Shown piece by piece: positions 1 through 63,081 of a DNA stretch of 63,081 bases. Source of the stretch: Deltaproteobacteria bacterium (GTDB lineage: Bacteria; Myxococcota_A; Polyangia; Polyangiales; JADJMO01); assembly GCA_025363655.1 (NCBI GenBank), contig JANYDK010000010.1, forward strand, positions 1 to 63,081, given 5' to 3'. A program made the position numbers and the translations under genes. Numbering within the stretch: the first letter of the stretch is position 1; each line of letters begins with the position of its first letter. The notes under the pieces are model-generated. The model searched no databases, was not told where the DNA came from, and saw only the letters and a list, made by a program, of their open reading frames with translations.

Positions 1-1039
1 CTCGGTACAGCGCGCCGGGCAGTTCTTCGGAGGCGTCTCTCACCCGATGGGCGCGCTCCGATGTGTCGGCGTGGCGCCGGAGCATCGCGGGCGCGGCGTC
101 CTTCGCACGATGCTCGACGACTCTCTACGTGAGCAACGCGACGCGGGGCTGACCATCTCCTCGCTCTATCCTTCGAGCCCGCGCACCTATCGCAGCTTCG
201 GGTACGAGCATTCGGGCGCCAACTTCGTTCGTCGGCATTCACTCGCCGCGCTCGGGGACGTCGGGCCGGCCAAGCTCGCGATCGAGCCCGTCGCGCACGA
301 CGAGATCGACGCTCTCTCGCCAGTGTACCGACGAGCGGCGCTCGAATCGAACGGCTGGATCGATCGAGGACACTGGTGGTGGTCGCGCGCGCTCCTCAAG
401 CCATTTTCGTCGAAGCAACCGCGCCTCTATCGCTTCGTGCGCAAGGAGGAAAACGCGATCGAAGGCTACGCGTCCTTCATCCAGCACGGCGATCACCATC
501 CGCTGCGGTTGCACGTGGCCGAGCTGGTGTGCGCCAGCGCCGATGCGATGCAGAGTGCGCTCTCCCTTCTCCATGCACACCGCTCGATGTTCGAGATGCT
601 CTCGTGGCTCAGTGGGCCCGTCGATTGGCTCGCGCCGTTCTTCGACGTGCCGGTAGGAGACGTCGAGGAGGAGGGAGCGCCGCTGCCGCATCCGATCAAT
701 CCGTGGATGACGCGCGTCCTCTCGCTGCGGCCTTGGCTCGAGGCGTGGCGCTATCCCCGAGGTCTCTCGCTCGAGCTCCACCTCGCTGTACGCGATGCGT
801 TGTTTGCCGAAAATTCAGGCTCATTTCGCGTTCGCGTCGAGGCTGGCGTCGCGAAGGTCGAGCCCGGTGGGCGTGGGAGCGTGCAGGTCGATGTGCGGGC
901 GCTGGCGGCGCTGATGGGCAGTCACGCGACGGTCGCCACGCTCGTGCATCGTGGTTTGCTCAGCGGCGATCGCGACGAGCTCGCCGACCTCGCCGGCGCT
1001 TTTGCCGGCATCCCGGCGTGGACCTGGGATTCGTTCTAG
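1..1039 (+). CDS. Eis-like GNAT N-acetyltransferase with SCP2-like C-terminus (5' truncated)
   Basis: The reading frame is open to the left edge with no stop, so the N-terminus lies outside the window; the first internal ATG is at 47. The visible N-terminal part carries the acetyl-CoA loop VAPEHRGRGV of GNAT enzymes, followed by a second degenerate acetyltransferase half (HWWWSR region, PRLYRF strand) and a C-terminal sterol-carrier-like domain ending in WTWDSF. This tripartite order is that of the Eis family (enhanced intracellular survival), whose members acetylate amines such as aminoglycosides or lysines. The substrate here cannot be read. The next gene begins 9 bases downstream, so the two may be cotranscribed. 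Confidence 0.85.
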   Translation, partial: SVQRAGQFFGGVSHPMGALRCVGVAPEHRGRGVLRTMLDDSLREQRDAGLTISSLYPSSPRTYRSFGYEHSGANFVRRHSLAALGDVGPAKLAIEPVAHDEIDALSPVYRRAALESNGWIDRGHWWWSRALLKPFSSKQPRLYRFVRKEENAIEGYASFIQHGDHHPLRLHVAELVCASADAMQSALSLLHAHRSMFEMLSWLSGPVDWLAPFFDVPVGDVEEEGAPLPHPINPWMTRVLSLRPWLEAWRYPRGLSLELHLAVRDALFAENSGSFRVRVEAGVAKVEPGGRGSVQVDVRALAALMGSHATVATLVHRGLLSGDRDELADLAGAFAGIPAWTWDSF

Positions 1040-1048
1040 CATCGCTCG

Positions 1049-2848
1049 ATGCGGACTCGCCTGCTCGCCACGCTCGCCGTCGTCGGTGCCACTCACGCGC
1101 TTCTTCTCGGTGGTCTCGCGGGCTGCAAAGACAAGGCGCCGCCGCCGCCGCAAGGAACGCCGAAGGTCGGGCCAGAACCGTCGGCGTCGGGGTCGGGTTC
1201 GAGTGCAGAGGCGAAGAAGCCAGCGCCCTCGGGCAAGCTGCAGGTCGTCGCCGCACGTGACGGACGAATCACCATCGGCGCCTTCGACGATGGCGCGATC
1301 TACGCGACGGCTGGGCTCTCGCTCGCGATCGCACGCGGCGGAGGCGAGCTCGTTCGCGACACCAAGTGGCTCTCGGGGTTGCCGGCCGACGGTTTCGGTG
1401 GCGGCTACGCGATGGACGACGTCACCTTCGGCGGAAAATTTCCCGACGACGCCTGGTCGACGAAGACGACGTACTACATGCGCGGCAGCTCCAACTGGGC
1501 CGTGTGGCACTGGCAAGAGGGCAAGTGGGCGACCGTCCCCAACCTCGAGGGGAAGCTCCTCTGGTACTACGCGTCGTTCGGGCCCTGGAAGGACGGTACG
1601 TCCCTCGCGCTCCGCCTCAACGACTTGCCGGCGATGGGCGAAGACGAGCCGCAGATGGCGGCGCTCTCGAAGCTCCTCGAGAAGTCCGTGCCTCGCTTCG
1701 AAGTCCCTGGAAAGCCGGGAAATAAAGCCGATTCGCTGCCGACGTTCGCCGCGGGGGCGCGGCCGGCGACCTTCTCTTCGCTCGCTTCGGGCGACGTCGT
1801 GGCGGTCTTCGAGCTCGGCATCGACGAAAAGGAAGTGACCAAGGTGCAGCGCTGGCCCGCCGGCGACGCGAAGGGAATCGTCGAGGTGCCGCCGGGCGTG
1901 ACCAAGACGCTCGATCGGCCGGTGCTGAAGATGGCGTCCGCGAACGACGTCTGGCTCGGCGGCGCGGTCGATGCCAAGGCGTACCTCGCGCACTTCGACG
2001 GCAAGGCATGGACGAAGCTCGACGTGACGATGAAGGGCGACGTCGCGTCGATCGCGCAAGCGACCGACGGCACCGTGTGGATCGCCACCGCGCCCGATCC
2101 GGACGACAAGGGCGACGTCGGTCTCGGGGAGCTGTGGAAGCGGGCGAAGGGCGCGGCGACGTTCGAGCTGGTGCCGCTTCCGACCATGAAATTCCCTGGT
2201 GACGGCGTCGATCACCTCGCTCTCGGCAGCGCCTCCGGACCGCCGGTGTGGGATGTCGAGAAGGGGGAGAAGAAGGACGGCGAGGCCGACTGGTATCTCG
2301 CGCCGCGCCAGGTCGTCGTCGCTCCCGATGGCGAGCCGTTCGTCGCCGCCATCGCCGTCGACGATCCGAAGAACTCACCGGCCAACGGCTATCCGATGGC
2401 CGCGCAAGGGCGTTGGGCCGTGTTGCGCATCAAGGCGCCGAGTGCGCGGCTCGACTTCCCGGCGCGCGACATGGTCATCGTCGAGACCCAAGACCTCGAC
2501 GACGTCACCATCGCCTCGGCGGTGAAGGCGTCGAAGGACTGCAGCGCATTCTTCGTCTCGGCTGGCGACGTTCCAGAGGGCGCGGCCGCCAATTGGGATC
2601 CGGTCGATCTGCGCGCCGCCGTCAAAGATCTCTCCGGTCCCGTGGGCGACCTCGACGCCTACGAGGTGAAAATGCAGGGGAAACGTCGCGTCGGTTTCTA
2701 TCTACCCCTCTGCATCGACGACTGCGCGAAGTGGGTCGACGGGTTCGTCGCCGCGCTGACGAAGAAGCTCCCGGCGGCGCCGAAGCTCTACTGCCGCACG
2801 CCGCTGGTGACGCGTGAGCTCGCGATCACGTTGCCACCGGCGAAGTGA
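1049..2848 (+). CDS. Probable lipoprotein with propeller-like repeats, function unknown
   Basis: 599 residues. The N-terminus is a lipoprotein signal: basic MRTR, a hydrophobic stretch, and lipobox LAGC with the acceptor Cys at residue 26. A Pro/Ser/Ala-rich linker (about 30-65) follows, typical of myxobacterial lipoproteins. The body contains strand-rich segments resembling beta-propeller blades (NDVWLGGAVD, ATDGTVWIAT), and the C-terminal 100 residues have four Cys that could pair in the periplasm or outside the cell. I recognise no catalytic motif. It follows the acetyltransferase by 9 bases and ends 3 bases before the hydrolase, so the three probably form one transcript. Confidence 0.75.
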   Translation: MRTRLLATLAVVGATHALLLGGLAGCKDKAPPPPQGTPKVGPEPSASGSGSSAEAKKPAPSGKLQVVAARDGRITIGAFDDGAIYATAGLSLAIARGGGELVRDTKWLSGLPADGFGGGYAMDDVTFGGKFPDDAWSTKTTYYMRGSSNWAVWHWQEGKWATVPNLEGKLLWYYASFGPWKDGTSLALRLNDLPAMGEDEPQMAALSKLLEKSVPRFEVPGKPGNKADSLPTFAAGARPATFSSLASGDVVAVFELGIDEKEVTKVQRWPAGDAKGIVEVPPGVTKTLDRPVLKMASANDVWLGGAVDAKAYLAHFDGKAWTKLDVTMKGDVASIAQATDGTVWIATAPDPDDKGDVGLGELWKRAKGAATFELVPLPTMKFPGDGVDHLALGSASGPPVWDVEKGEKKDGEADWYLAPRQVVVAPDGEPFVAAIAVDDPKNSPANGYPMAAQGRWAVLRIKAPSARLDFPARDMVIVETQDLDDVTIASAVKASKDCSAFFVSAGDVPEGAAANWDPVDLRAAVKDLSGPVGDLDAYEVKMQGKRRVGFYLPLCIDDCAKWVDGFVAALTKKLPAAPKLYCRTPLVTRELAITLPPAK

Positions 2849-2851
2849 AGC

Positions 2852-3697
2852 GTGACCTCGCGCGGCAAGCGCATACTCCGGCGGGTCGCGATCGTCCTCG
2901 CCGTGCTCTATGCGCTCTCTTGCCTCGCGGTCGCCCTTCTCTATCGACGTTTTCTCTACTGGCCGCGGCCGGCGCACGTCTTTTCGCAGAAGGTCGCGCC
3001 GGCGGAGAAGCACCGACTCGGAAGCGATGGTGTCGACGCGGTCACGCTCTTCTGTCGCGGGAATGACGACGGACCGGTCGTCGTCTACTTTCATGGGAAC
3101 TCCGAGGCGGCCGGCGACGACCGTTGGTTCGCGACGGACTGCACGCCGAGCGCACGCCCGTGGGCGGCGGTCGAATATCGAGGTTATGGACTCTCTGCGG
3201 CGGCAGGATCACCCACGGAAAAAGGCATCTACGCCGACGCCGAGGCAGGCCTGGCGATGCTTCGCGACGAGGGCTTCGGAGAAGATCGCACGGTGCTCGT
3301 CGGCTTCTCGCTCGGCACCGGAGTCGCGGTCGAGATGGCGAGCCGCGGGCATGGTCGTGCGCTCTTGCTCCTCGCACCCTTCACGTCGATTCCGCGCGTC
3401 CTCGATCGATGGGCGTTCATGCTCCCGACGCGGCTCCTCGTCGGCGATCGCTACGACTCGCTTTCGAAGGCGAGCACGGTGCACGTACCGACCTTGATCG
3501 TCCACGGCGACGCCGATCGCGTCGTGCCCTACGCGATGGGCGTCGAGCTCTCTCAGGCGATCACCGGCGCCACCTTGCTGACGATGCCCGGCGCTGGGCA
3601 CAACGATCTCTTCGTCTACGAGCCGACGAAGGCCTCGACGACCATGGATGCGTTCATCGCCACCGCGGGAGCTGCGGGTACGCCGAAGGTTCCGTGA
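2852..3697 (+). CDS. Membrane-anchored alpha/beta hydrolase
   Basis: 281 residues from a GTG 3 bases after the upstream stop. A basic N-terminus (TSRGKRILRR) and one TM helix (about 11-31) anchor the protein. The rest is an alpha/beta-hydrolase fold of the ABHD13/Bem46 type: oxyanion segment YFHGN (79-83), nucleophile elbow GFSLGTG with Ser153, acid Asp222 in HGDADRVVP, and His250 in GAGH. All three catalytic residues are present, so an active serine esterase, thioesterase or peptidase is likely; the substrate is unknown. The TGA stop overlaps GTG 3694 of the next frame, but the preferred start of that gene lies further in. Confidence 0.87.
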   Translation: MTSRGKRILRRVAIVLAVLYALSCLAVALLYRRFLYWPRPAHVFSQKVAPAEKHRLGSDGVDAVTLFCRGNDDGPVVVYFHGNSEAAGDDRWFATDCTPSARPWAAVEYRGYGLSAAAGSPTEKGIYADAEAGLAMLRDEGFGEDRTVLVGFSLGTGVAVEMASRGHGRALLLLAPFTSIPRVLDRWAFMLPTRLLVGDRYDSLSKASTVHVPTLIVHGDADRVVPYAMGVELSQAITGATLLTMPGAGHNDLFVYEPTKASTTMDAFIATAGAAGTPKVP

Positions 3698-3738
3698 CCG
3701 TGCTTCCGGCCCGCGCGTCGTCGTGCCACTCGCCTCCC

Positions 3739-4980
3739 GTGAGCCGGAGTCGGGCATCGTCGTGGCTCTTCGCGTGTGCGCTCGCGTGCACGGGCGCTCT
3801 CGTGATGGGCCCGCTGCGTGCGGAAGCGCCCGAGGCGTCGGCCGAGGACAAGGAGTCTGCGCGCGTCCTCTTCGGCATCGGGCTCGGGCTCCTGGAGAAA
3901 GGTGAAGCTCGCCTCGCGCTCGAGAAGTTCGAGCTCGCCGACAAGCTCTACAGCACGCCGATCACCTCCCTTCAGGTCGGCAAGACGCACCTCGCGCTCA
4001 GCGAGCTGGTGGCCGCGCATGCAGCGTTCATCAAGGTGGCGACCATCCCGGTGCGCACCAGCGAGTCGGAGAAATCAGCGGCGGCGCGCGACGAAGCCGC
4101 GAAGCTCGCGCTCGAGGTCCGGCCGCGGCTCGCCGAGCTGCGCGTCGCGTTGATTGGACTCGGCGACGATCGACTCTCGGCGATGACGCTCGATGCGCGG
4201 CCGGTTGCCTCGCCGCAATTCTACGCGCCGCAGCTCCTCGATCCGGGTGTTCACCACGTGCTCGTCCGCGTGTCGGGCGTCGATGCCCAGGGCGGCGCGC
4301 GCGTCCGCGAGCTCTCGGCCACGGTCTCGCTGAAGGAAGGCGAGAAGCACATGGTCAGCATCGAGGTGCCTCCCACCGGCGACGAACCCGTGATCGAGGA
4401 CGACGCCGACTTCGACAAGCCGCCGCCGCACCTCTTGATCGTCCCTCGCGTCGCGCTGCTCCTCACCGGCATCGCGCGCAGCACGACCACCTGCGAGGGC
4501 TCGGGTTGCGCGTCGCAGGAGAACGACATCGACCGCAGCGATCAATCCGGCGTCTCGCTCGCTCTCGATGCGCTGAGGCCGATCGGTCGGAATTTCCGCC
4601 TCGGACTGTCCGTGCTGTGGGTGCCGAAGCTGCAACTGCAGGCCTCGACGAGCGGACATGATTGGACGTTCGCACCGGTGGCCGAGGGCTTGCTCCCCTT
4701 GTCGAAGGGACTCGGCGCGTTCGGGCGCGCGCAGGTCGGCGCGATGGTCTTCGATTGCTGCGATGCGGGTCGGCACCTCACGCTCGTCTACGGCTTCGGC
4801 GGCGGGCTCGTCGTCGCGCTCACGGCAGCCGTCTCGCTCCGCGCCGAGTTCCTCTACCAGCGCACCGTGCCCTTCACCTTGCGGCAATACAGCGACGCCG
4901 CCCGATCGAATTCGAACTTCACCGACAAGCTCACGAGCGATCGCCTCTGGACTCTCCTCGGCATCGAGTGGGGTTTCTGA
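3739..4980 (+). CDS. Envelope protein: helical N-terminus, PEGA-like domain, C-terminal barrel (copy 1)
   Basis: 413 residues from GTG 3739, chosen because the protein then begins SRSRASSW, matching the start of its tandem paralogue, and is followed by a clean signal peptide ending near LRAEA. Residues about 35-125 are alpha-helical and TPR-like (SARVLFGIGLGLLEKGE, LALEKFELADKLYST). About 130-215 look like a PEGA-type beta domain (LDPGVHHVLVRVSG). The C-terminal half has alternating hydrophobic strands ending in LWTLLGIEWGF, with a terminal aromatic as in outer-membrane barrels. GTGs at 3694 and 3700 are possible earlier starts. Role unknown; probably an outer-membrane or periplasmic structural protein. 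It is about 70 bases upstream of copy 2. Confidence 0.75.
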   Translation: MSRSRASSWLFACALACTGALVMGPLRAEAPEASAEDKESARVLFGIGLGLLEKGEARLALEKFELADKLYSTPITSLQVGKTHLALSELVAAHAAFIKVATIPVRTSESEKSAAARDEAAKLALEVRPRLAELRVALIGLGDDRLSAMTLDARPVASPQFYAPQLLDPGVHHVLVRVSGVDAQGGARVRELSATVSLKEGEKHMVSIEVPPTGDEPVIEDDADFDKPPPHLLIVPRVALLLTGIARSTTTCEGSGCASQENDIDRSDQSGVSLALDALRPIGRNFRLGLSVLWVPKLQLQASTSGHDWTFAPVAEGLLPLSKGLGAFGRAQVGAMVFDCCDAGRHLTLVYGFGGGLVVALTAAVSLRAEFLYQRTVPFTLRQYSDAARSNSNFTDKLTSDRLWTLLGIEWGF

Positions 4981-5051
4981 CGAAGTTGTCCTGTCGCAGG
5001 AAGGCGTCGCGCGGCGTTGGTGCCCGCGTTGCGTCGTGGCACGGAGCCGCG

Positions 5052-6371
5052 GTGAGCCGATTTCGTACGTCTTGGTCTCCGGGCGCGCTCATCGCGTGCG
5101 CGCTCCTGCTCGCGAGTGCGCGGGACGTCCATGCGGCGGGAGAGGCTCCGGCGGAGGTCTCGGCGGAGGTCTCGGCGGAGGACAAAGAGTCGGCGCGCGT
5201 CCTCTTCGGGCTCGGTCTCGGTCTCCTCGAGAAGGGCGAGACGCGCCTCGCGCTCGAGAAATTCGTGCTCGCCGACAAGCTCTACAGCACGCCGATCACC
5301 TCGCTGCAGCTCGGCAAGACGCACCTGGAGCTCGGTGAGCTGGTCGAGGCCTACGGCGCGTTCACCAAGGTCGCGAGCATTCCTCTGCGCGCGAGCGAGT
5401 CCGAGAAGTCGGCGGAAGCGCGCGACGAAGCGGCGAAGCTGGCGACCGAAGTGCGCCCGCGGCTCGCCGAGCTCTCGGTGACGATCGTCGGCGTCTCGCC
5501 GGGCACGCCGGTGACCTTGAGCATCGACGGACGTCCTCTCGCGTCGCCATGGTCGCCGGAGCCGCACCTCGTCAATCCGGGCGAGCACACGCTGCTCGTG
5601 CAGGTCTCCGGCACCGATCCGAAGGGCGGCGCGCGCGTGCGCGAGGTGACCGCGCGATGGACCTTGAAAGAAGGGCAAAAACGCTCGATCCAAATGGAGG
5701 TGCCGCCCGCCGTCGAGGCGACGCCAGAGCCGATCGTCGTCTCGACCGAGCGGGCGATTCCGCGCGTCTTGATCGTGCCGCGGGTCGGGTTCCTTCTCTC
5801 CGGCATCGCCCGCAACTCGTTCACCTGCGAGGGACCGGGATGCGGCAGCTCGGAGGCCAGCGTCGATCTCACCGATCAGTCGGGCCTGTCCTTCGCGCTC
5901 GACGTGCTGAGGCCGCTCTTTCGCAACTTTCGCGTCGGCGTGTCCGCGCTCTACGTCCCCAAATTGCGGCTGCAGAACGTCGCCACCGGTCGAGACTTCA
6001 CGCTGGCGCCCGTCCTCGAAGGGTTCGTCGATCTCTCGCGGACCGTCGGCCTCTTCGGTCGTGTGCAGGGCGGGATGATGATCTACGCGCCCATCGCGCA
6101 GGGCGTCGGTCCCGTGACGAACTTCTTTGCGTTGCAAGACTGCTGCGTCGACACCGAGACGCACGTCGCGTTCGTCTACGGCTTCGGAGCCGGGCTCGTC
6201 GTCGCCGTCGCCAACGGCCTCGCGCTCCGCGCCGAGCTGCTCTTCCAACGCACGTCGCCGATGGTCGTCGCGACCTCACACGAGCCGCGTAGCGGCGGCA
6301 CCGCCGACGGCAAGGCGACGCTGGTCAGCGATCGGATGTGGATGCTCCTCGGCCTCGAGTGGGGGCTTTAG
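5052..6371 (+). CDS. Envelope protein: helical N-terminus, PEGA-like domain, C-terminal barrel (copy 2)
   Basis: 439 residues from GTG 5052 (SRFRTSW, then a signal peptide ending near DVHAA). It is a clear tandem duplicate of the preceding gene: SARVLFGLGLGLLEKGE, ADKLYSTPITSLQLGKTHL and the closing GLEWGL correspond almost residue for residue. An insert with two VSAE repeats follows the signal peptide, and a longer loop (VGPVTNFFALQDCC) sits before the last strands. The domain order is the same: helical repeats, PEGA-like sandwich, barrel-like C-terminus. No enzyme motif is visible. The duplication suggests dosage or partner diversification in the envelope. Confidence 0.77.
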   Translation: MSRFRTSWSPGALIACALLLASARDVHAAGEAPAEVSAEVSAEDKESARVLFGLGLGLLEKGETRLALEKFVLADKLYSTPITSLQLGKTHLELGELVEAYGAFTKVASIPLRASESEKSAEARDEAAKLATEVRPRLAELSVTIVGVSPGTPVTLSIDGRPLASPWSPEPHLVNPGEHTLLVQVSGTDPKGGARVREVTARWTLKEGQKRSIQMEVPPAVEATPEPIVVSTERAIPRVLIVPRVGFLLSGIARNSFTCEGPGCGSSEASVDLTDQSGLSFALDVLRPLFRNFRVGVSALYVPKLRLQNVATGRDFTLAPVLEGFVDLSRTVGLFGRVQGGMMIYAPIAQGVGPVTNFFALQDCCVDTETHVAFVYGFGAGLVVAVANGLALRAELLFQRTSPMVVATSHEPRSGGTADGKATLVSDRMWMLLGLEWGL

Positions 6372-6415
6372 TCCGGCGACCGAGCGAAACGAGACTGTCC
6401 GGCAAAGCGAATCGC

Positions 6416-7084
6416 CTAGAAGTCGAAAGCGAAGCCGAAGGCAATGCCGTAGAGGCTGCGGCGCGTCTGGCTCGTCGACGAGATGTTTCCGAGCGTGCCG
6501 CTGTCGTTGACGATGCCGCCGGCGAGGCCGATTTCCGCAGTCGGACCAATGGTGAAGTCGAAGTGCTCGCTGACGCGCGCGACGATGAAGACTTCACCGC
6601 CGATCATCAAATCGTTGCCGCGGATGTGCCGGCCGTAGTCGAAGTGGAAGAACGTCACCCCGCCGCGCATCCACAGCGCGACGGAACGAGAGAGCTGCAC
6701 GCTGAAGCCGATGCGCGGGGAGAAGCCGAGGATGGTCACCGAGTCACCGTCGGTCAGCGGCGAGGGCGCTTCGGAGTAGTGGAGGCCGCCGCCGAGCGAG
6801 ACGTGATCGGTGGCGAAGACGTGCGCGCCGAGTCGGGTGATCGGACCGTAGGCGAAGAAGCCGTTGCTGCTGCCGTAGCGGCTGAGCGAGACCTCGCTGT
6901 CGGCGTTACGGTTGCTGGTCGCGAGCTGCGTGAATCGTTCGCGGAGAATGCCGCCGAGGTTGTCGAGCGCGACCACGACTCGCCCGCGCTTGCCGAAGGC
7001 CTCGTCGTTGCCGGCGGCACGCGCCTCGCCCATGAATCCGAAGATGGCGACGAGCGCGAAAGCGGCGTGGGACACCTTGATCAT
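6416..7084 (-). CDS. Small outer-membrane beta-barrel protein (copy B)
   Basis: 222 residues with a Sec signal peptide (MIKVSHAAFALVAIFGF, cleavage near EARA-AG). The mature part is Gly/aromatic-rich with alternating strands (RIGFSVQLSRSVALWMRGGVTFFHFDYG) and ends in GFAFDF; the terminal Phe is the usual BAM-recognition residue of outer-membrane proteins. It is the second gene of a two-gene unit: its ATG directly abuts the stop of the upstream relative. No transport or enzymatic motif is seen. Confidence 0.72.
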   Translation of the reverse strand: MIKVSHAAFALVAIFGFMGEARAAGNDEAFGKRGRVVVALDNLGGILRERFTQLATSNRNADSEVSLSRYGSSNGFFAYGPITRLGAHVFATDHVSLGGGLHYSEAPSPLTDGDSVTILGFSPRIGFSVQLSRSVALWMRGGVTFFHFDYGRHIRGNDLMIGGEVFIVARVSEHFDFTIGPTAEIGLAGGIVNDSGTLGNISSTSQTRRSLYGIAFGFAFDF

Positions 7085-7738
7085 CTAGAAATCCGCCATC
7101 AGGCCGAGGAGGATGCCCATCGCGCGATAAGATGCGTCGGCGTTCTTCGCCTCGTCGTGTCCGACGATCGAGCGCTCGAAGGTGGGACCGAGGAGCACTC
7201 CGAAATGCTTCGTCGGCGTGAAGACGAGCGACGCGTCGGTGGCAACTCCGACGATGTAGCCAGGCTGGCTCTTGGACACCGGCAGGTAGATGGTCATCCC
7301 GATGCGCACCCAGAGCGCGACCTTGTCGCTGAACGGATGCGCGTAGCCGACACGGGGCTCGATGCCGAGGAAGAGGAGGCCGTCGCCACCGACGCCATCT
7401 TTGCTCGGCGCGATCCACCACATCTGCAGGCGCGTGCCGAAGGTGACGCCGTGTTCGCCGATCCAATCGAGGCCGATGCGCGTGCCGAGCACCCCGGGAA
7501 AGAGGCCGCGACTGTCGAGGGAGTTGTTCTTCGGATAGACCTCGTTGAAGCCGAGGGCTCGTTCGCTGACGACGCCGAAGACGTTCTCGACCGAAACCGC
7601 CGCCGAGGAGCGACGTCCGAACCCGGGAGCGCTCGCCGGCCCGACGATGCTGTCTTGGGCTTGCGCGCGCGACGGCAAGCTCGCGCTGGCCACCACCAGC
7701 GTCGAGAAAATCGCCAGCGTGGGCAGGACCAGACGCAT
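7085..7738 (-). CDS. Small outer-membrane beta-barrel protein (copy A)
   Basis: 217 residues with a signal peptide (MRLVLPTLAIFSTLVV, cleavage near RAQA-QD). The mature sequence alternates hydrophobic strands and glycine turns (GTRIGLDWIGEHGVTFGTRL, SDKVALWVRIGMT) and ends LLGLMADF, like its downstream neighbour, which has the same length and strand pattern. I infer an old tandem duplication. The TAG stop is followed at once by the ATG of copy B, so translation is probably coupled. It diverges from the methyltransferase gene, leaving a short shared promoter region. Confidence 0.72.
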   Translation of the reverse strand: MRLVLPTLAIFSTLVVASASLPSRAQAQDSIVGPASAPGFGRRSSAAVSVENVFGVVSERALGFNEVYPKNNSLDSRGLFPGVLGTRIGLDWIGEHGVTFGTRLQMWWIAPSKDGVGGDGLLFLGIEPRVGYAHPFSDKVALWVRIGMTIYLPVSKSQPGYIVGVATDASLVFTPTKHFGVLLGPTFERSIVGHDEAKNADASYRAMGILLGLMADF

Positions 7739-7834
7739 CGCGGGCCCAGCCTAGTCACACTTCGCCAGAGATGCTCCGCAAGTTCGCGCGACGGTCCGGA
7801 GGCGATGTTTTCTCGTACTCTCGTACCCATCGCG

Positions 7835-8638
7835 ATGCCCTCCCTCTACGCCCAACCGCTCGTCTATCGGATGCTCTTCGACGCGATCGACGTCGACGTG
7901 CCGTTCTATCGAGCGCTCGGCGAACGCTTCGCGAGCACGCGGCCGACGCTGGAGTGTGGCGTCGGGGCGGGTCGCATGGCGCTGGCATTCGCGCGCGCGG
8001 GGCTCTCGCTCCATGGGGTCGACGTCGACGCTTCGATGCTCGCCGACCTCCGACGACGGCTCGACGCCGAGCCCGGGGAGTTGCGCGCGCGCGTCTCCTG
8101 CGAAGAGGCCGACGTGCGCACCATGCGGCTGGAGAGGCGCTTCCCGCTCGTCATCTCGCCCTTCAACAGCCTTGCGCATCAGCTCTCGCTGGGTGAGCTT
8201 CGCGCCTTTTTTCAGGGCGTTCGCGCGCATCTCGAGGACGACGGCGTCTTCGCCTTCGACCTCTGGATCCCCGATCCGAACACGCTCCGCGGCGCCGTCG
8301 CCGACTCGCCGCGCTTTCTCGATCCGCGCACCGGAGTCCCCACGCGGTGCACCGAACGAAAGACCTACGACCCGTTCACCCAGGTGCTCACCGTCGATCT
8401 CGAGCTGCGTCACGTCGACCTCGAGGACGGTGATGCGGGCGAGCACCTCTCGCTTCGTCTTCGGCAGATCTTCCCCGAGGAGGCGCGGCTCCTCGTCGAG
8501 TCGTGTGGCTTCGAAGTGCTCCATCGCACGAGCCGATTTTCGACGTTCGTCGAAGGCGCGCCGCAGCTCGAAGACGAAGCCGAGGACGAACGCGGCGACA
8601 TGATCGCGTGGGTGTGCAGGCCGTCGCAAAGGCGCTGA
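7835..8638 (+). CDS. Class I SAM-dependent methyltransferase
   Basis: 267 residues from ATG 7835; an in-frame ATG at 7805 would add ten residues of unlikely sequence. Motif I reads LECGVGAGRMA, followed by the acidic strand end LHGVDVDASML that should hold the ribose hydroxyls of S-adenosylmethionine, and a later ISPFNSLAHQ segment in the position of motif IV. The C-terminus (QIFPEEARLLVESCGFEV) is the usual closing helix-strand of this fold. The acceptor is unknown. Two perfect copies of TCTCGTAC lie just upstream (7811-7826). Confidence 0.85.
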   Translation: MPSLYAQPLVYRMLFDAIDVDVPFYRALGERFASTRPTLECGVGAGRMALAFARAGLSLHGVDVDASMLADLRRRLDAEPGELRARVSCEEADVRTMRLERRFPLVISPFNSLAHQLSLGELRAFFQGVRAHLEDDGVFAFDLWIPDPNTLRGAVADSPRFLDPRTGVPTRCTERKTYDPFTQVLTVDLELRHVDLEDGDAGEHLSLRLRQIFPEEARLLVESCGFEVLHRTSRFSTFVEGAPQLEDEAEDERGDMIAWVCRPSQRR

Positions 8639-8757
8639 CTCGTTCCTGCGAAGGGCTCTACGCCGTGGCTGTCGCCTTTCGCACCCGATCTCTGTCGCGG
8701 AGGGGCCACAGCCCCTGGGCCGATTCACGGACAGTGCTGAATCGAAGCCCAGAATTC

Positions 8758-8772
8758 ACTGGTCAGACCAGT
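8758..8772. repeat. Short perfect inverted repeat upstream of the envelope gene pair
   Basis: ACTGGT-CAG-ACCAGT, a six-base inverted repeat with a three-base centre, about 32 bases before the start of the next gene. It could be a small operator or a leader hairpin. Nothing ties it to a particular regulator. Confidence 0.35.
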
Positions 8773-8803
8773 TGGCGCGCCCGTTGCTGAAGGGGCGGGC
8801 ACC

Positions 8804-10546
8804 ATGTCCAATCGTGACGAGAGAGCCGCGCGGCGCGCGGTGTCGATGACGTGTGTCCTCGCGTTGCTCACTGCTGGCGTCTCCTTGGAGAGGCAAGCGT
8901 CGGCGCAGGCGACGACCGCGAAGACCAACAACGACGCACCTACCGCGAAAGGAAACGTCACCGGCAACGTCGTCAAGCTCGACGCCGGTGACGTCTTCCT
9001 CGATGTCGGTGTGAAGCAGGGGGCCGTCGTCGGCGACGTCCTCGAGCTCTGGCGACCGATCACCGTCAAGCATCCGGTGACCGGCAAGCTGTTGAGCGAT
9101 CGATTTCGAATCGGCAGCGTCAAGGTGACGCAGGTCGGCGACGTCATCTCGCTGGCGAAGCCCGAGGGGACGCTGCTCCGCGCGGTCGAGCCCGGTGACG
9201 TCGTCGTCCTTCCACGCGCGCTCCCGATCGCTCCGCCACCACCCCCGGCGGGGACCGGGGTCGAGAAGCCGAAGCCTGGCGGAGCTACGCCGCCGCCGAT
9301 CCTGACCGTCATCGACGACGATGAGGCCGACGAGCTCGGCGTGCTCTTCGATGGGCTCCTCGGTGCCGATCTCCCGACGCGCATCACCCGCTTCGAAGGC
9401 TGGGCCAAGGCACATCCATCGAGTCGTTATGTGAAGGCGGTGATCGAGGAGGCGAACGCGCTCCGTGCGCTCGCGGAGGACAAATCGGGCACGAATTCCG
9501 CGGCGACCGACAGCGGTCTCCCGCCGGCGCCGCGCGCGCTCTCGTTCGAGAAGCCGTCGGAGCTCCTCGAGAACACCGCCACCACGATCGCCCTCGAGGT
9601 CGAAGGTCCGGTGATCGGCGTCGTCTTGCACTTCCGACGTTCGAGCGAGCCCGCGTACCAGTCGTTGCCGATGAAGGCGACAGGCGCGGGCTACTTCTCG
9701 GTCACGCTCCCCAAAGAGAAAGTCGTCGCGCCTTCGCTCGACTTCTTCATCGAAGCGGTCGGCACGACCGGAGGCGCGACGGCGATCGTCGGGAGCGCCG
9801 ACAAGCCCGACACGCTCAGCGTCGCCGAAGCGCCGAAGGTGTCGCCGCCCAAGTCGTACAAGACGGTTGCTGCGCTCTGGACCGACTACGCCGATTACAA
9901 CCGACTCCTCCGCAACGACTACGCGTGGCAGACGGAGGGCTGGTTCGGTCTCCGCTTCTTCCCCGAGGGCGACGTGGGTCTGCGCGCGGTGCGCTCGGGC
10001 TTTGGCGTCTACAAAGGGCAAGGCGGGGCCGTCGTCGATCTCGATCAGACGCAGCTCGCCGCTCGCAGCGTCGGCCTCAGCTACGGCTACCTCGAAGCGG
10101 AATGGGGCTTCATTCCGGCCTTTTCCATCATCGGCCGCGCGGTCATCGGTCTCGGCGACGGCGGCATCACCGGCGGAGGTCAGGCCTTCGTCCGCATCGG
10201 CAACGACAAGAAGACGAACCTCATGATCGGCGGCGAGTTCCTCGGTGGGGTCGGCGTCCGCGGCATCACGCAGGTCGAGCTCAACATGTTCCCGCGCTTT
10301 CCCATCATGTTGCGCAGCGAGGTCACCAACCAACCCGCGGGCAGCACCGTCGGCAACGATCAGAGCAAGCTGCTCACCGGCCAGAAGCAGTCGACCGGCG
10401 ACGGCGATCTCGGCGTGCGCGCGATCGCGCAGGTCGGATATCGCGTCTCGCCCGAGCTCACCCTCTTCCTCCGCGCCTCGTACCAGGGGCGCACGATCAA
10501 TCACTCCGGTCCCGGGGTCGGTGCAGGAGCAATGTTCTCATGGTGA
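8804..10546 (+). CDS. Secreted envelope protein with FlgT-C-like and barrel-like domains
   Basis: 580 residues. Signal peptide with cleavage near ASAQA (about residue 35). Residues about 48-135 (GDVFLDVGVKQGAVVGDVLELWR, then a TGKLL turn) resemble the SH3-like C-terminal domain of FlgT and related envelope proteins. A Pro-rich linker, a helical tether (about 165-210), an Ig-like strand segment (LEVEGPVIGVVLHFRR) and a C-terminal region of repeated Gly/aromatic strands follow, ending GAMFSW. I read it as an outer-membrane-associated structural or signal-receiving protein. An AAGGGG ribosome site lies just upstream. Its end overlaps the next start by 7 bases. Confidence 0.72.
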   Translation: MSNRDERAARRAVSMTCVLALLTAGVSLERQASAQATTAKTNNDAPTAKGNVTGNVVKLDAGDVFLDVGVKQGAVVGDVLELWRPITVKHPVTGKLLSDRFRIGSVKVTQVGDVISLAKPEGTLLRAVEPGDVVVLPRALPIAPPPPPAGTGVEKPKPGGATPPPILTVIDDDEADELGVLFDGLLGADLPTRITRFEGWAKAHPSSRYVKAVIEEANALRALAEDKSGTNSAATDSGLPPAPRALSFEKPSELLENTATTIALEVEGPVIGVVLHFRRSSEPAYQSLPMKATGAGYFSVTLPKEKVVAPSLDFFIEAVGTTGGATAIVGSADKPDTLSVAEAPKVSPPKSYKTVAALWTDYADYNRLLRNDYAWQTEGWFGLRFFPEGDVGLRAVRSGFGVYKGQGGAVVDLDQTQLAARSVGLSYGYLEAEWGFIPAFSIIGRAVIGLGDGGITGGGQAFVRIGNDKKTNLMIGGEFLGGVGVRGITQVELNMFPRFPIMLRSEVTNQPAGSTVGNDQSKLLTGQKQSTGDGDLGVRAIAQVGYRVSPELTLFLRASYQGRTINHSGPGVGAGAMFSW

Positions 10547-11766
10547 CCAAGCCCGCTGTCCTTCGTGTCCTCGTCACCCTCGCGGCCTCGGCCGCCGCGG
10601 TGGCGCTCGCCACCTCTTCGATCGCGCAGACCAAGCCGACGCCTGCTCCGAGCGCGAGCGCTTCTCCGAGCTGGGTCGCGATCGCGGTTCCTTCCGTCAC
10701 GACCATGACCTCGGCCTCGCCGGCGCCAGCCACCAGCGCCGCACCGAAGCCCGTCGGGACCGGCGTCACTTCGCCCCTCGTGCACCACGCGCCGATCATC
10801 GTCGCCAAACCGCACGAAGAGCTGAAAATCGAGGCTCGAATCGAATATGGCCAATTGGTGCAGAGGCTCTTCGTTCGCTATCGGACGGCCCCTGGGGAGG
10901 CGCCGCGCGAGGTGCCCTTTCTCCGCGGGAGCGACGATCGCTACCTCGCCGTCATTCCGAGCGACGACGTCAAACCGCCCGGCCTCGCCTACGGCATCGT
11001 CGTCGAGCGCACCGACGGCGCCGTCGTCGACGTCTTCGGTGGCGCCACGCCCGGTCAGCTCCACGACGTCAGCGTCACCGAAGACATCGCCGACCAACGC
11101 GAGCGCGTGCTCCTCGATCGACTCGAGGGTCGTCGCTCGGTGGTGTCGACGTCGTTCGACTACGTCCAGTTCGGCAACAGCAGCGCCAACTCTGCTGCTG
11201 GCAAGACGACCATCCACGACGGCTATTACCGCACCGAAGGCGTCTACACCTATCGGCCGCTGCGCAGCATCGTCGAGTTCAGCATCCGTCTCGGCGTCAT
11301 GCGCGGCACCTCGCCCGTCGCCGCCAGCGCCACCGCGGCCGGCGACAACAAGGTCGGCCTCAACTACGGCTCACCGTCGATTCTCTTTCGCATCACCGAC
11401 GGCATTCACGCCGAGGGCTCGTTCCTCACCAGCGTCACCGAGCAGGGCTTCTCCATCGGCGGCGGGGCTGCCGTCCACATCGGCGACGTCTATGGGAGCA
11501 AGCTCGTCCTCGGCATCGAATCGATCAGAGATTTCGGCACGCGCGGCTTCGCGCGTCTCGATCTGGTGAAGGGCCGTTTTCGCGTCAGTCCGATGATCGA
11601 AGTGACCAACATGCCGCACGCCGACCGCGCGGGATTGCGGCTGATCACCGAGGTGGGCCTCGGCCTCGGCCAAGGCTGGCAGGTGGCGGCGCGCATCGGA
11701 TATCAAGCTCGCGATTTCGATACCGGCGGTCCGGGGCTCGGCGTCTCGCTCGGCTACGCGTTCTAG
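10540..11766 (+). CDS. Secreted envelope protein, partner of the preceding gene
   Basis: 408 residues starting at an ATG inside the last codons of the upstream gene (7-base overlap), so the two are translationally coupled. Signal peptide (LVTLAASAAAVALATSSIAQ) and a Pro/Ser/Ala linker come first, then an Ig-like domain (EARIEYGQLVQRLFVRYRT) matching the corresponding segment of its neighbour. The C-terminal barrel-like region (GVYTYRPLRSIVEFSIRLGV) ends GVSLGYAF with a terminal Phe. Although it lacks the neighbour's FlgT-like domain, the shared second half suggests divergence from a common ancestor or a heteromeric pair. Confidence 0.72.
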   Translation: MVTKPAVLRVLVTLAASAAAVALATSSIAQTKPTPAPSASASPSWVAIAVPSVTTMTSASPAPATSAAPKPVGTGVTSPLVHHAPIIVAKPHEELKIEARIEYGQLVQRLFVRYRTAPGEAPREVPFLRGSDDRYLAVIPSDDVKPPGLAYGIVVERTDGAVVDVFGGATPGQLHDVSVTEDIADQRERVLLDRLEGRRSVVSTSFDYVQFGNSSANSAAGKTTIHDGYYRTEGVYTYRPLRSIVEFSIRLGVMRGTSPVAASATAAGDNKVGLNYGSPSILFRITDGIHAEGSFLTSVTEQGFSIGGGAAVHIGDVYGSKLVLGIESIRDFGTRGFARLDLVKGRFRVSPMIEVTNMPHADRAGLRLITEVGLGLGQGWQVAARIGYQARDFDTGGPGLGVSLGYAF

Positions 11767-11774
11767 CCAGTCGC

Positions 11775-12479
11775 TCAGAGCGTCGACATGTAGAGCGAGA
11801 TTCCGATGCCGATGATGGCCACTCCGAAGACGATGCCGAGGACGATGGCGACGATGCGGTTCTCCCGTTTTTTCCCGTCTTGAAGGCCGTGCCGTAGCTC
11901 GAGGGCCGCGTGCCGGAGGCGTGAGCGCGCGAGCGCGTCGGCGTCGACGTGATCGGCGAGGAGAATCGGCTGACCGCAGTGTCGACAGACCACTTGTACC
12001 GAACCATCGTCGGGCACTGCGTTCTGCCCACCGCACTTGCCGCACGCGAGGCCCTTCGCCCGCAGGTCGCGCAGCGCCTGATTTCCAGCGATTTGCTTCG
12101 CCATGTCGAGCTGCATGCGCTCGGCGTCGGAGACGTGCGCGTTCACCGCGTCGAGCTGCCCGCACGACGGACACGTCACTTGGTGGACGCGCATGTCGAG
12201 CGACACTTCGATCGCGCCGCCACACTTTCGACACTTCGACGCGCGGGTCGCGTCTCGGTTCGCGGTCGGCAGCCGCGGTGCCACGCCGAGATTTCCCGGA
12301 TCGTGCACCACCTGCTGGAAGAAGGCGCGCATCTCGTCCGCCTTCTGGGCGGTCTCGCCGACGTAGCTGACCGTCTGCAGCTCGGCGTGACAGAACGAGC
12401 AGTGGAACGTCGGCACGCGCAGATCGTCAGGCAGCGGCGTGCTCGCGCCACACTTCTGGCATTCGACTCCGCGACTCAT
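11775..12479 (-). CDS. Triple zinc-ribbon, tail-anchored membrane protein
   Basis: 234 residues with three CxxC...CxxC zinc ribbons: Cys7/10 with 27/30, Cys83/86 with 103/106, and Cys146/149 with 165/168. One C-terminal TM helix (about 209-230) follows a basic segment (DGKKRENR), so the ribbons should face the cytoplasm. Myxobacteria and other delta-type bacteria have many such ribbon-plus-TM proteins of unknown function. It lies 4 bases downstream of the BolA gene and converges on the envelope pair with an 8-base gap. Confidence 0.72.
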   Translation of the reverse strand: MSRGVECQKCGASTPLPDDLRVPTFHCSFCHAELQTVSYVGETAQKADEMRAFFQQVVHDPGNLGVAPRLPTANRDATRASKCRKCGGAIEVSLDMRVHQVTCPSCGQLDAVNAHVSDAERMQLDMAKQIAGNQALRDLRAKGLACGKCGGQNAVPDDGSVQVVCRHCGQPILLADHVDADALARSRLRHAALELRHGLQDGKKRENRIVAIVLGIVFGVAIIGIGISLYMSTL

Positions 12480-12483
12480 CGAG

Positions 12484-12741
12484 TCAGGCCGTTTCGGTGA
12501 TCAGCTTGTCGACGGCGTGCACCGGGGCCATGTCGCCGCTCATGAGATGCGCGATCGACGTCAGCACCAAGCGGTGGCGCGCGAGGGTGCCCTTGCCTTC
12601 GAAGACGGGTGAAATCACTTCGACGACGTAGTGCCCGCCCGAGCCGCTGGCGGCGACCCGTGCATCGGGAATGGCCGCGCGAACGGCGGCTTCGATGGCT
12701 TCGGTGACGGAGCCCTGGAAGTGCGTGGGGTGTGAGCTCAT
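12484..12741 (-). CDS. BolA/IbaG-family protein
   Basis: 85 residues from the ATG giving MSSHPTHF; a GTG 33 bases earlier is in frame but adds a basic tail foreign to the family. Visible hallmarks are the first helix (VTEAIEAAVRAAIPDARV), the strand GHYVVEVISPVFEGKG, and the signature LARHRLVLTSIAHLM whose His and following helix match the conserved RH...V segment of BolA. Family members work with monothiol glutaredoxins in Fe-S or iron homeostasis and in the stress response. No glutaredoxin gene is in the window. Confidence 0.85.
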   Translation of the reverse strand: MSSHPTHFQGSVTEAIEAAVRAAIPDARVAASGSGGHYVVEVISPVFEGKGTLARHRLVLTSIAHLMSGDMAPVHAVDKLITETA

Positions 12742-12788
12742 GAAAAAAGGATTAGCACGCCCACGCGCACGCACTCTCGATCAACTGC

Positions 12789-13829
12789 TCACCAGAGCAC
12801 GTCCTGGTCCTCGGCCACGCCCAGCACCTCGCTGAGCTCCAATGTCTTTCCGCCTGCGCGCAGCGTTCCGGAATACATGCCCACCGGGTGCAAGAACCTC
12901 GAGCGGATGATGCCGAAGTCCTTTTCTTCCGAGTGCGCGCCGCCGGGGCGGAAGACGAGATCGAGGGCGCCGCAGGTGGTGGAGATGCGCCAGGGATCGA
13001 GGGGATGCCGACTATCGAGCGTGAAGCGACCTTCGCCGAGGGGGATGAGCGAGGCTGCGTCGCCCGAGCCTTCGGGAGGGAGAATCCAGGCGCCGCACTC
13101 TTTGGCGCCGAGGAAGCCTTCGACGAGGTTGAAGGCGATGCGCTCGCCAGTCTTGGCCTTGCCGAGGGCGTAGGCCCAACGCCACTGCGTGTGACGTGCG
13201 AGATAGCCGTGGGTGAAGTCGTAGCCCGCGACGCCGCCGTCGAGTGACCGGCGCTTGCCGTCGGCGATGATCTCGCCGCGCAGAGGGAGGAGCGCGCCCT
13301 TCTCCGTGGCGTTGACGACGCCGCCGGGGATCGCGCCGATGGCCGAGAGGGCAGGGTGCGCGGCCTCGGCGTCGAAGGACGCGCGAATGGTGAGACCGGG
13401 GTGATGCGCGTCGATTTCCACCGTGCGTCCACCGGCTGCGCGCGACATCCGCACCTTGGCCGCGAAGGGGGTGCCGCCGAAGCGCGCCGAGAATCCATCG
13501 CAAAACGAGCGCGAAACACCGCCGCCGATTCCCGGCGGTGCGAGCGCGGTGCAGTCGGCGACGAGGCGACGATCGCCGCGCGCGTAGACGAAGGCGAAGC
13601 TGTTGAGGATGTAGCCGAGGTCGACCACCGCGAGCCCGACGAAGATCTCGTCGGTGCAGAGGGCAGCGTAGAGCCAGCGCTTGCGATGCGTGAGGTGGTA
13701 GAGCGCCGACCTCTTGAGCGGCGACAGATCGATCGGCGGGAGCGCGCCGCGATACGAGCCGAAGGCAGGGAGCCCGGTGCGCGGATCGACCAGGCTCGCC
13801 GGCGGAGCTTCGAGCGTGCGCGAATCCAC
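12789..13829 (-). CDS. DUF2804 family protein
   Basis: 346 residues from GTG 13829, two bases after the stop of the upstream SDR gene, so the pair is probably coupled. The sequence matches DUF2804 proteins: WLYAALCTDEIFVGLAVVDLG near the N-terminus, DGGVAGYDFTHGY in the middle, then the WRWAYALG and AFNLVEGF strands. The family is predicted to be a beta-rich lipocalin-like fold related to tocopherol-cyclase and AttH proteins; its biochemical role is unsettled. Pairing with a short-chain dehydrogenase suggests lipid or isoprenoid metabolism, which is inference. Confidence 0.82.
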   Translation of the reverse strand: MDSRTLEAPPASLVDPRTGLPAFGSYRGALPPIDLSPLKRSALYHLTHRKRWLYAALCTDEIFVGLAVVDLGYILNSFAFVYARGDRRLVADCTALAPPGIGGGVSRSFCDGFSARFGGTPFAAKVRMSRAAGGRTVEIDAHHPGLTIRASFDAEAAHPALSAIGAIPGGVVNATEKGALLPLRGEIIADGKRRSLDGGVAGYDFTHGYLARHTQWRWAYALGKAKTGERIAFNLVEGFLGAKECGAWILPPEGSGDAASLIPLGEGRFTLDSRHPLDPWRISTTCGALDLVFRPGGAHSEEKDFGIIRSRFLHPVGMYSGTLRAGGKTLELSEVLGVAEDQDVLW

Positions 13830-13831
13830 CC

Positions 13832-14671
<840 letters not shown>

Positions 14672-14741
14672 GACGCGTCACGCTAGGGGCTCGACGCGGC
14701 AGCGACAAGCGACGCACCCGCATGCCGCCCTCGACCGAGAT

Positions 14742-14758
14742 ACATAGATTTATTATGT
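14742..14758. promoter_or_regulatory. AT-rich inverted repeat in a divergent promoter region
   Basis: ACATA-GATTTAT-TATGT lies in an otherwise very GC-rich gap between the divergently transcribed HSDL2-like gene and a lipoprotein gene. The surrounding 22 bases are about 80 percent A+T. The site is suited to promoter melting and to binding of a dimeric repressor. No -35/-10 pair can be fixed with confidence. Confidence 0.4.
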
Positions 14759-14825
14759 CATGCCGCGCCTGCTCGTGCCGGGCGAGGGCGCATTCGATCA
14801 AGTCGACTGAGGTAGCATCGCGGCC

Positions 14826-15560
14826 ATGTCCATGAAGTCCCTCGTCGCTGCAGCTCTTCCGTTCGCCGGATACGCGATCGTCGCGTGCGCCACTCCGCAG
14901 CCGAAGGAGACGCCGGCGCCGACCACCACCCTCAGCGCGGCCACCGCAGCCGCGCCGATGCCGTCCGCCTCCACCAGCGTGGTCGCGTCGGCGAGCGTCA
15001 CTGCGAGCGCGAGCGCGGAAGTCCCTCCTCCTCCTCCTCCGCCGCTCTCGACCGAGAAGTGGACGGCGCTCTCGACGGCGAAGAAGACGATCGCGCTCCG
15101 CTATCCGGCCGACATCTTTCCCAAGACGAAGGTGGCCGCCGAATCGATCACGCTCCTCAGCAACCTCACCCGCCAAGGCCTCGCCGACAACACCGCGAAA
15201 GACTATTGGCGTTACCAGATTCAGGTCGATCTTCTCGCCGGCACCCCCTTCGACCAAGTGAAGAAGCTCTTCAAGGCCTATCCCTTCCCGCAGATGTTTC
15301 CGAAAGCGACCGAAGCTTCGTACGTCGAGGATCCCAGCGGCTCCCGAACGACGGTCGGCGGTCACGCCGGATACCGCATCTGGACAGGCGTCGAGGGCTA
15401 CAACCAAGAGACCAACCTTCTCGCCCTCGACGACAAGAAGACCCTGCGCTTCCGCTGCACTTACGTGGGGAGCGTCATGGGGCCGGAAATCGACGATGAA
15501 AAGCAGGTCGCCATCTGTAACGCCGTGCTCGCGAGCCTTTTTCCGGCAAAAACGAACTAG
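14826..15560 (+). CDS. Small lipoprotein, function unknown
   Basis: 244 residues. The signal peptide ends in a lipobox IVAC (Cys21). A 45-residue Ala/Ser/Thr/Pro linker including a run of prolines tethers the globular domain, which begins near STEKWTALSTAKKTIALRYPADIF. The domain is mixed alpha/beta with a Phe/Pro-rich middle (FKAYPFPQMFPK) and one probable disulfide pair near the end (RCTYVG, ICNAV). I do not recognise a family. It is transcribed divergently from the HSDL2-like gene and alone. Confidence 0.68.
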   Translation: MSMKSLVAAALPFAGYAIVACATPQPKETPAPTTTLSAATAAAPMPSASTSVVASASVTASASAEVPPPPPPPLSTEKWTALSTAKKTIALRYPADIFPKTKVAAESITLLSNLTRQGLADNTAKDYWRYQIQVDLLAGTPFDQVKKLFKAYPFPQMFPKATEASYVEDPSGSRTTVGGHAGYRIWTGVEGYNQETNLLALDDKKTLRFRCTYVGSVMGPEIDDEKQVAICNAVLASLFPAKTN

Positions 15561-15698
15561 GCCGATCCTGCCGTCGATTCTTCGGTATCGAACTGCCGGG
15601 CCCGTCGACAGATACGTCGAATAGGTCGCAGCGCGGCGAGGCGCACGAGCCAGCCGGCGAACGCGGCCCACGAATTTTCAGATGCCGCCCCGTGCGGT

Positions 15699-15732
15699 GG
15701 AGATGGCGCGCAATGGTTGTTGCGCCACCTCC
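15699..15732 (+). ncRNA. Leader hairpin of hcp mRNA
   Basis: A stem of GGAG-A-TGGCGC pairing with GCGCCA-C-CTCC, with a single A/C mismatch and a 12-base loop, lies 33 bases before the hcp start codon. It falls in the 205-base untranslated gap, just ahead of the GAGGA ribosome site at 15754-15758. It may stabilise the message or bind a regulator. No base of the ribosome site is in the stem, so direct occlusion is not evident. Confidence 0.4.
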
Positions 15733-15765
15733 GTCGAGCTTCGGGCGGAACGCGAGGATTTCCCC

Positions 15766-16266
15766 ATGTCGATGATGACGTATGCGTACTTGAAGGGTCA
15801 GAAGAGCGGGCAGATCAAGGGCTCGATTACCCAGAAGGGTCGCGAGGACTCCATCGGCGTCATCGCCGTGAGCCACTCGATCGTCAGCCCGCGCGATCCG
15901 CAGAGCGGCCTGCCCACCGGGCAGCGCATGCACAAGCCCTTCGTCTTCACGAAGGAGCTCGATAAGGCCACGCCGGTTCTTTACAACGTCCTCTGCACCA
16001 ACGAGAACCTCACCGACGTCGTCTTCAAGTTCTGGACGCCGCAAATCAAGGCTGCCCAGGGCGTCGGCGGCGAGGTTCAGCACTACACGGTCAAGCTGAC
16101 CAACGCGAACATCGCTTCGTACGACTTCCGTCAGGCGAACATCCGTCACCCCGACCTCGTGAAGTTCACGGAGTACGAGGAGATCGCCCTCACCTACCAG
16201 AAGATCGAGTGGACCTGGAACGACGGCGGCATCACCGCTGGCGACGACTGGGAAGCCCGCGTCTGA
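15766..16266 (+). CDS. hcp: Hcp family type VI secretion tube protein
   Basis: 166 residues, the normal size for Hcp. The start is ATG 15766, preceded by GAGGA at good spacing; upstream in-frame ATGs give a non-family extension. Family features: opening AYLKGQKSGQIKGSITQKG, then DPQSGLPTGQRMHKPFVFTK, VLYNVLCTNENL, and the closing YQKIEWTWNDGGITAGDDW. Hcp forms hexameric rings that stack into the T6SS inner tube and also carries effectors. No tssB, tssC, vgrG, clpV or tssJLM gene is in the window, so this is an orphan copy. An intrinsic terminator follows, making it a monocistronic unit. Confidence 0.92.
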   Translation: MSMMTYAYLKGQKSGQIKGSITQKGREDSIGVIAVSHSIVSPRDPQSGLPTGQRMHKPFVFTKELDKATPVLYNVLCTNENLTDVVFKFWTPQIKAAQGVGGEVQHYTVKLTNANIASYDFRQANIRHPDLVKFTEYEEIALTYQKIEWTWNDGGITAGDDWEARV

Positions 16267-16307
16267 AAACGCCGCCTGGATGACACCACGTCTGGGCACT
16301 TCACGAG

Positions 16308-16343
16308 CTGCCGGCGATTCACTTCGCCGGCAGTCGCATTTTT
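16308..16343 (+). terminator. hcp: Intrinsic terminator downstream of hcp
   Basis: A perfect 10-base stem, CTGCCGGCGA pairing with TCGCCGGCAG around loop TTCACT, is followed five bases later by ATTTTT. It begins 42 bases after the hcp stop. The convergent VWA gene ends 13 bases further on, so the hairpin separates the two units. Confidence 0.8.
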
Positions 16344-16355
16344 GTCTCGCGGTCG

Positions 16356-17570
16356 TCAGCGAAAATCGAGGCGGGCGCGCGTTCCCCAAGGACAGGCGAA
16401 GGAGAGCGGCTTCGTCAGCACCCAGAGGGTCGCGACCGCGGGTGGATGCTCGGGCACCGGGCCTTGGCCATCGGTGAAGACGACGACGCCGTCGACGCCG
16501 TGCGAGCGGAGGAAGGCGCGCTCGAAGGGCGGGCGCAGATCGGTGCCTCCGCGTCCCTTCACCTGCGGAAGTGAACCGTCGAAGGGGAAAACACGCGCGA
16601 TTTCGACGTCGCACTCGGCGATGGTGAGCCGCGCGCTCTCGCTCATCGGCGAGAGATGGCGCACGATTTCATGCAGCTCGCGCGAGCTCATGCTCATCGA
16701 GGTGTCGAGGACGACGAGCACGTGCGGACGGGCGATGACCCGCGGCGAATAGGTGCGCCCCGGCATCTCGCCGATGCGGCTGGGAAAGCGTCGGCTCGGT
16801 CGCGACCAGGTGTGCACCGGCGCGCGCGTCTTGGCGACGAACATGCGCAGCGCCGTACGCCAATCGACGAACTGTCGCGGTGGTCCGGCGACGCCGGTGA
16901 GCTCTTCGAGGAGACGACCGGGCGTGGTCCCCGCGAGCTGTCCGCTCTTCGGCGCGTGCTCGAGCTCTTTGGGAGACGGCGCCGATTCGCTGGCGCGCTC
17001 GAGAAGACGCTGCGTCTCTTCCACGCCCCCCGGCGGCGGCGGCTGGCCTTTCTCTCCCGGCTGCCAGAGGTGTCCGTCGACGAAGCGCAGTTGACGGAGA
17101 TTGGGGATCGGCTTGCCACCGGCGCGCGTCGCTTCGAGCTTGCGATAGCGCTCGATCGTGCTCTCCCGTCCACGCACGCCGTAGGCTTCGAATTGCTTCC
17201 AGGTGATCGGATCGGGCAACGGCTCTTCGATGAACTCGTTGGCCGACATCTCTTCCGCCAACTCCATCAAGTCGGGGTGCGCGGCGTCGAAGAACTTCGG
17301 GTGCGTGAGGTGCCCGAGGACGATGTGATGCACCTCGTGGAGGAGCACGCCGCGGAGGAACTGCGGGTGCTTCGTCATGTGCTCGACGTTGACGTGCAGG
17401 TAGTAGCGTGGCGCGCCTCGTCGCGACGAGAGCGAGACGGCCATCACCTCGACCGACGGATCGGCGACCGGCTCGACCTGCGCGAGCACCGCCGCGTAGT
17501 ACGGATAGCGCGCGAGGAACTCCGGCCCGTGGGTGAATTGATCGAGAAATGTGCGAAGGTCTTCGGCCAC
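16356..17570 (-). CDS. VWA-like protein with N-terminal HExxH metallopeptidase domain (DUF2201 type)
   Basis: 404 residues from a GTG six bases after the MoxR stop. The N-terminal half is a zincin-like domain with HEVHH (His78, Glu79, His82) and a later Glu-rich helix (LAEEMSANEF). A Pro-rich linker (about 170-215) leads to a C-terminal von Willebrand A domain with an intact MIDAS: DTSMS (Asp289, Ser291, Ser293), Thr343 in GGTDL and Asp367 in FTDGQ. DUF2201/VWA proteins pair with MoxR ATPases and are thought to act in metal-centre insertion or complex assembly. The gene arrangement here is the same. Confidence 0.85.
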   Translation of the reverse strand: MAEDLRTFLDQFTHGPEFLARYPYYAAVLAQVEPVADPSVEVMAVSLSSRRGAPRYYLHVNVEHMTKHPQFLRGVLLHEVHHIVLGHLTHPKFFDAAHPDLMELAEEMSANEFIEEPLPDPITWKQFEAYGVRGRESTIERYRKLEATRAGGKPIPNLRQLRFVDGHLWQPGEKGQPPPPGGVEETQRLLERASESAPSPKELEHAPKSGQLAGTTPGRLLEELTGVAGPPRQFVDWRTALRMFVAKTRAPVHTWSRPSRRFPSRIGEMPGRTYSPRVIARPHVLVVLDTSMSMSSRELHEIVRHLSPMSESARLTIAECDVEIARVFPFDGSLPQVKGRGGTDLRPPFERAFLRSHGVDGVVVFTDGQGPVPEHPPAVATLWVLTKPLSFACPWGTRARLDFR

Positions 17571-17576
17571 GCGCGC

Positions 17577-18869
17577 CTACGAGGTCGGTCGGATGGGCGT
17601 GATCGAGAGCTTTTGCAGCATGTCGACGAGCGGCATTCCCCAGCGCTCACCGAGCTGGACGAGAAAGTGCCCGAGGCTCGCGCGCATCGGGTTGCTCTTG
17701 CGGACCTCGGCGGCGTGCTGCGGCAGCGCGAGGTGTGCGCGAAGGGCAGTGACCAGAAGACCGACGCGGTGGTGCTTCTTCGGATCGGCCTTCCACGCTT
17801 CGACCACCTGCGCGGCCTTGCTCGCGCCATAGTTGATCATCACGTCCTTCGCCTGCACGTCGAGGAGCGGCACCGCGGTGGCGTTGCTCGAGAGCGCCTC
17901 CTGCAAGAGCTCGCGCTTGTCGCCGGGGAGATCGCCGATCAACGCTTCGAATGCGCCGAGCGAGAGGCCTTTGCGGGCGACGAGCACTCCGGCCTCCGGG
18001 CCTTTGAGGATGGCGCAGAGTCGATGGGTGACCTCGTCGAGGCGATCGGTCTCGCCGCGTTCGCGATAGCCGCGGAGCACCTTCGCCGCCTCGCCCTTCG
18101 GATCGTACGCAGCGAGGAGCGCGTGCACGTCGACGTCGAGCGGCACCGCTGCGGTCTCGCGCAAGGCGAGGAGTGCCTCGACCCACGAGCCGGGCAAGTA
18201 GCCGCCGAGGACGTCACGAAGGAGGGCCGCGTCGCGCAGCTCGTCGCGCGAGAAGGCCTGCAGCACCTGTGAGGCATAGGTCCACGTGCGTGGCGGCACA
18301 TCGTCGAGGAAGCGCTCGTGGGTTTGCGCGAGGGTCACGATCGACGCGTGGACGCCGTTGCCGATCGCCCAGGCGATGAACGAGGCGCGATCGGCGCGCA
18401 CGGGCACGTGGAGAAAGCGCGCGCGCAACGCCGGATCGAGCGGCGTCACTTGATAGTCGCCGGTCTCGGGGTTGATCGCGGCGACGCACGACCAACCCTC
18501 GGGGAGCTCGTATTCGTGGAGCTTGCGCGCGGTGAGGAGCTGCAGCGCGGGCTGTTGGATGTAGCGTTCGGCGCGGTTCAGCTCTTCGAGCATCAAGATG
18601 CCGCGCCCGTCGCGAGGGAGAATCGCCGGGAGCGCATAGCGCGTGCGTCCACCTTCGACGACCGGCAGACCCACGAGATCGGGCGGCTCGAGGAGGCTCA
18701 AATCGAGGACGACGGTCGCGAGCCCGAGCTTCTTCGCCACTTGTTGCACGATCTCGGACTTGCCGATTCCCGTCGGACCTTCGAGCAGCACTGGCCTTCG
18801 CGCGCGATAGGCGACGTCGAGGATGCGCTCGAGGCGCGGACCGAGTGGCAGTTCGGGGCGCGGCGGCAT
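17577..18869 (-). CDS. MoxR-type AAA+ ATPase
   Basis: 430 residues. Walker A GPTGIGKSE (31-39), Walker B ILMLEELNRA (about 92-101) with the double acidic of AAA+ proteins, sensor-1 VAAINPETGDY and arginine-finger region LDPALRARFL. The C-terminal half is helical and longer than in the smallest MoxR proteins. MoxR ATPases act as chaperones with VWA partners; the VWA gene follows six bases downstream, so the two should be cotranscribed and coupled. The gene is divergent-free upstream: the cytochrome gene on the same strand ends 18 bases away. Confidence 0.87.
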   Translation of the reverse strand: MPPRPELPLGPRLERILDVAYRARRPVLLEGPTGIGKSEIVQQVAKKLGLATVVLDLSLLEPPDLVGLPVVEGGRTRYALPAILPRDGRGILMLEELNRAERYIQQPALQLLTARKLHEYELPEGWSCVAAINPETGDYQVTPLDPALRARFLHVPVRADRASFIAWAIGNGVHASIVTLAQTHERFLDDVPPRTWTYASQVLQAFSRDELRDAALLRDVLGGYLPGSWVEALLALRETAAVPLDVDVHALLAAYDPKGEAAKVLRGYRERGETDRLDEVTHRLCAILKGPEAGVLVARKGLSLGAFEALIGDLPGDKRELLQEALSSNATAVPLLDVQAKDVMINYGASKAAQVVEAWKADPKKHHRVGLLVTALRAHLALPQHAAEVRKSNPMRASLGHFLVQLGERWGMPLVDMLQKLSITPIRPTS

Positions 18870-18887
18870 GACGTTTTCGACTCTAGC

Positions 18888-21230
18888 TCACTGCGCGGTC
18901 AGTCGAACTTCGGCGGTCGCCATCTCCACGATCTGCAGGTTCTGCGTCAAATCGCCGAGCGATTTGTCGTTGGTGTCGCCGTCGGCGAGCTCGCGGAGGA
19001 GGCAGGGCGCGAGGCTGCGGAAGAGCAATCGCACGGTCACCGTCGCGCGCGTCGCTGGGCCCGGAAAGGGAATGGTGTACCCGAAGCGGCGTTCTTCGAG
19101 CGGTTGCAACGGCACCATCTTCGTCTTGTCGAAAGGGCGCGTCCTCGGCACGACGCCGGCGCGCACGCGCTGGAGCATCGTCTCGACGCCTTTCTCGGCC
19201 TGCTCTTGCTTGAAGTCACCGACGTCGTCGAGCAGCTTCTCGCCCGTCTTCTCGTCCTCGACGATTTGGAACTTGCTGACCAACTTCTGCTGCAAGTTGA
19301 CGAGGAACGGATCGCTCTTGGTACAACCTTTGACGTGTTTGGCGACGGGATTTCCCGGGTCGTCCATCGTCGAGGCGTCGCACAGATCGTCCCCGGCCTT
19401 CTCGACGACGCCCGACGAGAGGAGCTCGTTGCCGCTCCCGTCGGTGACGATCACCTCGAGCCACACCTGCCGCGCGAAGGCGAAACCCGTCGGCAGGTTG
19501 TGCCCGGAGCCGCCGTTCTTCAGCCGCGCCTTGAAGGTGAGCTTGCCGCCCGTGATCGAGCCGCCTTCGATCGAGAGCGACGCCGCGCTGCGAAGGAGCT
19601 GCTCGCGGGCCTTCTTTTGTGGGTCGTTCGTCGCCACCTCGTCGATCGGATAGTCGACACCGACGAAGCTGTGATCGTGGACCGCGCGAGGCGGCGCCGA
19701 CTCGTCCTGCTCGAAGGGGATGCTCGCGCCATCGGCGGCGCGCGTCAGCTGATCGACGAGCGGCATGTGGCACCCGAGACAGGTGCCGCTGCCGCCGGCC
19801 TTCTGGTAGCGGCCGTACTCTTCGATGAGCTGCTGGAGGACGAGGTCTTGTCCTTTGACGATCTTGCCGTCGGAGTTGGTGTCGTAGGTGACGTCGTGAC
19901 AGCCGACGCAGAGCCGCTCGCCGTCCTCGAACACCGGCGTCTGCTCGCTCTTGTGGTACGCGTTGCCGACCGGATCGGCGATCGGTCCGAAAAACGTGCT
20001 CCCCGGCTCGTAGATCGAGAGGGACGCCGAGAGCCCCATCGCGCCCGGCCCCGGCGGCTCGCCGCGAATCTGGTGACAGGTGGCGCAGCCGACGCCTTCG
20101 TTGAGGAGGTCGTCGTCGTAGAACGGGCGCGAGAGCGGCAGCGAGACGTCGCTGGTGAGCGCAGTGCCGATCGGGCCGTGGCAGTTGATGCAGATTTTCT
20201 TCGGATCGGGCGAGGGGAGGCCAGCGTACTCGCCTGCTTGCAGCTGTGCGTGCTGCGCCACGGTCACCGGGCTCGTCATCGCGTGCGCGTGCATCGAGTT
20301 GCGCCACTGCTCGAAGTGCGCGCGATGACAGCTCGCGCAGTTCTTCGACGGATGAAACCCAGAGAGGTCGCCGATGGGCACGCCGCCGATGTTCGAGAGT
20401 TTGGCGGGGAGCTCGAGCGCGGCGACGACGTGGAGCGCCAGGAGCGGCACGAAGAGGATGGTCAGCGGAATGTGGATGACGCGAAATCCTTGGAGAATTC
20501 GTGTGTATTTCGTCTGCAGGGCCTGCCTTCGTCGCGCGCGCGAGAGGCTCTTGGCGAGGACGTCGAGCTCGGCGACGAGCCCGCGTTCTTCTTCGGGAAG
20601 CTGCATCGTCGGCTGCGCGATGTCGGCGCCGCTGCGCTCGGTCTCGACGAGCCAGTCCTTGAGACGACGAAGCGAGTCGGAGCGACCGGCGGCGAGCTTC
20701 TCGATTTCGGTGAGCTGCTCCTCGGCGCGCTTTTCACTGCCTGATTTCGAGTAGTTGCCGATCTTCGGCGCGGCCACCTTGGGGACCGCCGAGTAGACGA
20801 TGCGCCAGGCGACGCCGGTGAGCGCGAGGAGCGCGAAGACGAGGAAGACGAGCTTGCCGGTGGAGAAGTGGGTGCTGATGACGCCGTAACCGCCGTGCAG
20901 CGTGGCGGCGACGAGCGCGAGCGCGCCGACGGCGACATGCAGCCAGAGCCAAGTCATCATCGTCGCGCGGCCGAAGGGAAGTCGCTCTTGCAACGACCGC
21001 TTGCGCAGCGAGTAGAAGAGCGCGAAGAGTGTGAGGGCGACGGCCGAGCTGCCGAGGATCACGCCGCTGCTGGTGTACCCGCGGAGCTCGCGGCCGAAGC
21101 CGTCGAGGGCGCCGCTCGTGGCCAGCACCGCGAGGACGACGAACGCACAGGTGCCACCGGCCGAGACCGCCATCCAGGGCCACGGCCGCTCGAAGAGTCG
21201 GAGTTTACGGGTGAGCGTCGGGTTGCTCAT
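18888..21230 (-). CDS. Membrane-bound pentaheme cytochrome c
   Basis: 780 residues. Five predicted TM helices (about 18-40, 55-74, 92-112, 126-145, 252-271) enclose a cytoplasmic coiled-coil-like segment (165-245). After the last helix come five CxxCH heme-attachment sites: CASCH (298), CINCH (347), CATCH (382), CVGCH (441) and CLGCH (484), spaced like cytochrome c554/NapC-NrfA-type domains. A C-terminal beta-rich domain contains GGSGHNLPTGFAFAR, the pattern seen in many multiheme proteins from metal- or sulfur-respiring bacteria. Membrane His residues (His98, His112, His253, His267) could bind heme b. Electron transfer across the inner membrane is likely; donor and acceptor are unknown. Confidence 0.85.
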   Translation of the reverse strand: MSNPTLTRKLRLFERPWPWMAVSAGGTCAFVVLAVLATSGALDGFGRELRGYTSSGVILGSSAVALTLFALFYSLRKRSLQERLPFGRATMMTWLWLHVAVGALALVAATLHGGYGVISTHFSTGKLVFLVFALLALTGVAWRIVYSAVPKVAAPKIGNYSKSGSEKRAEEQLTEIEKLAAGRSDSLRRLKDWLVETERSGADIAQPTMQLPEEERGLVAELDVLAKSLSRARRRQALQTKYTRILQGFRVIHIPLTILFVPLLALHVVAALELPAKLSNIGGVPIGDLSGFHPSKNCASCHRAHFEQWRNSMHAHAMTSPVTVAQHAQLQAGEYAGLPSPDPKKICINCHGPIGTALTSDVSLPLSRPFYDDDLLNEGVGCATCHQIRGEPPGPGAMGLSASLSIYEPGSTFFGPIADPVGNAYHKSEQTPVFEDGERLCVGCHDVTYDTNSDGKIVKGQDLVLQQLIEEYGRYQKAGGSGTCLGCHMPLVDQLTRAADGASIPFEQDESAPPRAVHDHSFVGVDYPIDEVATNDPQKKAREQLLRSAASLSIEGGSITGGKLTFKARLKNGGSGHNLPTGFAFARQVWLEVIVTDGSGNELLSSGVVEKAGDDLCDASTMDDPGNPVAKHVKGCTKSDPFLVNLQQKLVSKFQIVEDEKTGEKLLDDVGDFKQEQAEKGVETMLQRVRAGVVPRTRPFDKTKMVPLQPLEERRFGYTIPFPGPATRATVTVRLLFRSLAPCLLRELADGDTNDKSLGDLTQNLQIVEMATAEVRLTAQ

Positions 21231-21261
21231 GCGGGCACGGTGAGGACGGAGGCAGAGTAGT

Positions 21262-21274
21262 ATTGCAAAGCAAT
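21262..21274. promoter_or_regulatory. Palindrome between divergent cytochrome and kinase genes
   Basis: ATTGC-AAA-GCAAT, a perfect five-base inverted repeat with a three-base centre, sits in the 81-base gap between two divergent starts and overlaps an AT-rich TAGTAT element. It is well placed to control both genes. It does not match the FNR consensus. Confidence 0.4.
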
Positions 21275-21311
21275 CTATGGCGAAATGACGAAGCGCGCTC
21301 GAATGGCTTGA

Positions 21312-22607
21312 ATGGGCGGCGGTCGCCTGCGACGCTATGCCGAGGTGGCCGCCGACTCCGAAACCGTGCTCGAAGCCGAAGCGCGTGCCCGCATCGGCAC
21401 CGTGCTCCGCGGCAAGTGGACGGTCGACGCGCTCCTCGATCGCGGCGGCATGGCGTCGGTGTTTTCGGCGACCCATCGCAACGGCAACCGCGTCGCCATC
21501 AAGGTGCTCCACCGGCACATCTGCGAGCGCGCCGATCTGAAAGATCGTTTTCTTCGCGAGGGCTACGTCGCCAACAAGGTCGGACACCCGGCGGCGCTGC
21601 AGGTGCTCGACGACGACGTCGCCGAAGACGGCGCGGTCTTCCTCGTGATGGAGCTCTTGGAGGGCGAGTCGCTCGAGGCGCGCATGCGGCGCACGCGCAT
21701 TCTCACGCCCGTCGAGGCTCTTTTCGCAGCCGATCGCGTGCTCGACGTCCTCGCCTCGGCGCACGATCACGGCATCGTCCACCGCGACGTCAAGCCGGCC
21801 AACGTCTACATCACCAAAGACGGACGCATCAAGCTGCTCGACTTCGGTCTCGCGCGCGTGCGGGAAGCGTCCTTCAAGTTCGAGGCCACGCGCGACGGCG
21901 TCCTCCTCGGCACCGCCGCTTACATGCCGCCCGAACAAGCGCAGGGCCGCGCCGCGCTCGTCGATCACCGCAGCGATCAATGGGCGGTGGGCGCGCTCCT
22001 CTTCACGACGCTCTCCGGTCGCTTCGTCCACGAGGCGAAGACGATGACCGATCGAATCATCGCCACCGCGACGCTGCCGGCGCGCTCGCTCGTCGAGGTC
22101 TATCCCTTCGCCGAACAAGAGGTCGTCGACCTCGTCGATCGCGCGCTCTCCTTCGACAAAAATGCACGTTTTTCCGACTGTCGAGCGATGCGCGCGGCCG
22201 TCGCACCGGCCCTCGCCCGCGCCGCAGCGCGCGTCGCCGCCAACCCGCCGACCTCGACGATGCCGACCAGCAAGCCGACGAGCCATCAGCCCGGAAGCGA
22301 GCCGCGCCCTGGTATCGCCGTCGATCTGCAGAGCGTGGCCCTCGAGAGCGTGGCCCTCGAGAACATCGGCGAATCGATCGCCATCGATCTCGTGAAACCG
22401 AGCAAGACGAGCTCGAGCGACGCCCTCTCGAGCATCGAGGTCGAGCTCGAGCATGAACCGATGGCATCGACGGTCGAAGTCTCGCCGAGCATGCTCCTCG
22501 AAAACGTCGAGGACGTCGCGCCCGCGCCGCCGTCGTCCGCGCCGCTCTCCCCGCCGCGTCCGGCGCTCGGCCCGCCGAAGGCAGTGCCGCGTCCGACCAA
22601 GAGGTGA
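21312..22607 (+). CDS. Cytoplasmic Ser/Thr protein kinase
   Basis: 431 residues. Hanks-type kinase domain about 33-310: glycine loop DRGGMASV, Lys64 in VAIKVL, catalytic HRDVKPAN (157-164), DFG (177-179), and the activation-loop end GTAAYMPPEQ with PPE in place of APE. The remaining 120 residues are low-complexity and rich in Pro, Ser and Glu; the repeat SVALESVALENI near 340 is notable. No TM segment is present, so it is probably soluble. It is divergent from the pentaheme cytochrome gene, suggesting that redox state or respiration is one context for its activity (inference). Confidence 0.88.
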   Translation: MGGGRLRRYAEVAADSETVLEAEARARIGTVLRGKWTVDALLDRGGMASVFSATHRNGNRVAIKVLHRHICERADLKDRFLREGYVANKVGHPAALQVLDDDVAEDGAVFLVMELLEGESLEARMRRTRILTPVEALFAADRVLDVLASAHDHGIVHRDVKPANVYITKDGRIKLLDFGLARVREASFKFEATRDGVLLGTAAYMPPEQAQGRAALVDHRSDQWAVGALLFTTLSGRFVHEAKTMTDRIIATATLPARSLVEVYPFAEQEVVDLVDRALSFDKNARFSDCRAMRAAVAPALARAAARVAANPPTSTMPTSKPTSHQPGSEPRPGIAVDLQSVALESVALENIGESIAIDLVKPSKTSSSDALSSIEVELEHEPMASTVEVSPSMLLENVEDVAPAPPSSAPLSPPRPALGPPKAVPRPTKR

Positions 22608-22629
22608 CTGACTGCCTTGCTGCCGTCAG

Positions 22630-23031
22630 CTATCCGCGCGCAGCGATCTCGCCGACGCGTTTGCGCAGCTCGACGAGGTTCATCGGCTTGTTCATCGCGC
22701 CCTGCTCGTCGGCGAACGCCTGCAGCTTGGCCGGCAATCCGCCGCCGGTGGTGAACAACATGCGCGCCGCCTGCCGCGGCGAAAGTCGCGCGATCTCGGC
22801 ATGCAAATCCATCCCGGTCAGCTCGGGCATCCGAATGTCGCAGACGATCGCCGAGAAGCGCCGCCCCGCGAGCACCAAGTGCACCGCCTCGACCGGCGAG
22901 CTCAGCGCCACGACCTCGAACTCGTCGCTGAGCACCCGCTGCAGAGCCCGCGCGATGCTCAAATCGTCATCGACGATGAGCACCCGCGGCTTGCCGCCGG
23001 AAACTTGCGAGATCGGCCCCTGCTCCGCCAC
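22630..23031 (-). CDS. Single-domain response regulator (CheY-like receiver)
   Basis: 133 residues, a receiver domain only. Acidic pocket Asp21-23 in VDDD, phospho-acceptor Asp65 in VCDIRMPELTG, conserved Thr95 (TTGG) and Lys115 in MNKPM. No output domain is attached, so it acts on a partner protein or as a phosphate sink. No histidine kinase gene is in the window. It converges on the kinase gene with a 22-base gap. Confidence 0.9.
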   Translation of the reverse strand: MAEQGPISQVSGGKPRVLIVDDDLSIARALQRVLSDEFEVVALSSPVEAVHLVLAGRRFSAIVCDIRMPELTGMDLHAEIARLSPRQAARMLFTTGGGLPAKLQAFADEQGAMNKPMNLVELRKRVGEIAARG

Positions 23032-23126
23032 ATCTCCAGTGTAGAGCCATTTTGTCGCCCGACGGAAGGCCCGAGCCCCCCACGCTCGCGCCCGCCCCCG
23101 CGCGCGTATCTTGCTATCTTCCGCCT

Positions 23127-23492
23127 ATGAAGCACTCCCCCCGGTTTCTTCAACTCGTCGAAGACGCCAAGAAGCGCATCGCCGAGGTCTCCGTCGCCGA
23201 GGTTCGGGAAAAGCTCGGGCGCAACGAGCCGTTCGTCCTCGTCGACGTCCGCGAGGAGAGCGAGTGGGCGGCTGCACATGCGCGTGGAGCCGTGTATCTC
23301 GGTCGCGGAATTCTCGAGCGAGACGTCGAGGCGAAGTACCCAGATCCGGCGACCGACCTCGTCCTCTATTGCGGAGGAGGTTTTCGCAGCGCGCTCGCAG
23401 CCGACAATTTACGCGCAATGGGCTACACGCGCGTGACGTCGATGGCGGGTGGCTTCAAGGCTTGGAAGGACAGCGGCGCCGAGGTCGACTAG
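23127..23492 (+). CDS. Rhodanese-like sulfurtransferase
   Basis: 121 residues, one rhodanese domain. The start MKHSPRF is preferred over an upstream GTG because residues before it are not family-like. Visible are the [10 protein letters not shown] motif (37-47) and active-site Cys82 in the six-residue loop CGGGFRS of single-domain sulfurtransferases. Likely transfers sulfane sulfur, or reads sulfur metabolites. Its stop codon shares the palindromic CTAG with the stop of the convergent HtrA gene. Confidence 0.88.
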
Positions 23493-24982
23493 CCGAGCTG
23501 CACCCCGACGAACCTCCGCTCGCCGCCTCGACGCACTTCGATGAGCACCGCGGTGCCTGATTTTGCAGCTCCGATCGCCTTGGCGGTGGCGGCGGTGCTG
23601 TTCACTTCGGTGCCGTCGATGGCGAGGATTTCGTCGCCTGGGAGGAGCTCGCCTTCTGCGGGAGCGTTCTTCGCGACGCTGAGGACGACGACGCCATCGA
23701 CGGTGTCGCCGAGCTTGATGCCGAGCTTTCCGCTCGGTTTCGGGGTCGCAGCGGCCGGCTCTTGTTGGTCTTCTTCTTCGTCGCTCGTGGGCCGCCCGTC
23801 GCCGAGCGCGGCCAGGGTCACGTCGAGCGTCAGAGGTGCTTTCTTGCGCATCAATTTCAGCGTCACCTTGGCGCCGGGCCCATGCTTGGCGACGAGGCGA
23901 GGCAGATCGGTGGCGTGCGTCACCTCTTCTCCGTCGATCGCGAGGATGACGTCGCCCGAGAGCAGGCCTGCGCTCGCTCCCGGTCCGTTCGGTTCGACGT
24001 CGGCGACGAGGGCGCCCTTCGCCGATTCGAGCCCCAGCGCCTTCGCGAGCGGCGCGTCGATGCCTTGGATGTGGACGCCGAGGCGACCGCGCTCGACCTT
24101 GCCGTCCTTGACGAGGCTCGGCAGCACCTCGCGCAGCGCGTCGCTCGGAATGGCGAAGCCGATGCCCTTGCCGTTGGGGTTGATGGCGGTGTTGATGCCG
24201 ATGACCTCGCCCTTGGTGTCGAAGAGCGGACCGCCGCTATTTCCAGGGTTGATCGACGCATCGGTCTGGATGAAATCGTCGTAGGGACCGGCGCCGATGG
24301 TGCGGCCCTTGGCGCTGACGATGCCCGCGGTGACGGTGTGACCGAGGCCGAAAGGGTTGCCGATGGCAACGACGTACTCGCCGACGCGCAGGTCCGCGCT
24401 CGACCCGAGAGACACCGGCGGCGGCAAGTCTTTCGTCGGCGCGAGCTCGAGCACCGCGAGATCGAGGAGACGATCGCGACCTTTGACGCGAGCCTCGATT
24501 TCCCGGTCATCGGCGAGACGGACGCGCACCCGCTCGGCCCCTTCGACGACGTGCGCGTTGGTGACGACGTGGCCGATGTCCTTGCCGATGTCCTTCCCGT
24601 CGCCCTTGATGAAGTCGACGAGGAACCCCGAGCCGAGGGCGTGCTGCTCCATCGGTGCGTCGTCGTAGCCTGGGGGGGCGTAGCTCGGGGGCTTCGCCCG
24701 CTGCAGGGTGGTGATGCTGACGACGGAGCCCTTCACCTTCGCCGCCAAGGTCGCGACGTCGACCGTCCCGGGGAGCATGGGGGGCGTGGCGAACGGGGGC
24801 GGCGTGTTCGGGAGGCCGTGACCGCTGCCGCCGAGGACGATGGCGGGGGGCGCGACCGTGACGTGGCTCCCTGGCGGTCCGGTCATCGTGGCCCGCTGGC
24901 AGCCGAAACCTGCGAGCGCGGCGAGGACGACGGCGGGGGCAAGACGGGCGGAGAGGAGGGCGGAGAGCGTTCGTCGGGCCAT
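23489..24982 (-). CDS. HtrA/DegP-family serine protease with two PDZ domains
   Basis: 497 residues. An N-terminal hydrophobic signal ends near AGFGC (Cys28), possibly a weak lipobox. A Pro-rich spacer precedes a trypsin-like domain with the complete triad His144 (TNAHVVEG), Asp174 (LLDLAVLEL) and Ser249 ([10 protein letters not shown]). PDZ1 spans about 300-392 and PDZ2 about 415-497, split by an acidic EEED/Gln linker. Family members degrade or refold damaged envelope proteins. The two-PDZ organisation is that of DegP/DegQ; no separate sigma-E or anti-sigma gene is close by. Transcribed divergently from the DUF3806 gene. Confidence 0.93.
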
Positions 24983-25058
24983 GTTTTGGGGCACAACCCG
25001 CGACCCCCGAAAAGTCATCCCCACCGAGATCCGAATTCTACGGGGGACCTTTCTTGCT

Positions 25059-25493
25059 ATGCTCTTCCGGGTGAAAGCCACCATCTCCGCGATGAACGGG
25101 TCGGATTGGGCGCAGCTCCGCGAGCAGGTCGCCCACGTCTCTTCTCTCCTCAAGAGGCGCTACGACGGCGCGACCCTCGATCAGTCCCTCGCCGACGTCG
25201 CTCTCCTGCAGCGCGTCCTCGACGACGGCGTCTACGACGCCACGCAGCTCGACGAGGTGCGCGGCCTCGGCGCCGCGTTCGGCAACGTCATCGCCAAGCA
25301 GCTCAATTTCGAGTGGATGGCCGAAGACGACGGTCGCAACCGCGAGTCGGTGCTCCGTCTCAAGACCAACTCCAAGGTCGTCATCAATCCGATACGCACC
25401 CTCGTCCACCAGATGGAGTCGGGCGATCGCATCGATCTGACGTCGATCTACAAGTCGGTGCAGGCCGACGTGAAGCGAAACAGCCTCATTTAG
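25059..25493 (+). CDS. DUF3806 family protein
   Basis: 144 residues from ATG 25059; an ATG at 25092 (MNGSDWAQL) is an alternative. The sequence resembles DUF3806 proteins: LLKRRYDG, then [23 protein letters not shown], and [24 protein letters not shown] at the end. The family is small, soluble and uncharacterised. No signal peptide or TM segment is visible. Its last eight bases overlap the convergent SDR gene. Confidence 0.72.
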
Positions 25494-26313
25494 TCGCGCC
25501 GTCGCGCTTCGACATCTCCATCGCCATCCGGCGATTGAGGAAACGGTACGCGGCTGGCGAGACGCGCTTGAGGCGCCAGAGCCAGCGCCCGTCGCGCATC
25601 GGCACGATGTGCAGGTCGCCCGCCTCGACGCCGGCGATGCAGAGTCGCGCGACGTCCTCGGCGGTCAGCTTCGAGCGCTCCATCATCTTTTCGCCGAACT
25701 TGCGCATGCCCGAGGTCGAGTAGAGACCGTCGCGGATGATGTTGGTCGGGAAGAAAGTGGGGCAGAGCACGCTGACGCCGACGCCGCTGCCCGCGAGCTC
25801 GCCTTCGAGCGTCTCGGTGAGCGCGAGGACGCCCGCCTTGGCGACGTTGTAAGGAGCCATTCGCGGCGCGAGGAGGAGCGCAGCCGCCGAGGCGACGTTG
25901 AGCACCCAGCCGCCGCCCGCTTTGCGCATGCGCGGGACGAAGACGTGACAGCCGTAGATCACGCCCCAGAGATCGACGTCGACGGTCTTGTGCCAATCGG
26001 CGATCGAGACCTCTCCGACGGCTCCACCGGCGCCGATGCCGGCGTTGTTGCAGAGGAGATCGGTGCCGCCGAAGGCATCGTCGGCGGCCTTCGCGAGCGC
26101 TTCGACCTCGTCGACCTTGGTGACGTCGCAGGCAACGACGATCGCTTCGGCGCCGCGCCCTCTCACGAGCCTGGCGGTCTCTTCGGCGGTCTCGCGGTTG
26201 TGATCGGAGACGACGATGCGCGCCTTTCGCGATGCGAGCTCGAGACAGAGGGCACGGCCGAGGCCGGAGCCCGCGCCGGTGACGACGACACGCGGATGGC
26301 TGGGAAGGCGCAT
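25486..26313 (-). CDS. Short-chain dehydrogenase/reductase
   Basis: 275 residues, classical SDR. Cofactor motif TGAGSGLG (12-19), Asp37 after the second strand (VVSDHN) suggesting NAD preference, NNAGIGAGG, catalytic Ser in NVASAAALL, and the YNVAK active-site pair. The C-terminal tail (WLWRLKRVSPAAYRFLNRRMA) is basic and amphipathic, as in membrane-associated SDRs acting on lipids. Sixteen bases separate it from the upstream GST gene, so both probably share a transcript. Confidence 0.88.
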   Translation of the reverse strand: MRLPSHPRVVVTGAGSGLGRALCLELASRKARIVVSDHNRETAEETARLVRGRGAEAIVVACDVTKVDEVEALAKAADDAFGGTDLLCNNAGIGAGGAVGEVSIADWHKTVDVDLWGVIYGCHVFVPRMRKAGGGWVLNVASAAALLLAPRMAPYNVAKAGVLALTETLEGELAGSGVGVSVLCPTFFPTNIIRDGLYSTSGMRKFGEKMMERSKLTAEDVARLCIAGVEAGDLHIVPMRDGRWLWRLKRVSPAAYRFLNRRMAMEMSKRDGATK

Positions 26314-26329
26314 TTTCTAGGTCCGTTCG

Positions 26330-27070
26330 CTAACCGAGGTACCGTTGGTAGAACTCGCGACGCCACTCGAAGAAGCGACGCAGCGCCGGATCGTCGACGA
26401 TGCCGGGCACGCCTTGGCCGACCGGGACCTCGTTCGGCATCCGCGCCGAGCGCGGCCACTCGAGGTGGAGCGTGATGCCTACGGCGGCGACGTCGGCGAG
26501 CGTGGGGGAGTCGCCGACGAGGAACGGCGCCTTCTCGAGGCGACGCGAGAAGCGCTCGAGCATCGCTCTCGCGCGCTCGCTCTTGCGACGGACGAAGGAG
26601 TTGCCGAGGCCGAGCCCGCGGGCGAATGCGATGGTCTTGGCGAGCGTGCGTGCGCCGAGCACGTTGAGCCCGTGCACCTCGATGGCGAGCAAATCGACCT
26701 GATTTTTGCGGCCATTTCGCACCGCGTCCTCGAACCACAAGAGCGGCGCGCCGATGCCGAGCACGCGATCGATCTCGTCCTCGAGCGCGAGCACCTCGCC
26801 GCGCAACGGCTCTTCCTTGGGGATGAGGCGCGGCTGATCGGGAAACCTCTCGTCGAGCCAATGAGCGATGCGCGTGCTGTCGGAGACGATCTCTCCATCG
26901 AGCTCGATGACGGGCACCTGGCGCTGGCCGGAGAGCTTGACCACCTTTCGCTGCGGCAGGCCGAGCGTGTAGTCCTTGAGGTCGTAGTCGAGCTCTTTGA
27001 ACTCGAGGAGCGCGCGGCCCTTCTCCGAGAAGTGGCTGATCGGGAAGCGGTGGAGGAGGAGACGACCCAT
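26330..27070 (-). CDS. Glutathione S-transferase family protein
   Basis: 246 residues. Thioredoxin-like N-terminal domain about 1-80 (LHRFPISHFSEKGRALLEF, the cis-Pro motif QVPVIELDG, then SDSTRIAHWLDERFP), followed by the all-helical C-terminal domain with VGDSPTLADVAAVG, the N-capping box of GSTs. Ser13 or Ser16 near the first helix may activate the thiol. Substrate unknown. It lies between the winged-helix membrane protein and the SDR on the same strand. Confidence 0.85.
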   Translation of the reverse strand: MGRLLLHRFPISHFSEKGRALLEFKELDYDLKDYTLGLPQRKVVKLSGQRQVPVIELDGEIVSDSTRIAHWLDERFPDQPRLIPKEEPLRGEVLALEDEIDRVLGIGAPLLWFEDAVRNGRKNQVDLLAIEVHGLNVLGARTLAKTIAFARGLGLGNSFVRRKSERARAMLERFSRRLEKAPFLVGDSPTLADVAAVGITLHLEWPRSARMPNEVPVGQGVPGIVDDPALRRFFEWRREFYQRYLG

Positions 27071-27122
27071 CGGGCTGTTCTATCTCGGCGCCGCGGCTCC
27101 GTCACTCATGAGCAATTGCGCT

Positions 27123-28640
27123 TCAATCGTCGGACCGAAATACGATTTTCCCCACCTTGCGCTCGCTCTCGGGCGCCGCCTCGCGTTCGAGCTCGACGGC
27201 GGCGGCTTCGGTCTCGAGATCGGCGAAGCGATAGCGGACGCGTCCTTCGGCTCGAATTTCGACGTCGCCACCGAGCCGCACGAGCTCGCGGGTGAGCTGC
27301 TTGTCGCTCGGCTCTTCACCGGCCGCCTCACGGTAGGCATCGCGGGCGACGGCGTCGGTGATCGGCTGCTTCCGATCGATGCGCGTCAGCACCTCGCGCA
27401 TGATCGCGAGTCGACCACGCTCGGCCGCGACCTTCTTCTTCTCGCGACCACGGAAGAGCGCGCGCACGACGGGGATGGCGAAGAGGACGAGGGAGAAGAC
27501 GAGCGGCACCACGCCGAGCGCGACCGCGAGCTCGCCCTGCGGGAGGAGCTTGGGCTTCACCCCTTGGAACATCATGATCAACTTGTTGAGCGAGAGCCCG
27601 CTCTCCAAAGCGACGCCGCTCATCACCAAGTTGAAGCCGTTGAGCACGACGATGAGAAAATTCGCGCCGTCGCCGTTGCCGGTGAAGGGCGGGACCTCCG
27701 GCAGCTTGGTCCACGCCGGCGACGGCGCGCGCTCTTCGGCGCCCTCGTCGGCGGTGCGTCGCAGCGCGCTGAAGGTGTAGAGGATTCCGCCCTCGTGCAC
27801 CGCGACGTCGCCTTCGTAGTCGACCATCAGCCGCGCCATCGACGGATCGGCCTCTTCACGCGGCAATCCGGTGACGCGCATGACGTCGGCGAGGCCGATG
27901 CGTCCTTTGCCGGCGCGGATGGCGGCGAGGATCTTCTTCTCGTTCGCCCGTGGATCGACGGGCGGCGGCGTGATGCCGAAGAAGAAGCGGTTCACCTTCT
28001 CGTAGAAGGAGACCTCGTCCGCCTTCTGTCGCTTTTTCTGCTGCCGCGCACCGGCGCCCGCGCTGCCCCAGCCGACGCGCTCGTCGCTCGCGCCGTAGCC
28101 GCCGTAGGCGCCATATCCACCGTAAGCGAAGGGCGAGAAGGGATGAAACGTCCAGAAAAATGCCTCGGCGACGATGCGGAGGACGCCGCCGACGAGTGAG
28201 AAGCCGACGCCCTCGTCGCGATCGTTGGAGCTGTTGCCGCTCGAGCGCGCGATCGCGAAGGCGATGATGACGGCGAGGAAGATGGCGACGTAGCCGAGGA
28301 GCACGACCGTCAGCCAAGCGCGGACGACGAAACGCGCCACGCCGCCGAAGAGCTGCCCCGCGCGCGAGAAGAAGCGGCTCACGCCGTCGATGACCACCCA
28401 CGGCTTGGTGAAGCCGGTGGGGAAGACGAAGAGCAGGTCGCCGGTGTCACCGACGCGCAAATGGCCGCGGTACTCGGCCACGAGTTGGTGGAGCCCGCTC
28501 TCGGCGTCGCGCAGAGGCAAACCGCTGGTGGTCGCGGCGTCGGCGACGGTGAGCGGCTTTTCCGGCCTTCCCAGCGCGGATTTCAGAGCTTCCGCGGCGG
28601 TGGCCGGGGCCATGGTGCGCGCGGCGGAGGTTTCGGTCAT
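27123..28640 (-). CDS. Polytopic membrane protein with three repeated winged-helix-like modules
   Basis: 505 residues from ATG 28640. Three internal repeats of about 50 residues share a pattern: helix, GLP-x-x-E/D-A turn, helix ending Leu-x-x-Tyr/Leu-x-Gly-x-Val, then a strand ending Tyr/Phe-x-Phe. They lie at about 22-72, 235-290 and 410-472 and look like winged-helix units (TSGLPLRDAESGLHQLV, VTGLPREEADPSMARLM). TM helices are near 108-130, 150-168 and 370-393, with a Gly/Tyr-rich loop (AYGGYGAYGGYGA) between. I do not recognise a named family. A role as a membrane-tethered sensor or assembly factor is conceivable. Confidence 0.7.
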   Translation of the reverse strand: MTETSAARTMAPATAAEALKSALGRPEKPLTVADAATTSGLPLRDAESGLHQLVAEYRGHLRVGDTGDLLFVFPTGFTKPWVVIDGVSRFFSRAGQLFGGVARFVVRAWLTVVLLGYVAIFLAVIIAFAIARSSGNSSNDRDEGVGFSLVGGVLRIVAEAFFWTFHPFSPFAYGGYGAYGGYGASDERVGWGSAGAGARQQKKRQKADEVSFYEKVNRFFFGITPPPVDPRANEKKILAAIRAGKGRIGLADVMRVTGLPREEADPSMARLMVDYEGDVAVHEGGILYTFSALRRTADEGAEERAPSPAWTKLPEVPPFTGNGDGANFLIVVLNGFNLVMSGVALESGLSLNKLIMMFQGVKPKLLPQGELAVALGVVPLVFSLVLFAIPVVRALFRGREKKKVAAERGRLAIMREVLTRIDRKQPITDAVARDAYREAAGEEPSDKQLTRELVRLGGDVEIRAEGRVRYRFADLETEAAAVELEREAAPESERKVGKIVFRSDD

Positions 28641-28701
28641 CGGCGCCTGCTTGGATGCTCGTAGCAGAGGCCGAGTCGCTGGTCTCTCGCGTTCGGCCGA
28701 T

Positions 28702-28725
28702 CGGTCGCTCGGTCGCTCGGTCGAG
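28702..28725. repeat. Short tandem repeat after the PrsW-like gene
   Basis: CGGTCGCT occurs twice in tandem, then a partial third copy, directly after the stop codon of the PrsW-like gene in an 88-base gap. It contains no inverted symmetry able to make a strong hairpin. Probably replication slippage. Confidence 0.4.
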
Positions 28726-28728
28726 CGG

Positions 28729-30345
28729 TCAGAGCCTCTGCATGTCGCGGGCGAAGACGACGAGGATGATTCCGACGCCGAGGAGGCCCTTGAGCATCGA
28801 CGACACCGCGCTGAGCGGGCCGACGAGCGCGCAGGCGTAGACGAAGGTCGCCGACGCCACCAGCGTCGTGCCATAGGCGAACGCGGTGCCGGGCCGCATG
28901 CCGCGATCGAAGGTGCGCCGCGCAGCGGAGATTTCGACGAGAAATCGCCGAGCGATGAAGAAGAACGCGAGCATCGCGCCGTACGAGACGTTGCCCGGGC
29001 TCGAGAGGAAGAAATCGTACGCGCCGTGCATGAGCACGACGAAGAAGAACATGCGCGTGAAGTCGAGCGACTGCGACGCGGGTTTCTGCGCGAAGCCGTA
29101 GAGCGCTTCGGCGGCGAGCCCGGTCATCGCCATGTGGAAGAAGTTCGCGGTCAGGTAGCGCGCGAAGGTGGTCGAGAGATCGCCTTGCTGGAGGTAGAGG
29201 AGGTTCTCCTCGGCCGCGAACCCGAGCCCGACGAGCGCCCCGCAGACGAGCGCATCGAGCCGCTTTTCTTCGCGCGACGCCTCACCCCGGGCGATGAAGG
29301 GAATGAGCGGTGCGAAGAGGAGGAGCTTGCTCAGCTCCTCGCGAAAGCCGACACCGAGCACGTAGAAGACGAGATCTTGTAGCGGATTTCCCTTCGGTGT
29401 CAGGTGGAGGACGGCCTCCTGTGCGGCGACGAAGAAGAGCGTCGGACACACGCTGACCACGCCGAGCACGAAGGCCGCGAGGTAGAGCGGCGCGCGACGC
29501 CACGGATGACGACCCGTTTGGCCGACCCGCGCCGCGAAGCCGAACCAGGCCACCGCCGCCGAAATCGCCAGGGGCAGGACCCACCACGGCGGCACGTGAA
29601 AAGTGGCTCCGGGCGCGTTTCGAATCGCGGTCAGCCAATCGCGGCGATCGAGCGCGCTGTGCATGCGTACATACGCCGACGCGCGCGCCGCGATCCGTGG
29701 ATCGGTCAACCTCGCGGCGACGGCCTCCTTGCCGAACGCCTCGCGCTCGATCGCGAGCCCGAGATCGACGTCCGACGCGTGTGCCTCGATCCACACGCCT
29801 TCACGCTCGAAACGGCGTGCCGCTTCCGCGAAATGCAGATCGCCTTGCGCGACCCGTCCGAGCAGTCGATTGGCCCAAGGCAGCGGCGGATCGGCATCGG
29901 CCGCATCGCGCATCTCCTTCCAGAGCACCGGGTCGGCGCCGCCCATCATCTCCTCACGCCAGAAATTCCCCACCAGCGCCACGCCCCGCGGCAGATCGTT
30001 GCGCGCCAAGAGCACGTCGATGTCCGCTTCGCGCACCGTCGGTCCGACATGCTGGCTCGGTCGAGTCGGATCCCCCGGCGGCGCGTCCATCTCCGGCAGC
30101 TCGAACGTCGTCGGCTGATGTCGATCGAGGAACTCGAGCAGTCGGTCGGCGTCGATCGGCCCGCGCTGTAGGGCTTCCCACGCGACGCGCTCGGCCTCCT
30201 CCGCCTTCCCACTGCGGAGCAACCACGGAATCCGAATCTCCGCCGGCAGTCGTGGCTTCACCACCCGATCGGCGAGCAGTCCGATCAGCAGCGCGAGCAA
30301 AAGCAGCACGCCAATCGTGGGGAGCTGACGTCGCGCGGCGGCCAA
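28729..30345 (-). CDS. PrsW-type intramembrane metalloprotease with N-terminal soluble region
   Basis: About 538 residues from a TTG at 30345; the frame stays open to another TTG at 30477 but that extension looks non-coding. A signal-anchor (about 11-27) precedes a 220-residue soluble, helical part. Seven or more TM helices follow, with the PrsW signature: FREELSK (Glu336, Glu337), AAEEN (Glu379, Glu380), FFHMAMTG (His404) and LMHGAYD (His440). PrsW proteases cleave membrane proteins such as anti-sigma factors, and these are the metal-binding and catalytic residues. The long N-terminal domain is unusual; bacterial PrsW proteins are often just the membrane part. The start remains uncertain. 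Confidence 0.82.
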   Translation of the reverse strand: MAAARRQLPTIGVLLLLALLIGLLADRVVKPRLPAEIRIPWLLRSGKAEEAERVAWEALQRGPIDADRLLEFLDRHQPTTFELPEMDAPPGDPTRPSQHVGPTVREADIDVLLARNDLPRGVALVGNFWREEMMGGADPVLWKEMRDAADADPPLPWANRLLGRVAQGDLHFAEAARRFEREGVWIEAHASDVDLGLAIEREAFGKEAVAARLTDPRIAARASAYVRMHSALDRRDWLTAIRNAPGATFHVPPWWVLPLAISAAVAWFGFAARVGQTGRHPWRRAPLYLAAFVLGVVSVCPTLFFVAAQEAVLHLTPKGNPLQDLVFYVLGVGFREELSKLLLFAPLIPFIARGEASREEKRLDALVCGALVGLGFAAEENLLYLQQGDLSTTFARYLTANFFHMAMTGLAAEALYGFAQKPASQSLDFTRMFFFVVLMHGAYDFFLSSPGNVSYGAMLAFFFIARRFLVEISAARRTFDRGMRPGTAFAYGTTLVASATFVYACALVGPLSAVSSMLKGLLGVGIILVVFARDMQRL

Positions 30346-30461
30346 GCGGAGGAGGATAGGCGCGACGCAAGGAGGGGAGGCGACGGAAGAGCAGGGGGGG
30401 GCGGCGGAACACCCGTAGGTGAAAACCAGCGGGATTGGCGTGAATTCATGTAAAGTGTACG

Positions 30462-30503
30462 GTGTCACTTGACACAATGTGAGGGCGCGCTAGATTCGGT
30501 GCG
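30462..30503 (+). promoter_or_regulatory. Promoter with overlapping palindromic operator
   Basis: A consensus -35 hexamer TTGACA (30469-30474) is followed after 16 bases by TAGATT (30491-30496). The palindrome GTGTCA-CT-TGACAC (30462-30475) covers the -35. The expected transcription start, about seven bases after the -10, falls on the GTG start codon at 30503, and no Shine-Dalgarno sequence is present, so the mRNA would be leaderless. The MerR-like regulator encoded in the operon is the obvious candidate to bind here. Confidence 0.6.
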
Positions 30504-31663
30504 TGCTGACGTTCTTCGCTGCAAAAGTTCGATCGTTGCTCTCGACGGCAGAGACGGCGCTGCCGAAGCGAGGCGGAGTTTTGCGGCGCGGTGCGGGCGC
30601 GAGTGCAGGCGTGGGCGCAGGCGCAGGCGCAGGCGCAGATCTCACGGTCGTTCGCGTCGTGCGCGAGACCGACGACGTCTTCTCGTTTCACCTCACCGCG
30701 GCGGATGGGCGGCCGTTCGAATTTCTCCCGGGCCAGTTCTTCACCGTCGTCGTCGAGCTCGATGGGGTGTCGCATCGGCGCGCCTATTCGGCGTCGTCGC
30801 AGCCTGGCGAACGAGTCCTGCGGCTGACGGTCAAGCGCGTCGCAGAAGGGCTCGTCTCCAATCACTTGTGCGAGCGGGCGGAGCGGCTTGGAAAGTTGCG
30901 CGTGGTCGGGCCCTCGGGCAGCTTCGGTCCGCGCGGCGGAGATACGCGTCGGGTGCTCCTCGTCGCCGGTGGGAGCGGCGTCACGCCGATGCGTTCCATC
31001 GCGCAGTCCTTGCTCGAGAACGACGCGTCGGCGCGGGTGACGCTCTTGCTCGGCAATCGGAGCGAGGCCGACGTCGTCTTTCGCGAGGAGCTCGAAGCGC
31101 TGAACGTGCGATTTTTCGAGCGCTTCGTCGTTCGTCACGTGTGGGGCACGGTGCTCGGGCAAGACGAGATCGGGCGCGAGCTCGACGTCGTCATGGGCGC
31201 CGAGCTTCCGACCGCGGCCTATCTCTGTGGACCGCTGCCGATGATGGAGAACGCGCGGGCGGTGCTCGTGCGTCGAGGGCTCGACGATGAGCACATCCGT
31301 GAAGAGCGCTTCGTCTCGCCGCGCGCACGGGCCGCCGAGAACGTCGTCGAGTCGAGCGCCTCGGCGCCGGTCACTTTTCTCCTGAGGGGCGCTCGGCCAC
31401 GCGAGATCGCTGCGGTGGCGCTGCCCGGTGAGACGCTCCTCGAGCTCGGGCTCCGCGAGAAGATCGACATGCCGTTCTCGTGCGGGCTCGGCGGCTGCGG
31501 CGCGTGTCGCGTGAAGTTGAAGAGCGGCGACGTGCACGTCGAAGAGCCGAGCTGTCTCTCCCGCCGTGAGCGCGACGAAGGCTGGGTGCTCACCTGCGTC
31601 GGTCGCGCGCGTGGGCCCGTCTCGCTCGAAGTGCTGGAGGGGGCCGAGGAGATGCGCACATGA
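30503..31663 (+). CDS. Ferredoxin-NAD(P)H reductase fused to a C-terminal [2Fe-2S] ferredoxin
   Basis: 386 residues. After a Gly/Ala hinge (30-45), an FNR-like FAD domain has RAYSASS (93-99), and the NAD(P) domain has GGSGVTPM (156-163) and CGPLPMM (242-248). A plant-type ferredoxin follows with Cys327, Cys332, Cys335 and Cys365 (CGLGGCGAC). This is the electron-transfer chain used by class IA-like oxygenases and by fatty-acid or alkane hydroxylases. The diiron oxygenase two genes downstream is the probable electron acceptor. Its stop overlaps the next ATG by four bases. The hinge is encoded by a tandem hexamer repeat. Confidence 0.9.
   Translation: MLTFFAAKVRSLLSTAETALPKRGGVLRRGAGASAGVGAGAGAGADLTVVRVVRETDDVFSFHLTAADGRPFEFLPGQFFTVVVELDGVSHRRAYSASSQPGERVLRLTVKRVAEGLVSNHLCERAERLGKLRVVGPSGSFGPRGGDTRRVLLVAGGSGVTPMRSIAQSLLENDASARVTLLLGNRSEADVVFREELEALNVRFFERFVVRHVWGTVLGQDEIGRELDVVMGAELPTAAYLCGPLPMMENARAVLVRRGLDDEHIREERFVSPRARAAENVVESSASAPVTFLLRGARPREIAAVALPGETLLELGLREKIDMPFSCGLGGCGACRVKLKSGDVHVEEPSCLSRRERDEGWVLTCVGRARGPVSLEVLEGAEEMRT
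30605..30640 (+). repeat. Hexamer repeat encoding a Gly-Ala hinge
   Basis: Six units of GCAGGC or close variants in a row, encoding alternating Gly and Ala between the short N-terminal helix and the reductase domain. Copy-number change would alter hinge length without breaking the frame. Confidence 0.6.
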
Positions 31664-32418
31664 TGTTCCCCATGACCGAGCAGCCTCCGGGCCACGCCGA
31701 TCGCGCGCGTGACGAGTTTCCGTATCGGATGAAAGACCTGTGTGAGCGCACTGGGCTCCCGCGGCAGGTCGTCCACTTCTACATCCAGCAAGGCCTGCTC
31801 CCCGAAGGTCACAAAACAGGCCGAAATATGGCCTATTACAACGACAAGCACGTCGAGCGCATCCTCCTCGTGCGCAAGCTGCAGCACGAGCGGTTCCTCC
31901 CTCTCAAGGCCATCCGCGCGCTCCTCGAACAGCGCGACGAGGCCTTCAGTCCTGTGCAACGCCGGCTCCTCGGCGAGGTGAAAGAACGGCTGCGCGGTCC
32001 GCTCGCGCCTCCCGTGCCCGGGGCGCTCGACGTCGTTCCGGTGGCGCCGCTCCTCGAGGCCCACGGGCTCGACGACGAAGACCTCGCCGGCCTCCTCGAC
32101 TGCGGGCTCCTCGCGCTCGGTGAAGCCAACGGCCTTGTCGTCGTCGCCCGGGACGACAGCTGGATCTTCGAGATCTGGGGCGAGCTGCGCGCCGCCGGTT
32201 TTTCGCGGGAGCTCGGCTTCACCGCGCGCGACTTGCTGGTCTTCGACGAGGCCATCTCCGCCATGTTCGCCAAAGAAGCGCAGCTCCTCGGTGAGCGCGT
32301 CTCGCATCTTCCGCCGGAAGAGGTGGCGCCGATGGTCGAGCGCGCGCTGCCCATCATCCACACGCTCCTCGCTCGTCTGCACACGCAGAAGACCAAGAAC
32401 TTCTTCGCAGCCCTTTGA
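31660..32418 (+). CDS. MerR-family regulator
   Basis: 252 residues. The N-terminal winged helix-turn-helix (about 21-95) is MerR-like: YRMKDLCERTGLPRQVVHFYIQQGLLPEG, then NMAYYNDKHVERILLVRKLQ. The C-terminal 150 residues are helical with no metal-binding Cys, so the effector is probably organic, perhaps a lipid. It starts inside the last codon of the reductase gene (ATGA overlap) and is followed 20 bases later by the diiron oxygenase. Autoregulation through the palindrome at the operon promoter is a reasonable inference. Confidence 0.87.
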   Translation: MMFPMTEQPPGHADRARDEFPYRMKDLCERTGLPRQVVHFYIQQGLLPEGHKTGRNMAYYNDKHVERILLVRKLQHERFLPLKAIRALLEQRDEAFSPVQRRLLGEVKERLRGPLAPPVPGALDVVPVAPLLEAHGLDDEDLAGLLDCGLLALGEANGLVVVARDDSWIFEIWGELRAAGFSRELGFTARDLLVFDEAISAMFAKEAQLLGERVSHLPPEEVAPMVERALPIIHTLLARLHTQKTKNFFAAL

Positions 32419-32438
32419 TTCTCGAGAGGTAGCCCAAA

Positions 32439-33626
<1,188 letters not shown>

Positions 33627-33652
33627 GCGCCGTCCGCGAGTGAGTCCGTGCG

Positions 33653-35278
33653 CTACTTCTTGCGGCGCACGACGCGGCGGACGAGCGAGAGGCCGATCAC
33701 GGCGCCGGCGAGCAGGAGCGGCGTGCGCATCGGGCTCGGCTCGCTTTCGTCCTTGCTCGTCGAGCAGCCAGCGTTGCCGTCGAGGCGAAGGAGCGAGCCA
33801 CCGGCGCTCGGGACCAACGTCGCGCCGCCCGGGCCGCAGACCGCCGTGTCGTTGGTGAACTTCTTCACGGCGTAGTCGACGGGGACCGTCTGCTGCGCCG
33901 AGTCGGCCTCGAGCTCGAGATCTTCGACGAGCGCAGAAGCAGGGAGATCGGCGCGAAGGCGCGTGACGCGACGGCTGGCGAAGGTGCCGAAGGCGATGTC
34001 TCGATCGGTCGCCGAAGGATCGCCGCTGGGACCGACGTCAGCGCCCGGTTTGCCGGTATCCGAAGCCGGAATCGCGCCGTCACTGCTGGCGACGTCACTG
34101 ACGTCGCTCGCGTCGGAAGCATCTGCCGCATCACTCACGTCACTCACGTCACTCACGTCACTCGCGTCACTGCTGATGGCATCGGCGTCGGTCGTGGACG
34201 TGTCGGGCGCGATCGCGGTGTCGATCGCGGTGTCAGTGCTCGAGTCGCTGCCGCTGTCGACGGGCACGCCGGTGTCGAGCGGGCCTGCGTCGTCGTCGCG
34301 ATCGGGCGGCGGGACGTTGCGGGCGAGGAAGTCGATGCTCGATTCGAGGGCGAAGGCGCGCCCCGAGAAGCCCGCGGCCGCGTCGTCGCGCTGCTTCGTG
34401 TAGTTGCTTCTTTGGGTCGAGAAGTCCCACGTCAGCGAAGCCGGATCGACGGAGAAAGTCGGGAAATTCTTGGTGTGCCAACGCCCGTCGCCGATGACGA
34501 AGAGCTTGACGCCGACGCTCGCACCGACGCCAGCGGCGACCATACGGAGCGGCAACGACGGGTATCTCCCGGGGAACGTCACGCGAATCGGTCGCATCGC
34601 CTGCACGCCCTTGCCCGGGCGGAGTCGGACGGCAGTGAAGTCGAAACCCTCGGTGACGTACTTCTGGAGAATCGGCTCGATTTCCTTGGGGATGACGTAG
34701 CTGTGATCGCGCAGCCACTTCACGATCGAGACCTCGTCGGTGCCGTGGATTTGCACGACGTCATAAGGGCCGACCGTGGTCTGGCTGGTGATGACCACAC
34801 CCGTGTCGGCGACGCTGCCGTCGACGCCGAGATCGCCGGTGGGCGAGAATCCCGCAGAATCTTCGGCTGAAGAGCCGCAACCACAGCCCCCGTTCGAGCT
34901 CCCACCGCCGACGCCGCCACCGGTGTTGTTGCAGGTGATCGCCGGCGAGTGGATGAGCGGCGTCGTCGCTTGGTCGAGCGCGTCGATGAACGAGCTGCTG
35001 CCGACGCCGACCACGACCTTGCCGCGCGTCGGCAAGACCCAGGCGAAGTCGGCCGGATCGCCGGCGTATTGGATTTGATCCCACAGCGTCGTCGACGAAG
35101 TCCCGAGCGAGAGCACCATCCGGTGGTCGGTGACGACCGACGCCGACTGCGTCGATCCCGGAGGAGGTTCGGCGTGGAAGCATCCGCCGCAGGCCGAGGC
35201 ATCGCGCGGGGCGAAGGCGACGGTGGCCATGGCGAGGACGAAGCCGAACACGGGCGCTGCGACGCGTCGGGAAAGCAT
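33653..35278 (-). CDS. DUF2330 surface protein with Asp/Ser-rich stalk and C-terminal TM anchor
   Basis: 541 residues from ATG 35278. Signal peptide to about residue 30 (DASA), then the CGGCF motif that opens DUF2330 proteins of myxobacteria. The globular domain (to about 330) includes a Gly/Ser/Cys-rich insert (GGGVGGGSSNGGCGCGSS). A stalk of about 100 residues made of Asp, Ser, Thr, Ala and Val (repeated DVS) follows, then a short domain and a C-terminal Cys, TM helix and RRVVRRKK tail, the layout of MYXO-CTERM-type sorting signals. It is probably displayed on the cell surface. Function unknown. Confidence 0.85.
   Translation of the reverse strand: MLSRRVAAPVFGFVLAMATVAFAPRDASACGGCFHAEPPPGSTQSASVVTDHRMVLSLGTSSTTLWDQIQYAGDPADFAWVLPTRGKVVVGVGSSSFIDALDQATTPLIHSPAITCNNTGGGVGGGSSNGGCGCGSSAEDSAGFSPTGDLGVDGSVADTGVVITSQTTVGPYDVVQIHGTDEVSIVKWLRDHSYVIPKEIEPILQKYVTEGFDFTAVRLRPGKGVQAMRPIRVTFPGRYPSLPLRMVAAGVGASVGVKLFVIGDGRWHTKNFPTFSVDPASLTWDFSTQRSNYTKQRDDAAAGFSGRAFALESSIDFLARNVPPPDRDDDAGPLDTGVPVDSGSDSSTDTAIDTAIAPDTSTTDADAISSDASDVSDVSDVSDAADASDASDVSDVASSDGAIPASDTGKPGADVGPSGDPSATDRDIAFGTFASRRVTRLRADLPASALVEDLELEADSAQQTVPVDYAVKKFTNDTAVCGPGGATLVPSAGGSLLRLDGNAGCSTSKDESEPSPMRTPLLLAGAVIGLSLVRRVVRRKK
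34131..34166 (-). repeat. Nonamer tandem repeat in the Asp/Ser stalk
   Basis: Plus-strand TCACTCACG occurs three times in a row, then once as TCACTCGCG; on the coding strand this gives repeats of Asp-Val-Ser. Repeat number probably varies between strains and sets stalk length. Confidence 0.6.
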
Positions 35279-35471
35279 GGTGGCGATGCCCAGCAAACCA
35301 CGTACCGCGGCGCAGGCGACTGCAAACCGCGGCGTTTCCCGGATTTCCTCGATCGAGGGCGTGACACGAGGATCGCAGTGCTGCGGATGCGCCGCCGCAC
35401 TCCGCGACTCCGGCAAATTCACTTACCCGTGTCCCGCCACCGGCGGATTCCGTGGAAATTGCCTCGGTGGG

Positions 35472-36578
35472 TCAGCAGGCGAGCAGCGTCGAGTCTTCAC
35501 ACTCGCTCGCCGACGCGTTCACCGTCTCGTTCACCGTCTCGTTCACGTGCTCATTCCCAGGCTCAGCCGCCTGCTCGGCGCCGCGTCGTTCGGCTTCGGC
35601 GAGGATGGCGAGGCACCCTTCGAGCGTGTCGCAGAGGTTGAGCTGGCGTCGCACTTCGCCGGCCCCGCGCAAGCCCTTGAGATATCCCGCGAGGTGGCGA
35701 CGCGTGCAGCAGACTCCACGAGGCGCGCCACGCGCGACGACGTTGGCGATGAGATGCTCACGACAAAGGGCGATTCGCTCCTGCGCAGTCGGCCCTGCGA
35801 GGTGCTCGCCGCGATCGAGGAGCGCGCGCGCCTCGTCGAAGATCCAAGGGTGCTCGATGGCGCGCTGGCCGATCATCACGCCGTCACATCCGGTCTCTTC
35901 GAAGGCGCGCGCTGCGTCGGCGGCGCTCTTGATGCCGCCGTTGACGATGACGGGGATCTTCACGCGCTCTTTGGCGCGGCGCGCGTACGACCAGTCGGGA
36001 TCGCCGGAATGGCCCATTTTTGCAGTGCGGCAGTGAATGGTGAGCGCGCGGACGCCGACGCCCTCGAGCCTCTCGGCGAGGTCGACGATGGGCATGTGCG
36101 ACTCGGGGCCGAGGCCGATGCGCGTCTTCACCGTGACGGGCAGCTTGACCGCGTCGACGACCATCTTCGCCATCGCCACCATCGCCGACGGCTCGCGGAG
36201 CCAAGCCGCCCCTGCGCCCTTGCCGGCGATCTTCGGTACCCAGCAGCCGCAGTTGATGTCGATGTACGCCGGCTTGGCTTCCTCGGCGACGGCCGCGGCT
36301 TCGGCGAGCCGCTCGGGGTTGCTGCCGTAGATTTGAATCGCCGTCGGCGTGTCGCCAGCGTCGAGCGTGATTTTGCGACGTGCGATGCGACAGCCGCGGA
36401 GGAGCCCCTCGACGTTGACGAACTCGGTGACGCACAACGACGCTCCGTGCTGTCGGCAGAGCGCCCGAAAGACGGCGTCGCTGACGTCCTCCATCGGCGC
36501 CAAGATCACCGGGCGTGCGGAAAAGAGCGCGGAAAACCGCGTCCAGACCGCTTCGTCGCGTGCGCCGGCGAGAGACAT
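35472..36578 (-). CDS. tRNA-dihydrouridine synthase
   Basis: 368 residues. FMN-dependent TIM barrel of the Dus family: ILAPMEDVSD (24-33), YIDINCGCWVPK with catalytic Cys112, VTVKTRIG with Lys151, the phosphate-binding IVNGGI, and MIGQRAIEHPW. It reduces a tRNA uridine in the D loop. The helical C-terminal domain is followed by a non-conserved tail rich in Asn, Glu, Thr and Val, encoded by a 12-base repeat (35517-35552), unusual in this family. Assignment to DusA, DusB or DusC is not secure. Confidence 0.9.
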   Translation of the reverse strand: MSLAGARDEAVWTRFSALFSARPVILAPMEDVSDAVFRALCRQHGASLCVTEFVNVEGLLRGCRIARRKITLDAGDTPTAIQIYGSNPERLAEAAAVAEEAKPAYIDINCGCWVPKIAGKGAGAAWLREPSAMVAMAKMVVDAVKLPVTVKTRIGLGPESHMPIVDLAERLEGVGVRALTIHCRTAKMGHSGDPDWSYARRAKERVKIPVIVNGGIKSAADAARAFEETGCDGVMIGQRAIEHPWIFDEARALLDRGEHLAGPTAQERIALCREHLIANVVARGAPRGVCCTRRHLAGYLKGLRGAGEVRRQLNLCDTLEGCLAILAEAERRGAEQAAEPGNEHVNETVNETVNASASECEDSTLLAC

Positions 36579-36637
36579 CGGGGCGCTTGCTAGCACACAT
36601 TCCGCGCCCGCGCTCGCGGCCCACCCGACACCCCGCG

Positions 36638-37747
36638 CTAGGAGAGCGTCGGGAGCTTTCCCCGATGGACCACGATCACCCCGCCGCTCCCCACGCCGAG
36701 GCTCGGGGTCGCGTGACGCGCGAGGGCCGCGAAGGTGGCCGAGCGGGTCATCGTCGTCGGACGCGCATAGGCGACGATCGAGCTCCCCTCCTGACACGCA
36801 GCGAAGGAGGTCGGGGCGGTCCACGTCGCGCCCGTCACGCGTGCTGCCGGATCGCCGATGCACACGTGCAGGCCGGGCAAATTCTGATCGACGATCGACT
36901 CGCCCGTCGCCGTCTCGATGCCGTGGTTGACGCCGATGCAGACGAGCCCGATGCGATTCGAGTTGGGGCTGAGGTCGAGCATCGTCTCGACGTCGCGCTC
37001 GAGGGCGCGATCGCCGTGGACCTCGACCTGCCTCACGCGCGAGCCCTCGATGTGCATCGTCACCGGCGTGCGATGGAGGACGCCGGCGCGAGCGCCGAAG
37101 AACTCGCCGAGCGAGGCGTTGGCGACCAGCGTTCCCTCGATGCTCTCGGGCGTGCAGTAGAGGGCGCCGGCCGGGAGGTTGCCCCAGCGCCCGGGGGAGA
37201 GCACACCGAGCTGCGGATACCAGCGCATGTCTTCGGCGAAGCTGAGGACCAGTCGCGTGCCCTTGCCGCTCAACGACTCGATGCGACGCGCGCCGGAGAC
37301 GATGTCGAGCACGCGCCTTCCGCGACGCTCGATGTCGCGGTAGTCGGTGCGCAGGCCGCGGGCGAACGCGAGGCGGCTGATACCGGGCATGTGCGCGTGC
37401 CGAAGGCCGAGCTGGCCGACGAGATGGAGCAGGTGCTGGCGAAGGCCGAGCTGATGGCGAGCAGCGCTGCCGATGAAGGCGCTGGCCCGTGCAGCCGAAA
37501 GGAGCGCGACGATGCGCGAGGGGAGAACCTTCAGCTGATGACCCGCGAAGTCGTCGAGCATCGCCACGTCGACGACGGCGCCGACTTGGTTCGCCGCACG
37601 TGCGAGCGCGCTCGCCAACTCTTCGCCGAGCGAGTCACCAATGACGACGATACGTTCGCCAGGGACGAGCCGCAGCGCGCTCGTGACGACGTTCATCGCC
37701 GCAGCATCGACGTCCGCCGGAACTACCCGCGCAATCTCCAGGCTCAC
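36638..37747 (-). CDS. M29 aminopeptidase-like protein
   Basis: 369 residues from a GTG with GGAG six bases upstream; an in-frame TTG at 37780 is the alternative. The N-terminal Rossmann-like half (ERIVVIGDSLGEELASAL) and the segment WGNLPAGALYCTPESIEGTLV resemble M29 (AmpS/AmpT) aminopeptidases. The C-terminal metal-site region is close (IGVNHGI, PGLHVCIG), but the usual Asp-Glu-Lys and some His ligands are replaced (VDQNLPG). It may be inactive or bind metal differently. It lies 106 bases downstream of the SDR gene on the same strand. Confidence 0.6.
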   Translation of the reverse strand: MSLEIARVVPADVDAAAMNVVTSALRLVPGERIVVIGDSLGEELASALARAANQVGAVVDVAMLDDFAGHQLKVLPSRIVALLSAARASAFIGSAARHQLGLRQHLLHLVGQLGLRHAHMPGISRLAFARGLRTDYRDIERRGRRVLDIVSGARRIESLSGKGTRLVLSFAEDMRWYPQLGVLSPGRWGNLPAGALYCTPESIEGTLVANASLGEFFGARAGVLHRTPVTMHIEGSRVRQVEVHGDRALERDVETMLDLSPNSNRIGLVCIGVNHGIETATGESIVDQNLPGLHVCIGDPAARVTGATWTAPTSFAACQEGSSIVAYARPTTMTRSATFAALARHATPSLGVGSGGVIVVHRGKLPTLS

Positions 37748-37853
37748 CCTTTTCTCCGCGCTGACACGTTCGCAGCGCAAGCTAGCAGGCGACCTCTGGT
37801 GGATGCACCACCGACCCTGGCGCCAGTGTCCGACACCGGCGCGGTGAGTTGCG

Positions 37854-38708
37854 CTACGACAAAATCAGCTTTTCGGTGAGAGCCCAGAGATCACGCGCGA
37901 AGCCGTCGTCGCGGGCCTTGCGCGTGCGCTTGCCGACCTTCTTGTCGAAGAAGTATTCGCCGTTGAATTTGCCGGCTTCGTCGCTGGTCGCGAGCCACAC
38001 CAGCGTCTCGGCACCCTTCACCGGCGTGCGCGCGACGAGGATGCCGCCGAGCTTGATGAGGAACGCGAGGGCGCCCGAGTTGTTGGCGCCGAAGCCCGTC
38101 TGCACGAACCCCGGATGGAAGCAGTTGGCGACGACACTGGTGCCCTCGAGCTTGCGCCCGAGCTCGCGCGTGAAGAGGATGTTGGCGAGCTTGGACGAGC
38201 CGTAGACCTCGAAGCCGGAGTAGCTTCGTTCCCGCTTCACGACGTCGTCGAGGTCGAGATTGCCGCGCGAGTGCGCGCCGCTCGAGGTGCTGACGATGCG
38301 TGCGCCGGGCGTCTTCTTCAAGACGTCGAGCAGCTCGATCGTGAGGACGAAGTAGGCGACGTGGTTGAGCGCGAAGGTCATCTCGATGCCGTCGCCGCTG
38401 AGCTTGCGGTCGGTGAAGATGGCGCCGGCGTTGTTGACCAAGACGTCGAGCCGGTCGTGCTTGGACTTGAACTCGGTGGCGATGCGGCGCACTTCGGAGA
38501 TGCGGGAGAGATCGCCGAGGAGGAGCTCGATGTGCTCGTTGCCGCTCTCGCTCTTGAGCTCGGAGACGACGCGCTCGCTCTTCTCGCGGTTGCGTCCGAT
38601 GAGGACCAACGTTGCGCCGCGGCGCGCGAAGTCGAGGGCGGCCGCTTTGCCGATGCCTTCGGTGGCGCCAGAGAGGAGGAAGATTTTGCCGTCGAGCTCT
38701 TTGCCCAT
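37854..38708 (-). CDS. Short-chain dehydrogenase, retinol-dehydrogenase-like
   Basis: 284 residues from MGKELDGK; the frame extends upstream but that part overlaps the divergent gene and is not SDR-like. Cofactor motif SGATEGIG with Arg following the second strand (IGRNREKSE), which favours NADPH; NNAGAIF; catalytic Ser in VSTSSGAH; YGSSKLAN with the Tyr-xxx-Lys pair. The closest well-known relatives are vertebrate RDH11-13 and WW-domain oxidoreductases, which act on retinoids or lipids. Substrate here unknown. Confidence 0.87.
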   Translation of the reverse strand: MGKELDGKIFLLSGATEGIGKAAALDFARRGATLVLIGRNREKSERVVSELKSESGNEHIELLLGDLSRISEVRRIATEFKSKHDRLDVLVNNAGAIFTDRKLSGDGIEMTFALNHVAYFVLTIELLDVLKKTPGARIVSTSSGAHSRGNLDLDDVVKRERSYSGFEVYGSSKLANILFTRELGRKLEGTSVVANCFHPGFVQTGFGANNSGALAFLIKLGGILVARTPVKGAETLVWLATSDEAGKFNGEYFFDKKVGKRTRKARDDGFARDLWALTEKLILS

Positions 38709-38841
38709 GGATGTCGTGACCTCGGAAGTGGTGATTCGCGCCGTTTGGCACAGCGCGACCCATCCGATGCACCAGTTGGCCGCGAGGACACAGCAAAATC
38801 GGCCGTTTTCGCTGGCATCGAGGTTGCTCATCGGGTCGGGT

Positions 38842-39531
38842 ATGGGTTCTCTCGGCATGCGTCCTCTGGTCTCGGTCGCATTCGCGTCTGCGCTTGCATT
38901 CGTCGCCACGGGCGGCGGCTGTGGGGGCGCGCCGAGCGGTCTCGATCGCTCGGCCTACGCGGTCGATGTCTGCAAACAAGGACGCTGGAGCGAGCTCGAC
39001 GGCGTCGCCCTCGTCGCCAGCAGCGGATATCTTCAGCTCGACGTCGCGACCTCGGGGGTCATCGGCGAATCCCTGCAATCGGTCTCGCATACCGGCACGA
39101 GCTGCACGAGCGCGACGGACGCGGTCGCTTGCACGAGCGCGCTCTCGCACGCGCGCAGCGAGGTCGGTTGGAAGAGTGAACGGTGCGGCGGCGCGGGTTG
39201 CTCGCGCGAGCTTCGGTTCTTCGTCCGTGAGAGCGGGGGCGTGCTCGAGACCGTCACTCGTGTCGAGCGTCTCGCCGCGCTCGTCGCGCCGATCGATTCA
39301 CCCGCCAAGGCGGCGCTCATCGCTGCGTATGCCTTCGATCCGACGGGCATCGAGTGCGCGGGTCCGCAGATCGCCCTTCGCGCCTCCGACAGCTCCTACG
39401 AGGTCTTCCTCGCGCACGGCGGAGGCTGCACCGATCGCGTCGAACGACGAGCTCGGGTCACCCGCGAGGGCGCCGCCACCGAGCTCGAATCGACGACGAT
39501 TCCCTCGAAACAGAGCTGCGTCAGCCCCTGA
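38842..39531 (+). CDS. Secreted or lipid-anchored Cys-rich protein, function unknown
   Basis: 229 residues from ATG 38842; ATG 38857 would also work. An N-terminal hydrophobic signal ends at TGGGCGG, a non-ideal lipobox. The mature part has about ten Cys (CTSAT, ACTSA, RCGGAGCS, IECAG, GGCTD, SCVSP), most probably disulfide-bonded outside the cytoplasm. No known domain is recognised. It ends four bases before the end of the convergent iron-sulfur protein gene. Confidence 0.65.
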   Translation: MGSLGMRPLVSVAFASALAFVATGGGCGGAPSGLDRSAYAVDVCKQGRWSELDGVALVASSGYLQLDVATSGVIGESLQSVSHTGTSCTSATDAVACTSALSHARSEVGWKSERCGGAGCSRELRFFVRESGGVLETVTRVERLAALVAPIDSPAKAALIAAYAFDPTGIECAGPQIALRASDSSYEVFLAHGGGCTDRVERRARVTREGAATELESTTIPSKQSCVSP

Positions 39532-39535
39532 GAAG

Positions 39536-41422
39536 TCACCCGCGCTCGGTGTTCTTCGCGCCCTTCGCCGCCTCGATGGCGGTGCGTGGATCGACGCGGA
39601 AGGCAGCGCCGGTCGGGCACGCGGTGACGCACGCGTAGTCGTCGTGCTCGGCGCAGAGATCGCACTTCACCGCCTTCATCGGGATCTTCGGATCGAGCTC
39701 GCGCTCGTAGGCGGCCTTGTTCGGGCCTCCGCGGATGAGGTCGAGGAGGGAGGCGATCCAGCCCTTTTTCTTCTGCTCGACCGGGTGCATCGAGATGTTG
39801 CCGTAGGGGCAGCGCTCGGCGCAGGCACCGCATCCGATACAGTTTTCTTCGACGATCGCGATCTCGCCGGTGGGCCGGCGGACGATGCCGTTGACGCTGC
39901 AGAGGAGGCAAACCGGATCTTCGCAGTGTCGGCAGGCGGTGGGAAAGAGGAGGTTCTCGACCTGCAAGCCGCGGAGCTGGAGACGACTCTCGCCGTGGCG
40001 ACGTCCGCAGGCGTCGATGCAGTTCTGACAGTTCACGCACAGCTTCTGATCGACGACGAGCACTTCGCGCCCCTGCGCCAGGCCCTGATCGACGAGCACG
40101 TTCATGTTGAAGGGGAGATAGGCGGTGTTGTGGACGGCGCGAGCCGCCGCCGCCGGCTTCTGCGCAGACAAATCTTGCGCGCGGGCGACCTGCTCGACCT
40201 CCATCGCGCCGCGCACCAACGCTTCGTGCGCCTGCGGATGGCGCGCGAGGATGCTCATGAGGTGTGCGCCGGGGATGCGGATGACCTCGGCGCGACTGCT
40301 GGCAGCGACCGAGAAGGTGTGGGCGCGTTCACCGAGCGCGAGGCCGAGCGCACCGAAGAGATCGCCCTCGCGGAAGTAGACGAGCACCGTCTCTTCCGCG
40401 GTCTTGTCGGGCTCGCCGGAGAAGCGGCCGGAGCGCTCGGGCAGGGAGCCGGCCATCGCCGCCATCGCCGCGATGCGCATCGATTCTTCGGCCACGACCT
40501 TGCGGCTGACGCGGAGAAATCCGCTGCGTACGAGGAAGACGTCACGCGGCGCCTCGCCCTCGCGAAAGACGGCCTCGCCGGGCTTGACCATTTGCAGCTC
40601 GGCGCTCTTCAAGAGCTCGTCCATCGCCTCTTCGGGGAGGCCTCCGAAGACGGACGGTTTGCGTGCGTAGGTCCAGAGCGCGCGACGACGATAGAGCTCG
40701 TCCATCGTCGCGCCGAAGGTCTCGGACTGGCTCATCAGCTGCTTCACCGCAGCCTTGGGCAGCTCGACGACGATGGAGTCGTCGGTGGCCGTCACCGTGA
40801 AGGGCTCGGGCTGATCGGCCATGATCGCCAGCTCACCGAAGAACGAGCCCGGCCCGTAGACGAGGATGCGTACCCGCTGGGTCGCGCTCACTTGCGACGT
40901 CTGTTCGAGCGAGCCGCCGAGGATGACGTAGAGGCGCTCGTGGAACTCGCCTTCACGGCAGAGCTCTTCGCCACGCGAGAGCCTTCGGAGCGTCGCCTTC
41001 AGCGCCAGGCGTCGCAAATCGGCGGAGGAAATCCCGGCGAAGAGCCGAATGCTCCCGAGCTCGCGGGCCATCGAGTCGAGCGTGTAGCCAGACGTCGCGA
41101 CCTCGTCACCGACCTGCAGCATGAGCGGGTAGTCGGGGATGCGATCGTCGACCTTCATCTTGTTGAACAGCACCATGTCGGCGCGGCTCAAGTCGGCGGG
41201 ACAGACGGGGACGCACTGACGGCACTGCGTACACGCGCCGAGGAACTGCACGAGGTTCGGCTGCGTGATGACCGGCAGGTGGATGGCGGCGTTGAGCTCG
41301 GCGATGGTGACGATGCTCGCTTCGGGGAGCGGGCAGGCGAGCATGCAGTCGTGACAGCCGATGCAGGCCATCACCTCGCGCTCGGCCTGCTCGGCGAGGA
41401 CGTCGCGGTAGTCGACGGTCAC
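39536..41422 (-). CDS. Hexa-[4Fe-4S] protein with two cNMP-binding-like domains
   Basis: 628 residues from a GTG overlapping the upstream stop (GTGA). N-terminal HdrC-like pair of clusters: Cys20/23/26/30 and Cys64/67/70/74. Two CRP-type beta-roll domains follow at about 128-235 and 258-400. The phosphate-binding cassettes are degenerate: FGELAIMADQPEP lacks the Arg, and the second (FGALGLALGER) lacks the Glu. A DmsB/HycB-like C-terminal part has four clusters: Cys462/465/468/472, 497/500/505/508, 528/531/534/538 and 587/590/598/602. It should carry electrons, gated by an unknown ligand, probably from the oxidoreductase encoded just upstream. Confidence 0.88.
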   Translation of the reverse strand: MTVDYRDVLAEQAEREVMACIGCHDCMLACPLPEASIVTIAELNAAIHLPVITQPNLVQFLGACTQCRQCVPVCPADLSRADMVLFNKMKVDDRIPDYPLMLQVGDEVATSGYTLDSMARELGSIRLFAGISSADLRRLALKATLRRLSRGEELCREGEFHERLYVILGGSLEQTSQVSATQRVRILVYGPGSFFGELAIMADQPEPFTVTATDDSIVVELPKAAVKQLMSQSETFGATMDELYRRRALWTYARKPSVFGGLPEEAMDELLKSAELQMVKPGEAVFREGEAPRDVFLVRSGFLRVSRKVVAEESMRIAAMAAMAGSLPERSGRFSGEPDKTAEETVLVYFREGDLFGALGLALGERAHTFSVAASSRAEVIRIPGAHLMSILARHPQAHEALVRGAMEVEQVARAQDLSAQKPAAAARAVHNTAYLPFNMNVLVDQGLAQGREVLVVDQKLCVNCQNCIDACGRRHGESRLQLRGLQVENLLFPTACRHCEDPVCLLCSVNGIVRRPTGEIAIVEENCIGCGACAERCPYGNISMHPVEQKKKGWIASLLDLIRGGPNKAAYERELDPKIPMKAVKCDLCAEHDDYACVTACPTGAAFRVDPRTAIEAAKGAKNTERG

Positions 41423-43719
41423 GAGGCCACCGCGCTCTGTGCGCTCACCGCACTGGCGTGGAATTGCAGGCTGACGGCGCCGAGTTGGAGCGTGTCACCG
41501 TCGCGGAGCACCACCTCGTGACCGGCGACGAGGCGCACGCCGTTGTGCGTGGTGCCGGCGCTGCTCGCGAGATCGCTGACGTGCCAGCTCCCGGAGACGA
41601 AGGAGAGAAGGGCGTGTCTCCGCGAGATGGATAGGTCTTCTATGCGAATTTGGGTCGTCAATTCTCGGCCGATCGTCGAGGGCGAGCCGGCGACGACGAA
41701 GCGCATGCCGCGAAATGCGCCGCTCTGGCCGACGAGGACCGCGGGAGAACTCGTCGAAGTCGTCGTGCTCGGTGCAGCTCCGGCGACGCTCACGACAGGG
41801 GCGGGCGAGTACACCTGCGGTCGCATCATCTCGGTGCCGGGGGCGCGCGGCGGCGAGACGGAGGTGTCGTGGACGCGTGCGGAGACGGGCGCGGTCGAGT
41901 CTTGTCGAAACGTCAGCTCGGTCGTACCCACGGTCACGCGATCGGCCGGCAGGAGTCGGTGCGGGACGGTGACCTGCTTGCCGTTGACCCACGTGCCGTT
42001 GCGACTGCCCATGTCGCGGAGGAAGAGCCCGCCGCCATAGGCCGTGATTTGCGCGTGCACGGTGGAGACGCCGGGATCGGAGAGGACGATGCCTCCGCGC
42101 GGATCGCGGCCGATGCTGATGACCGCGCCTTCGAGCGGGAAGCGATGGCCCGCGCCTTCGAGGAACGCAGTGACCGGCGAAGGGCGGAGGAGAGCGCTTG
42201 CCGCAGCTTGTTTCAGGCCGATCGAGAGCACCGTGCCGTTCGCCGGCACCGACATCGGTGCGGCCTCGGGCGTCGACACCTCGAGCACGCGCGCGGGGAT
42301 AGCCTGTGGAGCTCCTCCTCCTCCAGCGCCGACCCTTTGCTTCATGAACACGCTCATCGCCGCGGCGAGCTCACCGAGCTTCACGTGCTGCGTGCCGCGG
42401 AGCTCGGCGGCGTCGGCGACGACGGAGGTGGCGACCATCGAGGTGTTCGGTTTTTCGACGAGCGAACGACTGCGCAGCCAGGCGCCGAGGTCGAAGGCCG
42501 GATCGAGGAGCTTGCGACCGAGCGCGCGGACGTCGACCCGTTCGTCGATGAGACGCTTGAAGAGGCGCCCTCGTTGCCTCACGCGCGCGTCGCGATCGCC
42601 GAGCATGAGCGCGCCGACGAGCCGGCCGTCGACCATCATCAGCTTGCGATAGGCGATGCGCCCGCCGCCGCGCGGGACGTCGAGGATCTCTTCGGCGCCC
42701 GCCGCCTTGCCGATGGCACCGACGGAGGCGAAGTCGAGATCGAAGAGGCGCGTCGCGAAATAGAGGACGCCGGGAGCGTAGACGCGATCGCGCCTCGCCA
42801 TGTTGCTGGCGGCGACCTGCGCTTCCAGGCGCGCCGGCTCCCACAGTTGCGAGAGGTTGCCGTCGAGCTCGGCGACGTCGCCGGCGGCGTAGACGTTGGG
42901 CACCGAGCTGCGCATGCGCGAATCGACCGCGACGCCGCCACGACGACCGAGGGCGATGCCGCTCCCCTGCAACATCTCGGTGTTGCAGACGACGCCGATG
43001 GCGACGGCGACCACCTCGCAAGGAATGACTTCTCCCGAGCGTGTGCGCACCGAGCCGACGTTGCCTTCCCCGTCGGGGAGCGCGGCGGCGACCTCTTCTT
43101 GCACGCGCACGTCGAGCCCGCCCTGACGGAGGCGCGCGGTGAGGAGATCTTGGGCGACCTCGTCGAGCGCACCGGTCATCATGCCGCGCTCGCGGATGAG
43201 CATGGTCACCTTCACGCCGCGCTCGCGCATCGCCAGCGCCCACTCGAGCGCGAGCGGTCCGCCACCGACGACGACCGCGCGACGGAGCCGGCCGAGCGCG
43301 ATGCAGTCCATGATCCAACGCGTGTCCTGCAGTGTTCGAAGCGTGCAGACCCCGGCGAGGTTCGCACCCTCGAAGGGCGCGGTGCGCGAGCGTGCGCCGG
43401 TGCCGATGAGGAGCGCGTCGTAAGGAACGGGCGTCCCGTCGTGGAGCCAGACGTGCGACCTCTGCGCGTCGACGCTGGTGACGCGCGCGTGCACTCGCTC
43501 TGCGCCGACGTCGGCGAAGAAGGTCGGAGGCACCGCCCACACCTGTTCGTCGCGGAGCTCGCCGAGCATGTAGTTGGTGAGCGCCGCACGGAAGTACGCC
43601 GGGTGCGGATCGTCCGAGACGACCTTGATCTCACACTGCGGATCGAGGGTGCGGAGCGTCTGCGCGGCGGTGATGCCGGCGGCGCCGTCCCCGAGGATCA
43701 CGTAGCGGGCGCGGGCCAT
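41419..43719 (-). CDS. FAD/NAD(P)H oxidoreductase fused to two FHA domains
   Basis: 766 residues. The first 400 form a pyridine-nucleotide-disulfide-type flavoprotein (NirB/NADH-oxidase subgroup): FAD site GDGAAG (10-15), NAD site VVGGGPLALEWA (150-161), second FAD motif VYAAGDVAE (277-285). No CxxC redox pair is seen. After a helical linker, FHA1 (about 520-605) has GRDP, STVHAQI and GSRNGTWVNG, and FHA2 (about 672-755) has IGREL, SISRRHALL and TTHNG. These motifs hold phosphothreonine peptides, so a Ser/Thr kinase should control or recruit the enzyme; a kinase gene lies three genes upstream in the same unit. Confidence 0.9.
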   Translation of the reverse strand: MARARYVILGDGAAGITAAQTLRTLDPQCEIKVVSDDPHPAYFRAALTNYMLGELRDEQVWAVPPTFFADVGAERVHARVTSVDAQRSHVWLHDGTPVPYDALLIGTGARSRTAPFEGANLAGVCTLRTLQDTRWIMDCIALGRLRRAVVVGGGPLALEWALAMRERGVKVTMLIRERGMMTGALDEVAQDLLTARLRQGGLDVRVQEEVAAALPDGEGNVGSVRTRSGEVIPCEVVAVAIGVVCNTEMLQGSGIALGRRGGVAVDSRMRSSVPNVYAAGDVAELDGNLSQLWEPARLEAQVAASNMARRDRVYAPGVLYFATRLFDLDFASVGAIGKAAGAEEILDVPRGGGRIAYRKLMMVDGRLVGALMLGDRDARVRQRGRLFKRLIDERVDVRALGRKLLDPAFDLGAWLRSRSLVEKPNTSMVATSVVADAAELRGTQHVKLGELAAAMSVFMKQRVGAGGGGAPQAIPARVLEVSTPEAAPMSVPANGTVLSIGLKQAAASALLRPSPVTAFLEGAGHRFPLEGAVISIGRDPRGGIVLSDPGVSTVHAQITAYGGGLFLRDMGSRNGTWVNGKQVTVPHRLLPADRVTVGTTELTFRQDSTAPVSARVHDTSVSPPRAPGTEMMRPQVYSPAPVVSVAGAAPSTTTSTSSPAVLVGQSGAFRGMRFVVAGSPSTIGRELTTQIRIEDLSISRRHALLSFVSGSWHVSDLASSAGTTHNGVRLVAGHEVVLRDGDTLQLGAVSLQFHASAVSAQSAVAS

Positions 43720-43735
43720 CGATGTCTCCGTCGTA

Positions 43736-45439
43736 TCACGGCGGCTTGGGCGAGGAGATCTGCTGCGACCAACGGAGGAGCGCGTAGCAGCAGTGCTGGA
43801 CGGCATCGATGCGGATCGCGAAATCGACGACGCTGCTCGGCACCCCGCCGAACGTCGCGGCTGGGTCGGCGAAGAGGTGGCGCGGGCCGGGGAGCAGTTG
43901 GGTGCGGACCATGAACGCGAGCGCGCGGCGCACCTGCCCGCCGATCGCCACCTGCTCGTCGGCGCTCACCGTCGGAATCGAGCTCGCGACCGAGAGCGCG
44001 CCGAGCACGGAGAGCACGCCTTCGATGCGCCCACCGATCACGGCGGGGTGCGGCGCGGGAAACGGGGTCACGCCGAAGGCTCCATCGAGATCGGGCTCGT
44101 CCAGGGCGAGGGGCTTCTCGAGCTGCATTTCCCGAGTGATCGCCGACCAGCGGACGCAGAACTCGAGAGCCGCCCCATCCGGTCTATGCGCGGCGAGCGC
44201 CTCCATCGCCTGACACGTCCAGTGCTCTTCGCCGAACCAGTAGCGGGCGCCGAAATAGCTCGGGCGCACCAGGCGTCCGAGCACCGCGGCGGCGACGTCG
44301 AGATCGCGGACATCCCCGGTGACCTCGGCGGCGCGGGCCAAGGCGAGCGCTGCTTCGCCAGAAAAATAGGGGCGTTGGAGCTCGACGACCCGGCCCGTAC
44401 GGAGGTCGAAGCGGTGCCAAAGATCGCCGTCGGCGCGTTGCAACGAACGGAGGAACGAGGTGAGACCGACGATGTCGGCGCGGACGGCGTCGTCCAGCGG
44501 CACGATCGCCGTCGCGCCTCGCGTGGTCTCGACGATCGCGAGGAGGGTGAGCGCCGCGACGCCGGCATCGGCGCTCTCGCCCTCCGGAAAGCATCGCGTC
44601 GCGGCGCAGGCGACGAGCCGGATCCGAAGCGCAGTGACGGCGCGCGCGGCCGCTTCACGCAACAGCGCTTCTGACGTCGTGCGGGCGGCGGCTGCGAGGA
44701 AAAGCGTCGCGCCGGCGTGCCTCGTCCAATTGTATCCGGGTAATATTTCGCCGGTCACCCCATCGACGGCGTAGTGGAACATCCCCTCCTCGGTGGTGTG
44801 TCGCGCGAGATAGCGGGCCCCTTCGAGCGCCGCAGCGCGCGCGGTCCCAGGGTCGAGGTCGGTGGCGGAGACGAGCTTCGGCGGCGTCTCGCCGAGAACC
44901 TCGCGATGCATGCGCACTCGCCGGAGCGTCGCGCGCGCGCGGACGACGGCAGGGTCGAGCTGCAGTCGTGACGCAGCGACGTCGAGGAAGAGATCACGAT
45001 CGGCGCCCATTTCCAGGTCGATCGCCGGCAAGCGGAGCGCGTGATCGTAGGCCGCGCGGACGATCGCGTCGTCGGGCGTCACCAGGACGTCGCGCCCCTC
45101 GACCGTGACGAGGACGCCGTCGAGCCCAGGCACGAGCGCAACGGAGAACAGGAGCTCGTTCGTCGGCAACGGCGCATCGGCGACGACGCGCTCGGAGACG
45201 ACGGTGCCCGCCGAGGTCGTGCGCGCAGCGAGGATCTCGGGCGGCGGCGCCGCACCGTCGTTCGTCGTCACGCGCAAAATGAGACGCCCACGTTGCCAGA
45301 CGCTCCAGGCGATGGGTCCGTTTCGAGGTCGAAGCCGCGCGTAGGCCCGCGCCGAGAAGAAGCCGAGGAGGGCGAGGCAGGCGGTGAGACCGAGCGCGGC
45401 GAGGAGGAGTCGAATCGTCTTCCGGGTGCGCGCGTTCAT
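43736..45439 (-). CDS. Membrane-anchored alpha/alpha-toroid-like protein
   Basis: 567 residues. Uncleaved TM anchor at about 9-30 (LLLAALGLTACLALLGFFSARAY in overview), then a strand-rich region to about 140. The C-terminal 370 residues are helical with repeats typical of (alpha/alpha) barrels: GARYLARHTTEEGMFHY, YNWTRHAGATLFLAAA, EEHWTCQAMEALA. Glycosidases, lyases and terpene-cyclase-like proteins share this fold; I cannot identify catalytic residues. The start codon overlaps the upstream stop, and a 16-base gap precedes the FHA-oxidoreductase. The catalytic domain should face the periplasm. Confidence 0.7.
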   Translation of the reverse strand: MNARTRKTIRLLLAALGLTACLALLGFFSARAYARLRPRNGPIAWSVWQRGRLILRVTTNDGAAPPPEILAARTTSAGTVVSERVVADAPLPTNELLFSVALVPGLDGVLVTVEGRDVLVTPDDAIVRAAYDHALRLPAIDLEMGADRDLFLDVAASRLQLDPAVVRARATLRRVRMHREVLGETPPKLVSATDLDPGTARAAALEGARYLARHTTEEGMFHYAVDGVTGEILPGYNWTRHAGATLFLAAAARTTSEALLREAAARAVTALRIRLVACAATRCFPEGESADAGVAALTLLAIVETTRGATAIVPLDDAVRADIVGLTSFLRSLQRADGDLWHRFDLRTGRVVELQRPYFSGEAALALARAAEVTGDVRDLDVAAAVLGRLVRPSYFGARYWFGEEHWTCQAMEALAAHRPDGAALEFCVRWSAITREMQLEKPLALDEPDLDGAFGVTPFPAPHPAVIGGRIEGVLSVLGALSVASSIPTVSADEQVAIGGQVRRALAFMVRTQLLPGPRHLFADPAATFGGVPSSVVDFAIRIDAVQHCCYALLRWSQQISSPKPP

Positions 45440-45885
45440 CGCGCCTCGAGCTTGCTCTCGAGCTTGGCGTCACGCGGCGCGCGGAGACCGAGCCAGACCA
45501 ATTGCGCTCCCGGGAGCACGACCAAGTACGGGAGGACGAGGGCGACGACGATCGCGAAGAGGATCACGCCGCCACGCCCGACCGGCCCGTAGATTCCGGA
45601 GAGAAAGCCGATCGTCGTGGCGAGCGCGACGATGGTCGCGAGGCCGAAAAAAAGGACGATCCCCGCGGCGATGCGCGTCACGCGCGGCGCCCATCGCGTA
45701 TCGGCGAGGAGCCCGAGGCCGGCCGCGAGGAGCAGCACCGAGGCGAGACTGCCGCCGAGATCGATGGGAGCCCACCGCGCCGGGAGGGCGACGAAGATTC
45801 CGAAGAGCGTCACCGCGGCGCCGAGCAGATCGGCGACGCCGAAGAAGACACGAAGGAGCGAAGACGAAGGTGCGCGCTCGCTCAC
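45436..45885 (-). CDS. Four-TM membrane protein
   Basis: 149 residues with four hydrophobic helices (about 12-35, 43-60, 70-93, 105-130) and a charged tail (KLESKLEAR). No recognised family. It overlaps both neighbours by four bases (ATGA), so its translation is coupled to that of the kinase upstream and the toroid protein downstream. That linkage is the best clue to its role, possibly as a membrane scaffold. Confidence 0.72.
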   Translation of the reverse strand: MSERAPSSSLLRVFFGVADLLGAAVTLFGIFVALPARWAPIDLGGSLASVLLLAAGLGLLADTRWAPRVTRIAAGIVLFFGLATIVALATTIGFLSGIYGPVGRGGVILFAIVVALVLPYLVVLPGAQLVWLGLRAPRDAKLESKLEAR

Positions 45886-47438
45886 GGCAGGACTTGGTCG
45901 AGCAGATCTTCGGCGGCCGCCAGATCGGGCGGCGCGAGCGCCATGTAGACGCGATTTCCGATCGCCTTCGCGGCCATCTTGTTCTTCGGATTGCCGCCCA
46001 TCGCCTTGGCCGTCTGCTTGGCAGCGTCGGCGGTCTCGTAGACGTAGATGTAGACGCCGCCGTAATCGGCGCCTTTTTGCAGGGTCATCACCCGCACGTC
46101 GATGCCCGCGCTCTTGGTCGACGACGTGGCCACGACCGTCCAGTGCTGCTCTTTCAAGATCTTCTGGATGCGCCTCACCTCGGCGTCGATCGAGTCGCCG
46201 GGCGGGTCGTCGTCGTCTTCGTCGGACTTCTTTTTCTTCTTCTTGTCGTCGGGGTCTTTCTTCGACTTCTGATCTTTCGCTTCGTCGCCGTCGTCGCTCG
46301 AGCTCTTCGACGACTTGTCGCGCTGCTCGCCGCGCACCACGAGCAGGTAGCCGGCGCCGGCACCTCCGGCGACGACGATGGCGATGAGGACGAGCAAAAC
46401 GACGAGCACCGTCTGGTTGCCGCGCGCAGCTGCGTGCACCGCGGGCGCCGCCATCGCGGGACCGCCGATCGGGACGTAGGGGCTGGCCGGACGACCGCTC
46501 ATCGGGCTGGTCATCGGCGCAGCTCCGAGCATCGCCGTCGGCGCCGTGATGCCCGAGGGTCGATCGAGATCACCGCCGACGCCGCGGACGATCGTCTCGA
46601 TGGCGTCGCGCATCTCGGTCGCGCTGGTGAAGCGTCGCGTCGGATCTTTCTGCGTCGCGCGATGGACGATGGCGCCGAGTGGGCTTTGCAACACCGGCGC
46701 CGGCAGTGGCACCGGATCGGGCCCGATTTGCTGGAGGCAGACGTCGGTGGCGGCGCCTTGGAAGATCATCTGGCCGTAGATGGTCTCGGCCATCACCAGG
46801 CCGAGCGCGTAGAGATCGGCCGGCGGCGTCGGCGCGCTGCCGAGGAGAATCTCCGGCGCCATGTAGTGCGGCGTCCCGATGACGTGTCCCGATTGGGTCA
46901 GGCCAGGCGAGGTCGCGGTCGCCGGCGCCTTGGCGATGCCGAAGTCGAGGACCTTCACGAAATCGGTTTCACCCTGGAATTCGCAGAGAAAAATGTTCGC
47001 CGGCTTGATGTCGCGGTGGACGATGCCGTGCGCGTGCGCCTCCATCAGCGCCTTCAACACCTGGAGCGCGATCTTCGCGGTGCGACCGGCTGACATCGGA
47101 CCGCCACGTCGCAACGCCTCGTCGACGGACTCGCCGCGGAGCAGCTCGAAGGCGATGAAGGGCACGCCGTTTTCGGCCTGACCGAAATCGTAGAGACGAA
47201 CGACGTGCGGGTGCTCGAGCCGCTGCGCCAGCTGCGCCTCGCGTTGGAAGCGTACGAGCCCTTCGTCGTTGGCCAGCACCTCGGCGTGCAAGAGCTTGAG
47301 CGCGACCAGTCGACCGAGGTTCAGCTGCGTCGCGCGATAGACGCTGCCGAAGCCGCCCTGACCGATTTGCGCCTCGAGCCGATAGCGACCGGCGACGACG
47401 TCTCCAACGCGCAAGGTCGGCAGCGGCGTGGGCGTCAT
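45882..47438 (-). CDS. Transmembrane Ser/Thr protein kinase
   Basis: 518 residues from MTPTPLPT. Kinase domain about 19-285: glycine loop IGQGGFGSV, Lys48 (VALKLL), HRDIKPAN (141-148), DFG (165-167), HYMAPEI. A Pro/Met/Ala linker, one TM helix (343-368), then a very charged Lys/Asp linker (375-415) and a C-terminal extracytoplasmic domain (about 418-518; EVRRIQKILKEQHWTVV, GADYGGVYIYVYE). It is an active kinase by all visible residues. First of five tightly packed genes that include a protein with two FHA domains, the expected reader of its phosphothreonines. Confidence 0.9.
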   Translation of the reverse strand: MTPTPLPTLRVGDVVAGRYRLEAQIGQGGFGSVYRATQLNLGRLVALKLLHAEVLANDEGLVRFQREAQLAQRLEHPHVVRLYDFGQAENGVPFIAFELLRGESVDEALRRGGPMSAGRTAKIALQVLKALMEAHAHGIVHRDIKPANIFLCEFQGETDFVKVLDFGIAKAPATATSPGLTQSGHVIGTPHYMAPEILLGSAPTPPADLYALGLVMAETIYGQMIFQGAATDVCLQQIGPDPVPLPAPVLQSPLGAIVHRATQKDPTRRFTSATEMRDAIETIVRGVGGDLDRPSGITAPTAMLGAAPMTSPMSGRPASPYVPIGGPAMAAPAVHAAARGNQTVLVVLLVLIAIVVAGGAGAGYLLVVRGEQRDKSSKSSSDDGDEAKDQKSKKDPDDKKKKKKSDEDDDDPPGDSIDAEVRRIQKILKEQHWTVVATSSTKSAGIDVRVMTLQKGADYGGVYIYVYETADAAKQTAKAMGGNPKNKMAAKAIGNRVYMALAPPDLAAAEDLLDQVLP

Positions 47439-47473
47439 CGGATCGCGACCGATATTCTCACACTTCGCACCGG

Positions 47474-47974
47474 CTAGCCGATGATGCAGCGCAGGATCCA
47501 AGCGACGACGCCGCCGGCCGCTGCTGCGCGAAAACCGCGGGAAATCCACCATTCGAGCGAGGCCGACGTCGCCCAGATGGGAGGCGAGAGTGGGGCGACG
47601 TCGACGAGCAGCGCGATCAAGATGCGCTCGGAAGGAGCGGCCGCGCGATATCCCTCGGCGACGGCTTCCGTTCGGAGGGACCCTTCGACGTAGACGAGCA
47701 CTTCGCCGAGCGGGGCCATCGTCCGTGCGCGCGCGCGTAGTTCGTCGCTCGCTTCGAGGGTCACTATTTTACCCTCGATGCTCGCGGACAACATCGGCGT
47801 GTCGCCGCCGTGAATTCGCGCGCGGAGGAAGCCGCGTTCGACGGCGCCCGAGCGCACGCGCGCGAGCGACTCGATCTTCGGTCCAGTCACGCCGACCACG
47901 CGGCCGCCGGGCCTCGCGAACGAGACTGCCACGAGCACGAGGAGCGCGATGAAGCCATACGGCCGGCACGACAT
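47474..47974 (-). CDS. Small two-TM membrane protein, possibly the 3' part of a frameshifted gene
   Basis: 166 residues. TM segments at the N-terminus (YGFIALLVLVAVSF) and C-terminus (about 147-164); a beta-rich region of about 120 residues lies between (GPKIESLARVRSG, EVLVYVEGSL). No family is recognised. The ATG lies inside the upstream reading frame, in the +1 register, and the upstream frame loses all protein-like character exactly from there. The two could be one protein split by a +1 shift, or an overlapping pair. Confidence 0.6.
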   Translation of the reverse strand: MSCRPYGFIALLVLVAVSFARPGGRVVGVTGPKIESLARVRSGAVERGFLRARIHGGDTPMLSASIEGKIVTLEASDELRARARTMAPLGEVLVYVEGSLRTEAVAEGYRAAAPSERILIALLVDVAPLSPPIWATSASLEWWISRGFRAAAAGGVVAWILRCIIG

Positions 47975-48230
47975 TCATTCCGCCGAGCGCGAGGACGGCG
48001 GGGACCGCGTTGATGAACGAGCCGGCGACGAGCCCGACGGCGTTGGTGCCCCCGAGAGCGAAGACGCCGACCGCGACGTTGCCGATGGCGATGAAGCCGC
48101 GCGCGACGTTGCCGATGGCGACGACGCCGAGGACGATGTTGCCGAACGCGAATTGACCGGTGGCGAAGTTGCCGACGGCGAAGCGCTTCGGCGGGCCTCC
48201 CGGTGGAGGCGCCTTCTCGTCACGCGCCAT
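47769..48230 (-). CDS. Decapeptide-repeat membrane protein (3' end probably out of frame)
   Basis: The first 90 residues carry a ten-residue repeat of the type Phe/Val-Ala-x-Gly-Asn-x-Ala-x-Gly-x (FAVGNFATGQ, FAFGNIVLGV, VAIGNVARGF, IAIGNVAVGV), matched by a 30-base DNA periodicity. After GGMNVVPA the frame turns into Arg-rich, non-protein-like sequence until its stop, antisense-like to nothing and out of frame with the next ORF, which has a good TM segment from that point. I infer that the real protein leaves this frame near 47975. It lies six bases downstream of the aldehyde dehydrogenase gene. Confidence 0.55.
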   Translation of the reverse strand: MARDEKAPPPGGPPKRFAVGNFATGQFAFGNIVLGVVAIGNVARGFIAIGNVAVGVFALGGTNAVGLVAGSFINAVPAVLALGGMNVVPAVWLHRAPRARGSLVREARRPRGRRDWTEDRVARARALGRRRTRLPPRANSRRRHADVVREHRG

Positions 48231-48236
48231 GCGCGC

Positions 48237-49940
48237 TCAGCCCTTGATCGCCGTCATCGCCACGCTGAAGAGCTTCCCCCAACCGGGGTTCGATTCGAAG
48301 CGCGCGAGCTTGCGTCCGAGGTCGGCGAGGGTCTTGTGATCGGCGAACCAGGCCGGCGTCGGCTTGATCACGAACGGCGCGCGAACGACTGATTTTTCCG
48401 GGTGATCGAAGAGGTAGGCGTTGTGCACGACTCCCGCTCCGGACTGGATGTCGGCCTTTGGGTGACCGGGGAAGGCGCCCCACGTCGTCACCACCAAGCC
48501 ATAGATGAGACCCGGCCAGACGTTGACGCCGATGCCACCGAAGCGGAGCGCGGCGATCAATGCGTCGAGCGCGTCGCGGTTCTCTTTCTCGGTCTTCGGG
48601 TGAATGAGCATGCAGGTCGAGAGCGTGCCCCAGCAGGTGTCGTTGGCGAACTTGGTCGCTTGGGCGAGGAAGTCGGCAGCGTTGGTGCACGGCAGCGCGA
48701 CTTGGGCGAGCACGCCGCAGAAGGCCTCGTTGCGCAGCGCGTACTCTTCGGCGTCGGGCTTGACGTCGGGGATGATCGTCCAAGGAACGACGTCCGTCGT
48801 CTTGTCGGCGAGAGCCTTCGCCTGCGGGTAGTGATCGACGAAGGCCTGGTAGCGCTGCTGCGCGCCCGGGTAGTAGGCCTTGCGTGGCGGCGTCGCGCGG
48901 AGCGTCTCTTCGACCTTGGCGAGGAACGTCTCGCGCTGCGGCCAACCCTCGGCGGTGACCAGCACCTTGGCGGCGTTGCAGTTGAAGCTGCCGTTCTGCG
49001 CGACCATCGCCGCGACGTGGCGGGCCTGGAAATTCAGCTCCGATTCGCTCCACTCGCCGGGGACGACGAGCACCGGCGTGACGCAGCCGAGCTCGGCGGT
49101 GAAGCGTCGCGTGTTGATCGGATCGTTCGCCGCCTTGCGACGCTTCTGCTCTTCCGGATCGCTTCCCCAGACGATGGCGTCGTAGGTGCGATCGGAGCCG
49201 GTGACGTGGAGGGTGTCGACCTGCGCGTGCTTCGCGAGGTGTGCACCGACCTCGGCACCGCCGTAGACGATGGCGAGGAACCCGGCGTCGATCAGCGGCG
49301 CGAAGGCTTTTTCCAGGTGCGGGCCGACGTCGGCGTTCACCGGGTTCATCTTGAGTACGCACACTTCGTCTTCGGCGAAGAGCTTGTAGAGCACGTCCAT
49401 CGGCGGAATCGACGAGACGTTGCCGGCGCCGAGGACGAGCGCGACCTTGCCCTTGGCCTTCGGATCACGCTCCCGGTAGATCGCGCCTTGGGTCGGCGGC
49501 TTGCCCTTTTCGATCCAGACCTCGGCGGTGATGCCGCCCATCATCAGCTTGTCCTGCAGCGACGCAGGGAAGACGCGGGCCACGACCTGGCCGTCGGGGC
49601 GCGTCTTCAAGGCCGGCGGCGGCGGCTGACCATTCGCCTCGAGTGCGGCGATGAAGAGGCGGATGTTGCGGATGGTGGTCACCGGTCCGGCAAGCCACTC
49701 CTCGCCCTCGAGCGGATCGCCCGGCGCCACGCCCTTGCGCTTGCTCCCGTCACGAACCCAATCTTCGGCGACGGTGCCGACGCCGCGCAGGCACGCGTTC
49801 AGGAGCTCGACGCGACGTCCGATCGAGACGTCGAGCCAGAGATCTTTCTTCGCGGCGACGCGGGCGACCGCGGCATCGACGTCGGCGATCGAGGTCGGAG
49901 GGATGACGGGGGGCGGCTCGGGGAACGCGGGAGAGGTCAT
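48237..49940 (-). CDS. Aldehyde dehydrogenase family protein
   Basis: 567 residues from MTSPAFPE, longer than the usual 480-500. Recognisable ALDH segments: KVALVLGAGNVSSIPPMDVLYK (in the cofactor-binding region, read here only in outline), ELGCVTPVLVV, NGSFNCNAAKVLV with the probable catalytic Cys, and GTLSTCMLIHP. The conserved Glu of the ELGG motif is present in TAELGC. The substrate is unknown; the family acts on aliphatic or aromatic aldehydes or acyl intermediates. It may be the start of the unit leading into the kinase operon, since only six bases separate it from the next gene. Confidence 0.85.
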   Translation of the reverse strand: MTSPAFPEPPPVIPPTSIADVDAAVARVAAKKDLWLDVSIGRRVELLNACLRGVGTVAEDWVRDGSKRKGVAPGDPLEGEEWLAGPVTTIRNIRLFIAALEANGQPPPPALKTRPDGQVVARVFPASLQDKLMMGGITAEVWIEKGKPPTQGAIYRERDPKAKGKVALVLGAGNVSSIPPMDVLYKLFAEDEVCVLKMNPVNADVGPHLEKAFAPLIDAGFLAIVYGGAEVGAHLAKHAQVDTLHVTGSDRTYDAIVWGSDPEEQKRRKAANDPINTRRFTAELGCVTPVLVVPGEWSESELNFQARHVAAMVAQNGSFNCNAAKVLVTAEGWPQRETFLAKVEETLRATPPRKAYYPGAQQRYQAFVDHYPQAKALADKTTDVVPWTIIPDVKPDAEEYALRNEAFCGVLAQVALPCTNAADFLAQATKFANDTCWGTLSTCMLIHPKTEKENRDALDALIAALRFGGIGVNVWPGLIYGLVVTTWGAFPGHPKADIQSGAGVVHNAYLFDHPEKSVVRAPFVIKPTPAWFADHKTLADLGRKLARFESNPGWGKLFSVAMTAIKG

Positions 49941-50014
49941 GGAGGAGAGAGCGTCCGTCGCATGGAGGCGGCCGGCAAGTGGCGCTCGTTTCTGCCGTCC
50001 GCCAGTCCCCACCC

Positions 50015-52171
50015 CTACAATGCGCTCGCCAGCTCCGCTGCCGTCGGCCTCGCGGTCGGATCGAGATCGAGACAGCGCGCGAGGAGCGTCAGCACCGCGT
50101 TCGGCAGCGCGCCCTCGGGGAACGAAGGCCGTTCGACCGGACGTCCCGCGAGCGCCTCGAGCACGGGCGGCACCTCGAACGCGCGCTTTCCGGTGATCAG
50201 CTGGTAGGCGATGACGCCGAAGCTCCAGAGATCGGACGAAGGCTCCGCGCTCTTCCCACCGAGGCCGAGCTCGGGCGCCATGTAGAGCGGCGTACCGATC
50301 AGATCGCCCGTGCCGGTGAGCGCGGTGTTCTGTTCGGTGGCCCCACTCTGCGCCGGCGTCTTCGAGCCCGCGCCCACTTGCGCGAGCGTAGAACCGTGCG
50401 GATCGGCGCCGAGCCGCGCGATCCCGAAATCGGCTATTTTTGCGACTCCTCCGCCGGTGATGAGCACGTTTCCCGGCTTCAGATCGCGATGGACCACGCC
50501 GCGTGCGTGGAGCGCTGCGAGCCCGCGCGCGACTTGTCCGAGCACCGTCCGCGCCCAGGTCGCATCGCCGTAGCGCCGTTGGTGCTCGACGAGCGGCCCA
50601 CCTTCGACCAGCTCCATCACCAAGAAGAGCGAACCGGTCTCGGAGACATCGACGTCGACGATCGACACCAGGTTCTCGTGCGACACCTGGGCGGCGACCT
50701 GCGCCTCGCGCGCGAGCCTTGCCAACGCCACGCCGGTGGTCGCCGAGGTCAGCACTTTGAGCGCGAAGTGCTTGCCGTCGGTGAGGCGCTCGACCTCCAC
50801 CACCGCGCCCATCCCGCCTTCGCCGAGACGCCGGACGACGCGATATCGACCGTGAATTTCCGTGCCCGCGGTGATCGTCGTCGGACGCTCGGGCACCGCG
50901 CCGATTCGTGCCAACGCCGTCGCCAGTTGCTGCGAGCGCTCGGCGATTTGCCGTCGCAGCTCGTCGCTCAAGAGCGCGTTCTCGCGGGCGCTCGCCTGCA
51001 GTGAATCGACGCGCCCCGCCAGCTCGACGTTGAGCGCGTCGGCGTGCTTCAGCGATCGGATGTGATCACGCCCCAGCACCGTCGCCTGCACGATCGCGAA
51101 GATGCCGAGCCCGAGCGCACCGGTGTGTGCGCCGCCGAGGATCTCGCCAGCGCCGTTGCCGTAGAACGCATCGGTGGGAAAACTAGCGGCGACGAAGCCC
51201 CAGCCGACCAGGAGCGCGGCGGCGCCGAAGCGATCGCGACCTTGTCGATAGAGCTTCCAAAGGAGCACCAGTTGGTAGGGGACGATGCCCACCGAGACGA
51301 GGTTGGCGACGCCGATCGGCGCATCGCCGAGTTGCAGCTGTCGCGAGAGCAGGGTCCGCGAGAGCAGCATCAGCACCATCGCGACCGCGACCAGGGGGGG
51401 AATGACCACTCGGAAAATCGCGTGCGGGCGCGGGAGCGCGAAATAGGCGTGCACGAAGTAGACGCTGAGCAACGTGGTGGCAGCGACGAAGAAGGGCGAC
51501 AGCGAGTCGCCGAGGCCGACGATTTGCGGCACTCCGAGTCGCTCGAGGACGTAGTACGCGCCGCCCATCCCCTGCAGCGCCGACCAGAGGTGAATCGGCC
51601 GACTGCGATCGAAGAAGTAGAGGACGAGATAGGTGAAGCCGATCATCGCGAGGACGGCGAGGGTCGCGAACGTCGCCGTGTCGTTGATCGCGTGGACGAA
51701 GCGGAACGTGCGATCGCCTCCCAACGTGTCGCTCAGCCGCGGCACCGTCTCGATCCAAGTCCCGCGCCGCGCTCGCAGCTCGACCCGAAGCGTCACGCGC
51801 ACCGGCGACGCTCTCGTCAGGCGCGCCTCCAGACGAAACGCGTGGGTCGTCTGCGAAGGAAGGCCGGGGACGACGTTCCAATCGAGCGCGGTCGCGACCT
51901 CTCCGTCGACGATCAGCGTCGTCGCCGACTCGAGATCGGCGATCGCCAGCGTGAGCGGTTTCCCTCGCCAATTCTCGGGGATCGTGACGTCGGTGTGCAG
52001 CTCGTAGCCGCTCGCTCCCTTCGGAAGGATCGCATCGACCTTGCCTGGGAGCGTGATCGTGACCCCTGCTGGATCGGCGGTCGCCAACGTCCAGGTGCGC
52101 AGCTCGACCGTCTCGTCGGTGTGGCAGCCTCCGAGGATCAGCGCGAAGAGCGCGAGGACGATCGCGAACAC
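50015..52171 (-). CDS. Sensor kinase fusion: periplasmic domain, 7 TM helices, Ser/Thr kinase
   Basis: 718 residues from GTG 52171; GTG 52228, overlapping the upstream gene, would add a basic N-terminus. A lipobox-like LILGGC (Cys16) precedes a beta-sandwich (about 20-160) resembling 7TMR-DISM extracellular domains. Seven TM helices follow (about 167-365), then a coiled coil (370-422) and a Hanks kinase: EGGMGAVV loop, Lys472, HRDLKPGN (561-568), DFG (581-583), LYMAPE. The 7TM-DISM module usually drives histidine kinases or cyclases; linked to a Ser/Thr kinase it is uncommon. Ligands of DISM domains are often carbohydrates. Confidence 0.87.
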   Translation of the reverse strand: MFAIVLALFALILGGCHTDETVELRTWTLATADPAGVTITLPGKVDAILPKGASGYELHTDVTIPENWRGKPLTLAIADLESATTLIVDGEVATALDWNVVPGLPSQTTHAFRLEARLTRASPVRVTLRVELRARRGTWIETVPRLSDTLGGDRTFRFVHAINDTATFATLAVLAMIGFTYLVLYFFDRSRPIHLWSALQGMGGAYYVLERLGVPQIVGLGDSLSPFFVAATTLLSVYFVHAYFALPRPHAIFRVVIPPLVAVAMVLMLLSRTLLSRQLQLGDAPIGVANLVSVGIVPYQLVLLWKLYRQGRDRFGAAALLVGWGFVAASFPTDAFYGNGAGEILGGAHTGALGLGIFAIVQATVLGRDHIRSLKHADALNVELAGRVDSLQASARENALLSDELRRQIAERSQQLATALARIGAVPERPTTITAGTEIHGRYRVVRRLGEGGMGAVVEVERLTDGKHFALKVLTSATTGVALARLAREAQVAAQVSHENLVSIVDVDVSETGSLFLVMELVEGGPLVEHQRRYGDATWARTVLGQVARGLAALHARGVVHRDLKPGNVLITGGGVAKIADFGIARLGADPHGSTLAQVGAGSKTPAQSGATEQNTALTGTGDLIGTPLYMAPELGLGGKSAEPSSDLWSFGVIAYQLITGKRAFEVPPVLEALAGRPVERPSFPEGALPNAVLTLLARCLDLDPTARPTAAELASAL

Positions 52172-52202
52172 CGCCTCGATCGCGCGGTGGCCTCGCCGGA
52201 GC

Positions 52203-52928
52203 TCAGCCGCAACCGCCGCAGCCGCCACCACCGCACCCGCCGCCGCCACATGCGCCGCCGCCGCACGCGCCCTTGCCGCATCCTCCGCCGCCGCACCCGC
52301 CACCGAGCGGTTCGTCGGCGGCATCTTCCACGCGGGCGGGAGCTGGGCCCTTGCGACGCTTGGCGCCCGTGCGTTCGACGCGATCGACGACCACTGCCTT
52401 GGTCGGCACGTCGCGATCGTGGATGACGATGACGTCTTCGCCGGGCCGCAGACCTTTGCGCGCGAGCGGAGCGCCGACGACCTTGGCGGTGACTCGCGTC
52501 TCGCCGACCATGAACTCGACGACCGTCAGATGGTTGCGCTGTCCGGGGCCCGCCGGCTCGACGTCGATGACGCGCGCGACGGCTTCGGCGCCGAAGCGGA
52601 AGGTGTGCTCGCCTGCGCGCTCGTTGGCGTGCTCGACCCGACGCCAAATCGGCCAACCGATGAGCACGGCGACGGCGATGAAGGTGCTGAGCTTCCAATA
52701 GCCAGCGAGCGCGATGGGGACGCCGAACGTTCCCACCGCGATCAGCGCGGTCGCCCAGGGAAAGGCGGCCATCGCCTTCGCCGGAAGACCGACCTTCTTG
52801 CGCATCTCTGCCGTCAGCTCACGCGGCTTCGGCGGCTTCGGAGCTGCGCGTTCGAGCCGTTGGACGTTCGAGGGCTCGAGCGCTTCACGCGTCAGGTCGT
52901 CGGTCGTCGAGCTCGGGACGGCGGCCAT
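52203..52928 (-). CDS. Membrane protein with Gly/Cys-rich C-terminal tail
   Basis: 241 residues. Two TM helices at about 57-75 and 79-95, then a beta-rich domain (about 105-190; FRFGAEAVARVIDVEPAG, GEDVIVIHD). The last 33 residues consist almost only of Gly and Cys, with seven Cys spaced by four to five residues plus one Lys and two Ala. Such tails could bind metal or an Fe-S centre, or crosslink. The stop lies 31 bases before the preferred start of the sensor kinase gene, which suggests cotranscription. Confidence 0.72.
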   Translation of the reverse strand: MAAVPSSTTDDLTREALEPSNVQRLERAAPKPPKPRELTAEMRKKVGLPAKAMAAFPWATALIAVGTFGVPIALAGYWKLSTFIAVAVLIGWPIWRRVEHANERAGEHTFRFGAEAVARVIDVEPAGPGQRNHLTVVEFMVGETRVTAKVVGAPLARKGLRPGEDVIVIHDRDVPTKAVVVDRVERTGAKRRKGPAPARVEDAADEPLGGGCGGGGCGKGACGGGACGGGGCGGGGCGGCG

Positions 52929-53058
52929 CTACCGATTGTGTAGCACGGGACAGCGTCCTCGGGGACACGCACCCGTCCTCGCCGCCGCCCACGCTGCCGC
53001 CCACACAGCCATTAAACTCTAGAAATTCGTCCGATTTTGCGATGGTCCGTCGCTTGCG

Positions 53059-54204
53059 ATGGCTCGGCACATGCCCCCACACTCCTCGCGCCCCCGGTCG
53101 TCCTCGCTCCTTGGTTCGGTCACTGGCGCCGCCGCGATCGCCACCCTCGTGGTTGGAATGACGCTTGGAGTCGGCTGCGAAGGCGCAGGCGGGACGCACG
53201 TGCGCGCAGTGGGAGACGAAGCGGCCATCCCGTCCGCTTCGGCTTCGCTGGCCGTCCCGACGACGCCGCACGCGGAGCTGACGCATGCATCGACGTTGCC
53301 GTTCGCCTTCGTCGACGGAGCGGGCGGCGAGCTGGTCGTCCTCCTCGGTCAAGACGGCAGCGACGTTTGGGCGAGCGGCGAGCCGCGCCTCGTCGAAGAA
53401 GGCGCCATCTTCGTCGCCCGCCGCGACATCGACATGACCAAGCTCCCCGCGCAGTACGCAGGCTTCGTCGGTTCGAAGATGATCCTCGGCGGTCCGAGCG
53501 GCGACGTCTGCGAAGCGACCGGCGACAGCCTCAGCATGATCGTGCGCGCAGATCCGCGCTACGAAACGCGCCAAGACTGGGAGGGCACGGTCGAAGGTGC
53601 GACGCACGCGCCGACGCCGAAGGCTGAAATTGCGCAGGAAGTCTGGGGCATGGAGACCGCCTACGTCGTGATGCACGTGAAGCCGCTCACCGGCTCGTGT
53701 GCAGGGGCGACGTGGGCGCATGGCGCGTCGGCGTCTTCACGTTCGATCGCCCCAGCCATCACGGCTGATCCAGTCCTCACCTCCGATGCACTCGCCTACG
53801 TGCACAAGCTCCCGAGCTTCGTCGCCGCCGAAAAAGAGTACCGGACGACGGGTGAGCTGCCGCGCGCGAAGAGCTGGGATCTCGCCTCGTATTCGACGTC
53901 GACGATCTCGGCCTTCACCACCTCGGTGGGCGTTCGTTACGTCTGGGTGTCGATGCAGTCGGGCGAAGGGTGCGGCGGTTTCAACGCCGGAATCGGCGTG
54001 CTCCTTCGCCAAGACTCGGCCTCGCCGGGCGGCTTTCGCGTCGTCCACGAGCAGGAAGGCGGCGTCACGCATCCGATCACCGCGCTCCTCGACGAGGGCG
54101 CCGGGATGCCGACGTTGCTCTTCGATCAGGCAGCCCTCCGCGCGGAGAACGAGACCTATCGATTCGACTCGATCGAAGTCTACTCGCACGACTGCCCCTG
54201 TTGA
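53059..54204 (+). CDS. Lipoprotein, function unknown
   Basis: 381 residues. Long basic N-terminus, hydrophobic core and a Cys at residue 40 (LGVGC) as probable lipid site. A Ser/Ala/Val linker leads to a globular domain with several Cys (DVCEATG, GSCAGATW, GEGCGGF, DCPC at the very end) that suggest disulfides. Strands such as VRYVWVSMQSGEGCGGFNAGIGVLL in outline are reminiscent of propeller or lipocalin folds, but I recognise no family. Transcribed divergently from the Gly/Cys membrane protein. Confidence 0.68.
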   Translation: MARHMPPHSSRPRSSSLLGSVTGAAAIATLVVGMTLGVGCEGAGGTHVRAVGDEAAIPSASASLAVPTTPHAELTHASTLPFAFVDGAGGELVVLLGQDGSDVWASGEPRLVEEGAIFVARRDIDMTKLPAQYAGFVGSKMILGGPSGDVCEATGDSLSMIVRADPRYETRQDWEGTVEGATHAPTPKAEIAQEVWGMETAYVVMHVKPLTGSCAGATWAHGASASSRSIAPAITADPVLTSDALAYVHKLPSFVAAEKEYRTTGELPRAKSWDLASYSTSTISAFTTSVGVRYVWVSMQSGEGCGGFNAGIGVLLRQDSASPGGFRVVHEQEGGVTHPITALLDEGAGMPTLLFDQAALRAENETYRFDSIEVYSHDCPC

Positions 54205-54237
54205 ACGGCGCCCTTCGCCGTGTCATCCGAGCGGGCG

Positions 54238-54624
54238 ATGAAGCACGTCGTTCTCCCCATCCTCGTCGTCGGCGTCCTTCCCTTCCTCCTCACGCTCGCG
54301 AGCAAGGCGAAGGGCTTCACGCCGGCCGACAACCAGCAGACGCGCGTCTGGCAGTCGCAGCTCACCGGATGGCGTCAGCGCGCCTTCTGGGCGCACCAGA
54401 ACGGGTTCGAAGCGTTCCCGCTCTTCGCCGCGCTGGTCGTCTGCGCCTACCTCGGACAGCCGGCTAGCCACGTCGCGGCGCTCGCCGCCTGGTCGTACGT
54501 CGGCCTACGCCTCCTCTATTCGGCGTGCTACCTCGCCGACATCGGGCGCGTGCGATCGTTCGTCTGGCTATCGAGTCATGCCGCGCAAGTCGTGCTGGTG
54601 CTCGTCGCGCTCTCGGTCGTGTGA
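54238..54624 (+). CDS. MAPEG-family membrane protein
   Basis: 128 residues from MKHVVLP; a GTG 18 bases upstream is also in frame. Four TM helices, with the MAPEG pattern RAFWAHQNGFEAFPLFAA, where the Asn/Glu segment corresponds to the conserved region that contacts glutathione in eukaryotic relatives, and YVGLRLLYSACYLADI. Bacterial members are usually orphan membrane proteins of eicosanoid/glutathione-like metabolism, mostly uncharacterised. Its last 57 bases overlap the convergent GNAT gene. Confidence 0.85.
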   Translation: MKHVVLPILVVGVLPFLLTLASKAKGFTPADNQQTRVWQSQLTGWRQRAFWAHQNGFEAFPLFAALVVCAYLGQPASHVAALAAWSYVGLRLLYSACYLADIGRVRSFVWLSSHAAQVVLVLVALSVV

Positions 54625-55131
54625 GGCGTACGAGCTCGCGCGGAGCCGCTGCAGATAAACCACGTCGCGAAACGCGCCGAACTTGTAGCCGACCTCGCGC
54701 AGGCGCCCGGAGACGACGAAGCCGAGCGAGGTGTGGAGCGCGAGGCTTCCTTCCTGGCCGGCGTCGATCCCGGCGACGATGACGTGGTGCCCGAGGGCAT
54801 CCGAGCGCGCGATCAGCTCGTGCATCAGCGCGCGTCCAATCCCACGGCGATGCGCGTCGCTGCGCACGTAGACCGAGCTCTCGACCGTGCGCGCATAGCC
54901 CGCACGCGAGTTGTAGGTCGAGAGCGATGCCCACCCGAGCACCGCGTCTTTTTCCCGTGATTCGCAGGCGACGAGCACGGGGTGTCGTTCGTCGTGCGCG
55001 GCGAACCAAGCCTCGCGCGTGGAGAACGAATCGGCGACGAGCTGGTAGGTACACGTCGAGCTCTCGACGTAGTGGGCGTAGATCGACTCGATGTCGGGGA
55101 GATGCCGGAACGCGGCCGGGACGATGCGCAT
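54568..55131 (-). CDS. GNAT acetyltransferase, phosphinothricin/methionine-sulfone acetyltransferase type
   Basis: 187 residues. Opens MRIVPAAFRHLPDIESIYAHYV in outline, the usual start of the Pat family; acetyl-CoA loop VRSDAHRRGIGRAL, then LIARSDALGHHVIVAGID and LHTSLGFVVSGRLREVGYKFG, all family hallmarks. Family enzymes N-acetylate small amino-acid analogues such as phosphinothricin or methionine sulfoximine. The C-terminus is extended by a His/Arg-rich tail that overlaps the opposing MAPEG gene. Confidence 0.9.
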   Translation of the reverse strand: MRIVPAAFRHLPDIESIYAHYVESSTCTYQLVADSFSTREAWFAAHDERHPVLVACESREKDAVLGWASLSTYNSRAGYARTVESSVYVRSDAHRRGIGRALMHELIARSDALGHHVIVAGIDAGQEGSLALHTSLGFVVSGRLREVGYKFGAFRDVVYLQRLRASSYASHDRERDEHQHDLRGMTR

Positions 55132-55148
55132 CGCGACGTTGTGCCGCG

Positions 55149-55173
55149 TGACGGTTACCGCTGCGTAACGTCA
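55149..55173 (-). terminator. Hairpin at the end of the EEP lipoprotein gene region
   Basis: TGACG-G-TTAC pairs with GTAA-CGTCA across a six-base loop, with one bulged G. It covers the stop codon of the EEP gene and lies just downstream of the GNAT start on the minus strand. No T-run follows, so termination is uncertain. Confidence 0.3.
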
Positions 55174-56646
55174 GTCGCCGAGCGCGAAATCACGCGCCAC
55201 CGCCATGTGCTGCATGTTGGTCGCGGCCGAGTCGGTCGAGAGCACCGGTGCGACGTCGGAGAGCGGCGAATAGACGCGCGAATCGAAGACCAGGCCCGCC
55301 GGATACGACGCGCTTCCGATCGCGACCGGGATCATTCGCGCGAGCAAGAGCGGGTTCGGCAGCACCCAGTCGTAGGGCTTGTTGCGCGGGGCGTTGGTGT
55401 TGGGGATGCCCGCTTGATCGACCGCGTAGGGCGCGGAGACCGAGACGACCTCGGCGAGATCGAGCAGCGCGATCTCGGTGGCGATGGCGGTGTTGAAGTC
55501 GCCACCGATCACCAAGTAGACGCCGGCCGGCACCTTCGCTTTGACGTAGGCGACGAGATTCTTCGCCTCGGCGTCGCGCGCGCTGGCGCTGGTCGTGCGC
55601 AGGTGGGTGCTGACCGCGAACAAGTCGATCGACCCGGGCACGTCGATGCGTGCCCACACCCAATCGCGATCGGTGAGATCGGGGTCGTCCCACTCGCCCG
55701 ACTCGATGATCGGATAACGACTGACGATGCCGTTGGGGATCGCGCCCGGATCAATCTCGGTGACGATGTTGTACGTCGGGCCGAAGGCGAGATCGACGAG
55801 CGCACGGAGCGAGCTTCCGTACTTGAATTCCTGCATCAACGCGATGTCGGGGTGCAGGGCCTGGAGGATGTGGATGCCCGGGCTGTCGTAGACCGGCGAG
55901 CTGCCGCTCGTCAGGTTGGAGGCGACGATGCGCACGCGAACCGCGCTGCAGATGCGCGCATCGGCGCCGACATCGGTCGCGACATCTGCATCGGTGACGC
56001 TCGCTTCGGCAGCGTCGGCATCTCCGGAGAAATCGGCGTCGGCGTCGTCGGCGTCGGGCGCGACGCTTCCCTCGTCGGCATCGCCACCATCTGCATCCGA
56101 GCCCGCGTCTGCGCCGGCATCGGCATCGGCATCGTCCGCGGTCGTGTCGGCCGTGTCGGCCGCGTCGGCATCGACCCCACCATCGGACGGCGGCGGCGGT
56201 GTCGGCACGCAGACTGGAGACCACGTCGGCGGCGTGAAGAACGCGTCGTACGCGGTGTCGGGCGCGACCTCGGCGATCGCGTCGGCGTCGGTGCTCGTGT
56301 CCGGCGTGGTGTCGATCGTCGCATCGGCGTCGCCGCCGTCGCCAGCATCGCTGACGTCGGGTGCCGTCTCGGCGAGCACGTCGGCCGAGACGTCGGCATC
56401 GGCGGTCGCGTCTGCGCCATCGGAGACCTCCGACACATCGGAAACGTCGAGCGTCGAATCGGGCGCGCCATCGTCGCCCGCATCATCGGTGGTGCCGTCG
56501 ACGGCGGTGTCATCGCCCACTCCAGGGCTGCTCCCGTCATCGCCCGAACAGGCGGAACAGGCGAAAAATACCGAAGCGAGGACCAGATACCAGCCGGAAG
56601 CCACGCCGAAACATACTGACCTTGGCGATGCTGTCGAGTCACACAT
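55171..56646 (-). CDS. Secreted endonuclease/exonuclease/phosphatase-family protein with long Asp-rich linker
   Basis: 491 residues from ATG 56646 (AAGGG six bases upstream). Signal segment GWYLVLASVFF ends near ACSAC, a probable lipobox. Residues about 40-270 are a low-complexity linker of Asp, Ala, Thr, Ser and Val broken by one short ordered patch (FFTPPTWSPVCVP). The C-terminal 220 residues show EEP-fold motifs: VRIVASNLTSG, IALMQEF with the metal Glu, VSTHLR, GGDFNTA with Asp/Asn, and a final NMQHMAV in the position of the catalytic His. It may cleave DNA, a phospholipid or a phosphodiester outside the cell. Confidence 0.8.
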   Translation of the reverse strand: MCDSTASPRSVCFGVASGWYLVLASVFFACSACSGDDGSSPGVGDDTAVDGTTDDAGDDGAPDSTLDVSDVSEVSDGADATADADVSADVLAETAPDVSDAGDGGDADATIDTTPDTSTDADAIAEVAPDTAYDAFFTPPTWSPVCVPTPPPPSDGGVDADAADTADTTADDADADAGADAGSDADGGDADEGSVAPDADDADADFSGDADAAEASVTDADVATDVGADARICSAVRVRIVASNLTSGSSPVYDSPGIHILQALHPDIALMQEFKYGSSLRALVDLAFGPTYNIVTEIDPGAIPNGIVSRYPIIESGEWDDPDLTDRDWVWARIDVPGSIDLFAVSTHLRTTSASARDAEAKNLVAYVKAKVPAGVYLVIGGDFNTAIATEIALLDLAEVVSVSAPYAVDQAGIPNTNAPRNKPYDWVLPNPLLLARMIPVAIGSASYPAGLVFDSRVYSPLSDVAPVLSTDSAATNMQHMAVARDFALGD

Positions 56647-56675
56647 GTGGGCCCTTGCGCGTCCGCAATCCGCCT

Positions 56676-59231
56676 CTACTTCTCGTACTTCTTCAACATC
56701 GCCGTCCCGTTCAACACCTCTGCGAAGAGGTCGCCCATCTTCGCCACCCGCTCCGGCACCGTTCGAATCGTGAACGCGCGAGGGTCGAGTTTTTCGTCGA
56801 GCTCGTCCCATCGAATGGGGCACGACACGGTGGCACCATCGACCGCGCGGACGGTGTACGGCGAGACGACGGTGCGCCCGGCGCCGTTCTGACCAAAGTC
56901 GACGTAGAGCCTTCCGCCGCGTTTTTCGACGGTGCGTTCGACGGTTGCGATGTGCGGCAACACCTTGGCGACCGCGCGGCCGACCTGTTCGGCGAAGCCT
57001 GTCGCGAGCGCGTGCGTCTGTCCGGGGGCGAGCGGGACGACGACGTGGACGCCGCGCTTACCGCTCGTCTTGACCACGCTGACGAGCTCGAGGGCATCGA
57101 GCAAGGTCCGAACGGCGCGCGCGATTTGCACCAAATCGGCCCAGGTTCCGGTGCCCGGATCGAGATCGATGACGAAGTAGTCGGGCTGCGCGAGGCTGGC
57201 GGCGATCTGCGCCGCGTCGGCACCTTCGGGCGGTGCGTGACTCGCCCATTGATGGAGCGTGAGCGCGGCGAGTTGCGTGAGCCACTGCAGTGTCTCGACG
57301 TTCTCGACGAGGATCCGCACCTTGTCGTCGGCGGTGATGAGCCGCACGAACTCCGGGCTCTTCTCGGGCGGCCGATGTTGGAACCAGCTCGGTCGATCGA
57401 TGCCGTTGGGCCAGCGCTGGACGTTGATCGGCCTCCCGCGTACGTGCGGCAGCATCGCCGGAGCGATCACGGCGGCGTAGTCCCAGACGTCGCGCTTGGT
57501 CAGTCGGTCGCGCGGGAAGAGCACCTTGTCGGGGTTGGTCAGCGTCGGCTTGGGACCGGCGCGCACCGAGGCGGCGGGGCGCTCGGCGGCATCGGGCTCG
57601 CGCTCGTCGCGGTCTTCGCGATCGGTACGGAAGTTCGCGTGCGGATGCGGCTCGATCAGACACTCGATCGGCTTCTTGTCCGGTCGCATTGCGATCAGCG
57701 TGGGAAAACGTGGCTTTCCGCTCTCGGTCCAGTCTTGATAGGCGACCTCGACGACGAGCCTCGGTTGCACCCAACGCGCGTCGGGAATGCGCTCTGGATC
57801 GCGCGCCACGCAGGAGGCGACGTGATCGGTGACGAGCGTCTTCCCGAGCTCGCGACGGAGCGCGTCGTCGAAGCCACTTCCCACCTTGCCCGCGAATCGC
57901 AAGACCCCGCCGTCGTACACGCCGAGGATCAGCGCGCCGACGGCGTTGCGATGTCCGGTGAGCGGCGTCCAACCGATGACCGCGAAGTCCTGACGCTTCT
58001 CGACCTTGAGCTTGATCCAATCGGTGGTCGGACCGCTCGCGTATGCCGAGCCCTTGCGCTTGGCGATCAGCCCTTCGAGCCCGCTCGCGCGAATGGCGGC
58101 GAGGAGCGATTTCGGATCGCCCTCCAGCGCCGTCGAGATCGTCAGCGGCTTCGGTGCATCCGCGAGGAGCTGCGTCAGCCGCGCGCGTCGCGTCTCGAAG
58201 GGGAGGGCGCGCAGATCTTCGCCGTCGACGTGCAAGAGGTCGAACGCCGCGAAGACCAACGCCGCCGTGCGTCGCTCCCCCGAGAGCCACTGCTGCAGGC
58301 GATGAAACGCTGGATTTCCCGCCTCGTCGACCGCGCATGCCTCGCCATCGAGGACCAGCGTCGAGGGAGAGAGCTTTCCGATCGCGTCCGCGAGCAAGGT
58401 GAACTTGTCGGTCCAGTCATGGTGCGCGCGCGAGAAGAGCCGCACGTCGTTGCCGCTCTTGATCCCGAGGAGGCGATAGCCGTCGTATTTGATCTCGAGC
58501 CACCAGCGCGCCGGGTCGGGAAGATTCGCGCCCTCGCGTGGCGCCGTCGCCCTCGCGACGTCACCGATCATGGCGAGGATCGCGCGCGGCCCCTGCGTCG
58601 CAGGCACGCTCACCACCGACTCGGGACGCTCTTCGACGACGTCGCGCTTCGGATCGGCGAAGCGATCTTGCTTCTTGAAAAAGAGCCAGCTCGCGCCCTC
58701 GCCGACCTTGTCGCCAGTGCGGACGAGGTGCCACTCGCCGAGCAGCTTGTCACCGAAGAGCCGGACCTTGATTTGTCCGGCCGCGCGCATCTCTTCGATG
58801 GTCGTGACGCCGGGAAGATCTTTCGAGGGCAGCGGTGCGAACGTGCCGCGATCCCAAATCACCACCTCGCCGCCGCCGTACTCGCCCTTGGGGATGGTGC
58901 CTTCGAACTCGTTGTACGAGATCGGGTGATCTTCCACCTCGATCGCGAAGCGCTTCACCTTCGGATCGTACGAAGGCCCCTTCGGCACCGCGAAGCTCAT
59001 CATCGCGTCGCCGACCTGCAATCGAAGGTCGTAGTGGAGCCTCCGCGCGTCGTGACGCTGGATGACGAACGCCGATCGAGCGGAAATCTCCGACGGAACG
59101 TCGCGCTCGGGCGCGGGTTCGGGGGTCGTTGCGAAGTCGCGCTTCTCCTCGTATCGCCCGAGAGAATCGAGAGATTCAGGCGGCCCCCTGGCCGGACGTG
59201 CAGTGCTGCTCGGCTTTTTCCGCGTCGCCAT
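56676..59231 (-). CDS. ligD: NHEJ DNA ligase LigD (phosphoesterase-ligase-polymerase)
   Basis: 851 residues from MATRKKPSS; longer starts would run into the divergent ku gene. Domain order is PE (about 55-165; IQRHDARRLHYDLRL, IPKGEYGGGEVV), ligase (about 240-530; EIKYDGYR with nucleotidyl-acceptor Lys248, LVLDGEA) and polymerase/primase (about 570-851; NPDKVLFPRD, FVIDLDPGTG, KRGVHVVVPL). This is the PE-Lig-Pol order seen in Pseudomonas, not the Pol-PE-Lig of mycobacteria. LigD fills, trims and seals double-strand breaks with Ku. A 49-base gap separates it from ku, transcribed the other way. Confidence 0.95.
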   Translation of the reverse strand: MATRKKPSSTARPARGPPESLDSLGRYEEKRDFATTPEPAPERDVPSEISARSAFVIQRHDARRLHYDLRLQVGDAMMSFAVPKGPSYDPKVKRFAIEVEDHPISYNEFEGTIPKGEYGGGEVVIWDRGTFAPLPSKDLPGVTTIEEMRAAGQIKVRLFGDKLLGEWHLVRTGDKVGEGASWLFFKKQDRFADPKRDVVEERPESVVSVPATQGPRAILAMIGDVARATAPREGANLPDPARWWLEIKYDGYRLLGIKSGNDVRLFSRAHHDWTDKFTLLADAIGKLSPSTLVLDGEACAVDEAGNPAFHRLQQWLSGERRTAALVFAAFDLLHVDGEDLRALPFETRRARLTQLLADAPKPLTISTALEGDPKSLLAAIRASGLEGLIAKRKGSAYASGPTTDWIKLKVEKRQDFAVIGWTPLTGHRNAVGALILGVYDGGVLRFAGKVGSGFDDALRRELGKTLVTDHVASCVARDPERIPDARWVQPRLVVEVAYQDWTESGKPRFPTLIAMRPDKKPIECLIEPHPHANFRTDREDRDEREPDAAERPAASVRAGPKPTLTNPDKVLFPRDRLTKRDVWDYAAVIAPAMLPHVRGRPINVQRWPNGIDRPSWFQHRPPEKSPEFVRLITADDKVRILVENVETLQWLTQLAALTLHQWASHAPPEGADAAQIAASLAQPDYFVIDLDPGTGTWADLVQIARAVRTLLDALELVSVVKTSGKRGVHVVVPLAPGQTHALATGFAEQVGRAVAKVLPHIATVERTVEKRGGRLYVDFGQNGAGRTVVSPYTVRAVDGATVSCPIRWDELDEKLDPRAFTIRTVPERVAKMGDLFAEVLNGTAMLKKYEK

Positions 59232-59280
59232 GCGCTCCGCTTTGTTGGCTTCTACGAGTTCATCGCCAATCATAGACCCC

Positions 59281-60183
59281 ATGCGCGCCATCTGGTCGGG
59301 CGAGATCGGCTTCGGACTCGTCGCCATTCCTGCCAAGCTCTACTCCGCCACCAAAGATCTCACTCCGCAGTTCAACCAACTGCACAAGGAGTGCGGCACG
59401 CGCATCAACATGGTGCGCCGCTGTCCCAAGTGCGAGCGCGACCTCGCCTACGACGAGACCGGCAAGGGCTACGAGGTGACGAAGGGGCAGTACGCGCTCT
59501 TCACCAAGGAAGAGCTGCAGAAGCTCGAAGGTGAAGACGGCGCCGGCGGCATCGACATCGTCGAGTTCATCGAGCCGCGCGACGTCGACCTCGCCTACAT
59601 CGACAAGAGTTATTGGGTCGGTCCGGCCGGCAAGACGTCGCGCAGCTTCGAGCTCCTCCGCAGCGTCCTCGAGCAGACGAACAAGGTCGCGCTCGCCAAG
59701 GTGAAGATTCGTTCGCGCACCCGCCTCGGCATGCTCCGTCCGCGCGGCCGCCTCTTCGCCCTCGAAATGATGCGTTTCGGCGACGAAATCGTGCCCGCCG
59801 ACGAGATCGATCTGCCCGACGGCAAGCAGCCGACCGAGCGCGAAGTGCAGCTCGCCCTCGGCCTCGTCGCGCAGCTGACGGGCACCTTCGAGCCGAGCAA
59901 GCACCCCGACGCCTATCGCGCGGCGGTGGAGGCGGCCGTCGAAGAGAAGGTGGAAGCACAGCAGCTCAAGAGCGACGACGGCGGTGAGGCTCGCGAAGCT
60001 GCCGCCGCCGGTGGCAAGATCATCGATCTCGCAGATCTCCTCGCCCGCTCGATGACCGCTGCGTCGAACGGAACCGCCTCGGTGCGCCCGCCGGTGAAGG
60101 CCGAGCCGCGCGAAGAGGAAGCGGCCGCGGAAGAAGAAGTCGAAGAGAAGCCGAAGAGGAAGAAGAAAGCGGCGACTGGCTGA
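59281..60183 (+). CDS. ku: Ku protein, non-homologous end joining
   Basis: 300 residues beginning MRAIWSGEIGFGLV, the classic bacterial Ku start. The core has KLYSATKD, FNQLHKECG, RCPKCERDL with a CxxC pair, FIEPRDVDLAYIDKSYWVGP and LALGLVAQLTG. The C-terminus after about 255 is Glu/Lys-rich and ends in KRKKKAATG, the basic extension that in other bacteria aids DNA binding and bridging. It homodimerises on DNA ends and recruits LigD, whose gene is divergent. The convergent pseudokinase gene ends nine bases beyond the stop. Confidence 0.95.
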   Translation: MRAIWSGEIGFGLVAIPAKLYSATKDLTPQFNQLHKECGTRINMVRRCPKCERDLAYDETGKGYEVTKGQYALFTKEELQKLEGEDGAGGIDIVEFIEPRDVDLAYIDKSYWVGPAGKTSRSFELLRSVLEQTNKVALAKVKIRSRTRLGMLRPRGRLFALEMMRFGDEIVPADEIDLPDGKQPTEREVQLALGLVAQLTGTFEPSKHPDAYRAAVEAAVEEKVEAQQLKSDDGGEAREAAAAGGKIIDLADLLARSMTAASNGTASVRPPVKAEPREEEAAAEEEVEEKPKRKKKAATG

Positions 60184-60192
60184 GACCTGCGA

Positions 60193-60984
60193 TCAACTCT
60201 CTGCCACCGGCGTGCGCACGCTCGGGAGATCGGGCACCGTCGGTGTTTCCTCGCGAAACACGCGGGGTTTTTCGGCGGGCGCCGGTCCGCTCATCACCTC
60301 GCGTGCGAGCGCGTAGGTCTGTTCGTCGGCGAGTGGGGTGATCGCGGCCGCGAGACGTCCGACGCTCGGGTGCTCGTCGGTGACCGCGCCTTCGACCGCT
60401 GCGCAGACGCGCGTCGTCATCTCCCTGCTCACCTCTCCACCCTGCGCGAGGAGCTGCATGATGCGCTCGGCGAGCGCAGTGACGTCGGCGGCGAGCGCTT
60501 CACGCCAATGACCGAGCTCGCGCGAGACGTTGCCGAGCCCGACGAAGCCGACGGTGACGTGGCCCTCCTCGGTGATGAAGACGGCGTCGGCGTCGAGCTG
60601 TCCGTGCGCGAGACCTTCGGCGTGGAGTCGTTGCATCGCGCGGAGCAATTCGAACGCGGCGAGCATGGCCGTCGAGCGCGCGATCGGGCGCGTGGCCCAC
60701 GCCGAGAGCGGCATCCCTGCCGGCTTCTCGAAGATCACCATCCCGCTGTCCTCGAGGAAGGCCGACTCGAAAGGGAGCATGTGCGCGTCGAGCTCGTTCA
60801 TCGGACGGGCTGCGAGCGCCCGCGCGTACGGCAGAAGACGTCGCGCCTTCTCGGCCGAGAGAATGACGACGTAGAAGAGACGGTCGTCCAGCCGGGCGGT
60901 CCATCGCTCGAGCCCGTTGCGGTAGCTCTGTCGCGCGACCAACTCCAACTCACCGATTCGATATCCTGACGTGAACCGTTCCAT
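60193..60984 (-). CDS. Pseudokinase-like protein
   Basis: 263 residues; ATG 60984 has an AGGGGG ribosome site six bases upstream. The fold follows Ser/Thr kinases (GYRIGELELVARQ at the start, FYVVILSAEK, MVIFEKPAGMPL hinge), but the catalytic loop is HGQLDADAVFI instead of HRDxKxxN, and VGFVGLG stands where DFG would be. It lacks the key Asp residues, so it should not phosphorylate; it may bind and regulate a real kinase. It lies next to ku but converges on it, so functional linkage is uncertain. Confidence 0.7.
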   Translation of the reverse strand: MERFTSGYRIGELELVARQSYRNGLERWTARLDDRLFYVVILSAEKARRLLPYARALAARPMNELDAHMLPFESAFLEDSGMVIFEKPAGMPLSAWATRPIARSTAMLAAFELLRAMQRLHAEGLAHGQLDADAVFITEEGHVTVGFVGLGNVSRELGHWREALAADVTALAERIMQLLAQGGEVSREMTTRVCAAVEGAVTDEHPSVGRLAAAITPLADEQTYALAREVMSGPAPAEKPRVFREETPTVPDLPSVRTPVAES

Positions 60985-61212
60985 GACGTCCCCCTGGCGC
61001 ATCGCGCCGGCACTCGTGTGTTGACCGAGCCCAACTTCAGCAACGGTCGTGCCGAGGGGAAATGCGGGTAAAATGGGGAGTCTGCGCGGCAGAAGCGCTG
61101 CACTGCTCGACGCCTGCGGCGATATGCAACGCATGCTCGAGTGCGCGACGCATGTGCGAACGTGTGCGCAGGACGGTTGTCGTCGCCCGGGCGCTCGCGT
61201 ACGCGCGCTGTC

Positions 61213-62022
61213 ATGCGTTCGGCTCTCACTCTGCTCGTCGCGTCGGTCTCGCGACTCACGTCGCTCACGCTTCTCACGGTGCCGATGCTGACCGCCTGCG
61301 GTGGCAACGTTTCGCCGTCGCAAGCTGGCACCGACGCCGAGGTCGTCGACAGCGGCGCCCTGATCGACTCCAGCATCGGCAGCGATTCCGTCAGCCCGAT
61401 CGATTCCGCAGTACCCAGTGACGTCGCGCTCGACACGTCCGGCGCCGTCGACGCGCGCGATGCTTCGACGACGGACGCCTCGAAATCGGCGGGTTGTGCC
61501 TCGACGTTCGGCACCGCGTTGCCGAGCGGCTACGGGCGCCTCGACGGCACGGTCGTCGCGGTGGTCGCGCCCGGTGACAAGATCTGCACCGCGTCGAACC
61601 GAGATCACATCGTCCTCGAAGTGAGCATGGACGGCGCGGTCTATCGCATGGTGGTCAACGTCGTCTCGACGGTCGCTGGCGTCTCGCCCGACGTCTTCTA
61701 CCAAGAGCTGCCGCACGCGCTCCCGACGCCGGCGTTCGCCGAGGGTTTCCACGCCGACGTGACGCTCGACTATCCGACCACGCTCGGGCTCCACATCGAC
61801 GATGCGGGCTGGAAGGCGACGCCGATGGCCACGCTCGTCGACGAGGTGACCGCCGCGCTCGACGTCGGCGCCAAGGTCTCCGTCTATTCGCAGGGGAGCG
61901 GTGGCGACAGCACCCACCTCGTCCATCGCTACGGCGGCAACACCGACGGCGCGATCGTCGTCGACCCGACGGGCACGCCGCGCTTCCTCGTCTTCCACTT
62001 CGCCAACGACAAGGCCTTCTGA
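61213..62022 (+). CDS. Lipoprotein with Asp-rich stalk, function unknown
   Basis: 269 residues from MRSALTLL. Signal peptide with lipobox LTAC (acceptor near residue 29). A stalk of about 70 residues (Asp, Ser, Ala, Val, Thr) follows, then a globular domain with two Cys (GCASTFG, KICTASN) and a compact strand-helix order. Residues GLHIDDAGWKATP and VSVYSQGSGGDST are distinctive, but I do not recognise a family. Its TGA overlaps the ATG of the peptidase gene by one base (TGATG), so the two are coupled. Confidence 0.7.
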   Translation: MRSALTLLVASVSRLTSLTLLTVPMLTACGGNVSPSQAGTDAEVVDSGALIDSSIGSDSVSPIDSAVPSDVALDTSGAVDARDASTTDASKSAGCASTFGTALPSGYGRLDGTVVAVVAPGDKICTASNRDHIVLEVSMDGAVYRMVVNVVSTVAGVSPDVFYQELPHALPTPAFAEGFHADVTLDYPTTLGLHIDDAGWKATPMATLVDEVTAALDVGAKVSVYSQGSGGDSTHLVHRYGGNTDGAIVVDPTGTPRFLVFHFANDKAF

Positions 62023-63081
62023 TGCACGCTCGTTCGATCGTCGGCGGGCTCTTCGCGCTCTTCGCGCTCTTCGCCCTCCCTTTGGCTTCCTGCACCGATA
62101 CGCCGAAGCCCGCGCCGGTGAAGGAAGGGCCGCGTCCGCTCGCAGCGCTGGCCATGGGACAGAAGAGCTCGCGCGCGCACGAGTGGGTGCGTTCGCTCAC
62201 CGACGAAGTGGGCGCGCGCATGGCGGGCTCGGCGAACGATGCGCGGGCGGTCGCCTGGGCCGAGAAGACGATGCGCGCGATCGGCTTCGCCAACGTGCAC
62301 GTCGAGCCGGTCAAGGTTCCGCATTGGGTGCGTGGGGACGAGAGCGCCGTCGTCGTCGCCAGCGAGACCGTCGCCGAGCATCGGCTCGTGCTGACGGCCC
62401 TCGGCGGCTCGGTCGGCACGCCCGAGGAAGGCCTCGAAGCCGAGGTCGTCGCCGCCAAGTCACTCGAAGAGCTCGGCAAGCTCTCCGACGATGCCGTGCG
62501 CGGAAAAATCGTCTTCATCGACGCGGTCACCCCACGCACGAAGACCGGCGAAGGTTACGGCAAGACCGTCGGCATCCGTTCGATCGGCGCCAGCGCTGCG
62601 GCGAAGAAGGGCGCGGTCGCGTTCCTCCTTCGATCGATCGCCACCGGGCCGGCGCGTCTGCCGCACACCGGTGCGATGCGCTACGCCGACGATGCGCCGA
62701 AGATCCCCGCGGCCGCGCTCGCGGTGCCCGACGCCGAGCTCCTCCGTCGCCTCGTCGACGCCAAAGCGCCGGTCCGCGTGAAGTTGCACCTCGGGTGCAA
62801 AATGGACGGCGAGGCCGACTCGGGCAACGTCGTCGGCGACATCGTCGGTCGCGAACGCCCGGGCGAGATCTTCGTCATGGGCGCGCATCTCGACTCGTGG
62901 GATCTCGGCACCGGTGCGCTCGACGACGGCGCGGGCGTCGGCGCGGTGCTCGATGCCGGTCGCGCCATCCTCGCGCTCCCCAGCAGGCCGCGCCGCACCG
63001 TGCGGGTGGTGCTCTTCGCCAATGAAGAGTTCGGCCTCTCCGGCGGCATCGCCTACGGACGCGCGCACGAGGCCGAGCTCG
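62022..63081 (+). CDS. M28 peptidase, PGCP/CPQ-like lipoprotein (3' truncated by window edge)
   Basis: 353 residues are visible; the end is outside the window. Lipobox LASC (Cys24) after a Phe/Ala/Leu signal. Sequence matches plasma glutamate carboxypeptidase: VRSLTDEVGARMAGS, EGYGKTVGIRSIGASAAAKKGAV in outline, LPHTGAMRY, then the metal centre GAHLDSWDLGTGALDDGAG (His and bridging Asp) and ANEEFG with the catalytic and metal Glu pair. A further His ligand would lie beyond the edge. It probably trims dipeptides outside the cytoplasm. Coupled to the preceding lipoprotein by a TGATG junction. Confidence 0.9.
   Translation, partial: MHARSIVGGLFALFALFALPLASCTDTPKPAPVKEGPRPLAALAMGQKSSRAHEWVRSLTDEVGARMAGSANDARAVAWAEKTMRAIGFANVHVEPVKVPHWVRGDESAVVVASETVAEHRLVLTALGGSVGTPEEGLEAEVVAAKSLEELGKLSDDAVRGKIVFIDAVTPRTKTGEGYGKTVGIRSIGASAAAKKGAVAFLLRSIATGPARLPHTGAMRYADDAPKIPAAALAVPDAELLRRLVDAKAPVRVKLHLGCKMDGEADSGNVVGDIVGRERPGEIFVMGAHLDSWDLGTGALDDGAGVGAVLDAGRAILALPSRPRRTVRVVLFANEEFGLSGGIAYGRAHEAEL

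Follow-up and report, generated by a model that had tools for sequence, protein, structure and literature searches.

The window, a 63,081-nucleotide stretch of a contig from a Myxococcota genome (JANYDK010000010.1), carries five consecutive minus-strand genes, KIN, TM4, TOR, FHAOX and FES, and, on the same strand about 18 kb downstream of FES, a cytochrome gene, CYT (Table 1). A first-pass annotation of this DNA overlooked CYT and interpreted the five clustered genes as a single kinase-FHA-redox system.

Table 1. Features of the window, with positions counted from its first nucleotide.
Feature	Position	Strand	Description
KIN	45882-47438	minus	Transmembrane Hanks-type Ser/Thr kinase with an orphan periplasmic C-terminal domain
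TM4	45436-45885	minus	4-TM protein; read as a passenger from a TM4-TOR envelope module
TOR	43736-45439	minus	Membrane-anchored periplasmic (alpha/alpha) toroid, sugar epimerase/GH-like fold; read as a passenger
FHAOX	41419-43719	minus	NAD(P)H/FAD oxidoreductase of the NirB/PadH/CoA-disulfide-reductase type with two C-terminal FHA domains
FES	39536-41422	minus	Two predicted [4Fe-4S], two cNMP-like beta-rolls, four predicted [4Fe-4S] of HydN/HycB type
CYT	18888-21230	minus	Membrane cytochrome, predicted diheme-b/pentaheme-c; third partner of FHAOX-FES
Second Ser/Thr kinase	21312-22607	plus	Divergent from CYT
AAA_5/DUF2201 pair	16356-18869	minus	AAA_5 ATPase and VWA-like DUF2201 protein
Hcp-family protein	15682-16266		Type VI secretion Hcp family (PF05638)

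Gene layout and the two modules of the cluster

The coordinates and junctions confirm the tight packing of the five genes described in the first-pass annotation, including a 16-nt gap between TOR and FHAOX, which contains a GGAG ribosome site, and a GTGA overlap between FHAOX and FES. The ATGA overlap reported for TM4 and TOR is likewise present, while the one reported for KIN and TM4 is in fact GTGA (CCTGCCGTGAGCG). No convincing terminator was detected between the five genes, the region holding 6 terminator-like sites against 4.5 expected by chance. Close gene packing by itself is commonplace in bacteria; the combination of genes, unlike their packing, is not ordinary. All five were found together in no other genome examined, and no orthologues of FES, FHAOX or full-length CYT were detected in genomes of the same family at the cut-offs used, so that the five-gene order is untraceable in close kin.

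KIN matches the Pfam Pkinase profile (1.5e-47; 162.7 bits against a gathering score of 31.7) and retains catalytic motifs of a Hanks-type Ser/Thr kinase, namely the Lys (VALKLL), HRD (HRDIKPAN), DFG (DFGIAK) and APE (MAPE) motifs. Assignment to the PASTA kinases PknB/Stk1 (NF033483) was rejected at 273 bits against a curated cut-off of 450. For the periplasmic domain of KIN, a search of 178 further genomes of the order at E 0.001 recovered no relative.

No Pfam domains were found in TM4 or TOR. The structure model of TOR (pLDDT 89) shows an N-terminal membrane helix followed by an (alpha/alpha) toroid with a fold like that of sugar epimerases and glycosidases. Homologues of TOR occur in 144 of 290 genomes of the class; their usual neighbour is TM4, and the two are adjacent in many Polyangia as well as in the window. 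Neither FHAOX nor a full FES was seen in 18 neighbourhoods of TOR homologues, two of them unresolved by the gene caller, and in a genome with a complete redox operon (G367) the FES orthologue lies on contig 12 and TOR on contig 34. The five-gene cluster thus contains two modules, TM4-TOR (envelope) and FHAOX-FES (redox), the former being, on the best reading, an envelope-sugar module that adjoins the redox genes in the window. Among the examples checked, TM4-TOR is accompanied by MBOAT and GDSL acyl-transfer genes at one locus (L083) and by a GDSL gene at another (L089), which probably represent an uncharacterised envelope-glycan acylation cluster; no MBOAT or GDSL gene was present among the genes scanned near TM4-TOR of the window.

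A three-gene redox core and its cofactors

The Pfam matches of FHAOX comprise Pyr_redox_2 (6e-50) and two FHA domains. Two named families were rejected for this protein: the nitrite reductase large subunit NirB (TIGR02374; 178 bits against a cut-off of 578, covering the N-terminal flavoprotein part only) and PadH, the epsilon subunit of phenylglyoxylate dehydrogenase (NF045765; 156 bits against 475). Relatives of FHAOX were recovered by an alignment-based scan; the lone FHAOX sequence as a query against genome contigs gave no match.

FES matches cNMP_binding in Pfam (2.5e-32), with two or three cNMP-like stretches and several Fer4 domains. Its 24 Cys, arranged in six 4-Cys motifs, are invariant across nine orthologues, indicating six [4Fe-4S] clusters and bearing out the hexa-[4Fe-4S] assignment of the first-pass annotation. 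The proposal in the same annotation of a second ligand in the beta-roll domains is weakened, given that both cNMP-like domains lack the Arg of the phosphate-binding cassette in all nine orthologues. The second domain also lacks the Glu; the Pfam match holds at the level of the fold, and the Glu and Arg of a functional cyclic-nucleotide-binding site are not both present. Cyclic-nucleotide gating of FES was rejected because of the absent cassette Arg, and cAMP or cGMP is an unlikely ligand judging from these residues. A match to family 2B encapsulins covers the cNMP-like stretch only and was likewise discarded.

CYT was recognised through its orthologue in G367, where a multiheme cytochrome of 790 aa comes immediately after FHAOX and FES; the window protein is 43% identical to it. 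Four membrane His and five CxxCH motifs, all invariant among orthologues, predict two b and five c hemes in CYT. Its structure model has a pLDDT of 71 with a low-confidence heme region, and a structure search returned one significant match. The AAA_5/DUF2201 pair, which lies 18 bp downstream of CYT and resembles MoxR/VWA maturation pairs, was not seen beside orthologous cytochromes. The Hcp-family protein was the only T6SS profile match among the window proteins scanned.

Orthologues of FHAOX were found in 12 of 183 other genomes of the order, and CYT was found in the same 12 and, as a fragment only, in one more (Fisher 6e-18, uncorrected for genome kinship). The order FHAOX-FES-CYT is complete in six genomes and elsewhere broken at contig ends; in the window genome all three genes are present and not contiguous. 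Some Chloroflexota, chiefly Anaerolineales, carry this operon too, with FES identity of about 50%, and it is rare there (2 of 298 genomes of the class). In a tree, the Chloroflexota copies group together and the window sequence branches as a separate lineage among those of Myxococcota. CYT is therefore the constant, conserved third partner of FHAOX-FES, and the conserved neighbourhood suggested in the first-pass annotation exists for FHAOX-FES with CYT and not for the five-gene set.

Kinases and FHA domains around the core

The source genome contains 155 Pkinase matches in 9.0 Mb, from which the chance of finding one kinase within 12 kb is about 19%, and a kinase at this distance from the redox genes is consequently no great surprise. 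Other genomes lend independent support to a kinase association. In one Anaerolineales genome (G592) a kinase and then an FHA protein precede FHAOX, FES and CYT, and a run of kinases comes after; this locus accounts for 7 of the 22 Pkinase matches there. In another (G596) an FHA protein, FHAOX, FES and CYT lead into a row of five kinases, out of 21 Pkinase matches genome-wide. An FHA protein also lies upstream of FHAOX at two further loci (L177 and L185). In an Anaerolineae MAG (L179) a single 991-residue ORF encodes a kinase domain (residues 35-283) followed by a whole FES; FHAOX is absent from the contig with this fusion, and G593 has FHAOX on another contig. In Myxococcota, three genomes of genus g24 (Labilithrix, Polyangiaceae or Myxococcales MAGs) encode a large TPR-kinase in divergent orientation to FHAOX, and the kinases adjoining distant FES/CYT complexes of two families are orthologous to each other (52-55% identity).

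No kinase was present in the flanking sequence covered at five orthologous operons (L073, L157, L158, L184 and L186). Overall, 7 of 12 well-flanked loci have a kinase against the roughly one-fifth expected from the source genome, a binomial probability of 0.003 that is rough, as the loci are related and the kinase rate differs between phyla. The idea of a kinase-FHA-redox link, as first put forward without CYT, thus gains support from the sequences of other genomes, with unrelated kinases recurring near the core in Chloroflexota and Myxococcota and one kinase::FES fusion. The second Ser/Thr kinase of the window is a possible companion of the CYT relay. The roughly five tandem kinases that directly follow the cytochrome gene at L205 and L207 (G592 and G596) are 64-74% identical in their catalytic domains and differ in their C-terminal domains (WD40; NPCBM/laminin-G); these arrays are tandem duplicates, perhaps from one ancestral event.

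The FHA domains differ in their state of conservation. All four phosphothreonine-binding residues of the binding loops, Arg, Ser, His and Asn, are present in FHA1 of the window (GRD..STVH..RNGT), which is predicted from them to bind phosphothreonine; FHA2 retains GRE and SRRH and has Ala in place of Asn. In the Chloroflexota flavoproteins, a simple pattern scan showed the four residues to be retained in nearly all the FHA domains that it resolved. The FHAOX orthologues of Polyangiaceae all have another residue in place of the Asn and have often lost Arg or Ser. In the window, G592 and G596, intact reading residues thus accompany kinases in cis; at L181, L184 and L186 the FHA domains are intact, yet the flanking sequence covered holds no kinase. 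Since most Myxococcota FHA domains have lost binding residues and several operons have no kinase in the sequence covered, phospho-control cannot be essential to the family.

Candidate mechanism and alternative readings

Computation establishes a core of three genes with conserved cofactor residues, joint occurrence across genomes and repeated association with kinases. On this basis we propose that FHAOX-FES-CYT is a membrane-bound electron relay under Ser/Thr kinase control via FHA, with TM4-TOR as passengers, a proposal whose chances of being right or wrong we consider evenly balanced. The chain of cofactors is predicted from conserved residues, and we infer the path, its direction, its acceptor and the phospho-control as follows. 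Electrons would be exchanged between NAD(P)H and the FAD of FHAOX, the six [4Fe-4S] clusters of FES and the membrane heme b pair of CYT, and thence with the five periplasmic c hemes of the same protein, so that the relay could either pass reducing equivalents from the cytoplasm to a periplasmic acceptor or, working in reverse, generate NAD(P)H. A Ser/Thr kinase (KIN in the window) would phosphorylate itself or a relay subunit, and the FHA domain or domains of FHAOX, FHA1 in the window, would bind that phosphothreonine and thereby recruit or gate the flavoprotein. TM4 and TOR would belong to an envelope-sugar module that ended up in the same transcription unit. Against this proposal stand the position of CYT outside the window operon, the lack of conservation of KIN itself with the core, the operons with no kinase in the flanks covered, the eroded FHA domains of most Myxococcota, the sheer number of kinases in the genome, the possible single origin of the kinase arrays, the absence of FHAOX from the fusion contig and the modest confidence of the CYT model. 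The wider generalisation to a class of phosphothreonine-switched transmembrane relays in Myxococcota and Chloroflexota, with kinases docking on the FHA domains of FHAOX and setting the flux between NAD(P)H and the periplasmic cytochrome, is offered tentatively.

The best-surviving alternative is a working electron-transfer complex in which the FHA and cNMP-like domains serve for structural docking and the kinase, responding to its own periplasmic signal, is unrelated and shares only the transcript. The abundance of kinases in the genome, the unconserved KIN, the eroded FHA residues of most Myxococcota orthologues and the universally missing cNMP Arg are all in keeping with it, while the kinase::FES fusion, the arrays of kinases and the companion kinases conserved beside the core in other lineages, and the intact FHA residues where kinases lie in cis (Chloroflexota and the window), speak against it, and we regard it as plausible but somewhat doubtful. 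A respiratory reductase, in which FHAOX-FES would feed NAD(P)H electrons to a catalytic pentaheme domain of CYT acting, for example, on a nitrogen or sulphur oxyanion, would suit the nearest solved relative of CYT, a pentaheme cytochrome c552 (5ze8), and, less closely, NrfA nitrite reductases; the NrfA match is weak (about 1e-5), however, all five heme motifs of CYT are CxxCH, and the absence of the CxxCK catalytic heme motif led us to reject CYT as an NrfA and makes a reductase unlikely. The original reading of all five genes as one pathway, with KIN sensing a condition of the envelope that TM4/TOR produce or read, and in turn controlling the redox proteins, draws on the overlapping gene order of this one genome and on the membrane helix and toroid of TOR, which may thus share the periplasm with the KIN sensor domain, but is very improbable given that TM4-TOR occurs widely alongside MBOAT/GDSL genes and apart from the redox genes, that the full set recurs in no other genome seen, with CYT as the partner of FHAOX-FES instead, and that TM4-TOR and the orphan periplasmic domain of KIN show, in part, the independent scattering of homologues that the first-pass annotation had set against its own single system.

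For the proposed kinase-controlled relay, the nearest known logic is PknF-Rv1747 of Mycobacterium tuberculosis, a two-gene operon in which a Ser/Thr kinase positively modulates a membrane machine with two FHA domains (PMC3908365). That machine is an ABC transporter, whereas here the effector would be the flavoprotein of an electron relay under putative phospho-control. In PknG-GarA/OdhI and PpkA-Fha1, a kinase and an FHA protein control metabolism or a secretion machine (PMC6213207), but their FHA is unfused to a redox enzyme, unlike that within FHAOX. The nearest known chemistry is found in the anammox Rieske/cyt b complexes Kuste4569-4574, whose NAD(P) oxidoreductase modules, like the proposed relay, place FAD and a [4Fe-4S] chain on the negative side of the membrane and link them to heme b and multiheme c across it (PMC12954380); in contrast to the system described here, neither FHA nor cyclic-nucleotide domains are named in the text of that paper. 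Among the genes scanned in the window and in orthologous operons, none matched a profile for a Rieske protein or a bc1-type cyt b, and assignment to this complex type was rejected on the lack of both matches at these loci. AorABC of Aromatoleum (PMC10413684) has an NADH/FAD subunit (8c0z_E) of a type related to FHAOX, and HycB of HDCR (PDB 7qv7) is a polyferredoxin of a type related to FES. These two differ in serving a tungsten enzyme or formate/hydrogen chemistry. We know of no FHA, cNMP-like or cytochrome part in either. Open-licence papers yielded no fitting system that combines FHA, cyclic-nucleotide and multiheme cytochrome parts.

Ser/Thr kinases are very numerous in Myxococcota, and to our knowledge few of their targets have been established. 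If true, direct kinase/FHA control of a respiratory-type relay would tie signalling to redox balance, and the kinase::FES fusion and kinase arrays would provide concrete kinase/target pairs. An unnamed family of flavin/polyferredoxin/cytochrome complexes now has a defined gene set. Beyond it lies a wide, distant family in Myxococcota (about 30% identity; L075-L080, L099-L114) of cNMP-like/[4Fe-4S] proteins encoded beside multiheme cytochromes, often with FHA domains and in some members fused to a flavoprotein; proteins adjoining two of these distant FES homologues (L105:13891-16221 and L113:1676-3922) contain 28 and 30 CxxCH motifs, respectively.
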